A DNA stretch of 44,774 bases, taken from assembly GCA_030725715.1 (NCBI GenBank), contig JANRFG010000007.1, positions 1 to 44,774 on the forward strand, given 5' to 3'. The position numbers and the translations under genes were made by a program. The number at the start of each line of letters is the position of its first letter. Positions within the stretch are counted from its first letter, which is position 1. Below the pieces are notes generated by a model. That model saw only the letters and a list, made by a program, of their open reading frames with translations, searched no databases and was not told where the DNA came from. Shown here piece after piece: positions 1 through 44,774 of this stretch. Source of the stretch: Opitutales bacterium. Lineage in GTDB: Bacteria > Verrucomicrobiota > Verrucomicrobiia > Opitutales > UBA953.

Positions 1-668
1 TCAGCCGGAGAATAGGTGCGGAAATCCCACAGGGTCTCCTCGATGCGTGTCTTTCCCTTTTCGGTGATGCGCATACGGGTGCGCATGGCCTCCGTACGGG
101 ACTTCCGATCGGCCGGAGCCGACCAGGTGTCGCTGACCACGCGGATACCCGGCTTACGGCCGATCCAGCGCTCATGGTCGGGCGGGCTGTTCTTATAATC
201 GGTTAGGTGCAGGCCGAGGAGCAGCAGGCCTCCGGGACGCAGCGATGCGGCCATGCGGCGCAGCGAGCTGACCGCACCGGCTTCGGTATCGACGTATTTG
301 AAGGTGCTGACGAAGCAATGGGCGACGTCGTAGCGGGCACCCTTAGGCACCGTGAAGTCCTGCAAGCGATCGCGCCACACCCTTCCCTTCAGGCCCTTGG
401 CCTTGAGGCGGTTCTTCGCGAAGGCGACCTGATGCTTATTCAGGTCGAAGCCATGGACGATGTGTCCGCGGGCGGCGAGCGACTCCAGCAGACGCCCGGA
501 ACCGCAGGCCGGCTCGAAGACGCGCATCGGTCCGTCGAGCTTCGGTCCGTGCCGCTCCATGATACCCTCGATGAACCGCGTCTCCTTCTTCGTGTAATCC
601 GCATACACCATGTCGTAGTACAACGGAGAGTCATACCAGGCGGTGGAGGATTGTTCAGGAGATGACAA
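1..668 (-). CDS. Class I SAM-dependent methyltransferase, truncated by window edge
   Basis: The minus strand is open from about 668 through base 1 with no stop, so the C-terminus lies outside the window. The translation contains a methyltransferase motif I (MRVFEPACGSGRLLE), the acidic strand-2 motif VHGFDLNKHQ, and the later strand LRPGGLLLLGLHL, all typical of the Rossmann-fold class I family. The N-terminal run WYDSPLYYDMVYADYTKKE is the usual cap before motif I. The start is uncertain: a TTG at 668 (MSSPEQSSTAW) keeps the cap, whereas the first in-frame ATG would cut into it. No ribosome binding site is visible. The substrate cannot be predicted; small-molecule methylation is the default guess. 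The upstream side abuts the heptamer-repeat element at 676-791. Confidence 0.8.
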   Translation of the reverse strand, partial: MSSPEQSSTAWYDSPLYYDMVYADYTKKETRFIEGIMERHGPKLDGPMRVFEPACGSGRLLESLAARGHIVHGFDLNKHQVAFAKNRLKAKGLKGRVWRDRLQDFTVPKGARYDVAHCFVSTFKYVDTEAGAVSSLRRMAASLRPGGLLLLGLHLTDYKNSPPDHERWIGRKPGIRVVSDTWSAPADRKSRTEAMRTRMRITEKGKTRIEETLWDFRTYSPA

Positions 669-675
669 AGGTGTC

Positions 676-791
676 AGCGGTTGGCGGTCAGCGGATGGCG
701 GATAGAAAAGACAGCAGACGGCAGGAGGTCAGCGGCAAGAGGCAGGGACTAGGTTTTCATCCCAACCGCCAACCGCTTACCGCTCACCGCT
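676..791. repeat. Heptamer-repeat element with inverted arms
   Basis: The left arm is four 7-bp units on a G/AGCGG core (AGCGGTT GGCGGTC AGCGGAT GGCGGAT, 676-703). The right arm, 764-791, is the same unit on the other strand (AACCGCC AACCGCT TACCGCT CACCGCT). Bases 676-688 and 765-777 form a perfect 13-bp inverted repeat. A single extra AGCGGCA lies in the loop at 731-737. The element fills the gap between the thiC 3' end and the methyltransferase 5' end. It looks like a dispersed REP/MITE-type element. I did not notice a second copy in the window. Confidence 0.6.
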
Positions 792-799
792 AAAACCCG

Positions 800-2878
<2,079 letters not shown>

Positions 2879-2983
2879 AAGACTAGGAAGGAACGCCGTG
2901 ATGAAGAGCGAAAGCCCCCAAGTAGCAAGACCTTGCTCGGGAAAGGGCTCGCCCTGAAAGACCCGCCCGCCCAGAAAGCAGGC

Positions 2984-3337
2984 ATGGAACCCCCTGCCCT
3001 GCCCGCCGAGCCGGCCCCCACCCAGGACGAGAAGAACCTCGCCCTCATCATGCATGTGCTGAGCCTCGTCGGCTTCAGCCTCATCGGCCCCCTCATCGTC
3101 TGGCTCGTGAAGAAGGACGAGAGCGCCTTCATCAACGCCCAAGGCCGGGAACTGCTGAACTTCCAGCTCAGCTTCCTGATCTACACCATCGCCTGCCTCC
3201 CGCTGTGCTTCGTGCTCATCGGGATTCCGCTGCTCGTCGTCGTCGGCGTCGCCGCCTTCATCCTGACCATCATCGGGCTCGTGAAGGCCACCGAAGGGAA
3301 GATCTACCGCTTCCCGGTGACGATCAAGATCCTCTGA
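2984..3337 (+). CDS. DUF4870 (Tic20-like) small membrane protein
   Basis: A protein of 117 residues of unknown function. After a Pro-rich N-terminus it reads NLALIMHVLSLVGF, FLIGPLIVWLVKKDES, then HAQ-like NAQGRELLNFQLS and two further hydrophobic stretches ending in a VKATEGKIYRFP tail. The charged W-L-x-K-K-D/E turn and the NFQ motif are hallmarks of DUF4870/Tic20-fold proteins, which have about three to four membrane helices. The start is taken at the ATG at 2984; an alternative at 2933 adds 17 residues from GC-rich leader sequence. It diverges from thiC and ends in the strong hairpin at 3362-3389. No role can be assigned from context. Confidence 0.85.
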   Translation: MEPPALPAEPAPTQDEKNLALIMHVLSLVGFSLIGPLIVWLVKKDESAFINAQGRELLNFQLSFLIYTIACLPLCFVLIGIPLLVVVGVAAFILTIIGLVKATEGKIYRFPVTIKIL

Positions 3338-3361
3338 GGCGCGTCAGCGTCCGCCCAAAGG

Positions 3362-3389
3362 AAGGGCCCGACACACGTCGGGCCCTTTT
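3362..3389 (+). terminator. Rho-independent terminator after the DUF4870 gene
   Basis: A perfect 11-bp stem, AAGGGCCCGAC (3362-3372) with GTCGGGCCCTT (3377-3387), closes a 4-nt ACAC loop and runs into TTTT at 3386-3389. It sits between the plus-strand gene ending at 3337 and the minus-strand dnaA ending at 3410, so it may also slow readthrough from dnaA. Confidence 0.9.
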
Positions 3390-3409
3390 GCATCACTGAG
3401 CACTGAAAA

Positions 3410-4768
<1,359 letters not shown>

Positions 4769-4801
4769 GAGAAAGGGGGAGAGTTGAGAAAGGTTGTTCA
4801 C

Positions 4802-5156
4802 AGGCTCTTTGGAAGCCCGAAAGTGAGGTATTTTTGTAAAACAATCGTCAAGGTGACGGACTCGACTCTTTGGCTGCTTCTGTGCCAGTTTGGGGACAGA
4901 AATATTCGACGCCGTAAGTCGTTGATGAAAGGTGATTTGGAAGGGTTAAAAAGGGATTCCTTCGTTTAAGGCCCGGCGAAGGGGCCGGTGACGATCCGTG
5001 GGGTGCGAATCGTGACGCCTTTGTGAACGCGCGGAGACGAGGGACAAGTGCAAGCCCTGCACAGGTTATTAACATCCCCCCTGTAGATAAGAAAGTGAGG
5101 TTTCTGTTGCACGGCTGTCACATGCTCACCGTCCCCTTGTGAATAGGGGTTTTAAT
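4802..5156. other. Gene-free AT-rich gap upstream of dnaA; candidate oriC
   Basis: This is the longest gene-free stretch in the window (355 bp) and visibly AT-richer than its surroundings, especially 4831-4975 (runs such as ATTTTTGTAAAAC and GGGTTAAAAAGGG). One near-consensus DnaA box is present: TGTAGATAA at 5082-5090, one mismatch from TGTGGATAA. Weaker two-mismatch candidates are TTATTAACA (5066-5074), TGTGAATAG (5139-5147) and TTGTTCACA (4794-4802). A TTGACG at 4851-4846 on the minus strand could be the -35 of a dnaA promoter. The region must hold the dnaA promoter; an origin role is only suggested. No RNA gene or ORF is supported here. Confidence 0.4.
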
Positions 5157-6161
5157 TCACTGCGCCGCTTCGACGAGGTGTTCGTCCCGCAGGCGACGCA
5201 AGTCGTCCAGGCTCAGGCAATGACGGAGCCGGTCGCGGAGTTTGCGCGAACCGGGCAGCCCATGCGTGAGCGGATGGAGACGATCGAGCATCCAGCGGAC
5301 GTCGCGATGGCCCAGCCGCGAAGCATGCACCTCGATCGTGAGCTCGGCCAAGCGGATCATGCAATCCCAGCGGGCCTGCACGCCCGTTTCGAAGGCCTCC
5401 CCCGCCCTGCCCTCGAGCGCGGCCTTGATCTGGGCGAAGATCCACGGGTTACCGAGCGCCGCGCGGCCGATCATCAGGCCCGAGACCCCGGATTCCCTCT
5501 GCCTTAGCAAAGCCGAAGCGCCATCCTTCACGTCGCCATTGCCGATGACCGGGATATCGACCGCGGCCGCGACCTGCGCGATCCAGCCCCAGTGGGCCTC
5601 GCCCGAGTAGCCCTGCTCCTTGGTCCGGCCGTGGACCGCGATGGCCTCGACGCCCAGGATTTGAAGCCTGCCGGCGACCTCGACGGCCACGATGGTCGAG
5701 TGATCCCAGCCCAGACGCATCTTCGCGGTCAGCGGCACGTCCGGGATGGCGTCCTTCACCGCCTTGACGAGGTCGTAGAGCAGAGGCGTGCAACGCAGGA
5801 GGCCCGAACCGGCGTTCTGTTCGATGACCTTGTGGGCGGGGCAGCCGAAGTTGAGGTCGAGGAAGTCGGGCTTCATCCGCTCGCACACCAACCGGGCCGC
5901 CTTGGCCATGGAGGCCGGCGTGGCTCCGAAGATCTGGACGCCCATCGGGCGCTGGCCTTCCGTGAAGTCGACCATCTCCCAGGCCTTGGCGTTATCGCGG
6001 ATGAGCGCTTCGGACTGGACGAACTCTGTGACCATCACGTCGGCGCCCTGCTCCTTGCAAAGCTGGCGGAAGGCGACGTCGGTATGGCGCGCCATGGGCG
6101 CGAGGTAGAGCGGGAACTTGCCGGGACCGAACCACGGCAGGCGCGGCGCGACCTTGCTCAC
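5157..6161 (-). CDS. dus: tRNA-dihydrouridine synthase, Dus family (DusB-like)
   Basis: An FMN-dependent enzyme that reduces uridines in the tRNA D-loop using NAD(P)H. It is a 334-residue TIM barrel with an FMN-binding N-terminal LYLAPMARHTDVAFRQL. The catalytic Cys is C107 in LNFGCPAHKV. The tRNA/FMN motif is VHGRTKEQGYSG (about 176-187) and the phosphate-binding segments are IPVIGNGDV and GLMIGRAALGNPW. The GCPAHKV version favours the DusB branch over DusA or DusC. The ATG overlaps the rarA stop by 4 bp (ATGA), so translation is probably coupled. It is the last gene of the glnD-msrA-rarA-dus run. Confidence 0.95.
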   Translation of the reverse strand: MSKVAPRLPWFGPGKFPLYLAPMARHTDVAFRQLCKEQGADVMVTEFVQSEALIRDNAKAWEMVDFTEGQRPMGVQIFGATPASMAKAARLVCERMKPDFLDLNFGCPAHKVIEQNAGSGLLRCTPLLYDLVKAVKDAIPDVPLTAKMRLGWDHSTIVAVEVAGRLQILGVEAIAVHGRTKEQGYSGEAHWGWIAQVAAAVDIPVIGNGDVKDGASALLRQRESGVSGLMIGRAALGNPWIFAQIKAALEGRAGEAFETGVQARWDCMIRLAELTIEVHASRLGHRDVRWMLDRLHPLTHGLPGSRKLRDRLRHCLSLDDLRRLRDEHLVEAAQ

Positions 6162-7516
6162 GGGCGGCCGTCCTTCTTCTTGAGGCCCGCCTTGAGCTCA
6201 CGCCAGCGCGCGAGACGCTCGGCGATCTGCGGCTCGGCGCCGGCGTCGCCGGGATGATAGAGCGACAGCGGCCTGGTGAGGTAGTCCTGGCCGCTGATGG
6301 CTTCGGGGTAATCGTGGCTATAGCGATAGGCGCCGCCGTTCCCGAGGCTCTTGTTCAGGCTGTTGTGCGCATCCTTGAGATGAAGGGGCACCTCCTGGCG
6401 GGGCATATTCCGGACGGCGTCCTTGGCCGCGGAAATCGCCGAGGTGGTGCTATTGCTCTTGGGCGAAAGCGCGAGGAACAGCGTCGCATGGGCGAGCGCG
6501 TATTCGCATTCGGGCATGCCGACCATCTCACAGGCCTGGAAGGCCGCGGTGGCCACGCCCAAGGCGCGGGAGTCGGCCAGACCGATGTCTTCGGAGGCGC
6601 AGATGACCAGGCGGCGGGCGATGAAGCGCGGCTCCTCCCCTCCTTCGAGCATCAGGAAGAGCCAATAGAGCGCGGCGTCCGGATCGCCCCCGCGCACCGA
6701 CTTGATGTAAGCGGACGCGGTGTCGTAATGGTCGTCGCCGCCGTCATCGTAACGGATGCGACGCTCGCGCGCGAAGGAAGCCACGGCCTCATCGGTGACG
6801 CTGCCGAGCGCCGGCGCGGAAAGCACGAGGGTCTCGAGGCAGTTGAGCGCGCGACGGAGGTCTCCCGAGGCCATCTCAGCGACCTGCTGCAGGACCTTCT
6901 CCGATGCCTTGACGCCGAGGGCGCCGAGACCGCGCTCCTTGTCGGCGAGGGCCGTGCCGAGGAAGGCGGCGATCTCCGGCGGGGTCAGCGGATCGAGGCG
7001 GAACAGATGGCTGCGGCTGAGCAACGCCGGAACGACATAGAGTCCGGGGTTGTGCGTCGTGCAGCCGATGAGGCGCACCACGCCGGCTTCGACGTCCGGC
7101 AGGAGCAGGTCCTGCTGGGCCTTGTTGAAACGATGGATCTCATCGACCACCAGCACGGTCTTACGCGAAGGCTGACGGCGGGCGTCGGCCAGGATCTCGC
7201 GGAGTTCGGGCGTGCCGGAGAGCACCGCGTTGACCCGCACGACGAAGGACTGCGTCTCGGCGGCGATGACCTCGGCCAGGGTCGTCTTCCCGCAGCCGGG
7301 CGGACCGTAGAAGAGCAGCGAGCCGAAGGTATCGGCTTTGATCAGCCGCGGCAGCAAAGCCTCCGGGCCGAGCAAGGCCGCGTGCCCCACGACTTCGGTG
7401 AGATCACGCGGACGCATCCGCGAGGCGAGCGGCCGGCGACGTTCCGGGATGGCGTCAGGCACTCCCTGACCGAGGCCAGGCAGCGCATCGTCCGACCCCT
7501 GGCGGCGTTCGGCCAC
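6158..7516 (-). CDS. rarA: Replication-associated recombination ATPase RarA/MgsA
   Basis: A clamp-loader-like AAA+ ATPase acting at stalled replication forks. Walker A is GPPGCGKT (71-78), Walker [17 protein letters not shown] (121-136), and sensor 1 GCTTHNP. The family-specific C-terminal tetramerisation/MgsA part carries SYIKSVRG-like [17 protein letters not shown] and [11 protein letters not shown]. Length of 452 is usual. The start is the GTG at 7516; the conserved core begins at [16 protein letters not shown], about residue 30, so a shorter version is possible. It starts 3 bp after the msrA stop and overlaps dus by 4 bp, so it is very likely co-transcribed with both. Confidence 0.95.
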
Positions 7517-7519
7517 GGC

Positions 7520-8119
7520 TTACTTCTCTTCCGCGAAGGGCACCAGATGGCAGTACGGCTTCTTGTTGCGCAGCTGGTAATACTTCTGGTGATACTCCTC
7601 CGCCTTCCAGAATTTCGGAGCCTTGTCGATCTGGGTGGCGATCGGACGGCTGAAGGCCTTGGCGAGGGTCAGGCCGATCTTCACGTCTTCGGCGATCTTC
7701 TGCTGCTCCGGCGAGTGGGTGAAGATGACCGAACGATACTGGTCGCCGATGTCCGGCCCCTGACGGTCGACCTGCGTCGGGTCATGCATCTTGAAGAAGT
7801 ACTCCACGAGCGTGCGGTAGGTGACCTTGGCCGGATCGAAGGTGACCTCGATGACCTCGGCGTGGCCGGTGCCCTTGGCGCAGATCTCCTCGTAGGTCGG
7901 GAAGTCGGTCTTGCCGCCGGCGTAACCGCTGACGGCGGACTCGACGCCGGGGATCTTGGCGTACTGGTATTCGACGCCCCAGAAACAACCGGCGCCGAAG
8001 GTGGCTTTCTCAAGTTTGGGAGGAGTCATGGCGGAAGGCTTGGGGTCGGCCGCGCGCGCGGAGACGACGGCGGCGAGGACGATGAGGGCGGATTTCAGGA
8101 GCGAAAGCAGCGGATTCAT
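7520..8119 (-). CDS. msrA: Peptide methionine sulfoxide reductase MsrA, exported form
   Basis: Reduces methionine-S-sulfoxide in proteins. The catalytic motif GCFWG (Cys about 45) is present, followed by SGYAGGKTDFPTYEEI and GTGHAEVIEVTFDP, the standard substrate-pocket blocks. A C-terminal PYCHL may hold the recycling Cys. From the ATG at 8119 the protein opens with MNPLLSLLKSALIVLAAVVSARA, a convincing Sec signal peptide, so it probably repairs periplasmic or outer-membrane proteins. An in-frame start at 8158 would prepend 13 residues and spoil the signal. It sits between glnD and rarA, with 3 bp to rarA. No MsrB is seen. Confidence 0.94.
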   Translation of the reverse strand: MNPLLSLLKSALIVLAAVVSARAADPKPSAMTPPKLEKATFGAGCFWGVEYQYAKIPGVESAVSGYAGGKTDFPTYEEICAKGTGHAEVIEVTFDPAKVTYRTLVEYFFKMHDPTQVDRQGPDIGDQYRSVIFTHSPEQQKIAEDVKIGLTLAKAFSRPIATQIDKAPKFWKAEEYHQKYYQLRNKKPYCHLVPFAEEK

Positions 8120-8171
8120 GGCTGCCTGCGAGGTTGGCGGGTTTCCCCGCCAAGGCAAGGGGGGACGCCGT

Positions 8172-10856
8172 TCAGCTGACCAGCCCCCGGAGGACGTCCG
8201 CCAGGTCGTCGGGAGCCTGGGGGTCGCGGGTCAGGCCGCGCTCCGGCATCACGTAGAAGGTGTCGATCGCGAAGCCCTGCTCCGTGGCGATGTTGGCGAA
8301 AGTGATGGCATAGCCGCCCTCCTGGATGGCGCGGCCGATGCGGAACAGCAGGCCGAGCCGGTCGTTGCACTGGATCTCGATGACCGTGCGGGCCAGGTCG
8401 ACCTCGTAATAGACCTCCGCCTTGGCGGCGAGCGGCACGAAGGCCTTGCGGCGGGGGGCGGTCAGCAGCGCATGCCGTTCCTCGGCGGCGACCTCGGCGA
8501 GGAGATCCGTGCCCTCGAGCAGCGACTTCCCGAGGGCGGAGGTGAAACGGTCCTTGGAGGCCGCTTCCTTCCCGACCGGCAGCACGACCTTGAAGAAGTC
8601 GATCGAGACGTCGTCCTCGCGCGAGAAGGCACGACAGGAAGCGATGTTGATGCCCGCGACGGCGAAGGCGCCCGCCATGCGGCTGAAGAGACCGGCGCGG
8701 TCCCAAGTCACGACGGTCACGAGCGACTGGCCCGAGCCGGCGTCGTCATGCCACTCGACGATGGGGCGCAAGGACTCGTCCGGGTCGGCCGCGGAGACCG
8801 AGGCGATCAGACGATGGATCATCCGGAGATGATGCGCGGCGTCCTCAGGGGCGGCGTGCAGGTAATAGCCCGGAGGCATCGTGGTGAAGTGCGCCTCGAT
8901 CTCGTCCTCCGGGACGTCGGCGCCGAGCAAGGCGACCGTCTCCGCGCGCAGCTGCGCGGCGGCGTCGGCGTGCTCGTCGTCGTCGACGGCGTCGGCGAGG
9001 CGGGCGAGCGTGCGGCGGTAGAGCGACCAGTGCTGGCCATCCTTGAAGTCGGTCCAGAGGTCGGGCGACGTGGCGCGCGCGTCGCAGCGGGTGTGCGCGA
9101 AGAGGCTGCGCAGGACCTGCTCGTCGCCCATCAGCCGGGCGAAGCGATCGATGTTGGCGGGGTCGTCGATGTCGTGACGCTGCCAGTAGAGTCCCATCAC
9201 GAGGTGGTGGCGGATGACGCCGGCCGCGATCTCGCGCTCCCGGGCGTCGAAACCGAGCCGCTCGAGGATGCGGTCCGCGATCGGCACGCCGCGCTCGGCA
9301 TGGCCTTCGATGCCGCCGGACTTGGCGATGTCGTGCAGGAACAAGATGGCGTAAAGCAGCGAAGGCGCCTCGGAACCGAGCACGACCTCGCGGTATTTCT
9401 GCTCCACCAGCGACTCGCCGGCGTAGATGCGGTCGAGTTCACGCAGGCAGCGCAAGGTATGTACGTCGGCCGTCCAGCGATGGTAGAACTCGAACTGCAC
9501 CAGGCAGTGCAGGCCCGCGAACTCCGGGACGAGCCGGTACAGGAGGCCGTGCTCACGCAGGGCGTTGAGCGCCGGATAGACGCGACCGCCTTCGGTCAAC
9601 ATGGAGCGCAGGGCGCTGCAGGATTCCTCCGACAGGGCGACCTCGGGCGTGAGCAGGTGGGCGCGTTCGCGGACCAGCAGGGAGAGCGCCCGGTCCGGGC
9701 GGGCCTCATGGATCTGGCAGATGCGGAACAACCGGACCAGACGGCCGGGATCTTCCTCGAAGAGCAGGCGGTGCTCGGCCGTCACGGTGCCGCCCGGGAC
9801 GACGCGCAGTCCGTCCATGATGAACGGAGCGCCCCACCCTTCGGGCTCGGGTTCGCCCATGACCGCGCCTTCGACGATCTCGGCGCACCGGCGCACATGG
9901 TCCGCGGCGTCGAAATACTGGCCCATCATGCCGCCGATGCGTTCGGTCAGACTGCCGGTGAAGCCCAAGGCGGCCGACATGGTGTCCTGCCGTTCCAACG
10001 AGAGCTGCTCGGTCGGTCGCGTGACCTGGAAGTGGAGTTCGCAACGCAGGCGCAGGAGCACCTGCTTGGCCTCCTCGAACTTCTGCAGGTCGACCGCCGG
10101 CAGGAAGCCGGACGCGGCGAGACCGGCCGGGCCGACGCCATTGCGGGCCGTCCGGGCGATCCAAACGCACCCTTGGACGTCGCGGAGGGCGCCGACGCCG
10201 TTCTTGAGGTCGGGCTCCTGCAGGTAGGCGCTGCCCCCGGCTTTCTCGCGACGCTTGCGCTGCGACTCGACGATCTCCCGGGCGAAAGGCTTCCACGCCT
10301 GCCCCGAGAGCAGGGCGGCCGTCTTGGCTTCGAGCTGGGCGTAGAGCTCGGCCGAGCCGCACAGGTGACGCGCCTCGAGCAAGGCCACGTGCAGATGAAG
10401 GTCGTCCTTCGCGAAGTGGGTCGACTCGGTGACCGTCCGGACCGACTGCCCGACCTTCAGGCCGAGATCCCAGAGCGGATACAGGATCGCCTCGACGAGG
10501 GCCTTGGTCGCGGCGGAGTGACGCGGCACGAGCACCAGCAGGTCGACGTCGCTGAGCGGACAAAGTTCGGCGCGGCCATAACCGCCCGTGGCGACCAGAC
10601 TGAGCGCGGCCGCGGCCGGTCCGGCGCGGAGGAACAAGGCGTCGAACAGGATGTCGATGGCGTCGGAACGCAGGCGGGCGACTTCGCCGCCGCAGACGCC
10701 GGCGCGATGCGCCGCCAGCTGGAGCTCGCGGGCCTCGGCCAGGAAGACCTTGGCGCGCGGGACGAACTCGCCTTCCAAGGCCGCCTGCCCGGCCAGACCG
10801 TGCTGGAGAGCGGCGCGGCGGAGCAGGATGGCGGAGGCTTCGTATTCGGGCGACAT
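8172..10856 (-). CDS. glnD: [Protein-PII] uridylyltransferase/uridylyl-removing enzyme GlnD
   Basis: Senses glutamine and uridylylates or deuridylylates PII to control nitrogen assimilation. At 894 residues it is full length. The N-terminal nucleotidyltransferase has GGYGRAELCPLSDVDLLVL (about 91-109, the G-x-R-E/D and SDxD metal residues). It is followed by the PII-UTase helical region. An HD hydrolase domain sits near residue 500 (LFLHDIAKSGGIEGHAERG). Two ACT domains lie at the C-terminus (VTWDRAGLFSRMAGAFAVAG and IQCNDRLGLLFRIGRAIQEG). It is the first gene of the minus-strand run to msrA-rarA-dus. Its 80-bp upstream gap is shared with divergent dedA. No PII gene is in the window. Confidence 0.96.
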   Translation of the reverse strand: MSPEYEASAILLRRAALQHGLAGQAALEGEFVPRAKVFLAEARELQLAAHRAGVCGGEVARLRSDAIDILFDALFLRAGPAAAALSLVATGGYGRAELCPLSDVDLLVLVPRHSAATKALVEAILYPLWDLGLKVGQSVRTVTESTHFAKDDLHLHVALLEARHLCGSAELYAQLEAKTAALLSGQAWKPFAREIVESQRKRREKAGGSAYLQEPDLKNGVGALRDVQGCVWIARTARNGVGPAGLAASGFLPAVDLQKFEEAKQVLLRLRCELHFQVTRPTEQLSLERQDTMSAALGFTGSLTERIGGMMGQYFDAADHVRRCAEIVEGAVMGEPEPEGWGAPFIMDGLRVVPGGTVTAEHRLLFEEDPGRLVRLFRICQIHEARPDRALSLLVRERAHLLTPEVALSEESCSALRSMLTEGGRVYPALNALREHGLLYRLVPEFAGLHCLVQFEFYHRWTADVHTLRCLRELDRIYAGESLVEQKYREVVLGSEAPSLLYAILFLHDIAKSGGIEGHAERGVPIADRILERLGFDAREREIAAGVIRHHLVMGLYWQRHDIDDPANIDRFARLMGDEQVLRSLFAHTRCDARATSPDLWTDFKDGQHWSLYRRTLARLADAVDDDEHADAAAQLRAETVALLGADVPEDEIEAHFTTMPPGYYLHAAPEDAAHHLRMIHRLIASVSAADPDESLRPIVEWHDDAGSGQSLVTVVTWDRAGLFSRMAGAFAVAGINIASCRAFSREDDVSIDFFKVVLPVGKEAASKDRFTSALGKSLLEGTDLLAEVAAEERHALLTAPRRKAFVPLAAKAEVYYEVDLARTVIEIQCNDRLGLLFRIGRAIQEGGYAITFANIATEQGFAIDTFYVMPERGLTRDPQAPDDLADVLRGLVS

Positions 10857-10936
10857 GCGACGATGCCAACGTGGTGGGAAAGGCTCCGGCGTTCAAGGGT
10901 GATTGCCATCCCGTGGCGTTCGGCCTACGCCATGGC

Positions 10937-11596
10937 ATGGAATCCTGGCTGAGCACTTTCTGGTCTCATCTGCACACCGCCGAAGGGCTCCGGCAGACCA
11001 TCGAAGTCGGCGGCATCAGCCTGATGTGCCTGATCATCTTCGCCGAGACCGGCCTGCTCGCCGGCTTCTTCCTCCCGGGCGACTCCCTGCTCGTGACCGC
11101 CGGCGTCCTCTCGATCGCCAACGGCGACCGGCCGGCCTACTTCAGCCCCTGGGAACTCACCGCCGCCCTGACGGTCGCCGCGATCGTCGGCGACCAGACC
11201 GGCTACTGGCTCGGCCGGAAATACGGCAAGACCATGGAGGCGAAGCCGGATACCTGGTGGTACAAACGCCGGCATCTCGTGGCGGCCCGGGACTATTTCG
11301 CCGAGAAAGGCCCGCTCGCCATCGTGCTCGCCCGTTTCGTGCCGCTGATGCGCACCTTCGTGCCCTTCGCGGCCGGCATGGGCGAGATGGCGCCGACGCG
11401 CTTCCTGCGCTGGAACATCCTCGGCGGCGTCCTTTGGATCAACTCGCTCGTCTGGCTGGGCCATGCGCTCGGCGGCACGCCGCTGGCGGACCAGCTGCAC
11501 AAGGTGATCGTCATCGTGGTCATGGTCTCCTTCGTCCCCGTCGTCTGGACGGCGGCGAAGCGCCTGCTCACTTCACCGCCGGCACCCAGAACTTGA
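10937..11596 (+). CDS. DedA family membrane protein
   Basis: An inner-membrane protein of the DedA/SNARE-associated family, members of which act in undecaprenyl-phosphate or phospholipid translocation. It shows the family motif E-T-G-L-(L/A)-x-G-F-F-L-P-G-D (FAETGLLAGFFLPGD) early, a conserved GDQTGYWLGRKYG, and the later F-x-R-(F)-V-P-x-x-R block (LARFVPLMRTFVPFAAGMG). It has four to five hydrophobic segments. The ATG at 10937 (MESWLSTFW, 219 aa) gives the usual length; the open frame extends up to 10871. Its last 29 bp overlap the 3' end of the convergent histidine kinase gene. Confidence 0.93.
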   Translation: MESWLSTFWSHLHTAEGLRQTIEVGGISLMCLIIFAETGLLAGFFLPGDSLLVTAGVLSIANGDRPAYFSPWELTAALTVAAIVGDQTGYWLGRKYGKTMEAKPDTWWYKRRHLVAARDYFAEKGPLAIVLARFVPLMRTFVPFAAGMGEMAPTRFLRWNILGGVLWINSLVWLGHALGGTPLADQLHKVIVIVVMVSFVPVVWTAAKRLLTSPPAPRT

Positions 11597-13286
11597 AGAT
11601 GGTCCCGCCGGGAGCGGTCGACTCGACGACGATGTCGCCGCGATGGTCGCGGAGGATGCGCTTCACGATGGCGAGGCCCAGGCCGGTGCCGTCTTCGCGG
11701 CTGGTGAAGAAGGAGTCGAAGATCTTCGGGAGGATCTTGGGGGGGATGCCCGTGCCGGTGTCCGCGATGCGCACGGCGACCACGTCGCCCTGCGGTCCCG
11801 GCTCCACGTTGAGCCGCAGAGCAAGCACACCGCCGCCGGCCATGGCCTGGACGCCGTTCATCATGAGGTTCAGGAAGATCTGCTGGATCTGGCCCGGATT
11901 GCCTTCGACGAGCGGGAGGGCTTCCGCGCACTCGATCTCGACCTTCACGCCGAGCTGCTGGAGCTTGAGGCGCAGCAGCAAGGAGGCGTTCTCGGCGGCC
12001 TGACGCAGGTCGAGGGAGCGGAACGCGCCGGACTGGGCCTTGCTCATGCCGAGCACGCGCGAGACCACGCCTTCCATGTGGGCGATCTTTTCGCGCATGA
12101 CGCCCAGGTCTTCCATCTTCGGGTCGTCGGCGAGCATCCCCTGGGAAAGCGTGTCGGAAAGCAGCTTCATCACCGTGAGCGGGTTACGGATCTCGTGCGC
12201 GACCTCGGCCGAAAGCAGGCCGAGGGCCGTCAGGCGTTCGCTGCGACGCAGGCCCTCCTCGACGGTGAAGACCTTGGCGTAGAGCCTGGCGTTCTGGATC
12301 GAAGAGGCGCCGAACGAAGAGAGCGCCGCGACGAGATGCTTGTCGTCGTCGGAGAAACGATAGGCCCCCATCGCCACGCAGAGCAGGACGCCGAACGTAT
12401 CGTCCTCGTAACGGACCGGCACGGCCAGCAGCGACGAAGAGGCCACCGGCTCGGACAGGCGGGTGAAGAGATGCTCCTCGGTCTTGCCGGCGAGCGGCAC
12501 GACGACCGAGCGTCCGCGGGTGACCACGGTGCCGAGCGAGGTCCGATTGAGCGCGATGCTCGGGGCGAGGGCCGAGGCGCCGAGGTCGCCATCGACGCTG
12601 CGCAGATGCAGCACGTCATCGACGAGGTTATAAGAGGCGCAGGCGCGGGTCCCTAGGAGGGCGCGCGTATGCCGGGCCAGGTCCAGCGAGATACCGGGCT
12701 CGTCGCGCTCGCGGGCGAGGCCCTGGGCGGCGCGCACGAGGGCCTCCAACTGGGCGGCCTTCGAGCGGAGCTGACGGAGGAGCCAGATACGCCCGACGGC
12801 CTTCGAGGCTTCGTTGGTGAGCAGCGAGAGGAAAGCGACGTCCTGTTCGGAGAACGCGTCGAGCCGGTCGGAATCGCAGTTCACGACGCCGATCACGTTC
12901 CCCATGAGTTCCATCGGGACGGCCAGCTCAGAGCGGATGCCTTTGCGGATCTCGACGTAGCGCGGGTCCTTCGAGACGTCGGGGATCCGCTGCGGCTTGG
13001 CGTAGAGGGCGACCCAGCCGGTGATGCCCTGCCCTTGGTCGATGACCTTCCCGATGGAATCGGCGTCGAGGCCGTTGCTGACCTCGATGCGCAACGACCC
13101 GGTGGCGGGCTCGACGAGCGCGATGGACGCGCTGGAAGCACCGAGGGTGCGGACGACCTCCTCGAGGATGAAGTCGAGGGCCTCGCGCGGGTCCTCGGTG
13201 GCGTTGACGAACGCGCCGACCCGGTAAAGGCAGTCCAAGACGCGGGCGTCGCCGGGACGTTCCTGCGCTGGACGGGAGTGAGGCAT
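11568..13286 (-). CDS. Soluble GAF-GAF sensor histidine kinase
   Basis: Without any membrane segment, this 572-residue kinase has two GAF sensory domains (about 30-170 and 190-340). A HisKA dimerisation helix carries the phospho-acceptor His364 in SAEVAHEIRNPLTVMKL. The HATPase domain has an N-box in FLNLMMNGVQAM, G1 in DTGTGIPP and G2 in GTGLGLAIVKRI. The first GAF contains NCDSD-type sequence (VIGVVNCDSDRLDAFS) common in free-standing GAF sensors. It begins 3 bp after the cysE stop, so the two are probably co-transcribed. No response regulator is adjacent; the partner must be elsewhere. The ligand is unknown. Confidence 0.93.
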   Translation of the reverse strand: MPHSRPAQERPGDARVLDCLYRVGAFVNATEDPREALDFILEEVVRTLGASSASIALVEPATGSLRIEVSNGLDADSIGKVIDQGQGITGWVALYAKPQRIPDVSKDPRYVEIRKGIRSELAVPMELMGNVIGVVNCDSDRLDAFSEQDVAFLSLLTNEASKAVGRIWLLRQLRSKAAQLEALVRAAQGLARERDEPGISLDLARHTRALLGTRACASYNLVDDVLHLRSVDGDLGASALAPSIALNRTSLGTVVTRGRSVVVPLAGKTEEHLFTRLSEPVASSSLLAVPVRYEDDTFGVLLCVAMGAYRFSDDDKHLVAALSSFGASSIQNARLYAKVFTVEEGLRRSERLTALGLLSAEVAHEIRNPLTVMKLLSDTLSQGMLADDPKMEDLGVMREKIAHMEGVVSRVLGMSKAQSGAFRSLDLRQAAENASLLLRLKLQQLGVKVEIECAEALPLVEGNPGQIQQIFLNLMMNGVQAMAGGGVLALRLNVEPGPQGDVVAVRIADTGTGIPPKILPKIFDSFFTSREDGTGLGLAIVKRILRDHRGDIVVESTAPGGTIFKFWVPAVK

Positions 13287-13289
13287 GGC

Positions 13290-14096
13290 CTAGAGGGAGT
13301 GGTCCATGTCGAGCGCGGGGGCGTCGACGGTGGTCTGGCCGATCACGACGGCGGGCACGCCGGCCACGCTGGTGTGCGGGGCGACGTCCTTGAGGACCAC
13401 GGAGCCGGCGCCGATCTTGGCGCCTTCGCCGATGGTGATGTTGCCGAGGATCTTCGCGCCGGCGCCGACGAGCACGCCCGAACGGATCTTCGGGTGACGG
13501 TCGCCGCGGGCCTTGCCGGTGCCGCCGAGGGTGACCTCATGCAGGAAGGAGACGTTGTCGGCCACGACGCTGGTCTCGCCGGCGACGAAGCCGGTGGCGT
13601 GGTCGAGGAGGATGCCGACGCCGAAGCGGGCGGCGGGATGGATGTCGACGCCGAGGTGCTCGGAGACGAGCGACTGGAGATGGGTGGCGAGCTCCTTGCG
13701 GCCGGCCTTCCAGAGCGCATGCGCCAGGCGATGCGTCGAGATGGCGTGGAAGCCCTTGTACCAAAGATACGGGATCAAAGCGTGCTCGGTCGCCGGATCG
13801 CGCTCGAGGGTGGCGCGGATGTCCGCGCGCATCTGCGCAAGCACTTCGCGGTCGGAAGCGACGGCCTCGCCGAGGACGCGGAGGACGACGGGCAGGTCCT
13901 GACCGGTGGGCGTGATACGTTCCGCCAGGCGCTGGATGATGCCCTCGCCGAAGCCGGAGCGATCCAGGACATAGCGATGGAGCATCGGGGCCAAGGCCGG
14001 CTCGGCCTGAGCGACGACGGACGCACGAGCCTGCAGCTCCGCCCAGAGGGAAGCTTCATTGGCGCAGACCAAGGCGATGGAACGGGCGTCAGCCAT
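13290..14096 (-). CDS. cysE: Serine O-acetyltransferase CysE
   Basis: Makes O-acetylserine from serine and acetyl-CoA, the carbon skeleton for cysteine. The N-terminal helical domain (LWAELQARASVVAQ, then DPATEHALIPYLWYKGFHAI with the ACDPA/YKGF-like block) precedes the left-handed beta-helix. That helix starts at HRLAHALWKAGRKELA and VDIHPAARFGVGILLDHATGFV (active-site His in DIHP and DHATG), with hexapeptide turns through IGEGAKIGAGSVVLKDV. From the ATG at 14096 the protein has 268 residues; a TTG at 14126 would add ten. metY at 20659 is a plausible downstream user of sulfide in the same branch of metabolism, though it is not linked transcriptionally. Confidence 0.95.
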   Translation of the reverse strand: MADARSIALVCANEASLWAELQARASVVAQAEPALAPMLHRYVLDRSGFGEGIIQRLAERITPTGQDLPVVLRVLGEAVASDREVLAQMRADIRATLERDPATEHALIPYLWYKGFHAISTHRLAHALWKAGRKELATHLQSLVSEHLGVDIHPAARFGVGILLDHATGFVAGETSVVADNVSFLHEVTLGGTGKARGDRHPKIRSGVLVGAGAKILGNITIGEGAKIGAGSVVLKDVAPHTSVAGVPAVVIGQTTVDAPALDMDHSL

Positions 14097-14176
14097 ACGC
14101 AGGATTAATTCGGGGTTTTCGGTCAATTTGGCAACCCATGAGTCAAAACCACGTAAAAAGTCCGTATTTGGACAGT

Positions 14177-14229
14177 TTGGCGAAACCTCTCTCTCGCGTA
14201 GGGGTTGAAAACTGTGGAACGACCCCTAC
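14177..14229 (+). promoter_or_regulatory. Possible promoter and inverted repeat before the redoxin gene
   Basis: TTGGCG (14177-14182) and TAGGGG (14199-14204) are separated by 16 bp and could form a weak promoter. An 8-bp perfect inverted repeat, GTAGGGGT (14198-14205) and ACCCCTAC (14222-14229), brackets a 16-nt loop just downstream. It ends 24 bp before the ATG at 14254. It could be an operator or a 5'-leader hairpin. Confidence 0.35.
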
Positions 14230-14253
14230 AAACCAAGACCTACCCTCCACACC

Positions 14254-14817
14254 ATGCGTATCCTCCCCACCCTCCTCGCCTGCCTCATGGCCGTCGTCTC
14301 GTTCGCTGCTCCCGAAGTCGGCCAGCCGGCTCCGGACTTCACCGGCAAGACCCTCGACGGCAAGACCGTCAGCCTCGCCGACTTCAAGGGCAAGACCGTC
14401 GTCCTCGAATGGTACAACCCCGGCTGCCCTTACGTGAAGAAGTTCTACGAAGGCGGCAAGATGCAGGAATTCCAGAAGGAAGTCGTCGCCTCGGGCGCCG
14501 TCTGGCTCGTCATCAACACCGGCGGCCACAAGCTCGAATCCGCCACCTACTACCCCGGCACCGTCGTCCAGGACGCCAACCAGAGCATCGGCCGCGCGTT
14601 CGACGCCAAGGTGACCCCGCACTGCTTCGTCATCGATGGCAAGGGCACCCTCGTCTACAAGGGCGCGATCGACAGCATCTCCTCCGTCAAGTCGGCTGAC
14701 ATCGAGAAGGCCACCAACTACGTCCTCGCCGCCGTCAAGGCCGTGAAGGAAGGCAAGGCCCCCGAAGTCACCAGCACCAAGCCCTACGGCTGCGGCGTGA
14801 AGTACCAGAAGCTCTGA
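14254..14817 (+). CDS. Exported thioredoxin-fold redoxin (AhpC/TSA-like)
   Basis: A 187-residue protein with a Sec signal peptide (MRILPTLLACLMAVVSFAAP) and a redoxin domain (GQPAPDFTGKTLDGKTVSLADFKGK split over residues 23-47). The active-site position reads NPGCPYVKKF, so it has Cys58 but Val61 instead of the second Cys of CxxC. Other cysteines are C124 (TPHCFVID) and C180 in a C-terminal YGCGVKYQKL motif, which recurs in this redoxin type and could carry the resolving Cys. A peroxiredoxin-like or thiol-transfer role in the periplasm is inferred; a normal disulfide reductase is unlikely. A strong terminator follows. Confidence 0.88.
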   Translation: MRILPTLLACLMAVVSFAAPEVGQPAPDFTGKTLDGKTVSLADFKGKTVVLEWYNPGCPYVKKFYEGGKMQEFQKEVVASGAVWLVINTGGHKLESATYYPGTVVQDANQSIGRAFDAKVTPHCFVIDGKGTLVYKGAIDSISSVKSADIEKATNYVLAAVKAVKEGKAPEVTSTKPYGCGVKYQKL

Positions 14818-14840
14818 GCCGCCAGGCCGGGCACGACCAA

Positions 14841-14865
14841 GGGCGTCCGCAAGGACGCCCTTTTT
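14841..14865 (+). terminator. Rho-independent terminator after the redoxin gene
   Basis: The stem GGGCGTCC (14841-14848) and GGACGCCC (14853-14860) has a GCAA tetraloop and is followed by TTTTT (14861-14865). It lies between the redoxin stop and the convergent alkaline phosphatase. Confidence 0.92.
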
Positions 14866-14885
14866 ATTGGCCATGCGCCCCGCGC

Positions 14886-16268
14886 TCAGGCGACGCCGGT
14901 CGCCTGCAGGATCTTCGCGTGCACCTGGTCATTGCGCAGGTGCGGCGTGAAGAGCTGGGAGCCTGGCCCGCTGGAGCAGAACTCCACCATCTCGCCGGTG
15001 TGATTGTTGCTGGTCCAGCCGATCGAGGTGTACTTCATGAGCGCGGCCGAGAGCGTCTTGGTCGAAGTGATCTTGGCCCGGTCGTCGGCCTTGAACTTGA
15101 GGCCGGTCGCCTGCTCGGCGGCCGCGACGAAGTCCTTCGGGGCGAGCCCCTTGGTCTTCGAGCCCAGCAACTCAAGCGAGGAGGTGAAAGCGGTCATCCG
15201 GTCGAAGGCCGGGGAGGATTCGGAGTAGGAAGGCGCGGACGTGTCGAAGTCTTCGTTGCCGAGTCCGTTGACATTGAAACCGCCGGTGCCGTGGTCGGTC
15301 GTGACGATCAGCAAGGTGTCCGGGTTCTTATCCACGAAGGCGAGGACCGTCGCGATGGCCTCGTCGAAGGCGACCTGGTCGCGGATGGCGGCGGCGCCGT
15401 CGTTGCCGTGGGCGGCGTGGTCGATGCGACCGCCTTCGACCATCAGGAAGAACCCCTCTGGGGCCGAGCTCAGGCGCCGCAGGGCGACCTGGGTCATCTC
15501 GGCGAGCGTGGGCGTCGAGGCCTTGAGTGCGGCCGAGTTCAGGCGGTCGATCTCATAGGGCAGATGGCTCTTGCTGAAAAGGCCCAGCAACGGGGTCTGG
15601 CCGGCGTCGGCCAGGAGCTGGTCGCGGTCGAGGGAGAGGCCGTAGCCGGCCTTACGGTAAGCGGCCTGGAGGTCGGCGTTGAAATACTGCGTACCGCCGC
15701 CGAGGACGACATCGACGCCGCGCTCGAGATACTGGGCGGCGACGGCCTTCTGGTCGGAGCGCTTGGCCACGGTGACGGCGAAGCCGGCCGGAGTCGCGTG
15801 CGTGGCGGTGGCGGTGGTGACGAGGCCGCAGCGCTTCTTGGCGGCGTTCATCTTCTGGACCAAAGTGAGAGGCTTGCGGCCGTCCTGAGTGATGTTCAGC
15901 ACGCCGTTGTCGATGCGCTCGCCGATGCCCCAGCAGCTGGCGGCGGCGGCGGAGTCGGTCACGATGCCGCTGGCGGAGTCGGTCTCGCAGAGCGAGCGGA
16001 CGACCGGGCGTTCGGCATACATCTTCATCCAATGCGACGAACGCTTCTCCGTGCGGGCGAGGTAGGTCTGCGCGGCGGTGAGCACCGAGAAGCACATGCC
16101 GTCCGAGACCATGAAGATGACGTTCTTGGCCTGGCGCTTCGCGGAGTTGGCGGAGGCCTCGCGGCCGTCGGCGCCGAGGGCCCGGGCGGAGCCGGCGCCG
16201 AAGACGAGGCTGCCGAGACCGGCGAACTTCAGGAAGTCACGACGCGAGGAGGAACGGGGCTGGCTCAT
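14886..16268 (-). CDS. Alkaline phosphatase (PhoA family), Tat-exported
   Basis: A phosphomonoesterase of the alkaline phosphatase superfamily, 460 residues. The N-terminus SSSRRDFLKFAGLGSLVFG is a twin-arginine signal, implying folded export. Metal and catalytic residues are visible: Asp56 in VIFMVSDGM, nucleophile Ser106 in TDSAAAAS, a DHAAHGND-like VEGGRIDHAAHGND metal site, and TTDHGTGGFN. The SNNHTGEMVEF segment near the C-terminus carries the last metal-binding His. It stands alone, convergent with the redoxin gene. No Pho box could be identified in the 75-bp gap to thrS. Confidence 0.93.
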   Translation of the reverse strand: MSQPRSSSRRDFLKFAGLGSLVFGAGSARALGADGREASANSAKRQAKNVIFMVSDGMCFSVLTAAQTYLARTEKRSSHWMKMYAERPVVRSLCETDSASGIVTDSAAAASCWGIGERIDNGVLNITQDGRKPLTLVQKMNAAKKRCGLVTTATATHATPAGFAVTVAKRSDQKAVAAQYLERGVDVVLGGGTQYFNADLQAAYRKAGYGLSLDRDQLLADAGQTPLLGLFSKSHLPYEIDRLNSAALKASTPTLAEMTQVALRRLSSAPEGFFLMVEGGRIDHAAHGNDGAAAIRDQVAFDEAIATVLAFVDKNPDTLLIVTTDHGTGGFNVNGLGNEDFDTSAPSYSESSPAFDRMTAFTSSLELLGSKTKGLAPKDFVAAAEQATGLKFKADDRAKITSTKTLSAALMKYTSIGWTSNNHTGEMVEFCSSGPGSQLFTPHLRNDQVHAKILQATGVA

Positions 16269-16343
16269 GGTTCGGGTATAGGCTCAAAGGACCCCGCCGG
16301 GCAACCTCAGTTCCCCGGGGAGTCCGTGAAAACCTCGTGACGG

Positions 16344-18221
16344 TCAGGCCTGGGGGGCGGCCGGAGCAGCCGGGGCCGTCGGGACATGCGCCTTGAGGCG
16401 ACGTTCGGCGACTTCCGCGGACACCAGGGCCACGAATTCAGCCAGGGTCCGGTTGCCTTCGAAGGACTTGTCGGCGCGGGAGCGGACGTTGACCACGCCG
16501 GCTTCCTTCTCCTTGGCGCCCACGACGAGCATGTGCGGGACCTTGGACATCTCGGCGCGGCGGATCTTGGCGCCGAGCTTGTCGGACGAACCGTCGACGC
16601 TGCAGCGGATCTTGGCGGCCGTGAGGACCTCGGCCATGGCTTCGCAATCGGCGTTGAGGTCGTCGTTGAGCGGGATGAGGCGCACCTGCTCGGGCGAGAG
16701 CCAGGTCGGGAAGTCGCCGGCGAAGTGCTCGATCAGGATGCCGACGAAGCGCTCCATCGAACCGAAGGGCGCGCGATGGATCATCACCGGGCGGTGCGGC
16801 TTGTTGTCGGCGCCGTTGTAGGTGAGGTCGAAACGCTCGGGCAGGTTGAAGTCGACCTGCACGGTGCCGAGCTGCCATTCGCGGCCGATGACGTCCTTGA
16901 CGACGAAGTCGATCTTGGGGCCGTAGAACGCGGCTTCGCCGGGCTCCTCGGAGAAGGCGACGCCGAGGGTCGCGGCGGCGCTACGGCAGGCGGCCTCGGC
17001 CTTGTCCCAGTTCTCGGCGGTGCCGGTGTACTTGGTGGAGTCAGGATTACGCAGGCCGACGCGCACGCGGTAGTCATGCAGGCCGAGCGTCTTGAGGACG
17101 ATCTTGACGAGCTCGAGGCAACCGAGGACTTCCGGGAGGACCTGGTCTTCGGTGCAGAAGAGGTGGGCGTCGTCCTGGGTGAAGCCACGGACGCGGGTCA
17201 TGCCGCTCAGCTCCCCGGACTGCTCCCAGCGGTAGACCGTGCCGAATTCGGCGAGGCGCACCGGCAGGTCGCGGTAGGAGTGAGGCTGGGAAGCGTAGAT
17301 GCGGATATGGTGCGGGCAGTTCATCGGCTTCAGCAGGAAGCCCTGCACGGTGCCGTCGGCCAGGCGGTTGGTCAGTTCGCCGCAGCCGCAGCCTTCCTTG
17401 GCGAGCAGCTCCATGGCCTCGCGTTCGACGAGGGGCGGGAACTGGGCGTCCTTGTAGTAAGGAAAGTGGCCGGAGGTGCGGTAAAGGTCGAGGTTGCCGA
17501 TATGCGGCGTGAAGACCTGCTTGTAGCCGGTCTGGAAGAGACGTTCCGAGATGAAGTTCTGGAGCTCCTGGCGGACGATCGCGCCGTTGGGCGTCCAGAG
17601 GATGAGGCCTTGGCCCACCTTCTCGTCGATATGGAAGAGCTTCAGCTCCTTGCCCAGCTTGCGGTGGTCGCGCTTCTTGGCCTCTTCGGCGCGGGCCATG
17701 GCCTGCTCGAGTTCGTCCTTGGTCGCGTAGGCGGTGCCGTAGATGCGCTGGAGCTGCTTGTTCTTCTCGTCGCCGCGATGGTAGGCGCCGGCGATGTGCA
17801 GGAGCTTGAACGCCTTCACCTGGGAGGTGTAGCGGACGTGGGTGCCGGCGCAGAGGTCGACGAACTCGCCGTTCTTATAAAAGGAGATGGTCTCGCCGGC
17901 GGGGATGTCACCGAGGCGGCCGACTTTGTAGGCGTTCTGCCCGCGCTCGAGGAGGAGCTTCTCAGCTTCTTCGCGGGTGCACTCGAAGCGCTCGAACTTC
18001 TGGTTCTCCTTGGAGATGCGGCGCATCTCTTCCTCGATCTTCACCAGGTCTTCGGCCGTGAAGGCGTGGTCGAGGTCGAAGTCGTAGTAGAAGCCGTTGT
18101 CGGTGGGCGGCCCGATGTCCAGCTGGGCCTGGGGGAACAGGCGGAGCACGGCGGCGCCCAGCATGTGGGCGGCGGAGTGACGGATCTCCTCGAGGGGAGT
18201 CATCTGCGGGCGGGAAGACAT
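16344..18221 (-). CDS. thrS: Threonyl-tRNA synthetase lacking the TGS domain
   Basis: Charges tRNA-Thr. The editing domain starts almost at the N-terminus (HSAAHMLGAAVLRLFPQ, then DLCAGTHVRY with its Zn-type His/Cys set), so the usual 60-residue TGS domain is absent. The catalytic core has class II motif 2 (FGTVYRWEQSGELSGMTRVRGF split across the fold), the Zn ligand region PMNCPHHI and motif 3 (HRAPFGSMERFVGILIEH). The anticodon-binding domain follows (VRLIPLNDD to VVGAKEKEAG). An insertion of roughly 25 residues before PMNCPHH contains a CGCG run. The start is the ATG at 18221 (625 aa); a GTG at 18236 is possible. It lies just downstream of cysS. Confidence 0.95.
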   Translation of the reverse strand: MSSRPQMTPLEEIRHSAAHMLGAAVLRLFPQAQLDIGPPTDNGFYYDFDLDHAFTAEDLVKIEEEMRRISKENQKFERFECTREEAEKLLLERGQNAYKVGRLGDIPAGETISFYKNGEFVDLCAGTHVRYTSQVKAFKLLHIAGAYHRGDEKNKQLQRIYGTAYATKDELEQAMARAEEAKKRDHRKLGKELKLFHIDEKVGQGLILWTPNGAIVRQELQNFISERLFQTGYKQVFTPHIGNLDLYRTSGHFPYYKDAQFPPLVEREAMELLAKEGCGCGELTNRLADGTVQGFLLKPMNCPHHIRIYASQPHSYRDLPVRLAEFGTVYRWEQSGELSGMTRVRGFTQDDAHLFCTEDQVLPEVLGCLELVKIVLKTLGLHDYRVRVGLRNPDSTKYTGTAENWDKAEAACRSAAATLGVAFSEEPGEAAFYGPKIDFVVKDVIGREWQLGTVQVDFNLPERFDLTYNGADNKPHRPVMIHRAPFGSMERFVGILIEHFAGDFPTWLSPEQVRLIPLNDDLNADCEAMAEVLTAAKIRCSVDGSSDKLGAKIRRAEMSKVPHMLVVGAKEKEAGVVNVRSRADKSFEGNRTLAEFVALVSAEVAERRLKAHVPTAPAAPAAPQA

Positions 18222-18289
18222 GGCGGAAGACCCCACTCGCTAGGGGTTCCCGAGGCGGAGGGCAAGGACGGAGCAAGCCGCCCTCCCCT

Positions 18290-19720
18290 TCAGGCCTTCT
18301 TCAGATCGTAGCCGTCCTTGCGGTCGAGCATCGTCCAACCGAGCGCGGTCAGGTCCTTGCGAAGCTGGTCGGCGGCGGCGAAATCCTTGGACTGCTTCGC
18401 GGCCCAGCGACGGGCGCCCAGTTCGGCGACCTCGGCCGGGATCGCGACCTCGGCCTTGGCGGCGAAGAGCTGGAGTCCGAGGGCGAAGAGGATCTTGGCG
18501 AGACCGGAGACATCCTGACGGGCCTGTTCGGCCGTCGGTTCGTCCTTCTCGGCGAGCACGGTGAAGACCTGACCGAGGCAACCCGGGATATTCAGGTCGT
18601 CCTGCAGGACTTCCCAGGCCTTGGCGAAGCGACCCCACGAGGTCTGGACTTCCTGCGTCGCGGGGGCGACGAATTCGGCGCGGCTGAAACCGGCGGCGGC
18701 GAGCAGGCGGTCGGCGCCGCGCTCGAGCTTGGCGAGGGCGGAACGGGAATCCTCGACGCCCTTCATGGTGAAGTTGAGCGAGCTGCGATAGTGGCCGGAG
18801 ATCAGCGTGTAGCGGACCTCCATCGGCGAGAAGCCTTTGGCGACGAGTTCGTCGAGGGCGTAGAGGTTGCCCTTGCTCTTGGACATCTTCTCGCCCTCGA
18901 CCATCAGGTGGGCGCTGTGGAACCAGTGCGCGGCGAAGCCCTTCACGCCGGTGGCGCATTCGGACTGGGCGATCTCGTTCTCGTGGTGCGGGAAGCAGAG
19001 GTCGATGCCGCCGCCGTGCAGATCGAACGTGGCGCCGAGGTGCGCGAGCGACATGGCCGAGCACTCGATGTGCCAGCCCGGACGGCCCTCACCCCAAGGA
19101 GACGGCCAGAAGTTGGCGCCGTCCTCGGGCTTACGGGACTTCCAGAGCGCGAAGTCGGAGGCCGACTCGCGTTCGTATTCGTCGGCGTCATTGGCCTCGC
19201 CGGCGGAGTTCTCGGACTGGGTCTCGAGCTTGGAGAAATCGATGTGGTTCAGTTTGCCGTAATCGGCGCAGGTGCAGACCTTGAAGTAGACCGAACCGTC
19301 CTTGGCGACGTAGGCGTGGCCGCGGTCGACCAGGGCCTTGATCATCGCGACCTGCTGCGGGATGTGCTCCACCGCGCTCGGCTCGACATGCGGAGGCAGC
19401 AGACCGAGGGCCTTGCAGTCGGCGTGGAACTTCTCGGTCCAGGTCTTCGTGAAGGCGCCGAGCGTCTGACCGGAGGCCTGGGCCCCGCGGATGGTCTTGT
19501 CGTCGACGTCGGTGATATTGCGGACGTGCTTCACCTTCAGGCCGGCGACCTCGAGGGTGCGACGCAGGACGTCCTGTACGGTGAACGTGCGGAAGTTGCC
19601 GATGTGGGCCGGTCCGTAGACCGTGGGTCCGCAGCAGTACATGCCATAGATGTCGCGGCCGGGCTTCGGGAGCAGCGGCCGCTTCTCGCGGGACATGGTG
19701 TCATGCAGGAACACGGGCAT
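18290..19720 (-). CDS. cysS: Cysteinyl-tRNA synthetase
   Basis: Charges tRNA-Cys; a class I synthetase of 476 residues. Zn/HIGH region: MYCCGPTVYGPAHIGNFRT (HIGH read as HIGN). Other Zn ligands lie in WHIECSAMS and CFPHHENEIAQ, and the KMSKS loop is GEKMSKSKGN. A DALR-type helical anticodon domain is at the C-terminus (DFAAADQLRKDLTALGW). Start at the ATG at 19720. The gap to thrS is about 70 bp, and the two synthetases may be co-transcribed. The GH16 gene lies 53 bp upstream on the same strand. There is no sign of truncation. Confidence 0.96.
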   Translation of the reverse strand: MPVFLHDTMSREKRPLLPKPGRDIYGMYCCGPTVYGPAHIGNFRTFTVQDVLRRTLEVAGLKVKHVRNITDVDDKTIRGAQASGQTLGAFTKTWTEKFHADCKALGLLPPHVEPSAVEHIPQQVAMIKALVDRGHAYVAKDGSVYFKVCTCADYGKLNHIDFSKLETQSENSAGEANDADEYERESASDFALWKSRKPEDGANFWPSPWGEGRPGWHIECSAMSLAHLGATFDLHGGGIDLCFPHHENEIAQSECATGVKGFAAHWFHSAHLMVEGEKMSKSKGNLYALDELVAKGFSPMEVRYTLISGHYRSSLNFTMKGVEDSRSALAKLERGADRLLAAAGFSRAEFVAPATQEVQTSWGRFAKAWEVLQDDLNIPGCLGQVFTVLAEKDEPTAEQARQDVSGLAKILFALGLQLFAAKAEVAIPAEVAELGARRWAAKQSKDFAAADQLRKDLTALGWTMLDRKDGYDLKKA

Positions 19721-19773
19721 AGGCCGTCGAGTTAGCGAACCTTGCCCCCGCTGGGCGAGTCGGAACTACGGCG

Positions 19774-20556
19774 TCACCGCTGGAGCACGCGGACGTAATC
19801 GACCTTCAACTGGGCCGGAAAACGCGTGTCCGCCCCGACCGGACCGCCGAAGCCGCCGCCGACGGCGAGGTTCAGCACCAGGAAATATTTCTGGTCGAAC
19901 GGCGCCGGGAACGGCCCGCCGGACGAACTCCACTCCTTCTGCTCCTGCACCTGGATGCCGTCGACGAACCAGCGGAACACGTCCCGCTCCCACTCGAGGG
20001 CGAAGACGTGGAAGCCGTCGGTGAAGTCGCCCTTCGGCAGGCGATACGGCTTCCCCTTGTGGACATTCTTCGGCCAGGGCGCGCCGTAATGCAGCGTCCC
20101 GTGGACCTGCTCGGGCTCGTGGCCCTTGAACTCCATGATGTCGATCTCCCCGCTGGCGGCCCAGCCGCCGTATTTCTCCTCGGAAGGCAGCATCCAGAAA
20201 GCGGGCCACAGCCCCTTCCCTGCCGGCAACTGGGCCGACATCTCGAAACGTCCGTAGAGCCAGTCGGCACGCCGCTTGGTCCGGATACGCGCGGAGGAGT
20301 AATCCTTGAGCACGCCGGCGATGTTCAGCTTCTCCTTGCGGGCTTCGATGACGAGGTGGCCGCCTTCGACCCGCAGGTTCTGCGGGCGATCCAGATAATA
20401 CTGGAGTTCGTTGTTGCCGCCCCCATGGCCGTTCTCCTCGACCGACCACTTCGTCCAGTCGAGTTCTTGGCCGTTGAAATCATCGCGCCAGACCTCGCGC
20501 CATTCGGCGGCCAGGATGGCCGTGGGCAGGAGCAGCAGCAGGCCGGGGAGACGCAT
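19774..20556 (-). CDS. Secreted glycoside hydrolase family 16 (beta-glucanase/laminarinase-type)
   Basis: A 260-residue endo-hydrolase of beta-1,3 or mixed glucans. A signal peptide (MRLPGLLLLLPTAILAAEW) leads straight into the jelly-roll fold: DDFNGQELDWTKWS, then a product-facing NNELQYYLDRPQNLRVEGG. The catalytic motif is GEIDIMEFKG with nucleophile E137, assisting D139 and acid/base E142. The HGTLHYG strand and the FHVFALEWERDVFRWFVDG block are typical. There is no carbohydrate-binding module. It is located next to cysS without functional link, and no polysaccharide utilisation cluster surrounds it. Substrate specificity beyond GH16 is inferred. Confidence 0.95.
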   Translation of the reverse strand: MRLPGLLLLLPTAILAAEWREVWRDDFNGQELDWTKWSVEENGHGGGNNELQYYLDRPQNLRVEGGHLVIEARKEKLNIAGVLKDYSSARIRTKRRADWLYGRFEMSAQLPAGKGLWPAFWMLPSEEKYGGWAASGEIDIMEFKGHEPEQVHGTLHYGAPWPKNVHKGKPYRLPKGDFTDGFHVFALEWERDVFRWFVDGIQVQEQKEWSSSGGPFPAPFDQKYFLVLNLAVGGGFGGPVGADTRFPAQLKVDYVRVLQR

Positions 20557-20658
20557 GCAGGATGATGCCCCTCCCGGCCCGGCTTCCTCAAGGTCATAAA
20601 CGGGCTTCCGGCTTGTTACCCGGGCGGAAAACCACGATAACCCTTCCCACTCACCCCC

Positions 20659-21948
20659 ATGAAACTAGGCACCAAATCCCTGCACGCCGGCCAGAAGCCC
20701 GACCCGACCACCGGTTCGCGCGCGGTCCCGATCTACCAGACCACCAGCTACCAGTTCCGTGACACGGAACACGCCGCGAACCTCTTCGGCCTGAAGGAGC
20801 TCGGCAACATCTACACCCGCATCATGAACCCGACGACGGACGTCCTCGAGCAGCGCCTCGCGGCCCTCGAAGGCGGTTCCGGGGCCCTCGCCCACTCCTC
20901 CGGCCAGGCCGCCATCACCGCGGCCATCCTGAACATCGCCGGCGCCGGCGACCACATCGTCTCCGTGGCCCAGCTTTACGGCGGCACCTACAACCTCTTC
21001 CACTACACCCTGCCGAAGCTCGGCATCCAGGTGTCGTTCGTCGACGGCGACGATCCCGAGAACTTCCGCAAGGCCGTGAAGCCGAACACCAAGGCCTTCT
21101 ACGGCGAAGGCCTCGGCAACCCGCGCCTCAACATCCTGCCCTTCGCCGAAGTCGCCAAGATCGCCCAGGAGGTCGGCGTGCCGCTGATCGTCGACAACAC
21201 CGCGCTCTCGCCCTACCTGAATCGCCCGTTCGAGCACGGCGCCAACATCGTCGTCCACTCCGCCACCAAGCACATCGGCGGGCACGGCACCTCCATCGGC
21301 GGCATCGTCGTCGACGGCGGCAACTTCGACTGGGGCAACGGCAAGTTCCCCGGCTTCACCGAGCCCGACATGTCCTACCACGGCCTCCCGCACTGGGAAG
21401 CCTTCAAGGCCTTCGCTCCGGCCGGCGGCGCCAACATCGCGTTCATCATGAAGATGCGCCTGCAGTTCCTGCGCGACGTCGGCAGCTGTATCTCGCCCTT
21501 CAACTCGTTCCTGCTCCTGCAGGGCCTCGAGACGCTGCACCTCCGCATGGAGCGCCACTGCGCCAACGCGCTGAAGGTCGCCCAGTATCTGGAAGCGCAC
21601 CCGAAGGTGAAGTGGACCAACTACCCGGGCCTGAAGTCCTCGAAGTACCACGACCTGGCCAAGAAGTACCTCACCAACGGCTACGGCGCGCTGGTGGGCT
21701 TCGGCCTTAAGTCGGGCTTCGAAGGCGGCAGCAAGTTCATCAACGCCCTGCAGTTGCACAGCCACGTCGCCAACATCGGCGATGCCCGCTCGCTGGCCAT
21801 CCACCCGGCCTCCACGACGCACTCCCAGCTCACCGCCGAGGAACGCGACAGCGCCGGCGTGACCGACGACTACGTCCGCCTCTCCGTGGGCATCGAGGAC
21901 ATCGAGGACATCATCGCCGACCTCGAGCAGGCGCTGGCCAAGGCCTGA
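20659..21948 (+). CDS. metY: O-acetylhomoserine (thiol)-lyase MetY
   Basis: A PLP enzyme making homocysteine from O-acetylhomoserine and sulfide (429 aa). The Schiff-base lysine is K204 in [16 protein letters not shown]. The N-terminal [20 protein letters not shown], the [15 protein letters not shown] tetramer/active-site block and the long C-terminal [19 protein letters not shown] followed by THSQL identify the MetY/O-acetylhomoserine sulfhydrylase branch rather than MetB or MetC. The ATG follows a C-rich leader without a Shine-Dalgarno. The 102-bp gap to divergent GH16 shows no SAM riboswitch I can recognise. It ends in the hairpin at 21971. Confidence 0.94.
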
Positions 21949-21970
21949 GCCTGCCGCCATCGACCGATCA

Positions 21971-21995
21971 GGGCGGGCCGTCCGGCCCGCCCTTC
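21971..21995 (+). terminator. Terminator between metY and the acyltransferase gene
   Basis: A GC-rich perfect stem, GGGCGGGCC (21971-21979) with GGCCCGCCC (21984-21992), closes a GTCC tetraloop and is followed by TTCTT. It sits between two convergent genes (metY and the two-domain acyltransferase). Confidence 0.8.
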
Positions 21996-21996
21996 T

Positions 21997-23796
21997 TCAT
22001 GCCTGGTGCTTGGCGGGGTCGAAGTCGTGGTATTCCAGGAACTGCCGGGAGCCCTCGTCGCCCATGTAAGCCGCGAGCAGCTTCGGATCCGTCTGGGTGA
22101 GGTCCACGACGATGAGTCCGTCCAGGCAGCCGCCGAAGCCCTCGTCCACGTTGAAGGCGATGAGGCGTCCGTTGAGCTTGAGATAATGCTTCAGCAGCAC
22201 CGGCACGGCCTTGGCGTCGGGCTCGAGGTCGCTGACGAGGCTCGAGACGTGCTCGAGGTCGAAGGCGCAGCGCTGCAGGACGTCGAGATCGGCGTCATGC
22301 AGGCTCATCGAACGCGGCGGATTCTTGGCCCGCACCAACGGCAGGAGATCATCCGCGGAGCGGTTGTTCTTCAGGTAGGACAGGATGAGTTCCTTGGAGG
22401 CCTGGCCGTATTCCGGATTGATGCTCACGGGACCGAACAGGAGGTGATACTTCGGGAAGCGGACGACATAACGGCCGATGCCACGCCAGAGCAACGGGAG
22501 GCTCGTCGGCTTCCGCTGGTATTCCTGACGGATGAAGGAACGACCCATCTCGAGGGCGGGGTCCATGCGGCGGAAGAAGTCACCCTTGAACTCGAAAAGC
22601 GTCGAGGTGTAGAGGCCGTGCTTGCCCTGCAGGGGCAAGATACGGTCCGTCGGACCGAGACGGTAGCCACCGACGATCGCCGAGGCCTTGTCATCCCACA
22701 GCACCATCTGGTCATACCAAGCGTCGAAGGCATCCAGGTCGCATTCAAGGCCCGTGCCCTCCGAGACCGAACGGAAGGTCGTCTCGCGAAGACGGCCGAT
22801 CTCGCGGAGCGTGTGCGGCAGGTCCTTGCCGAGGAAGCGGTAGACCTTGAAGTCGCCGCTCGTCAGGAGCAGGTCCTCGGGAGGCAGGCTCTGGAGCTCG
22901 GCCCGGAGCAACGCCGGGTTCACCGGCGGGATGATCGGCGCCTGCGGGGCGGCCGCCTTGACGGGCGCGGCCTTTTCCGGGGCCGATCGGCTGGCCAGCA
23001 GTTCGCAACGCAGCCGCAGGAAGCTCGTGGCCTCCTCGTCGTCGGGATGGTCCGCCAGCTGGGCGGGCGTCACCGGATTCGCGGTACGCAGGCGGATCAC
23101 CTTGCCCCGGTGATAAAGGAATTCTCGCAGGAGCAGCATCGTCCGCAGGCGCGGATGGATCAGGCCGAAGGACTGGAACAGGCCGGAGTTGCGGCCTTCG
23201 ATCCGCAGCGGCACCAGCGAAGCGCCGACCTTGCGGGCCATGCGCACCACCTGCGGCGACCAGACCGGATCGTCCACGCGTCGGGACTTCAGCCGGAGAC
23301 TGGAGACTTCGCCGGAAGGAAAAGTCAGAATGCACCCTCCCGCGCGCAGGTGCGCCAGGATCCGGCGCGTGCCGGCGATGTTACCCGGATCGGAAGCGTC
23401 GGGGCTGAAGGGATTGACCTCGATGAGCCACGGGCGGATGCCCGGGATCTGGCTGAGCCATCGGTTGCCGACGACGAGCGCATCCGGTCGGGCGCGCAGG
23501 AGGAAGTCCATCGCGACCAGACCGTCGGCGAGTCCGTGCGGATGATTGGCGACCACGACCAGCGGGCCGGACTTCGGGATGCGCGCCAGGCATTGGTCGC
23601 TCCAGGTGTTGCTCAGGCCCGCCTGCTCCATCGCCGAAGTGAAGAAATCCGGACGACCCGCCGCATGGATGCGCGCCAGGAAGGCGTCGAAGGCCCGGAC
23701 CTTGAAGAAGCGGTCGAGGACCGGTTCCGCCCAGGCCAGCGGACCGAGCTGGGCCTTGAGCACGTCGGTGTTGCTGGGAGCGGGCGAAGGTGACAT
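21997..23796 (-). CDS. Bifunctional acyltransferase, PlsC-like plus OlsB-like domains (OlsF-type)
   Basis: About 599 residues with two acyltransferase halves. Residues about 40-270 form a PlsC/LPLAT domain: VVVANHPHGLADGLVAMDF with the HxxxxD catalytic pair, and ILTFPSGEVSSLR as motif III. After an Ala/Pro linker, residues about 300-600 match the hemolysin/OlsB N-acyltransferase fold: LREIGRLRETTFRSVSEGTG, YRLGPTD, LEMGRSFIRQEYQRKP, and LLFGPVSINPEYGQAS. This order matches OlsF, which makes ornithine lipids by itself (N-acylation by the C-terminal half, O-acylation by the N-terminal half). That function is inferred; a two-domain aminolipid or ACP acyltransferase is the alternative. ATG at 23796; an in-frame GTG at 23814 adds six residues. 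tatD is 60 bp upstream. Confidence 0.85.
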   Translation of the reverse strand: MSPSPAPSNTDVLKAQLGPLAWAEPVLDRFFKVRAFDAFLARIHAAGRPDFFTSAMEQAGLSNTWSDQCLARIPKSGPLVVVANHPHGLADGLVAMDFLLRARPDALVVGNRWLSQIPGIRPWLIEVNPFSPDASDPGNIAGTRRILAHLRAGGCILTFPSGEVSSLRLKSRRVDDPVWSPQVVRMARKVGASLVPLRIEGRNSGLFQSFGLIHPRLRTMLLLREFLYHRGKVIRLRTANPVTPAQLADHPDDEEATSFLRLRCELLASRSAPEKAAPVKAAAPQAPIIPPVNPALLRAELQSLPPEDLLLTSGDFKVYRFLGKDLPHTLREIGRLRETTFRSVSEGTGLECDLDAFDAWYDQMVLWDDKASAIVGGYRLGPTDRILPLQGKHGLYTSTLFEFKGDFFRRMDPALEMGRSFIRQEYQRKPTSLPLLWRGIGRYVVRFPKYHLLFGPVSINPEYGQASKELILSYLKNNRSADDLLPLVRAKNPPRSMSLHDADLDVLQRCAFDLEHVSSLVSDLEPDAKAVPVLLKHYLKLNGRLIAFNVDEGFGGCLDGLIVVDLTQTDPKLLAAYMGDEGSRQFLEYHDFDPAKHQA

Positions 23797-23856
23797 CCAT
23801 GGCGATGATGCCACGGATGTGCGAACACCGGGGGTCGGCCCCGTGACAATATGGTG

Positions 23857-24660
23857 TCAGTCCGCGGCGAACCCGAAGAATTCGCGGGCGTTACGGGTCG
23901 CGACCTCGGCCACCTCGTCCGCCGGCAGCCCCAGCAGTTCCGCCGCCTTGGCGCAGATCTCGGGCAGGTAAGCCGGCGTATTCTCCTTACCGCGGACGGA
24001 CTGCGGGGCGAGATAAGGGGCGTCGGTCTCCAGCATGAGCCGGGCCAGCCCCTGCGCCTTGAGCGCCTGCCGGATCTCCTCGGACTTGGCGTAAGTGATG
24101 ATGCCGGTGAACGAGGCGCGGCCGCCGCGTTGGTTGAGCTGGCGGACCTGCTCCGGCCCTTCGACGAAGCAATGGAAGACGACCTTGCGCCAGTCCACGC
24201 CGCTGGCGTCGATGAGCCGCACGCAATCATCGAAGGCATGTCGGGAGTGGATCACCACCGGGCAATCGAACTGATAGGCCAGCGACAGCTGCCGGCGGAA
24301 GGCCTCCTGCTGCCAGCCCTTGATCTGTTCGGCTTCGGCGACGTCGGCCGGCAGGCGGAAATAATCCAGGCCGATCTCCCCGAGCGCCGCGGGATGGGTG
24401 CGATCGGCGAAATACGGCGAGATCGCGGCCACGATGTCTTCCCATCCCTCGTCGACGTGACAGGGATGGAGTCCGACCGTGTGGCGGAAGAAATCCGGCT
24501 GCGCGGAAGCGAGGTCGCGGTATTCCGACCAATCCTTAAGATCCGTGCCGATCGCGACCACGCCCTCCACGCCGGCGGCGCGGCACTCGGCCACCCATGC
24601 GGTGAGACGGCCCGCCTTGAGGGCGTATTCCGGGTGACAATGGGAGTCCAGCAGGCGCAC
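23857..24660 (-). CDS. TatD family metal-dependent hydrolase (DNase)
   Basis: A 267-residue TIM-barrel amidohydrolase-like nuclease. Metal ligands: LLDSHCHPEY (HxH at about 7-9), GEIGLDYF (Glu), PVVIHSRHAFDD (His), VVFHCFVEGPEQ (His) and LMLETDAPYLAP (Asp). All key residues for the TatD/YcfH/YjjV family are present. The start is a GTG at 24660; the conserved D-x-H-x-H begins six residues in, so the start is well constrained. It is divergent from the EVE-domain gene (83-bp gap) and upstream of the acyltransferase on the same strand. A DNA repair or 3'-exonuclease role is inferred from the family. Confidence 0.94.
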   Translation of the reverse strand: MRLLDSHCHPEYALKAGRLTAWVAECRAAGVEGVVAIGTDLKDWSEYRDLASAQPDFFRHTVGLHPCHVDEGWEDIVAAISPYFADRTHPAALGEIGLDYFRLPADVAEAEQIKGWQQEAFRRQLSLAYQFDCPVVIHSRHAFDDCVRLIDASGVDWRKVVFHCFVEGPEQVRQLNQRGGRASFTGIITYAKSEEIRQALKAQGLARLMLETDAPYLAPQSVRGKENTPAYLPEICAKAAELLGLPADEVAEVATRNAREFFGFAAD

Positions 24661-24743
24661 GGGGCGATTAGGCGGGACGCGACGGAAAGGGCAAGACCTC
24701 AGCCCTGCCTTGAAAAAGCCGCCCTGCCCTGCACGTTGGCCGC

Positions 24744-25205
24744 ATGCACCATTGGCTGATGAAGTCCGAACCCGACGAGTTCTCCTTCCAGGAACTCGAA
24801 CGCAAGGGCAAGGAACCTTGGACCGGCGTGCGCAATTACCAGGCCCGCAACTTCATGCGTTCGGCCAAGATCGGCGACCTCGTGCTCTTCTACCATTCCA
24901 ACTGTGAGGAGCCCGGCATCATCGGCGTGGCCAAGGTCTCGAAGGAAGCCTTCGACGACCCCACGCAGTTCGACGCCAAATCAGATTACTACGACGCGAA
25001 GTCGACCAAGGATAACCCGCGCTGGAGCTGCATCGAGGTCTCCTTCCACCAGGGCTTCAAGCGGCTCGTCAGCCTCACGGACCTCCGCGAGTGCGCGGCG
25101 CTGAAGGAGATGCTCATCCTCCGCCCCGGCAACCGTCTGTCCGTGACGCCGGTGACCGCCTCCGAATTCAAGGCGATCGCCGGGCTGGGCGGACTCAGGA
25201 AGTAG
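24744..25205 (+). CDS. EVE domain protein (thymocyte nuclear protein 1-like)
   Basis: A compact 153-residue PUA-fold EVE protein. The family motifs are visible: WLMKSEPDEFSFQEL at the start, W-x-G-V-R-N-Y-x-A-R-N-F-M (WTGVRNYQARNFM), GDLVLFYHSNCEEPGIIGVA and YYDAKSTKDNPRWSCIEV. EVE domains bind modified bases in DNA or RNA in the few studied cases. Here there is no restriction gene next to it, so a housekeeping base-reading role is more likely than defence. The 3' end overlaps the convergent MFS gene by 11 bp. Confidence 0.93.
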   Translation: MHHWLMKSEPDEFSFQELERKGKEPWTGVRNYQARNFMRSAKIGDLVLFYHSNCEEPGIIGVAKVSKEAFDDPTQFDAKSDYYDAKSTKDNPRWSCIEVSFHQGFKRLVSLTDLRECAALKEMLILRPGNRLSVTPVTASEFKAIAGLGGLRK

Positions 25206-26454
25206 CCTCTTCGATCGGCAGCCAGAGCGCGAGGATGGCGGCCGGCAGGAACAGGAACGAAGCGTAGAGCAGCACCGAGCTGAAATCAGCCGGCTTGGCG
25301 AAGATACCGAAGAACACCGTTCCTGCGGCGGCGAAGACGCGGCCGATGTTGTAACTGAAACCAGCGCCCGTCGTGCGGAGCATGGTCGGGAACAGCGGCG
25401 GCAAGGCCATGGTGAAGAGACCGAAGACGCCCTGGCAGAAGCCCACGGCGGCGTAGAGGCCGTAGGTGGCGGCGAGGCTCCACGGCAGCAGGAAAGTCGC
25501 CCCCATCAGGACGAAATAAGCGCCGAAGAAACCGGCCAGCGCGCGACGGTAACCGAACCGCTGGGCGGCCCAGCCGGAGGCGAAGTTGCCGAGCACCGAA
25601 GCGGCGATCACGCAGAAGAGCGCCGTCGAGACGACCGTGGCCTTGTCGAGGGAACGGGCGACGACCTCCGGATGATTGCGGATGAACGCCTGCTGCCAGA
25701 ACATGAAGCACCAGTGACCGGTGAGCGAGATCGCGCAGAGCAAGGAGGCGATGAAGGTCGTGCGGCGGATGCCGACGCCGAACAACCCGCCCATCGAGGG
25801 CGCCGCCTGCTTGTCCTTCTCCGCCGACCACTCCTCGGTCTCGGGCACTTCCTTGCGGATCCAGAGCGTCACGAAAGCCGGCAGGACGCCGATGAGGAAG
25901 ACCCAGCGCGGCTGGTAACCGGGGATCTGCTGCAGCAGGAAGACCGCGGCGATCGCGGTGAGGATGCCGAAGTTCACGGCGCACTGAAGCACGGCCGCGA
26001 TCCAGGGACGCCACTTCTTCGGCCAGGTCTCGGAGAGGAGCGAAGCCCCGACGGCCCATTCGCCGCCGATACCGAGGGCGGCGAGGAAGCGGAAGATCAT
26101 CAGCTGCCACCAGGTCTGGGCGAAGAACGACAGCCCGGTGAACAGGGCGTACGTCAGGATGGTCAGCACCAACGTGCGGCTACGTCCGAGCCGGTCGCCG
26201 ATGATACCGAAGAAGGCTCCGCCCAGGGCCCAACCGAGCAGGAACGCCGCCTGAATCCACGAGCCGTAGAGCGGCACGGTCGGGTCGGCCTCCGGGACCA
26301 AGAGCAGCTCGGCCACGAACACCGTGGCGACGAGCGTGTAGAGGTGCAGGTCGAGCCCGTCGAAGAACCAGCCGAGCCAGGCGGCGAAGCCGGACTTCTT
26401 CTGGTGGGTCGTCAGCTCGCTGAACTTCGTGGCTTCGGCGGGGGCGTCGCGCAT
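25195..26454 (-). CDS. MFS transporter (metabolite:H+ symporter type)
   Basis: An inner-membrane transporter of 419 residues with about 12 hydrophobic segments. The first loop reads WLGWFFDGLDLHLYT, where the acidic D-x-D/L pair in helix 1 is typical of the aromatic-acid and sialate/lactate MFS branches. The signature loop GDRLGRSRTLVLTI is present, as is LGIGGEWAVGASLLSETWP, which is common in that group. It is the last gene of the minus-strand series LysR, MFS, enolase-family enzyme, ThuA, MFS. Fairly long gaps around ThuA leave operon membership open. The substrate is unknown, but an organic or sugar acid fits. Confidence 0.9.
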   Translation of the reverse strand: MRDAPAEATKFSELTTHQKKSGFAAWLGWFFDGLDLHLYTLVATVFVAELLLVPEADPTVPLYGSWIQAAFLLGWALGGAFFGIIGDRLGRSRTLVLTILTYALFTGLSFFAQTWWQLMIFRFLAALGIGGEWAVGASLLSETWPKKWRPWIAAVLQCAVNFGILTAIAAVFLLQQIPGYQPRWVFLIGVLPAFVTLWIRKEVPETEEWSAEKDKQAAPSMGGLFGVGIRRTTFIASLLCAISLTGHWCFMFWQQAFIRNHPEVVARSLDKATVVSTALFCVIAASVLGNFASGWAAQRFGYRRALAGFFGAYFVLMGATFLLPWSLAATYGLYAAVGFCQGVFGLFTMALPPLFPTMLRTTGAGFSYNIGRVFAAAGTVFFGIFAKPADFSSVLLYASFLFLPAAILALWLPIEEATS

Positions 26455-26488
26455 GGGGAGACATTTGAAACCGCCTAGAAATTAGCAA

Positions 26489-26508
26489 GGCGGGCTTTGC
26501 GGCCCGCC
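26489..26508 (-). terminator. Hairpin after the ThuA gene, weak terminator
   Basis: On the minus strand GGCGGGC pairs with GCCCGCC around a short CGCAAA-type loop, followed by TTGCTAATTTC. The U-run is interrupted, so termination may be partial, allowing some readthrough into the MFS gene. Confidence 0.5.
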
Positions 26509-26520
26509 CTGCATGAGGAC

Positions 26521-27465
26521 TTACTTCTTCTTGGCGTCCGCCTTCTTGGCCGGCGCCTTGGCCTTCGGGGCCGGCGTCGGGGTGTAAGGCTGGTTGGTCA
26601 TGGCGCCCGGGGCGACCTGCAGGAGGTTCGCGGACATGTCCGCGGCCTTGGCGTCGCCGTTGGCCCACTTGAGGGCGCCGACGAGGATCTGCTGGAAGGT
26701 CGGGTTGGTCCAGACGTCCTCGCGGTGACCCATGGCGGTGTAGAAGACGCGGCCCTTGCCTTCGTTCTTAGCCCAGCAGTTCGGGTAGGCGGGACGCTTG
26801 TAGTCGTCGCCTTCGAGGGCCGGGTCGTTGAAGGTGGTCAGGACGTGGATCTCCGGACGGAAGTCCTTGAGCGTGTACCACTCTTCGACGAAGGAGAACG
26901 AGTCGCCGACCTTCTCGAAACCCGGGAAGGTCTTGTCGATGACCTTGTTCACGCCGGCCTGCTGCTTGCCGTGGCGGATGAACTCGGCGCCGAGGAAGCA
27001 GACGTAGGCGTCAGCCTTGTCGCCGTGGTTCTTGAAACGCTCGGGGCCCTTCACGGCCTCGTTGTCGGTGTGGAAGGTGTCGGCCGCGGAGTGCGTGCCC
27101 ACGAAGCCCTTGCCGGACTTCACGAAGTCGAAGAGCGCCTGCTTGCCGGCCATCGTCATCGGCGGGTTCTTGTCATTGCCTTCGGAGCAGAGGTCGCCGG
27201 TGGTGTAGAACATCACCGTGTCGAACTGGGCGAGATACTCGGGCGAGAACTTCGAGCCGTCCTTGGAGAAGACGAACTCGATGTTGTTGGCGGCGCCGAG
27301 CTCGAGGAGCTGCTTCTCGGCGAAGCTGGGCCGGCCCTTCTTATAGGAGATCACCTCGTGCTCGTAGCCCGAGGACTTGGTGAAGAAGAGCACCTTGCGC
27401 TTGGGGGCGTCGGCGGCGGACGCGGTGAGCGCGAGCAGGCAGAGGAGGAGCGAGCGGAGGATCAT
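26521..27465 (-). CDS. Exported ThuA domain protein
   Basis: A 314-residue protein with a signal peptide (MILRSLLLCLLALTASAAD) and a ThuA-like (trehalose utilisation, glutamine-amidotransferase-like flavodoxin fold) domain: RKVLFFTKSSGYEHEVI, FVKSGKGFVGTHSAADTFH, FPEWYTL-like FVEEWYTLKDFRP, and GRVFYTAMGHREDVWTNP. The C-terminus is a K/A/P-rich tail (PAPKAKAPAKKADAKKK). The open frame extends upstream to 27732, but only the ATG at 27465 gives a signal peptide. ThuA proteins are abundant in Verrucomicrobia and Planctomycetes, usually near sugar-degradation genes; the enzymatic activity is unclear. It lies downstream of the enolase-superfamily gene with a 52-bp gap. Confidence 0.9.
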   Translation of the reverse strand: MILRSLLLCLLALTASAADAPKRKVLFFTKSSGYEHEVISYKKGRPSFAEKQLLELGAANNIEFVFSKDGSKFSPEYLAQFDTVMFYTTGDLCSEGNDKNPPMTMAGKQALFDFVKSGKGFVGTHSAADTFHTDNEAVKGPERFKNHGDKADAYVCFLGAEFIRHGKQQAGVNKVIDKTFPGFEKVGDSFSFVEEWYTLKDFRPEIHVLTTFNDPALEGDDYKRPAYPNCWAKNEGKGRVFYTAMGHREDVWTNPTFQQILVGALKWANGDAKAADMSANLLQVAPGAMTNQPYTPTPAPKAKAPAKKADAKKK

Positions 27466-27517
27466 GGGGGTCCGAAGAACAAACCCGCCCTGCCCCCCGC
27501 AGGCAAGCCGATTGGCT

Positions 27518-28924
27518 TCAGCGGCCGGCCGTGCGGCGCGCCGGCGGGAGCTCGCGGACGATCTCCGCCAGGCGATAACCGAAACCCGGCCCGCGGAGAC
27601 TGGAGCCGTCGACCTGGCCTTCACGGCGGGCGTAGAGGGCGGGATGGACCGCGGCTTCAGGCGCGGAGGCCGCCGGATAGAACTGCATGCCGTTCGTCTC
27701 CACGCCCGCGATGGTCGGGGCATGGGCGGCAAGCAGGACGTGCGTCATCTGCGCCATCATGGGATTGGTGAGGTCCTGCACCATCAGCTGCATACCATGG
27801 GCGCGGGCCCAGCAGAGGCTGAGGAGCGCGCCCGTCTGGGTCTTACAGGTCTTGAGCGCCACGCCGGTCCAGCCGAGCTCGCGGCCCAGGCGGACGATGC
27901 GCCAGTCGTGCGCGCTCTCATCGAGGAAGAGCGGCATACGCTGGCTGACGGAGCGGACGTCGATGAGATGCTCCTCCAGCTCATACGGGAACGGCTGTTC
28001 GACGTAGCTGAGTCGCTGCCAAAGATCAGGCAGTTCGGCCTTCACGCGGTCGAGCACGCCGTTCACGTAAGCCGGATCCATGACCGTGCAGTTGAAGTCA
28101 GCGGTGAAGAGTTCGACGCCGAGCGGCAGGCCGAGCTCGGCGACGCGCTTCAGGCGTTCGAAATCCCAGGCCGCATCGTTGCCGCGCAGCTTCACCTTCA
28201 GGGCCTTCAGGCCGTCGGTCTTGATCCACTCGTCGAGCGAAGACGGGTGACCGTCGGCGACCTTGTTCGCGCCGGCTTCGGCCAGCGTGAGGAAGTCGAG
28301 ACCGCCCACGAGATGCCAGGCGAGCAGCTTGGTCGTGACGGGCGTGCGGAAATAATCCGCGGGATAGCGGCCGGCGAAGGAGACATCCTTGGCGTCGGCG
28401 GCGGGGGTGACGAACGCGGAGAGATCGCGGTTCATCCACGGGGCGCAGTAGGTCGAATAGGTCGGCACGCCATGGGCCACGCCATAGGCGTCGTGCAAGG
28501 CGAGGTCGAACGGCGAACAGCAGACCAGCGCCGCGAGGGTCGGGATGGCCACGCCTGCGGGCAAACCAGCGTTGAACTTCTGCAGGATACCGGGGAGGGC
28601 TCCTTCGAGGAAGTCGTGGCCGACTTCCAAGGGATGGCCGCGAACCTCGAACGCCGCATAGGCCTCGGTGAGCGTGTCGCAGAAATCCTGCAGCGCCTTG
28701 AGACGGACGTCGTAAGCGACCGGCGAGGGCCAGACCCACTGCACGCTGAGCGGGGTCTCGCCCCACCCTTCGGCCCGGGAGCCGTCGGCCTTCTCGACCG
28801 TGACGCAGACGCGGGCGCAGACCACGCTCGTGACGGTCTCATGACCGAACTTCAAGGGGAGGCGCAGGGTCACCGGCAAGGCATGCCAGCGGACCGCGCG
28901 GATCCGGACGTCGCGAGGGTTCAT
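27518..28924 (-). CDS. Enolase-superfamily enzyme, mandelate racemase/muconate-lactonizing type
   Basis: A 468-residue enzyme abstracting an alpha-proton next to a carboxylate. The N-terminal capping domain (LRLPLKFGHETVTSVVCARV) precedes the barrel. Visible active-site elements: K-x-K (LKALKVKLRG), the metal ligands VELFTADFN, YVEQPFPYE and LFLDESAHD, and the opposing lysine in GVALKTCKTQTG. The K-x-K plus distal Lys pattern places it in the MLE subgroup (cycloisomerase, epimerase or syn-dehydratase) rather than with glucarate dehydratases. It is some 90-100 residues longer than typical MLE proteins, with the extra length between the cap and K-x-K. The reaction is unknown. It starts 6 bp after the MFS stop, a clear operon link. 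Confidence 0.88.
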   Translation of the reverse strand: MNPRDVRIRAVRWHALPVTLRLPLKFGHETVTSVVCARVCVTVEKADGSRAEGWGETPLSVQWVWPSPVAYDVRLKALQDFCDTLTEAYAAFEVRGHPLEVGHDFLEGALPGILQKFNAGLPAGVAIPTLAALVCCSPFDLALHDAYGVAHGVPTYSTYCAPWMNRDLSAFVTPAADAKDVSFAGRYPADYFRTPVTTKLLAWHLVGGLDFLTLAEAGANKVADGHPSSLDEWIKTDGLKALKVKLRGNDAAWDFERLKRVAELGLPLGVELFTADFNCTVMDPAYVNGVLDRVKAELPDLWQRLSYVEQPFPYELEEHLIDVRSVSQRMPLFLDESAHDWRIVRLGRELGWTGVALKTCKTQTGALLSLCWARAHGMQLMVQDLTNPMMAQMTHVLLAAHAPTIAGVETNGMQFYPAASAPEAAVHPALYARREGQVDGSSLRGPGFGYRLAEIVRELPPARRTAGR

Positions 28925-28930
28925 CGCTGA

Positions 28931-30256
28931 TCAATCCTGGAGGGCCTGACCGGAAGTTTCCTTGCCGAGGAAGGCGACGAAAAGACCTACGGCATAGACG
29001 AGCGTGATCGCGGCCGCGGCCTGCTGATAGCCGCCGAGGCTCTCGACCAACTTGCCGCTGAGCAGCACGAAAGGCACGGCGACCAGACGGCCGGTATTGT
29101 AGCAGATCCCCTGCCCCGTCGCGCGGACGCGGGTCGGGAACAACTCCGGCAGATAGAGCGGGAAGAATCCGAAGAAGGCCGTGGCAGCCATCCCGAGCAG
29201 GAAGACCTTCGCGGCCATGACCCAAGGGAAGATGCCGAAGAGCATCGTCCCGGACCAGTCGGCCGGCGTGCGGTAGATCCAGACCGTCGCGACCAAGGCG
29301 AAGCCACAAAGCAACTGGTAGCCCAGCCGACGACGCAGGCCCGCCAGGAGGAGCGGGGCCACGAAGGTGCTGCAGCAGGCCCCGGCGGAGACGATGACCA
29401 TCGCCATGGCCTTGGCGCGGGGATTATCCGGACCCGCGAGGTCGCCGACCCAGAGCGGGATCCACTGGACCGCGCCCCACGTGCCGACGAAGACGACGGA
29501 GACCATCAGGATGCCCGCGATCGTCGTGCCGCGGAGCTCGCCGCTGAAGACCTCGCCGATCTTGGAACGGGCGGGCGCGACGGAGGCGGCCTCCTTAGCC
29601 GCGGAGCGTTCCCACTTCTCGGACTCGGGCACGAACAGGCGGATGAGCAAGGTCAGGATCGCCGGCGAAGCGCCGATGAGGAAGTGGATGCGCCAGGAAG
29701 AGCCGTCGGCGGGATAAGCGAGCGCCATGCAGCCCACGAGCACCATGCCGAGATTGGCCGCCATGCCGATGGCGCCGGCCATCTTGGAGCGATGGCGTTC
29801 CGGCCAGGCCTCCATCACGAGCGCCACGCCGAGCGCCCATTCGCCGCCCATGCCGAGCGCCGCCATGAAGCGGGCGGCGGCGAGGTGCGTCGGGTCCGTC
29901 GCGAAGTAGCAGACGCCGCTGAAGATCGAGTAGAACAGGATGCTGAAGGACATCGCCTTCACGCGGCCGATGCGGTCGCCGAGCCAGCCGAAGGCCGCGC
30001 CACCGAGGGCGGCGCCGACGAGGAAGGCCGCGGTGATGATACCCATCCAGCCACCGACCCAACCGTTGATCGCCTTGACGCCGAGCGCGGCGATGTCGGC
30101 GGGTACCATGCTCTTGAGCGCCGGGCCCGCGAGCGTCGGGAAGAGCGCCTGCTCATAGCCGTCCATCATCCAACCGAGGAAACCGGCGAGCAGCGTCATC
30201 TGCATGCCCTTCGTGATCGCATCACGGGTGTCTTTAGCGTCGTGCATGGGGTTCAT
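28931..30256 (-). CDS. MFS transporter, second of the locus
   Basis: A 441-residue protein with about 12 membrane segments. FLGWMMDGYEQALFPTLAGP is helix 1 with its acidic residue, GDRIGRVKAMSFSILFY the signature loop, and ALGMGGEWALGVALVMEAWP the helix 4-5 block shared with the MFS at 25195. The two are related but not close duplicates. It is followed after 6 bp by the enolase-family gene, so it probably imports that enzyme's substrate. The LysR gene lies 45 bp upstream on the same strand. The start is the ATG at 30256; an ATG three codons later is equally possible. Confidence 0.9.
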   Translation of the reverse strand: MNPMHDAKDTRDAITKGMQMTLLAGFLGWMMDGYEQALFPTLAGPALKSMVPADIAALGVKAINGWVGGWMGIITAAFLVGAALGGAAFGWLGDRIGRVKAMSFSILFYSIFSGVCYFATDPTHLAAARFMAALGMGGEWALGVALVMEAWPERHRSKMAGAIGMAANLGMVLVGCMALAYPADGSSWRIHFLIGASPAILTLLIRLFVPESEKWERSAAKEAASVAPARSKIGEVFSGELRGTTIAGILMVSVVFVGTWGAVQWIPLWVGDLAGPDNPRAKAMAMVIVSAGACCSTFVAPLLLAGLRRRLGYQLLCGFALVATVWIYRTPADWSGTMLFGIFPWVMAAKVFLLGMAATAFFGFFPLYLPELFPTRVRATGQGICYNTGRLVAVPFVLLSGKLVESLGGYQQAAAAITLVYAVGLFVAFLGKETSGQALQD

Positions 30257-30301
30257 GTCATCAGAAGAAGATATGCCGGGGCTTCAAGGGGCGATTTGCG
30301 G

Positions 30302-31177
30302 CTAGGCCACGGCTTCGCCGATCAGCAGCCGGCGGAACGACTGGGCAGCGGGGGAAAGCTCCTGACCTTTGCGCTGCAGCAAGGCCACCGAACGACGGAT
30401 GGGGGCGCCGCCCAGCCGGACCACCGCGCAACCCGGCACGGAACCGCGCGCGGCAAGTTCCGGAAGCAGCGCGATACCGAGATCCGCCGCCACCAGGGAA
30501 CGGATCGTCTCAAGTTCGCCACTCTCGCAGGCCGTCCGCGGTTCGAACCCGGCCGCGCGGCAGGCCGCCTGGGCGACATCGCGCGCCCTGCCCTTGTAAA
30601 AGACGAACGCCTCCTTCGCCAACTCGGCCAACTTGGGCAGACGTCGACGCGCCAAGGGATGCTTCCTCGGGACGAGGAGCACGAAAGACTCATCCAACAG
30701 AGGCGTCACCTGGAAGGCGTCGCCAGAGGCGGGCAGTTGGACCACGCCGAGTTCGATCCGCCCCGCTTCCACCCATTGCGCCACGACCTCCGAAGTGCCT
30801 TCCAGCAAAGCCAATTCGACCTGCGGGTGCTTGCGACGGAAGGCCGCGATGGCGGCGGGTAACAGACACGCGCTCACGGAGGGAATCGCCCCCACGGCCA
30901 GCCGACCACCTTTCATGGCGACCTGGTCGCCGACCGCGCGACGCGTCGCCTGGGCTTGAGCCAACAGGGCCTCGGCATGGGTCCGCAGGGTCTCCCCCGC
31001 CGGGGTGAGCGTCGTCTCGCGGCGGCCACGGTTGAACAGGCGGGCGCCCAGTTCGGCTTCGAGCTTGCGCATCTGCTCGCTCAAGGCGGCCTGCGCCAGG
31101 TTGAGCTTGGCCGCGGCGCGCGTGAAGCTCCGCTGTCGCGCGGCCTCGAGGAAGTATTCCAGCTGATAAAGGTCCAT
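30302..31177 (-). CDS. LysR family transcriptional regulator
   Basis: A 291-residue regulator. The winged HTH at the N-terminus (YQLEYFLEAARQRSFTRAA, then LNLAQAALSEQMRKLEAELG) is textbook LysR, followed by the linker helix and the two-lobed effector domain (GAIPSVSACLLPAAIAAF; PLLDESFVLLVPRKHPL). It is divergent from the DapA-like/OYE genes with a 73-bp gap and precedes the MFS/enolase genes on its own strand. It is therefore the obvious candidate controller of both arms. The effector is presumably a pathway intermediate. Confidence 0.93.
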   Translation of the reverse strand: MDLYQLEYFLEAARQRSFTRAAAKLNLAQAALSEQMRKLEAELGARLFNRGRRETTLTPAGETLRTHAEALLAQAQATRRAVGDQVAMKGGRLAVGAIPSVSACLLPAAIAAFRRKHPQVELALLEGTSEVVAQWVEAGRIELGVVQLPASGDAFQVTPLLDESFVLLVPRKHPLARRRLPKLAELAKEAFVFYKGRARDVAQAACRAAGFEPRTACESGELETIRSLVAADLGIALLPELAARGSVPGCAVVRLGGAPIRRSVALLQRKGQELSPAAQSFRRLLIGEAVA

Positions 31178-31250
31178 CGTTTATTCCGTCGATACTCGCT
31201 GGAAACTAATGTTTTTCAAGCATCATGGAAAGTGGTAAGGTATCTCCCCC
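31178..31250. promoter_or_regulatory. Divergent LysR control region
   Basis: A 73-bp gap between divergent genes, noticeably AT-richer than the flanks (AACTAATGTTTTTCAAG). TGGAAA occurs twice (in CTGGAAACTAAT and CATGGAAAGTGG). A possible plus-strand promoter is TTTTCA, 17 bp, TAAGGT, ending only 12 bp before the ATG at 31251. A T-N11-A LysR box is compatible with the sequence but cannot be singled out. Confidence 0.4.
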
Positions 31251-32369
31251 ATGAAGCCGCTGATCGACCGCCCCGAGGACCTATCACCGACGACGCCTTG
31301 GTCGGCCACGAAATGGGCCTGGACGGCCGAGGAAGCGCTCGTGGACCACCGCACCAAGGCGCGCCTCTGCTCCGCCGTGCTCCTGCCCTTCCGCGACGGC
31401 AAGCCCGACTGGGCGAGCTTCGTCTCCGAGATCCGCTGGCAGAAGGCCGCGGCCGACCATTACGGCGTCGAACTGGTGCCGGTGCTCAACGCCGACACGG
31501 GCTACATCTTCGACCTCGACGACCGGATGTATGCCGAGGTGCTCCGCCAGTTCCGCGCGGCCTTCCCGGACATGCGCTTCATCGCCGGCATCACCGCCCG
31601 AGGCGCGCAGGACGACACCACCTTCAAGGCCGAGCGCTACCGCGGGCTGCTGGACCTCGTCCAGGCCCATGACAACTGCGAGGTGATGATCATGACCTCC
31701 AAGTGGCTCAACACGCTCGACCCTGAGCGTCGCCGCGACGGTTACTACCAGATCGCCGAATGGCTCATCCGCCCCGGCATCGTGCACGCGCTCGAACCCG
31801 CGTTCGTCCCGTGGGCCACGCCCTACGAGCCTTGGCTGCTCCACCAGCTGGCCATCCACCCGAAGTTCGTGGGCGGCAAGGTCAGCACGCTGGATGAACC
31901 GCACTTCCTCTACTGGGCGGCGATGTGCAAGGACCTGAAGCTCGATTTCGCCCCGCACAGCGGCGACGACTACGGCATCGCCACGGCCATCAAGACCGGC
32001 CTGCCCCTGCTCATCGGCGCCGCCAGCAGCGCCGCCCCGCAGATCTGCGCCGCGAAGGACATGTGGCTCGACGACGGCGCGCCCGGGAAGAAATTCCCCA
32101 CGGGCACGGGTCGCTTCGACACCCGCGTCTACAAGCTCTTCGAGGCCTTCCAGTCGCTTGAAGACCAGGTCTTCCGCCTCGACGCCAAGGGCAGCGCCGC
32201 CGCCTACAAGCACAGCACCGCGCACCTGCTCCACCAGCTGGGCGTCATTGCGTCGCCCGAACCGCATCCCGCCTGCAAAGACGTCCGCGGACCGGACGAA
32301 GCCGCCCGCATGACCGAAGCCATGGTGCGCACGCGCCGCATCTCGGAACGCCTCGACATCCCCCGCTGA
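31251..32369 (+). CDS. DapA-type (DHDPS/NAL superfamily) aldolase or lyase
   Basis: A 372-residue TIM-barrel protein that reads like a divergent dihydrodipicolinate synthase: VLLPFRDGKPDWASFVSEI (the P-F-x-D-G start), ELVPVLNADTGYIFDLDDR, FIAGITARG, and a candidate Schiff-base lysine in PKFVGGKVSTLDEPHF. It also has GLPLLIGAASSAAPQICAA, equivalent to the P-x-x-G-x-x-S helix. The usual GTTGE threonine/tyrosine motif is replaced by LNADTGY, so it is not a lysine-biosynthesis enzyme. In context it is likely to cleave or hydrate a 2-oxo acid from the MLE-type enzyme. It starts 73 bp from the LysR gene and is followed after 8 bp by the OYE gene. Confidence 0.75.
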   Translation: MKPLIDRPEDLSPTTPWSATKWAWTAEEALVDHRTKARLCSAVLLPFRDGKPDWASFVSEIRWQKAAADHYGVELVPVLNADTGYIFDLDDRMYAEVLRQFRAAFPDMRFIAGITARGAQDDTTFKAERYRGLLDLVQAHDNCEVMIMTSKWLNTLDPERRRDGYYQIAEWLIRPGIVHALEPAFVPWATPYEPWLLHQLAIHPKFVGGKVSTLDEPHFLYWAAMCKDLKLDFAPHSGDDYGIATAIKTGLPLLIGAASSAAPQICAAKDMWLDDGAPGKKFPTGTGRFDTRVYKLFEAFQSLEDQVFRLDAKGSAAAYKHSTAHLLHQLGVIASPEPHPACKDVRGPDEAARMTEAMVRTRRISERLDIPR

Positions 32370-32377
32370 ACCTTATC

Positions 32378-33865
32378 ATGACCACTCCCTTCAAGCTCAC
32401 CCGCGTCGCTTCGCTCAAGACCGTCGCCGACTTCCGCGCGCACTGCGCCGGGCTCGGCGTCGACCTGCCCCTCGAGGACGCCATCGAAGCCGGCGCCGGC
32501 AATCCCCTCTCGCAGCCGATCGCCCGCACGCAGGTCAACGGCAAGACCATCGGCAACCGCATCGCCATCCACCCGATGGAAGGCTGGGACGGCACGACCA
32601 CCGGCGGCATCTCCGAGGAGATGAAGCGACGCTGGCAGCGCTTCGGCGCGAGCGGCGCCAAGCTGATCTGTGGCGCCGAGGCCATGGCCGTGCGCGCCGA
32701 CGGGCGGGCGAACATGAACCAGCTCATCCTCAACGAGGAGAACCGCGCCGGCATCACCGAGCTCGTGGGCATCCTCAAGGCCGAGCACCTGGCCCGGTGG
32801 GGCTCGGTCGACGACCTCGTCATCGGCTTCCAGCTGACGCACTCCGGCCGCTTCTGCCGCCCTCATGACAAGAAGCGCTGGGAATCCCGCGTGGCCTACC
32901 GCCACCCGATCCTCGACAAGAAGTTCAACGTCACCTCCGACGACCAGGTGCTGACCGACGCCGACGTCGAGGAGCTGATCCGCTGCTACGTCCGGGCCGC
33001 CCGCGTGGCCCGCGACTGCGGCGCCGACTTCGTGGACATCAAGCACTGCCACGGGTACCTGCTGCACGAGTTCCTCGGCGCGCATACGCGCCCGGGCAAG
33101 TTCGGCGGCTCCTTCGAGAACCGCACCCGCATCCTGCGGGACATCATCGCGGGCATCCGCGCCGACGGTAACGCCATCGACATCGGCGTCCGCCTGAGCC
33201 TGTTCGACATGGTGCCTTTCCGCCCTGACCCGGCGCTCAGCCAGCCCGGCAAGCTCGGCCCCGGCATCCCTGAAGAACACGCCACGCTCCTGCCCTACCG
33301 CTATGCTTTCGGCGTGAACCAGGCCAAGCCCACCGAGATCGACCTCACCGAGACCTTCGCGTTCGTGCAGCTGCTCGGCGAACTCGGCGTGAAGATCCTG
33401 AACACCACCGCCGGCTCGCCTTACTACAATCCGCATCTCCAGCGCCCGGCGGCCTATCCGCCCAGCGACGGCTACCAGCCCGCGCATGACCCGCTGATCG
33501 ACGTCGCCCGTCAGGTGCGCGTCGTCCGCGAAGTCCGCGCCCAGGCCCCGGCCGGCATGATCGTGGTCAGCTCCGGCCTCAGTTACGTGCAGGAATACCT
33601 GCCGCACCTCGCGCAGCACATCCTGCGCACCGGGGGCAGCGACGCCATCGGCGTGGGCCGCGCGGTGCTCAGCTATCCGGCCATGCTGGCCGACGCCGCG
33701 AAGAACGGCGCGATGGAGACGAAGTTCATCTGCCGCACCTTCAGCGACTGCACGACCGCGCCCCGCAACGGACTCATCTCCGGCTGCTACCCGCTCGACA
33801 AGTATTACACCGCCAAGCGCGAGTTCCAGCAGCTGAAAGACATCAAAAAGGCCGTCGGAAGCTGA
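32378..33865 (+). CDS. Old-yellow-enzyme family NADH:flavin oxidoreductase
   Basis: A 495-residue FMN TIM-barrel reductase. Family blocks: RIAIHPMEGWDGTTTGG (FMN-binding strand 1), GFQLTHSGRFCRP, DFVDIKHCHGYLLHEFLG (the H-x-x-H-G-Y-L active-site block) and RPGKFGGSFENRTRILRD. The phosphate site is GGSDAIGVGRAVLSYP. The C-terminal cysteines (ICRTFSDCTTAPRNGLISGC) echo the region where 2,4-dienoyl-CoA reductase-like members bind an Fe-S cluster, but the spacing differs. The second-half domain of those reductases is missing. An NAD(P)H-dependent ene-reductase in the same pathway as the DapA-like protein is inferred from the 8-bp spacing. Confidence 0.9.
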   Translation: MTTPFKLTRVASLKTVADFRAHCAGLGVDLPLEDAIEAGAGNPLSQPIARTQVNGKTIGNRIAIHPMEGWDGTTTGGISEEMKRRWQRFGASGAKLICGAEAMAVRADGRANMNQLILNEENRAGITELVGILKAEHLARWGSVDDLVIGFQLTHSGRFCRPHDKKRWESRVAYRHPILDKKFNVTSDDQVLTDADVEELIRCYVRAARVARDCGADFVDIKHCHGYLLHEFLGAHTRPGKFGGSFENRTRILRDIIAGIRADGNAIDIGVRLSLFDMVPFRPDPALSQPGKLGPGIPEEHATLLPYRYAFGVNQAKPTEIDLTETFAFVQLLGELGVKILNTTAGSPYYNPHLQRPAAYPPSDGYQPAHDPLIDVARQVRVVREVRAQAPAGMIVVSSGLSYVQEYLPHLAQHILRTGGSDAIGVGRAVLSYPAMLADAAKNGAMETKFICRTFSDCTTAPRNGLISGCYPLDKYYTAKREFQQLKDIKKAVGS

Positions 33866-33876
33866 AAACCTGGGTG

Positions 33877-33921
33877 CCTAAGGGGTTGCAGGGAGAAGCG
33901 GCATAGGGACAATCCCCTAGG
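33877..33921 (+). repeat. Inverted repeat covering the start codon of the first giant gene
   Basis: CCTAAGGGGTTG (33877-33888) can pair with CAATCCCCTAGG (33910-33921) over 12 positions with one mismatch and one G-T pair, leaving a 21-nt loop. The last G of the 3' arm is the first base of the GTG start at 33921. It could terminate the OYE transcript or sequester the start. There is no U-run. Confidence 0.5.
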
Positions 33922-36900
33922 TGTCGTCCCCCCGCGCCACCCTCTCCGCCTCGCGGTCCACCGCGCGCAGCGGCTTCAGCCTCGTGCTGACGCTGACGGT
34001 GATGGCCATGCTCACGCTGACGGTGATCACCGCCGCCGCCTTCATCACCGTCGAATCCCGGCTCGCGACGCAGCATCACCTCGCCACGCGGGCGCGGCTC
34101 AACGGGTTGGCCGCCGTCCGGCTCGCGCTGGCCCACCTGCAGCAGGAAGCCGGGCCCGACCAACGGGCCACGGCGCGGGCCGACTTCACCGTCACGCATA
34201 CGCAACCCGGGCGCAACTGGACGGGCGTGCGCAACGCGATGTGGACGGGCGTCTGGCGCAACGACGCCCCGCTGCAGCCGCCGGCCTGGCTGATCAGCGG
34301 CCGGCACGACCGGACGGCCGGCGCCCAGTCGGCGTCGCTCGCTTCTTCCTTCGATCCGCGCCAGCCGGTGAGCGCGACCAATCCGAAGCCGGATTATCCC
34401 GAAGCGGTCTGGCTGCCCTGGCAGACCGACTATGCTCCGCCCCCTTCGACGCTCGTCACGCTCGTCGGCGCCGCCACGGCGGAAGGCCCGGTGGACGCCG
34501 TGCCCGCGATCCTCAAGGCCGCGCCGGAGACGCCCGGCCGCCCGGACGGACGCGTCTCCCTGCCGAAGATCGCCCTGCCGGACCAAGCCCGCGGAGCTTA
34601 CGCCTACTGGATCGGAGACGAAGGCGTGAAAGTCCGGCTCGACGCCCGCGATCCGCGCGCAACCGGCGAGGACAAAGCCCGCCGGCTGGCCGTCAAAGGG
34701 GCCGGCGGCGTCGCGCTGGGCCTGCTGCCGGGCTTCACGGACCTTGACGGCGCCGCGCTCGACCCGCGGATCAGGCGCTTGACGGATTTCGCCGTGGCCC
34801 CGCCGAGCGGCGTCGCCCTCCCGACGGAAGCAGCCGCCCGCGGCCTCTGGACCGACGCCACCGTCGCGTCGGAAGGCGTGCTGGCCGACGCGCTCTGGGG
34901 CGGGCTGCAGGTCGATCTTTCGACCTTGTTCGAGAAACCCTTGGACGCTTTCCGGCTCACGGAATACGGCGGCGGCCCGGGCGCCTCGACCTACGTCTAC
35001 TCGCCCTGGGATCAGAGGACCGGCAGAGGCCCGACGGACGCCTCGGCCGTCTTCGCCGACGCCCGCGCGCTGTTGCGCTGCCGCGAGCCGGGGATGGCGA
35101 ACGACCGGCTCGTCGCGCCGATCTACAGCCTGCCGGACCGGGCGCGACCGAGCGCGCGGCTGCGCGGCCCCCTCTGGGAGGCCCTGCGCGCCCACCATCT
35201 GCTTTACCGCGAACTCAGCGACCGGCCGGGCCGGGCGCCGTCGCTCGACGCCCGCGCGCACTTCCCGAACACCGTGGCGCTGGCGGGACTCATCAACGCC
35301 AGCACCGCCCATTACGGCCACCTGTACAACCGGATGGACACCCCGGAGGACGTCTGGGCGACCGACACCCTGCGCGGCACGCCGGCGCCGCGGCCGCTCA
35401 AGCCGGGCGTCTTCCCTTACGTCGCGCGGCAGCAGCTCGTGCTGGGCCTGCAGGACGCCGGCGGCGAACTGCGGCTGGTGCTCACGCCGATCACGGTGCT
35501 GCACAATCCCTACAACGTCGCGCTGCGGCTGAACCCCGTGAACAGCGGCGACGCGGCGATGCGCCTTTCCTTCCGGCATTGGAACCGCTGGAAGCTCGAC
35601 TTCACGGCGAGCTCCGAGACCTCGACGACCAGCTGGTGGCACGACCTCCTGACCATGGCCTCCCGCACGGGCGGCAACCCGAACGCGGCGGAGAGCATGC
35701 GCGTGTACATCCCGCCGCTGACGCTCGAACCCGGCGAGCTGCGCGTCTTCTCGCTGCCCGGCCCGCAGCCGATGCGCTTCGACCGGCTCGGCACCACGGT
35801 GCCCCGCTTCGATTTCCGCGGAGGCTTCTACGTGCCCTGCCTCACCCCGGGCGGCGGCCCGCTCAACCGCAACGGGACCGACACGCTCAGCGTGCGCTTC
35901 CGGAGCGAGGGTCCGTTCTATGTCCGCCACATGATCTCCTGCTGGCCGGGCGACCGGCTCGACGAGACCGGCAACGCCGGCGACGCCAGCCTCTACAACG
36001 CGGCCAGCGAGGTCACCGAGCTCCTCTCCAACAACCTCGGCGCCGGCCGCAGCGGCTCCGCGCCCGCGAAGCTCATCCCGCCCGGCGCCGTGCTGCCGTC
36101 CCCCGGGCAGCCGCCCGCCGTGCTGGCCGTGCTGGATTACGCGGTGCGCTGGCCCGGCGACGCCCTGCCCTTCCCGTTGTTCACCCGCTCGAACCCGACC
36201 GCCGCGATGACGCGCCCCGAGGCCACCGGCTGGTCGCCCGGCGGGATGCCGGCCGGGCACGCGACGACCTCGAGCAGTTTCCGCATGACCATCCGCGCGG
36301 CGAACGACTGGTCCGAAGTGCTCGAGACCGACGGCCCGGGCGGCAAGGCGTTCGGCGGGCTCAGCGCCTCCTCGTCGGGCCAGCACGCCGCGGTGTTCAC
36401 CTCCGTGCCGCTCGCCGCCCCGGTCTCGCTCGCCGAGTACGCCCACGCGAACATCCACCTGCGCGACCAGGATCCGCTCCTCGTCGCGGGCAACAGCTTC
36501 GCCTCGCCGTTCATCCCGCGCCATCGCGTCTGGAACTACCGCTCCGGCCAGAACAACACCGACCTCGACCGCTCCTACCTCATCAACGCGGCGCTCTTCG
36601 ACCGGCACTTCCTCTCCGGGGCCGCGCCGACGTGGGCCGACGGACGCGAGGTGACGCCGCTCACGCAGGTCCTCGACGACTTCGCGGCCGGCCGGACGCG
36701 GTTGGGCAACGTCCGCCTGCGGCCGCTGCCGGCGACGGACACGGCCGCGCGCCTCCGCTCGCACCGCACCTTCGCGACGGCGGTCATGTCGGAAGGCGCC
36801 TTCAACGTGAACAGCGTCTCGCCCAACGCCTGGGCCGCGCTGCTCGGCGCGACCAAGGGACTGCCCTCGGGGCTGGCGGCCGGCGACCGCGACGCGCGCT

Positions 36901-37739
36901 ACCCGCGCGCCAACCGGCTCGACGCCGTGCCCGCCGCGGTCCGCGCGGCGCCCTCAGAAGAGGCGGCCTGGAACGGCCTGCGCTCGCTCGATGACCGGCA
37001 GCTGCGGCTGCTCGCGCAGGGCATCGTGGACGAGATCCGTTGGCGGACGATCTACCCGCACCGCAACGAGAACTACGTGTCGCCGAACCACGACCAACCG
37101 CGTTCGTACCGGGGGGCGACCGCGACGACCCGGGTGAACGTGCCCGCCCCGTTCCAAGGGCTCGCGCAGTTCGTGAACCGCTACCTCTGCAACACCTTCG
37201 CCTTCATCGGCCACGGCGGGTGCCTGCAGAACGGCATCCATCGCGCCCATGCGGCCGGCGCCGCGCTCGCGCCAGCCGCCGGGCCGGGCACTCCGCTGTC
37301 GGCGGAAGGCGCGCAGGCGCCGAACCGAGGCCCGGGCCAGACGCCTTGGACCGACCCCACCTGCCGCGTGAACCTGCGCGGCGGCGAGGCGTCGGGGCCG
37401 GGCATCGGGACCGCCACGATGGCGGAAGGCGCGCCGGGCGCGCTCCTGCAGTCCGACGTCCTGGAGGCGATCGGACCGGCGCTCACGGCGCGCTCCGACA
37501 CGTTCGTCATCCGCGTCTACGCGGAGGCCGCCTCGGCGGACGGCGTCGCCGGTGCGTGGTTCGAAGCCGTCGCGCAACGCCGCCCCGCCTTCATGGACGC
37601 GCGTCAGGCCGCCGAGACGCCCGTCACCCATCCGACGGATTCCCGGCTGAAGAACCCGGCGCTCCGGCCGGTGAACCGCATGCTCGGCCGCCGCTTCCAT
37701 CTGACGGACTTCCGCGGCCTCCGCGCCGATCAGCTATGA
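33921..37739 (+). CDS. Verru_Chthon cassette protein A-like giant protein, copy 1
   Basis: 1272 residues, function unknown. The start is fixed: GTG at 33921 directly follows an in-frame TAG, and no other start precedes the prepilin motif. The N-terminus SARSGFSLVLTLTVMAML-type segment (about residues 13-40) is a type III/IV-pilin-like signal (cut expected at G|F) with a long hydrophobic helix but no Glu5. LATRARLNGLAAVRLALAH and LQQEAGPDQR follow. Further landmarks are AYAYWIGDEGVKVRLD (about 228), EGAFNVNSVSPNAWAALLG (about 955) and TARSDTFVIRVYAEA (about 1190). The absence of Glu5 and the NVNS-type block recall GspK/PilX tip pseudopilins. It overlaps its partner gene by 4 bp. It is very GC-rich, more so than copy 2 at 39895. 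Confidence 0.85.
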   Translation: MSSPRATLSASRSTARSGFSLVLTLTVMAMLTLTVITAAAFITVESRLATQHHLATRARLNGLAAVRLALAHLQQEAGPDQRATARADFTVTHTQPGRNWTGVRNAMWTGVWRNDAPLQPPAWLISGRHDRTAGAQSASLASSFDPRQPVSATNPKPDYPEAVWLPWQTDYAPPPSTLVTLVGAATAEGPVDAVPAILKAAPETPGRPDGRVSLPKIALPDQARGAYAYWIGDEGVKVRLDARDPRATGEDKARRLAVKGAGGVALGLLPGFTDLDGAALDPRIRRLTDFAVAPPSGVALPTEAAARGLWTDATVASEGVLADALWGGLQVDLSTLFEKPLDAFRLTEYGGGPGASTYVYSPWDQRTGRGPTDASAVFADARALLRCREPGMANDRLVAPIYSLPDRARPSARLRGPLWEALRAHHLLYRELSDRPGRAPSLDARAHFPNTVALAGLINASTAHYGHLYNRMDTPEDVWATDTLRGTPAPRPLKPGVFPYVARQQLVLGLQDAGGELRLVLTPITVLHNPYNVALRLNPVNSGDAAMRLSFRHWNRWKLDFTASSETSTTSWWHDLLTMASRTGGNPNAAESMRVYIPPLTLEPGELRVFSLPGPQPMRFDRLGTTVPRFDFRGGFYVPCLTPGGGPLNRNGTDTLSVRFRSEGPFYVRHMISCWPGDRLDETGNAGDASLYNAASEVTELLSNNLGAGRSGSAPAKLIPPGAVLPSPGQPPAVLAVLDYAVRWPGDALPFPLFTRSNPTAAMTRPEATGWSPGGMPAGHATTSSSFRMTIRAANDWSEVLETDGPGGKAFGGLSASSSGQHAAVFTSVPLAAPVSLAEYAHANIHLRDQDPLLVAGNSFASPFIPRHRVWNYRSGQNNTDLDRSYLINAALFDRHFLSGAAPTWADGREVTPLTQVLDDFAAGRTRLGNVRLRPLPATDTAARLRSHRTFATAVMSEGAFNVNSVSPNAWAALLGATKGLPSGLAAGDRDARYPRANRLDAVPAAVRAAPSEEAAWNGLRSLDDRQLRLLAQGIVDEIRWRTIYPHRNENYVSPNHDQPRSYRGATATTRVNVPAPFQGLAQFVNRYLCNTFAFIGHGGCLQNGIHRAHAAGAALAPAAGPGTPLSAEGAQAPNRGPGQTPWTDPTCRVNLRGGEASGPGIGTATMAEGAPGALLQSDVLEAIGPALTARSDTFVIRVYAEAASADGVAGAWFEAVAQRRPAFMDARQAAETPVTHPTDSRLKNPALRPVNRMLGRRFHLTDFRGLRADQL

Positions 37740-38650
37740 GACTCGGCGGACTGCTCACCCTCGCCGGCGCCCTGGCCCTCGGACAAACCAAGGCGCCGCC
37801 GGAGATCCGTTGCGACTTCCGCGCGCTGGCGTTGTCCGCCCCGATCACCGACGCCGCTTACGTCACGGGCCGACGGCCGACGCCCTTGCTGATCCCCAGC
37901 GACTTCTTCTCGGCCGCGCAGGCCTATCGCGGCCCCGCCGAGCTCACGCTCGGTCGCCTCGAAACCGCTTTGGTCAAGGCACCCGTGGTCGAAGGCGAAG
38001 ACGCCGCGGCCCGACTGGCGGACGCGGCCTACGCGGCGCTCGCGCAGGAAGCCGCCGACCTCGTCGCCGGCGCCGCCGAAGGGCCGGCCGGAGAAGGGCG
38101 AAGACGCCGTGCCGAAGAGATCCTCGGGCGGGCCGCCGAGCAGGCCGCGCGGGCGGCGCGACTACGGCAGGCCGCGCAGACGCGCCGGGCGACGGCGGAC
38201 GCTCCTTTGCCGAAGACGGGCGAGGCCGACCAGCCTCCCGGACCGCCGCGCTTCACGCCCCGCGGCAGCGTGCAGCTCCGCGACGGCGGCGCCTACCTGC
38301 TGCTCGTCGCCGAAGACCCCGCCGGCTGGCGCGTGACCGCGCTCGACGACACGCCGGGCCTGCACCCCTTCGGCACGCTGCGCTTCATCAACCTCACCGG
38401 GCGTCCGCTCGTGCTCCGACAGGCCGGACGCGACGTCGCCCTGCCCGACCGTCGTCCGGTCATCCATCGTCCGTCGGTCGACGAGCACGGCTACGCGGGC
38501 CTCGAACTGCGACCGACCGACGCCGACAGCCGGCCCTTGCGGACCATGCGGGTGTATCCCGAGAAGGACGCCCGCAGCACCTACCTGCTGGTCGCGGAGC
38601 CCGCGGGCGGACTCACCGTCAAGGCCGCGCACGAACGACGCGCTCCTTGA
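37736..38650 (+). CDS. Secreted partner protein of giant copy 1, unknown function
   Basis: 304 residues. The ATG at 37736 shares ATGA with the stop of the giant gene; a longer upstream frame exists but only this start gives a signal peptide (MRLGGLLTLAGALALGQTK). Region 1 (about 25-80) ends in LLIPSDFFSAAQAYRGPAELTLG. An Ala/Arg-rich, probably helical insert of about 90 residues follows. Region 3 is beta-rich: GSVQLRDGGAYLLLVAEDP, then LRFINLTGRPLVLRQAG and STYLLVAEPAGGLTVKA. Regions 1 and 3 align with the protein at 43922, so the two are paralogues and each follows a giant protein. No known domain is recognised. It is likely a periplasmic or surface partner of the pseudopilin-like protein. 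Confidence 0.8.
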   Translation: MRLGGLLTLAGALALGQTKAPPEIRCDFRALALSAPITDAAYVTGRRPTPLLIPSDFFSAAQAYRGPAELTLGRLETALVKAPVVEGEDAAARLADAAYAALAQEAADLVAGAAEGPAGEGRRRRAEEILGRAAEQAARAARLRQAAQTRRATADAPLPKTGEADQPPGPPRFTPRGSVQLRDGGAYLLLVAEDPAGWRVTALDDTPGLHPFGTLRFINLTGRPLVLRQAGRDVALPDRRPVIHRPSVDEHGYAGLELRPTDADSRPLRTMRVYPEKDARSTYLLVAEPAGGLTVKAAHERRAP

Positions 38651-38657
38651 GCCCGCC

Positions 38658-39404
38658 TCACGGCTTCTCGAAGATCAGCAGGTGCTGCCACGGCAGCCCC
38701 GGCTTGTTCGTCACGAACCGGAAGCCGGCTGCCTCCAACTCCTTGCGGGCCTGCGCCTCGGTCATCTTGTGGTGCGGCTTGATCGGCACGTCCTCGTCCT
38801 CGGCCCGGAACTCGAGCAGATAGATCCGCCCCTTGGGCTTGAGCGCGGAACGCAGCGAAGCGAGCATCTCCGCCGGGTGGTCGAACTCGTGATAAGCGTC
38901 GACCATCAGGGCCGCGTCGATCGAGGCCGGCGGCAATCTCACGTCATCGACCGCGCCGAGATGAGGCTGCACGTTCGTCACGCCGAGCTTGGCGGCTTCG
39001 GTCTTCAGGAACGCGAGCATCTCCGGCTGGATGTCGACCGCGACGACCTTCCCTTTTGGCAGCCGGCGGGCGATGCGGAACGAGTAGTAACCCGAGCCGG
39101 CGCCGATGTCGGCCAGGACCGTGTCCGGCGCGAGCTCGAGCAAGGCGATCGCCTTCGAAGGCGCCTCCTCTTTCTCACGGTCGGTGCGCTCGAGCCAACC
39201 GATGCCCGGATGCCCCATGACCTGGGAGATCTCGCGGCCCATGAAAGTCTTGCCGATGCCGTCGCGGGAGGGCGGGCAGCTGCCGTAAGCCGGCGGCGCC
39301 GGCGGAGTCGGCGAGGAGACCGCCTCGGGGCGGGTCCAGAGGAACAGGCCGATCGCACCGCCGACGAGGAGGCACGAGGAAAGCAGGGGGTGGCGCTTCA
39401 GCAT
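38658..39404 (-). CDS. Membrane-anchored or exported SAM-dependent methyltransferase
   Basis: A 248-residue protein with an N-terminal hydrophobic segment (SSCLLVGGAIGLFLW) and a Pro/Ala linker. A lineage-type motif (FMGREISQVMGHPGIGWLER) is followed by a complete class I methyltransferase fold: motif I VLADIGAGSGYYSFRIARR, the acidic AVDIQPEM, IDAALMVDAYHEF and LKPKGRIYLLEF. If the N-terminus is a signal or anchor, the enzyme would face outward, where SAM is not normally available. A cytoplasm-facing anchored orientation is possible. Its 3' end is only 8 bp from the convergent partner gene. The substrate is unknown. Confidence 0.85.
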   Translation of the reverse strand: MLKRHPLLSSCLLVGGAIGLFLWTRPEAVSSPTPPAPPAYGSCPPSRDGIGKTFMGREISQVMGHPGIGWLERTDREKEEAPSKAIALLELAPDTVLADIGAGSGYYSFRIARRLPKGKVVAVDIQPEMLAFLKTEAAKLGVTNVQPHLGAVDDVRLPPASIDAALMVDAYHEFDHPAEMLASLRSALKPKGRIYLLEFRAEDEDVPIKPHHKMTEAQARKELEAAGFRFVTNKPGLPWQHLLIFEKP

Positions 39405-39445
39405 GGATACAAACTGAGCTCGTCCGCACGCTTCGCAAGCGTGAC

Positions 39446-39475
39446 AAAAAAACGGCCGGACCCAAGGTCCGGCCG
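39446..39475 (-). terminator. Rho-independent terminator of the small exported protein
   Basis: On the minus strand a 10-bp stem (CGGCCGGACC/GGTCCGGCCG, 39453-39475) with a 3-nt loop is followed by seven U (39452-39446). It separates the tiny gene at 39500-39739 from the methyltransferase, so the two are separate transcripts or attenuated. Confidence 0.92.
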
Positions 39476-39499
39476 GATCAGCCTAGATCGGCTCGGCGC

Positions 39500-39739
39500 T
39501 CACTTACGGGCCGGCGCAGACTTTTTGGACGCAGGCTTCTTCGACGCCGGCTTCTTGGCCGGCTTCTTGGCCGGCTTCTTGGCCGGCTTCTTGGAGCCGC
39601 CGCTCTTACCGCAACCGGGCTTGCCCACGGTGGGAGGGACCGTGGGAGGGGTACCGTTATTGCTGCCGACCAGGGCAGAAGCGGAGGCGCAGGCGAAAAC
39701 AAGGGCGACAGCAAACAGCGGGGTTTTCATGGTTTGCAT
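39500..39739 (-). CDS. Small exported Lys/Pro/Ala-repeat protein
   Basis: 79 residues. A signal peptide (MKTPLFAVALVFACASASA) is followed by a short Thr/Pro segment, GKPGCGKSGGSKK, and a basic tail of KKPA repeats resembling histone H1-like C-termini. This is one of the few genes here with a good Shine-Dalgarno: GGAGGT, 11 nt before the ATG at 39739. A second ATG three codons in (39730) fits the signal peptide equally. TATTAAAAT upstream could be its -10. A DNA-, polysaccharide- or wall-binding role for the polycationic tail is a guess. It is real by signal, SD and terminator, but no family is recognised. Confidence 0.8.
   Translation of the reverse strand: MQTMKTPLFAVALVFACASASALVGSNNGTPPTVPPTVGKPGCGKSGGSKKPAKKPAKKPAKKPASKKPASKKSAPARK
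39546..39593. repeat. Four perfect 12-bp tandem repeats inside the small gene
   Basis: GCCGGCTTCTTG occurs four times in tandem. It encodes the KKPA units of the tail on the minus strand. Copy number is in-frame and could vary by slippage. Confidence 0.95.
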
Positions 39740-39830
39740 AGGTTGACCGACCTCCGAGCCGAAGAAAAGCGTATTTTAATAGCAATTATCTGGGGTGAGA
39801 TTGGCGGGATTGGCGGGCCTACCATCAAGG

Positions 39831-39891
39831 GTAAGCACTTGCCTAGGAACTTATCCTGAGTATTAATAACCATGTTGCTTACTGTAAGCAC
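39831..39891 (+). promoter_or_regulatory. Promoter with flanking repeats before the second giant gene
   Basis: TTGCCT (39839-39844), 16 bp, TATTAA (39861-39866) is a good sigma70-like promoter in an AT-rich gap. GTAAGCAC occurs on both sides (39831-39838 and 39884-39891). TGCTTAC-T-GTAAGCA (39876-39890) is a perfect inverted repeat, at or just after the predicted transcription start and ending 4 bp before the ATG at 39895. It may be an operator or a 5' stem-loop. No Shine-Dalgarno is present. Confidence 0.55.
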
Positions 39892-39894
39892 GCT

Positions 39895-42800
39895 ATGGAT
39901 CACCGCAAAAACCAACGCCAAGGTTTCAGCCTGATTCTTTCGCTTACCATGATGGCGGGCATCGTCCTGCTGGTCATCAGCCTGTCCGCCTTCATCACGA
40001 TCGAGTCCCGCGCGGCGATGAACCAGCAGCTCGCCACACGCGCGCGGCTGAACGCGCTCGTCTCGATGCGGCTCGCCTTGGCGCACCTGCAGCAGGAAGC
40101 GGGGCCGGACCGGCGCTCGACCGCGCGCGCGGACATCACCCAGCCCAACGTGAGCGCCGACAGCCTCCGGAATCCGATGTGGACCGGCGTGTGGCGCACC
40201 GACCAGCCGGACCTTCCGCCCGCGTGGCTTGTCTCCGGTCGCGGCGACCAGCCCGCCGGCACGCAGATGATCTCCCTCTTCCAGGCCGGCGCCACGCCTG
40301 ACTATCACGAGGGTTACTGGGCGCCTTGGCAGGCCCTCTCCGCCGCCGCGGCCGCGAACAGCGTCCCGCTCGTCGGCACCGGCAGCGCCTTGGCGGCCGC
40401 GGACGGCAAGGCCAGCGGACTGGTATCGCTTCCCAAGGTCACGCTCCCGGACGATGACGTGGCGGGCACCTACGCTTACTGGATCGGCGACGAAGGCCTC
40501 AAGGCGCGCATCAACCTCGCCGACGGCCGCGCGAAGACCTTCGGCGACGTCGACCAGCTGGCGGCGCTCCGCAGCGGGCTGACGCCACGCTACGACGCCC
40601 TGCCCGGCCTGGGCTCCCTCTCTTCTCCCGACCAGCTGCGGGCCGTCGACAGCGTGCGGCAGCTCGCCCTGCTGAGCGGCTTCCAAGCCGGCACGGACGC
40701 CAACAACGTCAGACGGCTCTTCCACGACGTGACCGTCGTCTCGGCCGGCGTGCTCGCCGACTCCGCGCAAGGCGGGCTCAAGCGCGACCTCTCGCGCGCC
40801 TTCGAGCTGACCGACGAGGAATTCAACGCCACCGAGTTCGGGGCCGGCGCCACCGGAGCGGCCGCCACGCATGTCGGCGGCGGCGTCGCCGCGGTCACCA
40901 TGCCGGTGCTGAAGGAGTCCGGCAGCAACAACCTGCGGGCCGCGCCGGTCTTCAACCGCAGCATCACCGGCGGAGGCAATCTCCGCGGCCCGACCTGGTG
41001 GGCCCTGCGCGACTACCATCGCCTTTACCGCCAGCTCGGGTGGAGCGCCGGCAGCGGCGGCGCGGCGGCGACGACCATCCCCACGCTCAACGCCCGCACC
41101 CTCTGGCCGAACGTCGCCGCCGCCCACCCCAGCGGACCGCCGGCCGACAGCGGCCTGCCGAACAACAGCCTGCGCAACCGCATCTACGGCTACTCCGACC
41201 TCTACGACGGCGACCTGCCCACGCCGATCGACCCGAACATCTCGGATCTGCTCAACGGCGACGCCGGCCGCCTCATCACCCGCCCCCTGAACGTCGCCGC
41301 GACGCCCTATGTGCAGCGCGTCTCACTGGCCTTCAGCGTGAACAAGATGCACTGGTTCGGACCATGGATCACCTACCGGGTGGGCCGGCAGGTCTACCGC
41401 TACCGCGAGGAGACCATCGACATCCGCCTCAACATCACGCCGATCGTCGTCGTCCATAACCCCTACAACGTGCGCATGGCCTGGAAACCCGGGGCCGGCG
41501 CCACGGGTTCGCCGAACAAGCGTCCGTTCGCCGCGGCGATCTCATTGTCGGACATGAACGATTGGAAGTTCCGCTTCAAGCAGTACCAAGCCGACACGAT
41601 GAGCAATCCGGCGGTGATGGAGACCAACCTCACCGACTTCTTCAAACGACAGAGCAACGAAGTCCACGACGACGACACCCTGCGCATCTATCTCTCCAAG
41701 GACGGTACGCCCGACATGGTCCTCGAACCGGGAGAGTTCCGGGTCTTCTCCTGCGAACCGACGTTCGGCGAATGGACCAAGTCCATCGTGCTCGACAACA
41801 CCTATGACACCCGCGGAGGATACCGCGACAACGTCTGGGACTGGAATTTCGGGGAGGAAGCGCTCGACAGCCTGGACATCGACGCCCCGATCAGCTTCGA
41901 AATCATCCCGGGCGGACGGCTCCGGATGCGCCAGGCGCTCGCCTGCTGGCCGGGCGACCAGCTCGTCCTGGACGAGAAGACCAACAAGAGCGGCAATGAG
42001 GTCGGCAACGACAAGAACGACTTCTTCTACCGGAGCAGCGAGGCCTCCGAAGTCGTCTTCAGCGACATCAATCAGGGCAAGTATCCGAGCCCGGGCGAAA
42101 AATTCTTCCCGAGCTGGCGGCACGTGCAGGACAAGTTCGAGAAACCCAACGACGAGTGGGACGGACGCACCCCCTACCCCACGCCGACCTCGCCGCCGCT
42201 CGAACCCGACCTGGTGACCGTCATCGACATCACCGCCAAGCCGGCGGACGCCGCGGACGCCCCCTTCCCGCTGCTCACCCACTCCAACCCCTTCGCCGCC
42301 ACGGCGCGGGCGAGCGGCGGCGGGCGGAGCGGCGCGGGCGACGACCGAGGCTTCCTCGGCGCTTCGCCCAGCTACCAGTTCACCGTCCGCAGCGGCGACT
42401 GGGTGAACATACTCGCGAACCATGAAAGCGGCCGGCTCGCCTACGGCGGCAGCTCCCTTTCCACCAGCGGAGCGAAGCAGGCGGTCCTGCTGGAGGTGCC
42501 GCTCGTCGCCCCCACTTCGCTCGCGCAGTACGCCCACGCCAACTTCGGCGTCCGCGACCAGCAGCCGCTGCTCAGCATCGGCAACAGCTTCGCGAGCCCC
42601 TTCGTCGACGCGCAGAAGGTCTTCCAGCAGAACGGTCCGAACTGGACCGAAGCCGACCAGACGTACCTCCTGAACGCGGCGCTCTGGGACGGCTACTTCC
42701 TCTCCGGTCTCGGTCCGCGCATGCGCACCGGCGGAAGCGGCTCCGTGACTCCGGCCGATCCTGTCCCCGCCACGCCCGCCAACGCGACGGGCGGCGGCCG

Positions 42801-43932
42801 CCCCACCGCCGCCGACCCCAACGTGGCCACGGACATCCCGGCGGTCATCGAAGCCTTCATCAACGGCGACGCCCCGCTGGCCAACCCCCGGTTCTCCCAC
42901 GAACTCAGCAGCCTGGGCGCCGAGGCCAAGACCCTGGCCCTGAACGATCATCGCCGCGTCGCCTCGGTCCTGCTCAACGAAGGCGCCTTCAACGTCAACT
43001 CCACCTCGGTCGAAGCCTGGACGGCCTTCCTCGGAGCGGCGAAGGGACAGGCCTTGGCGGGCGTCGGCGCGAACAGCCCGTCCCCCACGAACAACGCCCG
43101 GTTCCCCCGCAGCCTGGCGAAGGTCGCCTCGACGGCGGCGAGCGGCGACGCCATCGACGAAAGCAACTGGCAGGGCTTCGCCAACCTGTCCGACGCCCAG
43201 CTCGAAGCGCTCGCCAAAGCCATCGTCGCGGAGAACAAGGCCCGCTTCGCGCTGCAAAGCCGCACCGAACGGGAACTCTCCCGTGCCCCGGGCTCGCGTC
43301 TCTTCGGCGGCCTCACCCAACCCGTGACCCCCTATCTCGGCCTGGCCGAGTTCATCAACCGGTTCCTCACGCCGGAGACCTGGGCGAACCGTTGCGGCGC
43401 CCTGCAGGCCGCCATCCTGCGCGCCGACCAACAGCATGCGGCCGGCATCAGCGACCGACTGTTCGCCGGTCTCCCGGACCTGAGGGTCACCCCGGCGAGC
43501 CTCCAGACGCCGACCGCCGGGATCTTCCCTCACCCGGAAAACCTCGACCTGAGAGCGCAAGGCGGCGGCACCAGCCGCGCCCACGCGGCCCTCGGCGCCC
43601 CCGGCAACCTCCTGCAGTCCGACCTCCTCCAGACCCTCGGGCCGGCGCTGGCCACGCGCTCGGACACGTTCACCCTGCGCTGCTTCGGTGAAGCTTCGGC
43701 CCTCTCCGGCGAGAACGGCATGGCCTGGATGGAGGTCGTGGTCCAGCGCGTGCCGGACTTCGTCGACCCGACCAACCCGGCGGAGACCAGCAACAGCGCC
43801 CCGAAGCCGCTCGCCCCCGGACCCGCCACCGCGGACGCCTCCGTCAGTCCGGAACTGACCCCGATCAACCAGCTGCTCGGACGTCGCTTCAAGGTCCTCT
43901 CCATGCGCTGGATCCAAGGCAATGAGATCTGA
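39895..43932 (+). CDS. Verru_Chthon cassette protein A-like giant protein, copy 2
   Basis: 1345 residues, paralogue of the protein at 33921. The N-terminus MDHRKNQRQGFSLILSLTMM has a prepilin-type G|F junction with a hydrophobic helix lacking Glu5. LATRARLNALVSMRLALAH and LQQEAGPDRR follow. Shared landmarks: MWTGVWRTDQPDLPPAWLVS, TYAYWIGDEGLKARIN (about 191), EGAFNVNSTSVEAWTAFLG (about 1029), ATRSDTFTLRCFGEA (about 1255), and a C-terminal LLGRRFKVLSMRW. It probably crosses the inner membrane once with the bulk outside, in a type II secretion or type IV pilus-like assembly. The B, C and D pilin-like genes normally found in Verru_Chthon cassettes are not adjacent. It overlaps the next gene by 11 bp. 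Confidence 0.87.
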   Translation: MDHRKNQRQGFSLILSLTMMAGIVLLVISLSAFITIESRAAMNQQLATRARLNALVSMRLALAHLQQEAGPDRRSTARADITQPNVSADSLRNPMWTGVWRTDQPDLPPAWLVSGRGDQPAGTQMISLFQAGATPDYHEGYWAPWQALSAAAAANSVPLVGTGSALAAADGKASGLVSLPKVTLPDDDVAGTYAYWIGDEGLKARINLADGRAKTFGDVDQLAALRSGLTPRYDALPGLGSLSSPDQLRAVDSVRQLALLSGFQAGTDANNVRRLFHDVTVVSAGVLADSAQGGLKRDLSRAFELTDEEFNATEFGAGATGAAATHVGGGVAAVTMPVLKESGSNNLRAAPVFNRSITGGGNLRGPTWWALRDYHRLYRQLGWSAGSGGAAATTIPTLNARTLWPNVAAAHPSGPPADSGLPNNSLRNRIYGYSDLYDGDLPTPIDPNISDLLNGDAGRLITRPLNVAATPYVQRVSLAFSVNKMHWFGPWITYRVGRQVYRYREETIDIRLNITPIVVVHNPYNVRMAWKPGAGATGSPNKRPFAAAISLSDMNDWKFRFKQYQADTMSNPAVMETNLTDFFKRQSNEVHDDDTLRIYLSKDGTPDMVLEPGEFRVFSCEPTFGEWTKSIVLDNTYDTRGGYRDNVWDWNFGEEALDSLDIDAPISFEIIPGGRLRMRQALACWPGDQLVLDEKTNKSGNEVGNDKNDFFYRSSEASEVVFSDINQGKYPSPGEKFFPSWRHVQDKFEKPNDEWDGRTPYPTPTSPPLEPDLVTVIDITAKPADAADAPFPLLTHSNPFAATARASGGGRSGAGDDRGFLGASPSYQFTVRSGDWVNILANHESGRLAYGGSSLSTSGAKQAVLLEVPLVAPTSLAQYAHANFGVRDQQPLLSIGNSFASPFVDAQKVFQQNGPNWTEADQTYLLNAALWDGYFLSGLGPRMRTGGSGSVTPADPVPATPANATGGGRPTAADPNVATDIPAVIEAFINGDAPLANPRFSHELSSLGAEAKTLALNDHRRVASVLLNEGAFNVNSTSVEAWTAFLGAAKGQALAGVGANSPSPTNNARFPRSLAKVASTAASGDAIDESNWQGFANLSDAQLEALAKAIVAENKARFALQSRTERELSRAPGSRLFGGLTQPVTPYLGLAEFINRFLTPETWANRCGALQAAILRADQQHAAGISDRLFAGLPDLRVTPASLQTPTAGIFPHPENLDLRAQGGGTSRAHAALGAPGNLLQSDLLQTLGPALATRSDTFTLRCFGEASALSGENGMAWMEVVVQRVPDFVDPTNPAETSNSAPKPLAPGPATADASVSPELTPINQLLGRRFKVLSMRWIQGNEI

Positions 43933-44719
43933 GTTCCGCCGGGCGGTCATCGGGCTGCTCCTGATGTTTTCCGCCGGAGCCCAGGCGCAGTCCGATGGCT
44001 ACGTCGAGGCCCGCATCCGTTTCATCTCGATGACGCGGCCGCTGGTCGGGGTCGGAGTGGTCAACAACCGGAAAGCCCACGGTCTTGTCATCCCGACGGA
44101 CATGTTCGCGGAGGAAATCGCCTACCGGGGGCCCGCCCGGCTCGAACTGGTCCAGATGTCGGCCGCCCGCAGTGAAACCGCGGCCGGCCCGAAGCCCGAG
44201 GAACCGGCGGCGAAGAATCCTTCCCCGCGACAGGGCGTCAAGGCCAAGCAGCAGACGCTCACCTTCACGGTCACCGGGGACCCGCCGCTGGCTTGGATCG
44301 ACCTTCCGCAGAAGCAGGGACTCCTCCATCTGATCATCCTCGTCACGCCCGGCCAGGGCAACGGGATGGTCATGCTGAGCGACAAGCCCGGTTCCTTCCC
44401 GCCGGGCAGCAACCGCTACCTCAACCTCTGCCCCTTCCCGCTGACCGTCCGGGCGCCGTCCGGCGACCATGTCGTCCCCGCGGGCGGCAGCCAGATCCTC
44501 CGCCCCGGCGCCCTCGACAAGACCTACTACGACCTCCAGCTGCTTTCCCGCGAGGCCAAGGTGCTGTTCTCTTCCCGGACCTATCACCTCGAGTCGGCGC
44601 GCAAGCTTTACGTGCTCACCCAGGTCGGGACGAGCGGACGCGTGCAATTGAAGTCGATCGTCGACCGTCCCGTGGCGCCTCCCAGGACGTTCGAAAAAGG
44701 CGTGCCGGACAAGAAGTAG
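43922..44719 (+). CDS. Secreted partner protein of giant copy 2, unknown function
   Basis: 265 residues. A signal peptide (MRSEFRRAVIGLLLMFSAGAQAQ) is followed by EARIRFISMTRPLVGVGV and GLVIPTDMFAEEIAYRGPARLELVQ. A short charged Pro/Lys linker comes next, and then a beta-rich half containing SNRYLNLCPFPLTVRAPSG and TYHLESARKLYVLTQ. The I-P-(T/S)-D-x-F...AYRGPA block and the (R/N)-F/Y-(I/L)-N-L...PL-V-R strand are shared with the protein at 37736, which carries a longer Ala-rich insert. The ATG lies 11 bp inside the giant gene, so translation is coupled. No known domain recognised; a partner or chaperone of the giant protein is inferred from strict pairing. Confidence 0.8.
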   Translation: MRSEFRRAVIGLLLMFSAGAQAQSDGYVEARIRFISMTRPLVGVGVVNNRKAHGLVIPTDMFAEEIAYRGPARLELVQMSAARSETAAGPKPEEPAAKNPSPRQGVKAKQQTLTFTVTGDPPLAWIDLPQKQGLLHLIILVTPGQGNGMVMLSDKPGSFPPGSNRYLNLCPFPLTVRAPSGDHVVPAGGSQILRPGALDKTYYDLQLLSREAKVLFSSRTYHLESARKLYVLTQVGTSGRVQLKSIVDRPVAPPRTFEKGVPDKK

Positions 44720-44725
44720 CCGTCC

Positions 44726-44774
44726 TCACGAGGCGTAGCGCCAGTCAAGGATCTCGGCCTGCGGGGTCCGGCGT
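44726..44774 (-). CDS. C-terminal fragment of a gene running off the window
   Basis: The minus strand is open from the window edge to a TGA at 44728-44726, giving ...RRTPQAEILDWRYAS. It lies 6 bp from the convergent partner gene, matching the tight packing elsewhere. It is too short to identify. Confidence 0.45.
   Translation of the reverse strand, partial: RRTPQAEILDWRYAS

Follow-up and report, generated by a model that had tools for sequence, protein, structure and literature searches.

A recurring pair of a giant pilin-like protein and a secreted partner suggests an undescribed filament tip module in Verrucomicrobiota

Two modules at the locus

The window analysed here is an entire contig of 44,774 bases, ending just past the last of four plus-strand genes that form two modules, each consisting of a gene for a giant pilin-like protein (A1, A2) and a gene for a secreted partner (B1, B2). 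A1 (33921..37739) has a GTG start and encodes 1272 aa, opening with a class III prepilin signal (ARSG/FSLVL, the slash marking the cleavage site) with Leu at +5. Its prepilin N-terminal part (33921..34904, residues 1-328) is largely common to insertion-less homologues of about 410-420 aa, and is followed by an inserted module of 631 aa that these short homologues lack (34905..36797, residues 329-959) and by a conserved C-terminal part (36798..37736) carrying the motifs FNVNS, RSDTF.IR and GRRF. The partner B1 (37736..38650, 304 aa), which has a signal peptide recognised by eye, overlaps A1 by 4 bp (ATGA). The second giant, A2 (39895..43932, 1345 aa), has the class III signal QRQG/FSLIL, again with Leu at +5, an inserted module of 736 aa (40777..42984, residues 295-1030) and a conserved C-terminal part (42985..43929), and its last 11 bp overlap the partner B2 (43922..44719, 265 aa), whose signal peptide was also recognised by eye. 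The modules are not adjacent in the window, where a minus-strand ORF (38658-39404), methyltransferase-like by eye, separates B1 from A2. In several relatives of the same genus, the open frame of the next giant starts less than about 120 bp past the stop of the first partner.

The original prediction had placed the four genes and both overlaps correctly and had taken giants and partners as two sets of paralogues, which the alignments bear out: A1 and A2 align over their full length (495/1411 identities, 567 bits), and B1 and B2 share 26% identity (E 7e-15). The overlaps recur among the window and 40 further loci of the genus. In 25 of 26 modules of the A2 type, all but L057, the partner ATG falls within the end of the A2 frame to give an 11-bp overlap, and the 19 A1-type partners overlap their giant by 4 bp (11 cases) or 1 bp (7 cases) or start 2 bp past its stop (1 case). 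Partner starts were taken as the codon nearest the stop of the giant, so that closeness is partly by construction, but the exact repetition is not, and the recurrence of exact overlaps exceeds chance.

Inheritance as a unit

Contig 15 of the genome from which the window derives (1.93 Mb, 95% complete) encodes a third giant, longer at 1946 aa and more distantly related. Downstream of it, on the minus strand, lie two signal-peptide proteins (locus L013, 7260-8087 and 6541-7251), which as queries gave weak matches of 17-29 bits to partner ORFs at other loci of the genus; their match to the partner profile is by construction, both being in its alignment.

Within the genus, giants and partners keep to their own type. 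All 18 modules with an A1-type giant have a B1-type partner, and all 24 with an A2-type giant have a B2-type one; a third type, in which the partner comes first and which best matches class as A2/B2, is consistent in 10 of 10. Across 105 modules, pairwise distances between giant C-termini correlate with those between partners at r = 0.83, the maximum over 2000 permutations being 0.08. Tight linkage alone would yield such a value too, and what the correlation shows is thus that the pair was duplicated and passed on as one unit, and not that its members bind. These counts agree with the original proposal of a joint duplication in which the overlap was retained.

The giant proteins

The N-terminus of the giants is a class III prepilin signal in which Gly is followed by Phe, Met or Ser. 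Glu at +5 is absent in all 86 giants with a readable prepilin start, a count that leaves out one giant cut at its N-terminus (L054) and five that failed the motif search.

The label Verru_Chthon A (TIGR02600 in NCBIfam), which the original prediction had attached to these proteins, could not be kept. The giants resemble that family in their prepilin N-terminus, their size and their phylum, and TIGR02600 is matched in 20 of 38 giants (best E 1.2e-6), in the N-terminal region only in those inspected. A1, however, reaches 14.2 bits where the cut-off is 332.3, the match being confined to residues 18-80, A2 is not matched by this model, no singly scanned giant attains the cut-off, and no protein of the own genome passes it; it is passed in only 7 of 374 genomes. 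At five loci with genuine members, the giant profile scored 13-34 bits in four and did not match the last one; none of the five yielded a partner, a laxer search giving nothing above 7 bits. By these comparisons, the giant family is separate from Verru_Chthon A, and it is highly improbable that the giants are protein A of a Verru_Chthon cassette that has lost its B, C and D genes. Our literature searches turned up no paper containing the name Verru_Chthon.

The closer comparison is with GspK. Of 38 giants, 23 match the NCBIfam GspK model (NF037980, cut-off 130 bits; best E 3.7e-7), and seven giants scanned singly gave at most 24.4 bits, all N-terminal; A1 scores 11.1 bits against this model and A2 has no match. 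The N-terminal 70 columns of the giants align with a profile of 18 GspK proteins of the order at an hhalign probability of 90.3 (E 1.5e-6). Full homology to GspK was considered because the motifs FNVNS and RSDTF look GspK-like by eye, but was rejected, as the C-terminal profile of the giants reaches a probability of only 0.8 against GspK, and no T2SSK Pfam domain was found in the giants. The giant may thus work like a GspK rather than be one, homology beyond the N-terminal helix being unsupported. A confident model of A1 covering residues 49-1248 (1200 residues; pLDDT 81.8, pTM 0.87) had no PDB match in Foldseek (best E 0.12).

The partner proteins

The partner had been described as belonging to no known family, and it still does: searches of Pfam and NCBIfam gave no family over any cut-off, and no match was found among PDB sequences. 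Scattered weak matches include one of B1 in NCBIfam (E 0.0032, 16 of 375 bits) and one to Pfam DEC-1_N in 2 of 55 partners (E 1.8e-4). The model of B2 (pLDDT 88.3, pTM 0.80) is all beta, with tandem beta-sandwich domains. In Foldseek, the best PDB match of the partner model is the extracellular domain of PepT1/PepT2 (E 1.8e-6; TMq 0.49 for PepT1), and the C-terminal domain of AlgF reaches a TMt of 0.70 but an E of only 0.048. These resemblances are of the fold only, a tandem beta-sandwich or Ig-like arrangement, with no sequence similarity found to either protein and with functions that are unrelated as far as known. An usher-type chaperone of the FimC/PapD kind was tried as an identity for the partner and rejected, no chaperone family occurring among the Pfam matches of the 55 partners and Caf1M ranking 45th (E 0.21).

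Pairing across the phylum

A single-sequence search with B2 found the partner in 34 of 37 genomes of the same genus and in 0 of 20 genomes from other families of the order. With a profile of 55 sequences, the partner appeared in 50 of 387 genomes of the phylum, representing 27 of 197 genera inside and outside the own class. Giants were present in 91 of the 374 genomes sampled, and several copies per genome are common.

We took 40 places from the partner profile, in 39 genomes and mostly the best place per genome. At 38 of these partner-chosen loci, a giant lies directly upstream on the same strand (in pieces at L150); the other two are a locus at a contig end (L146) and an orphan (L141). These distant loci were chosen through the partner, and therefore the reverse test, starting from the giant, matters. 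A scan with the giant alignment, testing giants of at least 900 aa, covered 60 loci, mostly from MAGs of Opitutae, Opitutia or Verrucomicrobia, and found a partner for 65 of 67 testable giants, five further giants cut by contig ends being left out. The partner was downstream in 61 cases and upstream in 4, one of which (L206) lies beyond the distance limit of the automated count (61 downstream and 3 upstream); none was found for the giants of L164 and L181. Since 28 of the 60 loci repeat DNA already taken through the partner, the remaining 32 are the ones new to that search, and here a partner accompanies 23 of the 25 testable giants, 19 downstream and 4 upstream. In the loci covered, the partner is thus tied to a gene for a giant, as the original prediction expected: its homologues do not lie mostly away from giants, nor do they match an unrelated family with confidence.

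The inserted module and prepilin neighbours

A further set of 20 loci, chosen by the C-terminus of the giant in other families, comprised 13 long giants, 6 short forms and 1 broken gene (L302). The six short homologues, of about 410-420 aa and all from one family (f14), match both ends of the giants in hhalign (N-terminal part, 245 columns, probability 99.9; C-terminal part, 71 columns, probability 99.8), leaving residues 329-959 of A1 and 295-1030 of A2 without a counterpart. Against the GspK profile, their N-terminus reaches a probability of 67.8; as a hint, two of the six show a second, unlocated GspK stretch in NCBIfam (best E 1.9e-8). The partner is present with 11 of the 13 long giants, L304 and L309 being long and without one, and with none of the 6 short forms, which as members of one family do not count as six independent events. 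This distribution points to the insertion as the putative binding site of the partner, and makes the insertion-less, partner-less short homologues a natural control.

The same facts can be read in another way, in which the partner would act in the periplasm as a chaperone or folding aid of the insertion and would not itself be displayed, the pair being a surface protein with its private chaperone. The overlap of the genes, the predicted all-beta tandem beta-sandwich fold of the partner and the tracking of its presence with the insertion are all consistent with such a role, but the best structural match is the Ig-like domain of PepT1/PepT2, with Caf1M far down the ranking, and display would account equally well for partners that duplicated and diverged while remaining matched to their giants. 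We regard the chaperone as unlikely.

The genes upstream of the giants bear on a second question, namely whether the giant enters a filament. The short forms follow 2-4 prepilins with Glu at +5 (Glu5 prepilins) in 6 of 6 loci, and at least one such prepilin stands upstream of long giants at 7 of the 13 C-terminus-chosen loci and at L252, L148 and L149. All prepilin-like ORFs found upstream of the giants at these loci carry Glu at +5, except for one doubtful match in L314. In some relatives, the giant is accordingly placed last after Glu5 prepilins, the slot of K in H-I-J-K clusters, a placement that rests on a minority of relatives. Most of the distant modules stand alone, without other prepilins, and a motif scan of the 44.8-kb window, whose contig ends just past B2, turned up no prepilin-like ORF besides A1 and A2. 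These solitary modules, together with the lack of GspK sequence homology past the N-terminal helix, would suit a giant that is a membrane-anchored envelope protein with a pilin-like signal, acting with its partner as an adhesin or binding protein at the surface or in the periplasm and never entering a filament. The conserved class III signal with its uniformly non-Glu residue at +5, as well as the giants placed after Glu5 prepilins, speak against an envelope protein of this kind, which we hold to be quite improbable.

A candidate tip module

Contig 6 of the own genome carries a T2SS operon with the prepilins G, H, I and J, GspK, L and M; F, E and D are encoded close by on the opposite strand. 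The ATPase, secretin and GspK were assigned by profile, and the other letters by order and motifs. The ordinary GspK of this genome has 413 aa and, at 66 bits, is also below the cut-off of its family. Further pilus-type ATPases are found on contig 18. The own T2SS and pilus ATPases could assemble the giant, and since the genome has an ordinary GspK, the giants would be extra K-like subunits.

As described in PMC5207764, the tip-forming GspK is recognised by its large size, by a hydrophobic residue in place +5 and by a gene at the 3' end of the minor-pilin cluster. It is from the absence of Glu5, the 3' position after Glu5 prepilins in some relatives and the large size that we read the giants as tip subunits, and we judge it slightly better than an even bet that each giant is a K-type tip subunit of a type IV filament which displays its insertion with the partner bound. 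The giant would be an inner-membrane-anchored prepilin, cleaved at the Gly-Phe site, and the cleaved protein would then become the first, K-type subunit at the tip of a type IV filament, either a T2SS pseudopilus or a pilus, carrying at that tip its inserted module of about 630-740 residues. In the periplasm, the partner, probably made in a fixed ratio to the giant from the overlapping genes, would bind the inserted module and either stabilise or cap it; the partner may also be displayed together with that module. Duplicated modules would provide the cell with alternative tips. HIJK sets are reported to be interchangeable and modular minor pilins to present their modules at the tip (PMC9934059). 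Counting against the tip reading are the missing GspK match of the C-terminal part, the lack of a PDB match for the giant model, the solitary modules, the long giants without a partner and the ordinary GspK that the genome already has.

The giants share with GspK/XcpX the class III signal without Glu5, a size larger than that of other pilins, the profile match of the N-terminal helix and, in some relatives, the place after the other prepilins of the cluster. Unlike the aligned GspK proteins, of 340-440 aa, the long forms of the giants span about 830-1950 aa, their C-terminal part is not significantly similar, and they are extended by an inserted module and come with a secreted partner of their own. 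A large non-pilin module grafted on a pilin at the tip, together with an interacting, stabilising subunit, is also described for the modular minor pilins PilB and PilC of Streptococcus sanguinis and for tip complexes of PilY1 with minor pilins (PMC9934059, PMC7541494). PilC, however, keeps Glu5 and has a lectin module of known fold, whereas the model of the giant has no PDB match, and the partner differs from modular minor pilins in having an ordinary signal peptide, as judged by eye, and no prepilin signal.

Taken together, the recurrence of the pair suggests that pili or secretion filaments can carry a tip module not described before. From the original prediction, the duplication of the pair and the unnamed partner stand; the Verru_Chthon A identity does not, and the surface or secretion apparatus envisaged there is too large, as the pair looks like one exchangeable component in a genome with its own T2SS, GspK and pilus ATPases. 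Among the papers listed for pseudopilins, prepilins and GspK in Verrucomicrobia, Chthoniobacter, Planctomycetes and Akkermansia, judged by titles and the beginnings of abstracts, none describes the pair. If the tip reading is true, a pair left unnamed by our Pfam and NCBIfam searches would be a common type IV filament component in an environmentally important phylum, the idea of the modular minor pilin would take in a family whose dedicated partner is not a pilin, and the role of oversized pilin-like genes in Verrucomicrobiota would have a testable answer.

Inversions and neighbouring genes in relatives

In five genomes from one genus of another family (f23), a full giant stands head-to-head with a copy without the prepilin part, which in 4 of the 5 has an open frame starting within 25 residues of GGLKKDL, approximately the start of the insertion. 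The inverted repeats at these loci are 1.6-3.1 kb long with 97-100% identity. Between two of the genomes (G075 and G272), the flanks are collinear, whereas the 1.2 kb at the centre, which contain the prepilin part, lie in opposite orientations. The arrangement looks like an inversion by which the same prepilin can be connected to different cassettes. In this genus, a homologue of the partner was not supported, the signal-peptide protein downstream of the giants at L251 reaching an hhalign probability of 2.1 against the partner. DNA inversion as phase variation is known from other loci in Akkermansia (PMC11892184, PMC13343947), neither paper containing the word 'pilin'. Tentatively, and as a possibility rather than an expectation, Verrucomicrobiota may have a large, so far unrecognised repertoire of exchangeable giant tips, each combining a GspK-type prepilin with an inserted display module and its own secreted cap, which in some relatives would be switchable through DNA inversions that link one prepilin N-terminus to alternative cassettes of insert and C-terminal part. 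For one Opitutales genome, PMC13274419 reports 67 homologues of a pulG-like pseudopilin and the over-expression of one pseudopilin on alginate.

A link between the modules and secreted carbohydrate enzymes was tried and set aside. Of the genes close to distant modules and on their strand, 10 of 22 were read as proteins of this kind, GH10, GH31, CBM, lectin-like and subtilase proteins among them, but genes at least 1.5 kb away in the same loci qualify no less often (7 of 13), so that enrichment beside the module was not shown.

Variant arrangements of the giant and its partner

At loci L315-L319, from five genomes of one genus (G087, G167, G075, G272 and G078), a complete giant, the oversized prepilin-like protein of the module, lies opposite a head-to-head copy without the prepilin N-terminus. 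Long inverted repeats are present at these loci, where the arrangement lies at about 4.9-12.8 kb in each, and between G075 and G272 the flanks are collinear while the centre is inverted. The gene is probably invertible in these genomes.

Three giants with a DNA identity of 87-88% occur at locus L251 (G283), two of them followed by a signal-peptide protein. These two proteins are 36% identical, and a relationship to the partner, the secreted protein whose gene overlaps the giant's 3' end, was sought for them and could not be demonstrated. Giant homologues of about 410-420 aa without the insertion close prepilin clusters at L306, L308 and L310-L313, and the partner is absent beside them at these six loci examined.

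In the source genome, a third module (L013:6541-13929 on contig G000:C15, minus strand) comprises a 1946-aa giant, then two partner-like secreted proteins; an ExbB/ExbD-like gene pair, named by eye, adjoins it on the opposite strand. A single giant followed by two consecutive partner-like ORFs is also seen at L136, L137, L151 and L152.

In two genomes of family f41, a minus-strand GH10 gene (L130:5494-8007 and L135:5534-8014) shares its first few bases or so with the partner gene's end, and is a possible third coupled gene there.

Within the window, a methyltransferase-like ORF (38658-39404, minus strand; assigned by eye) separates the two modules, which are instead adjacent in several same-genus relatives.
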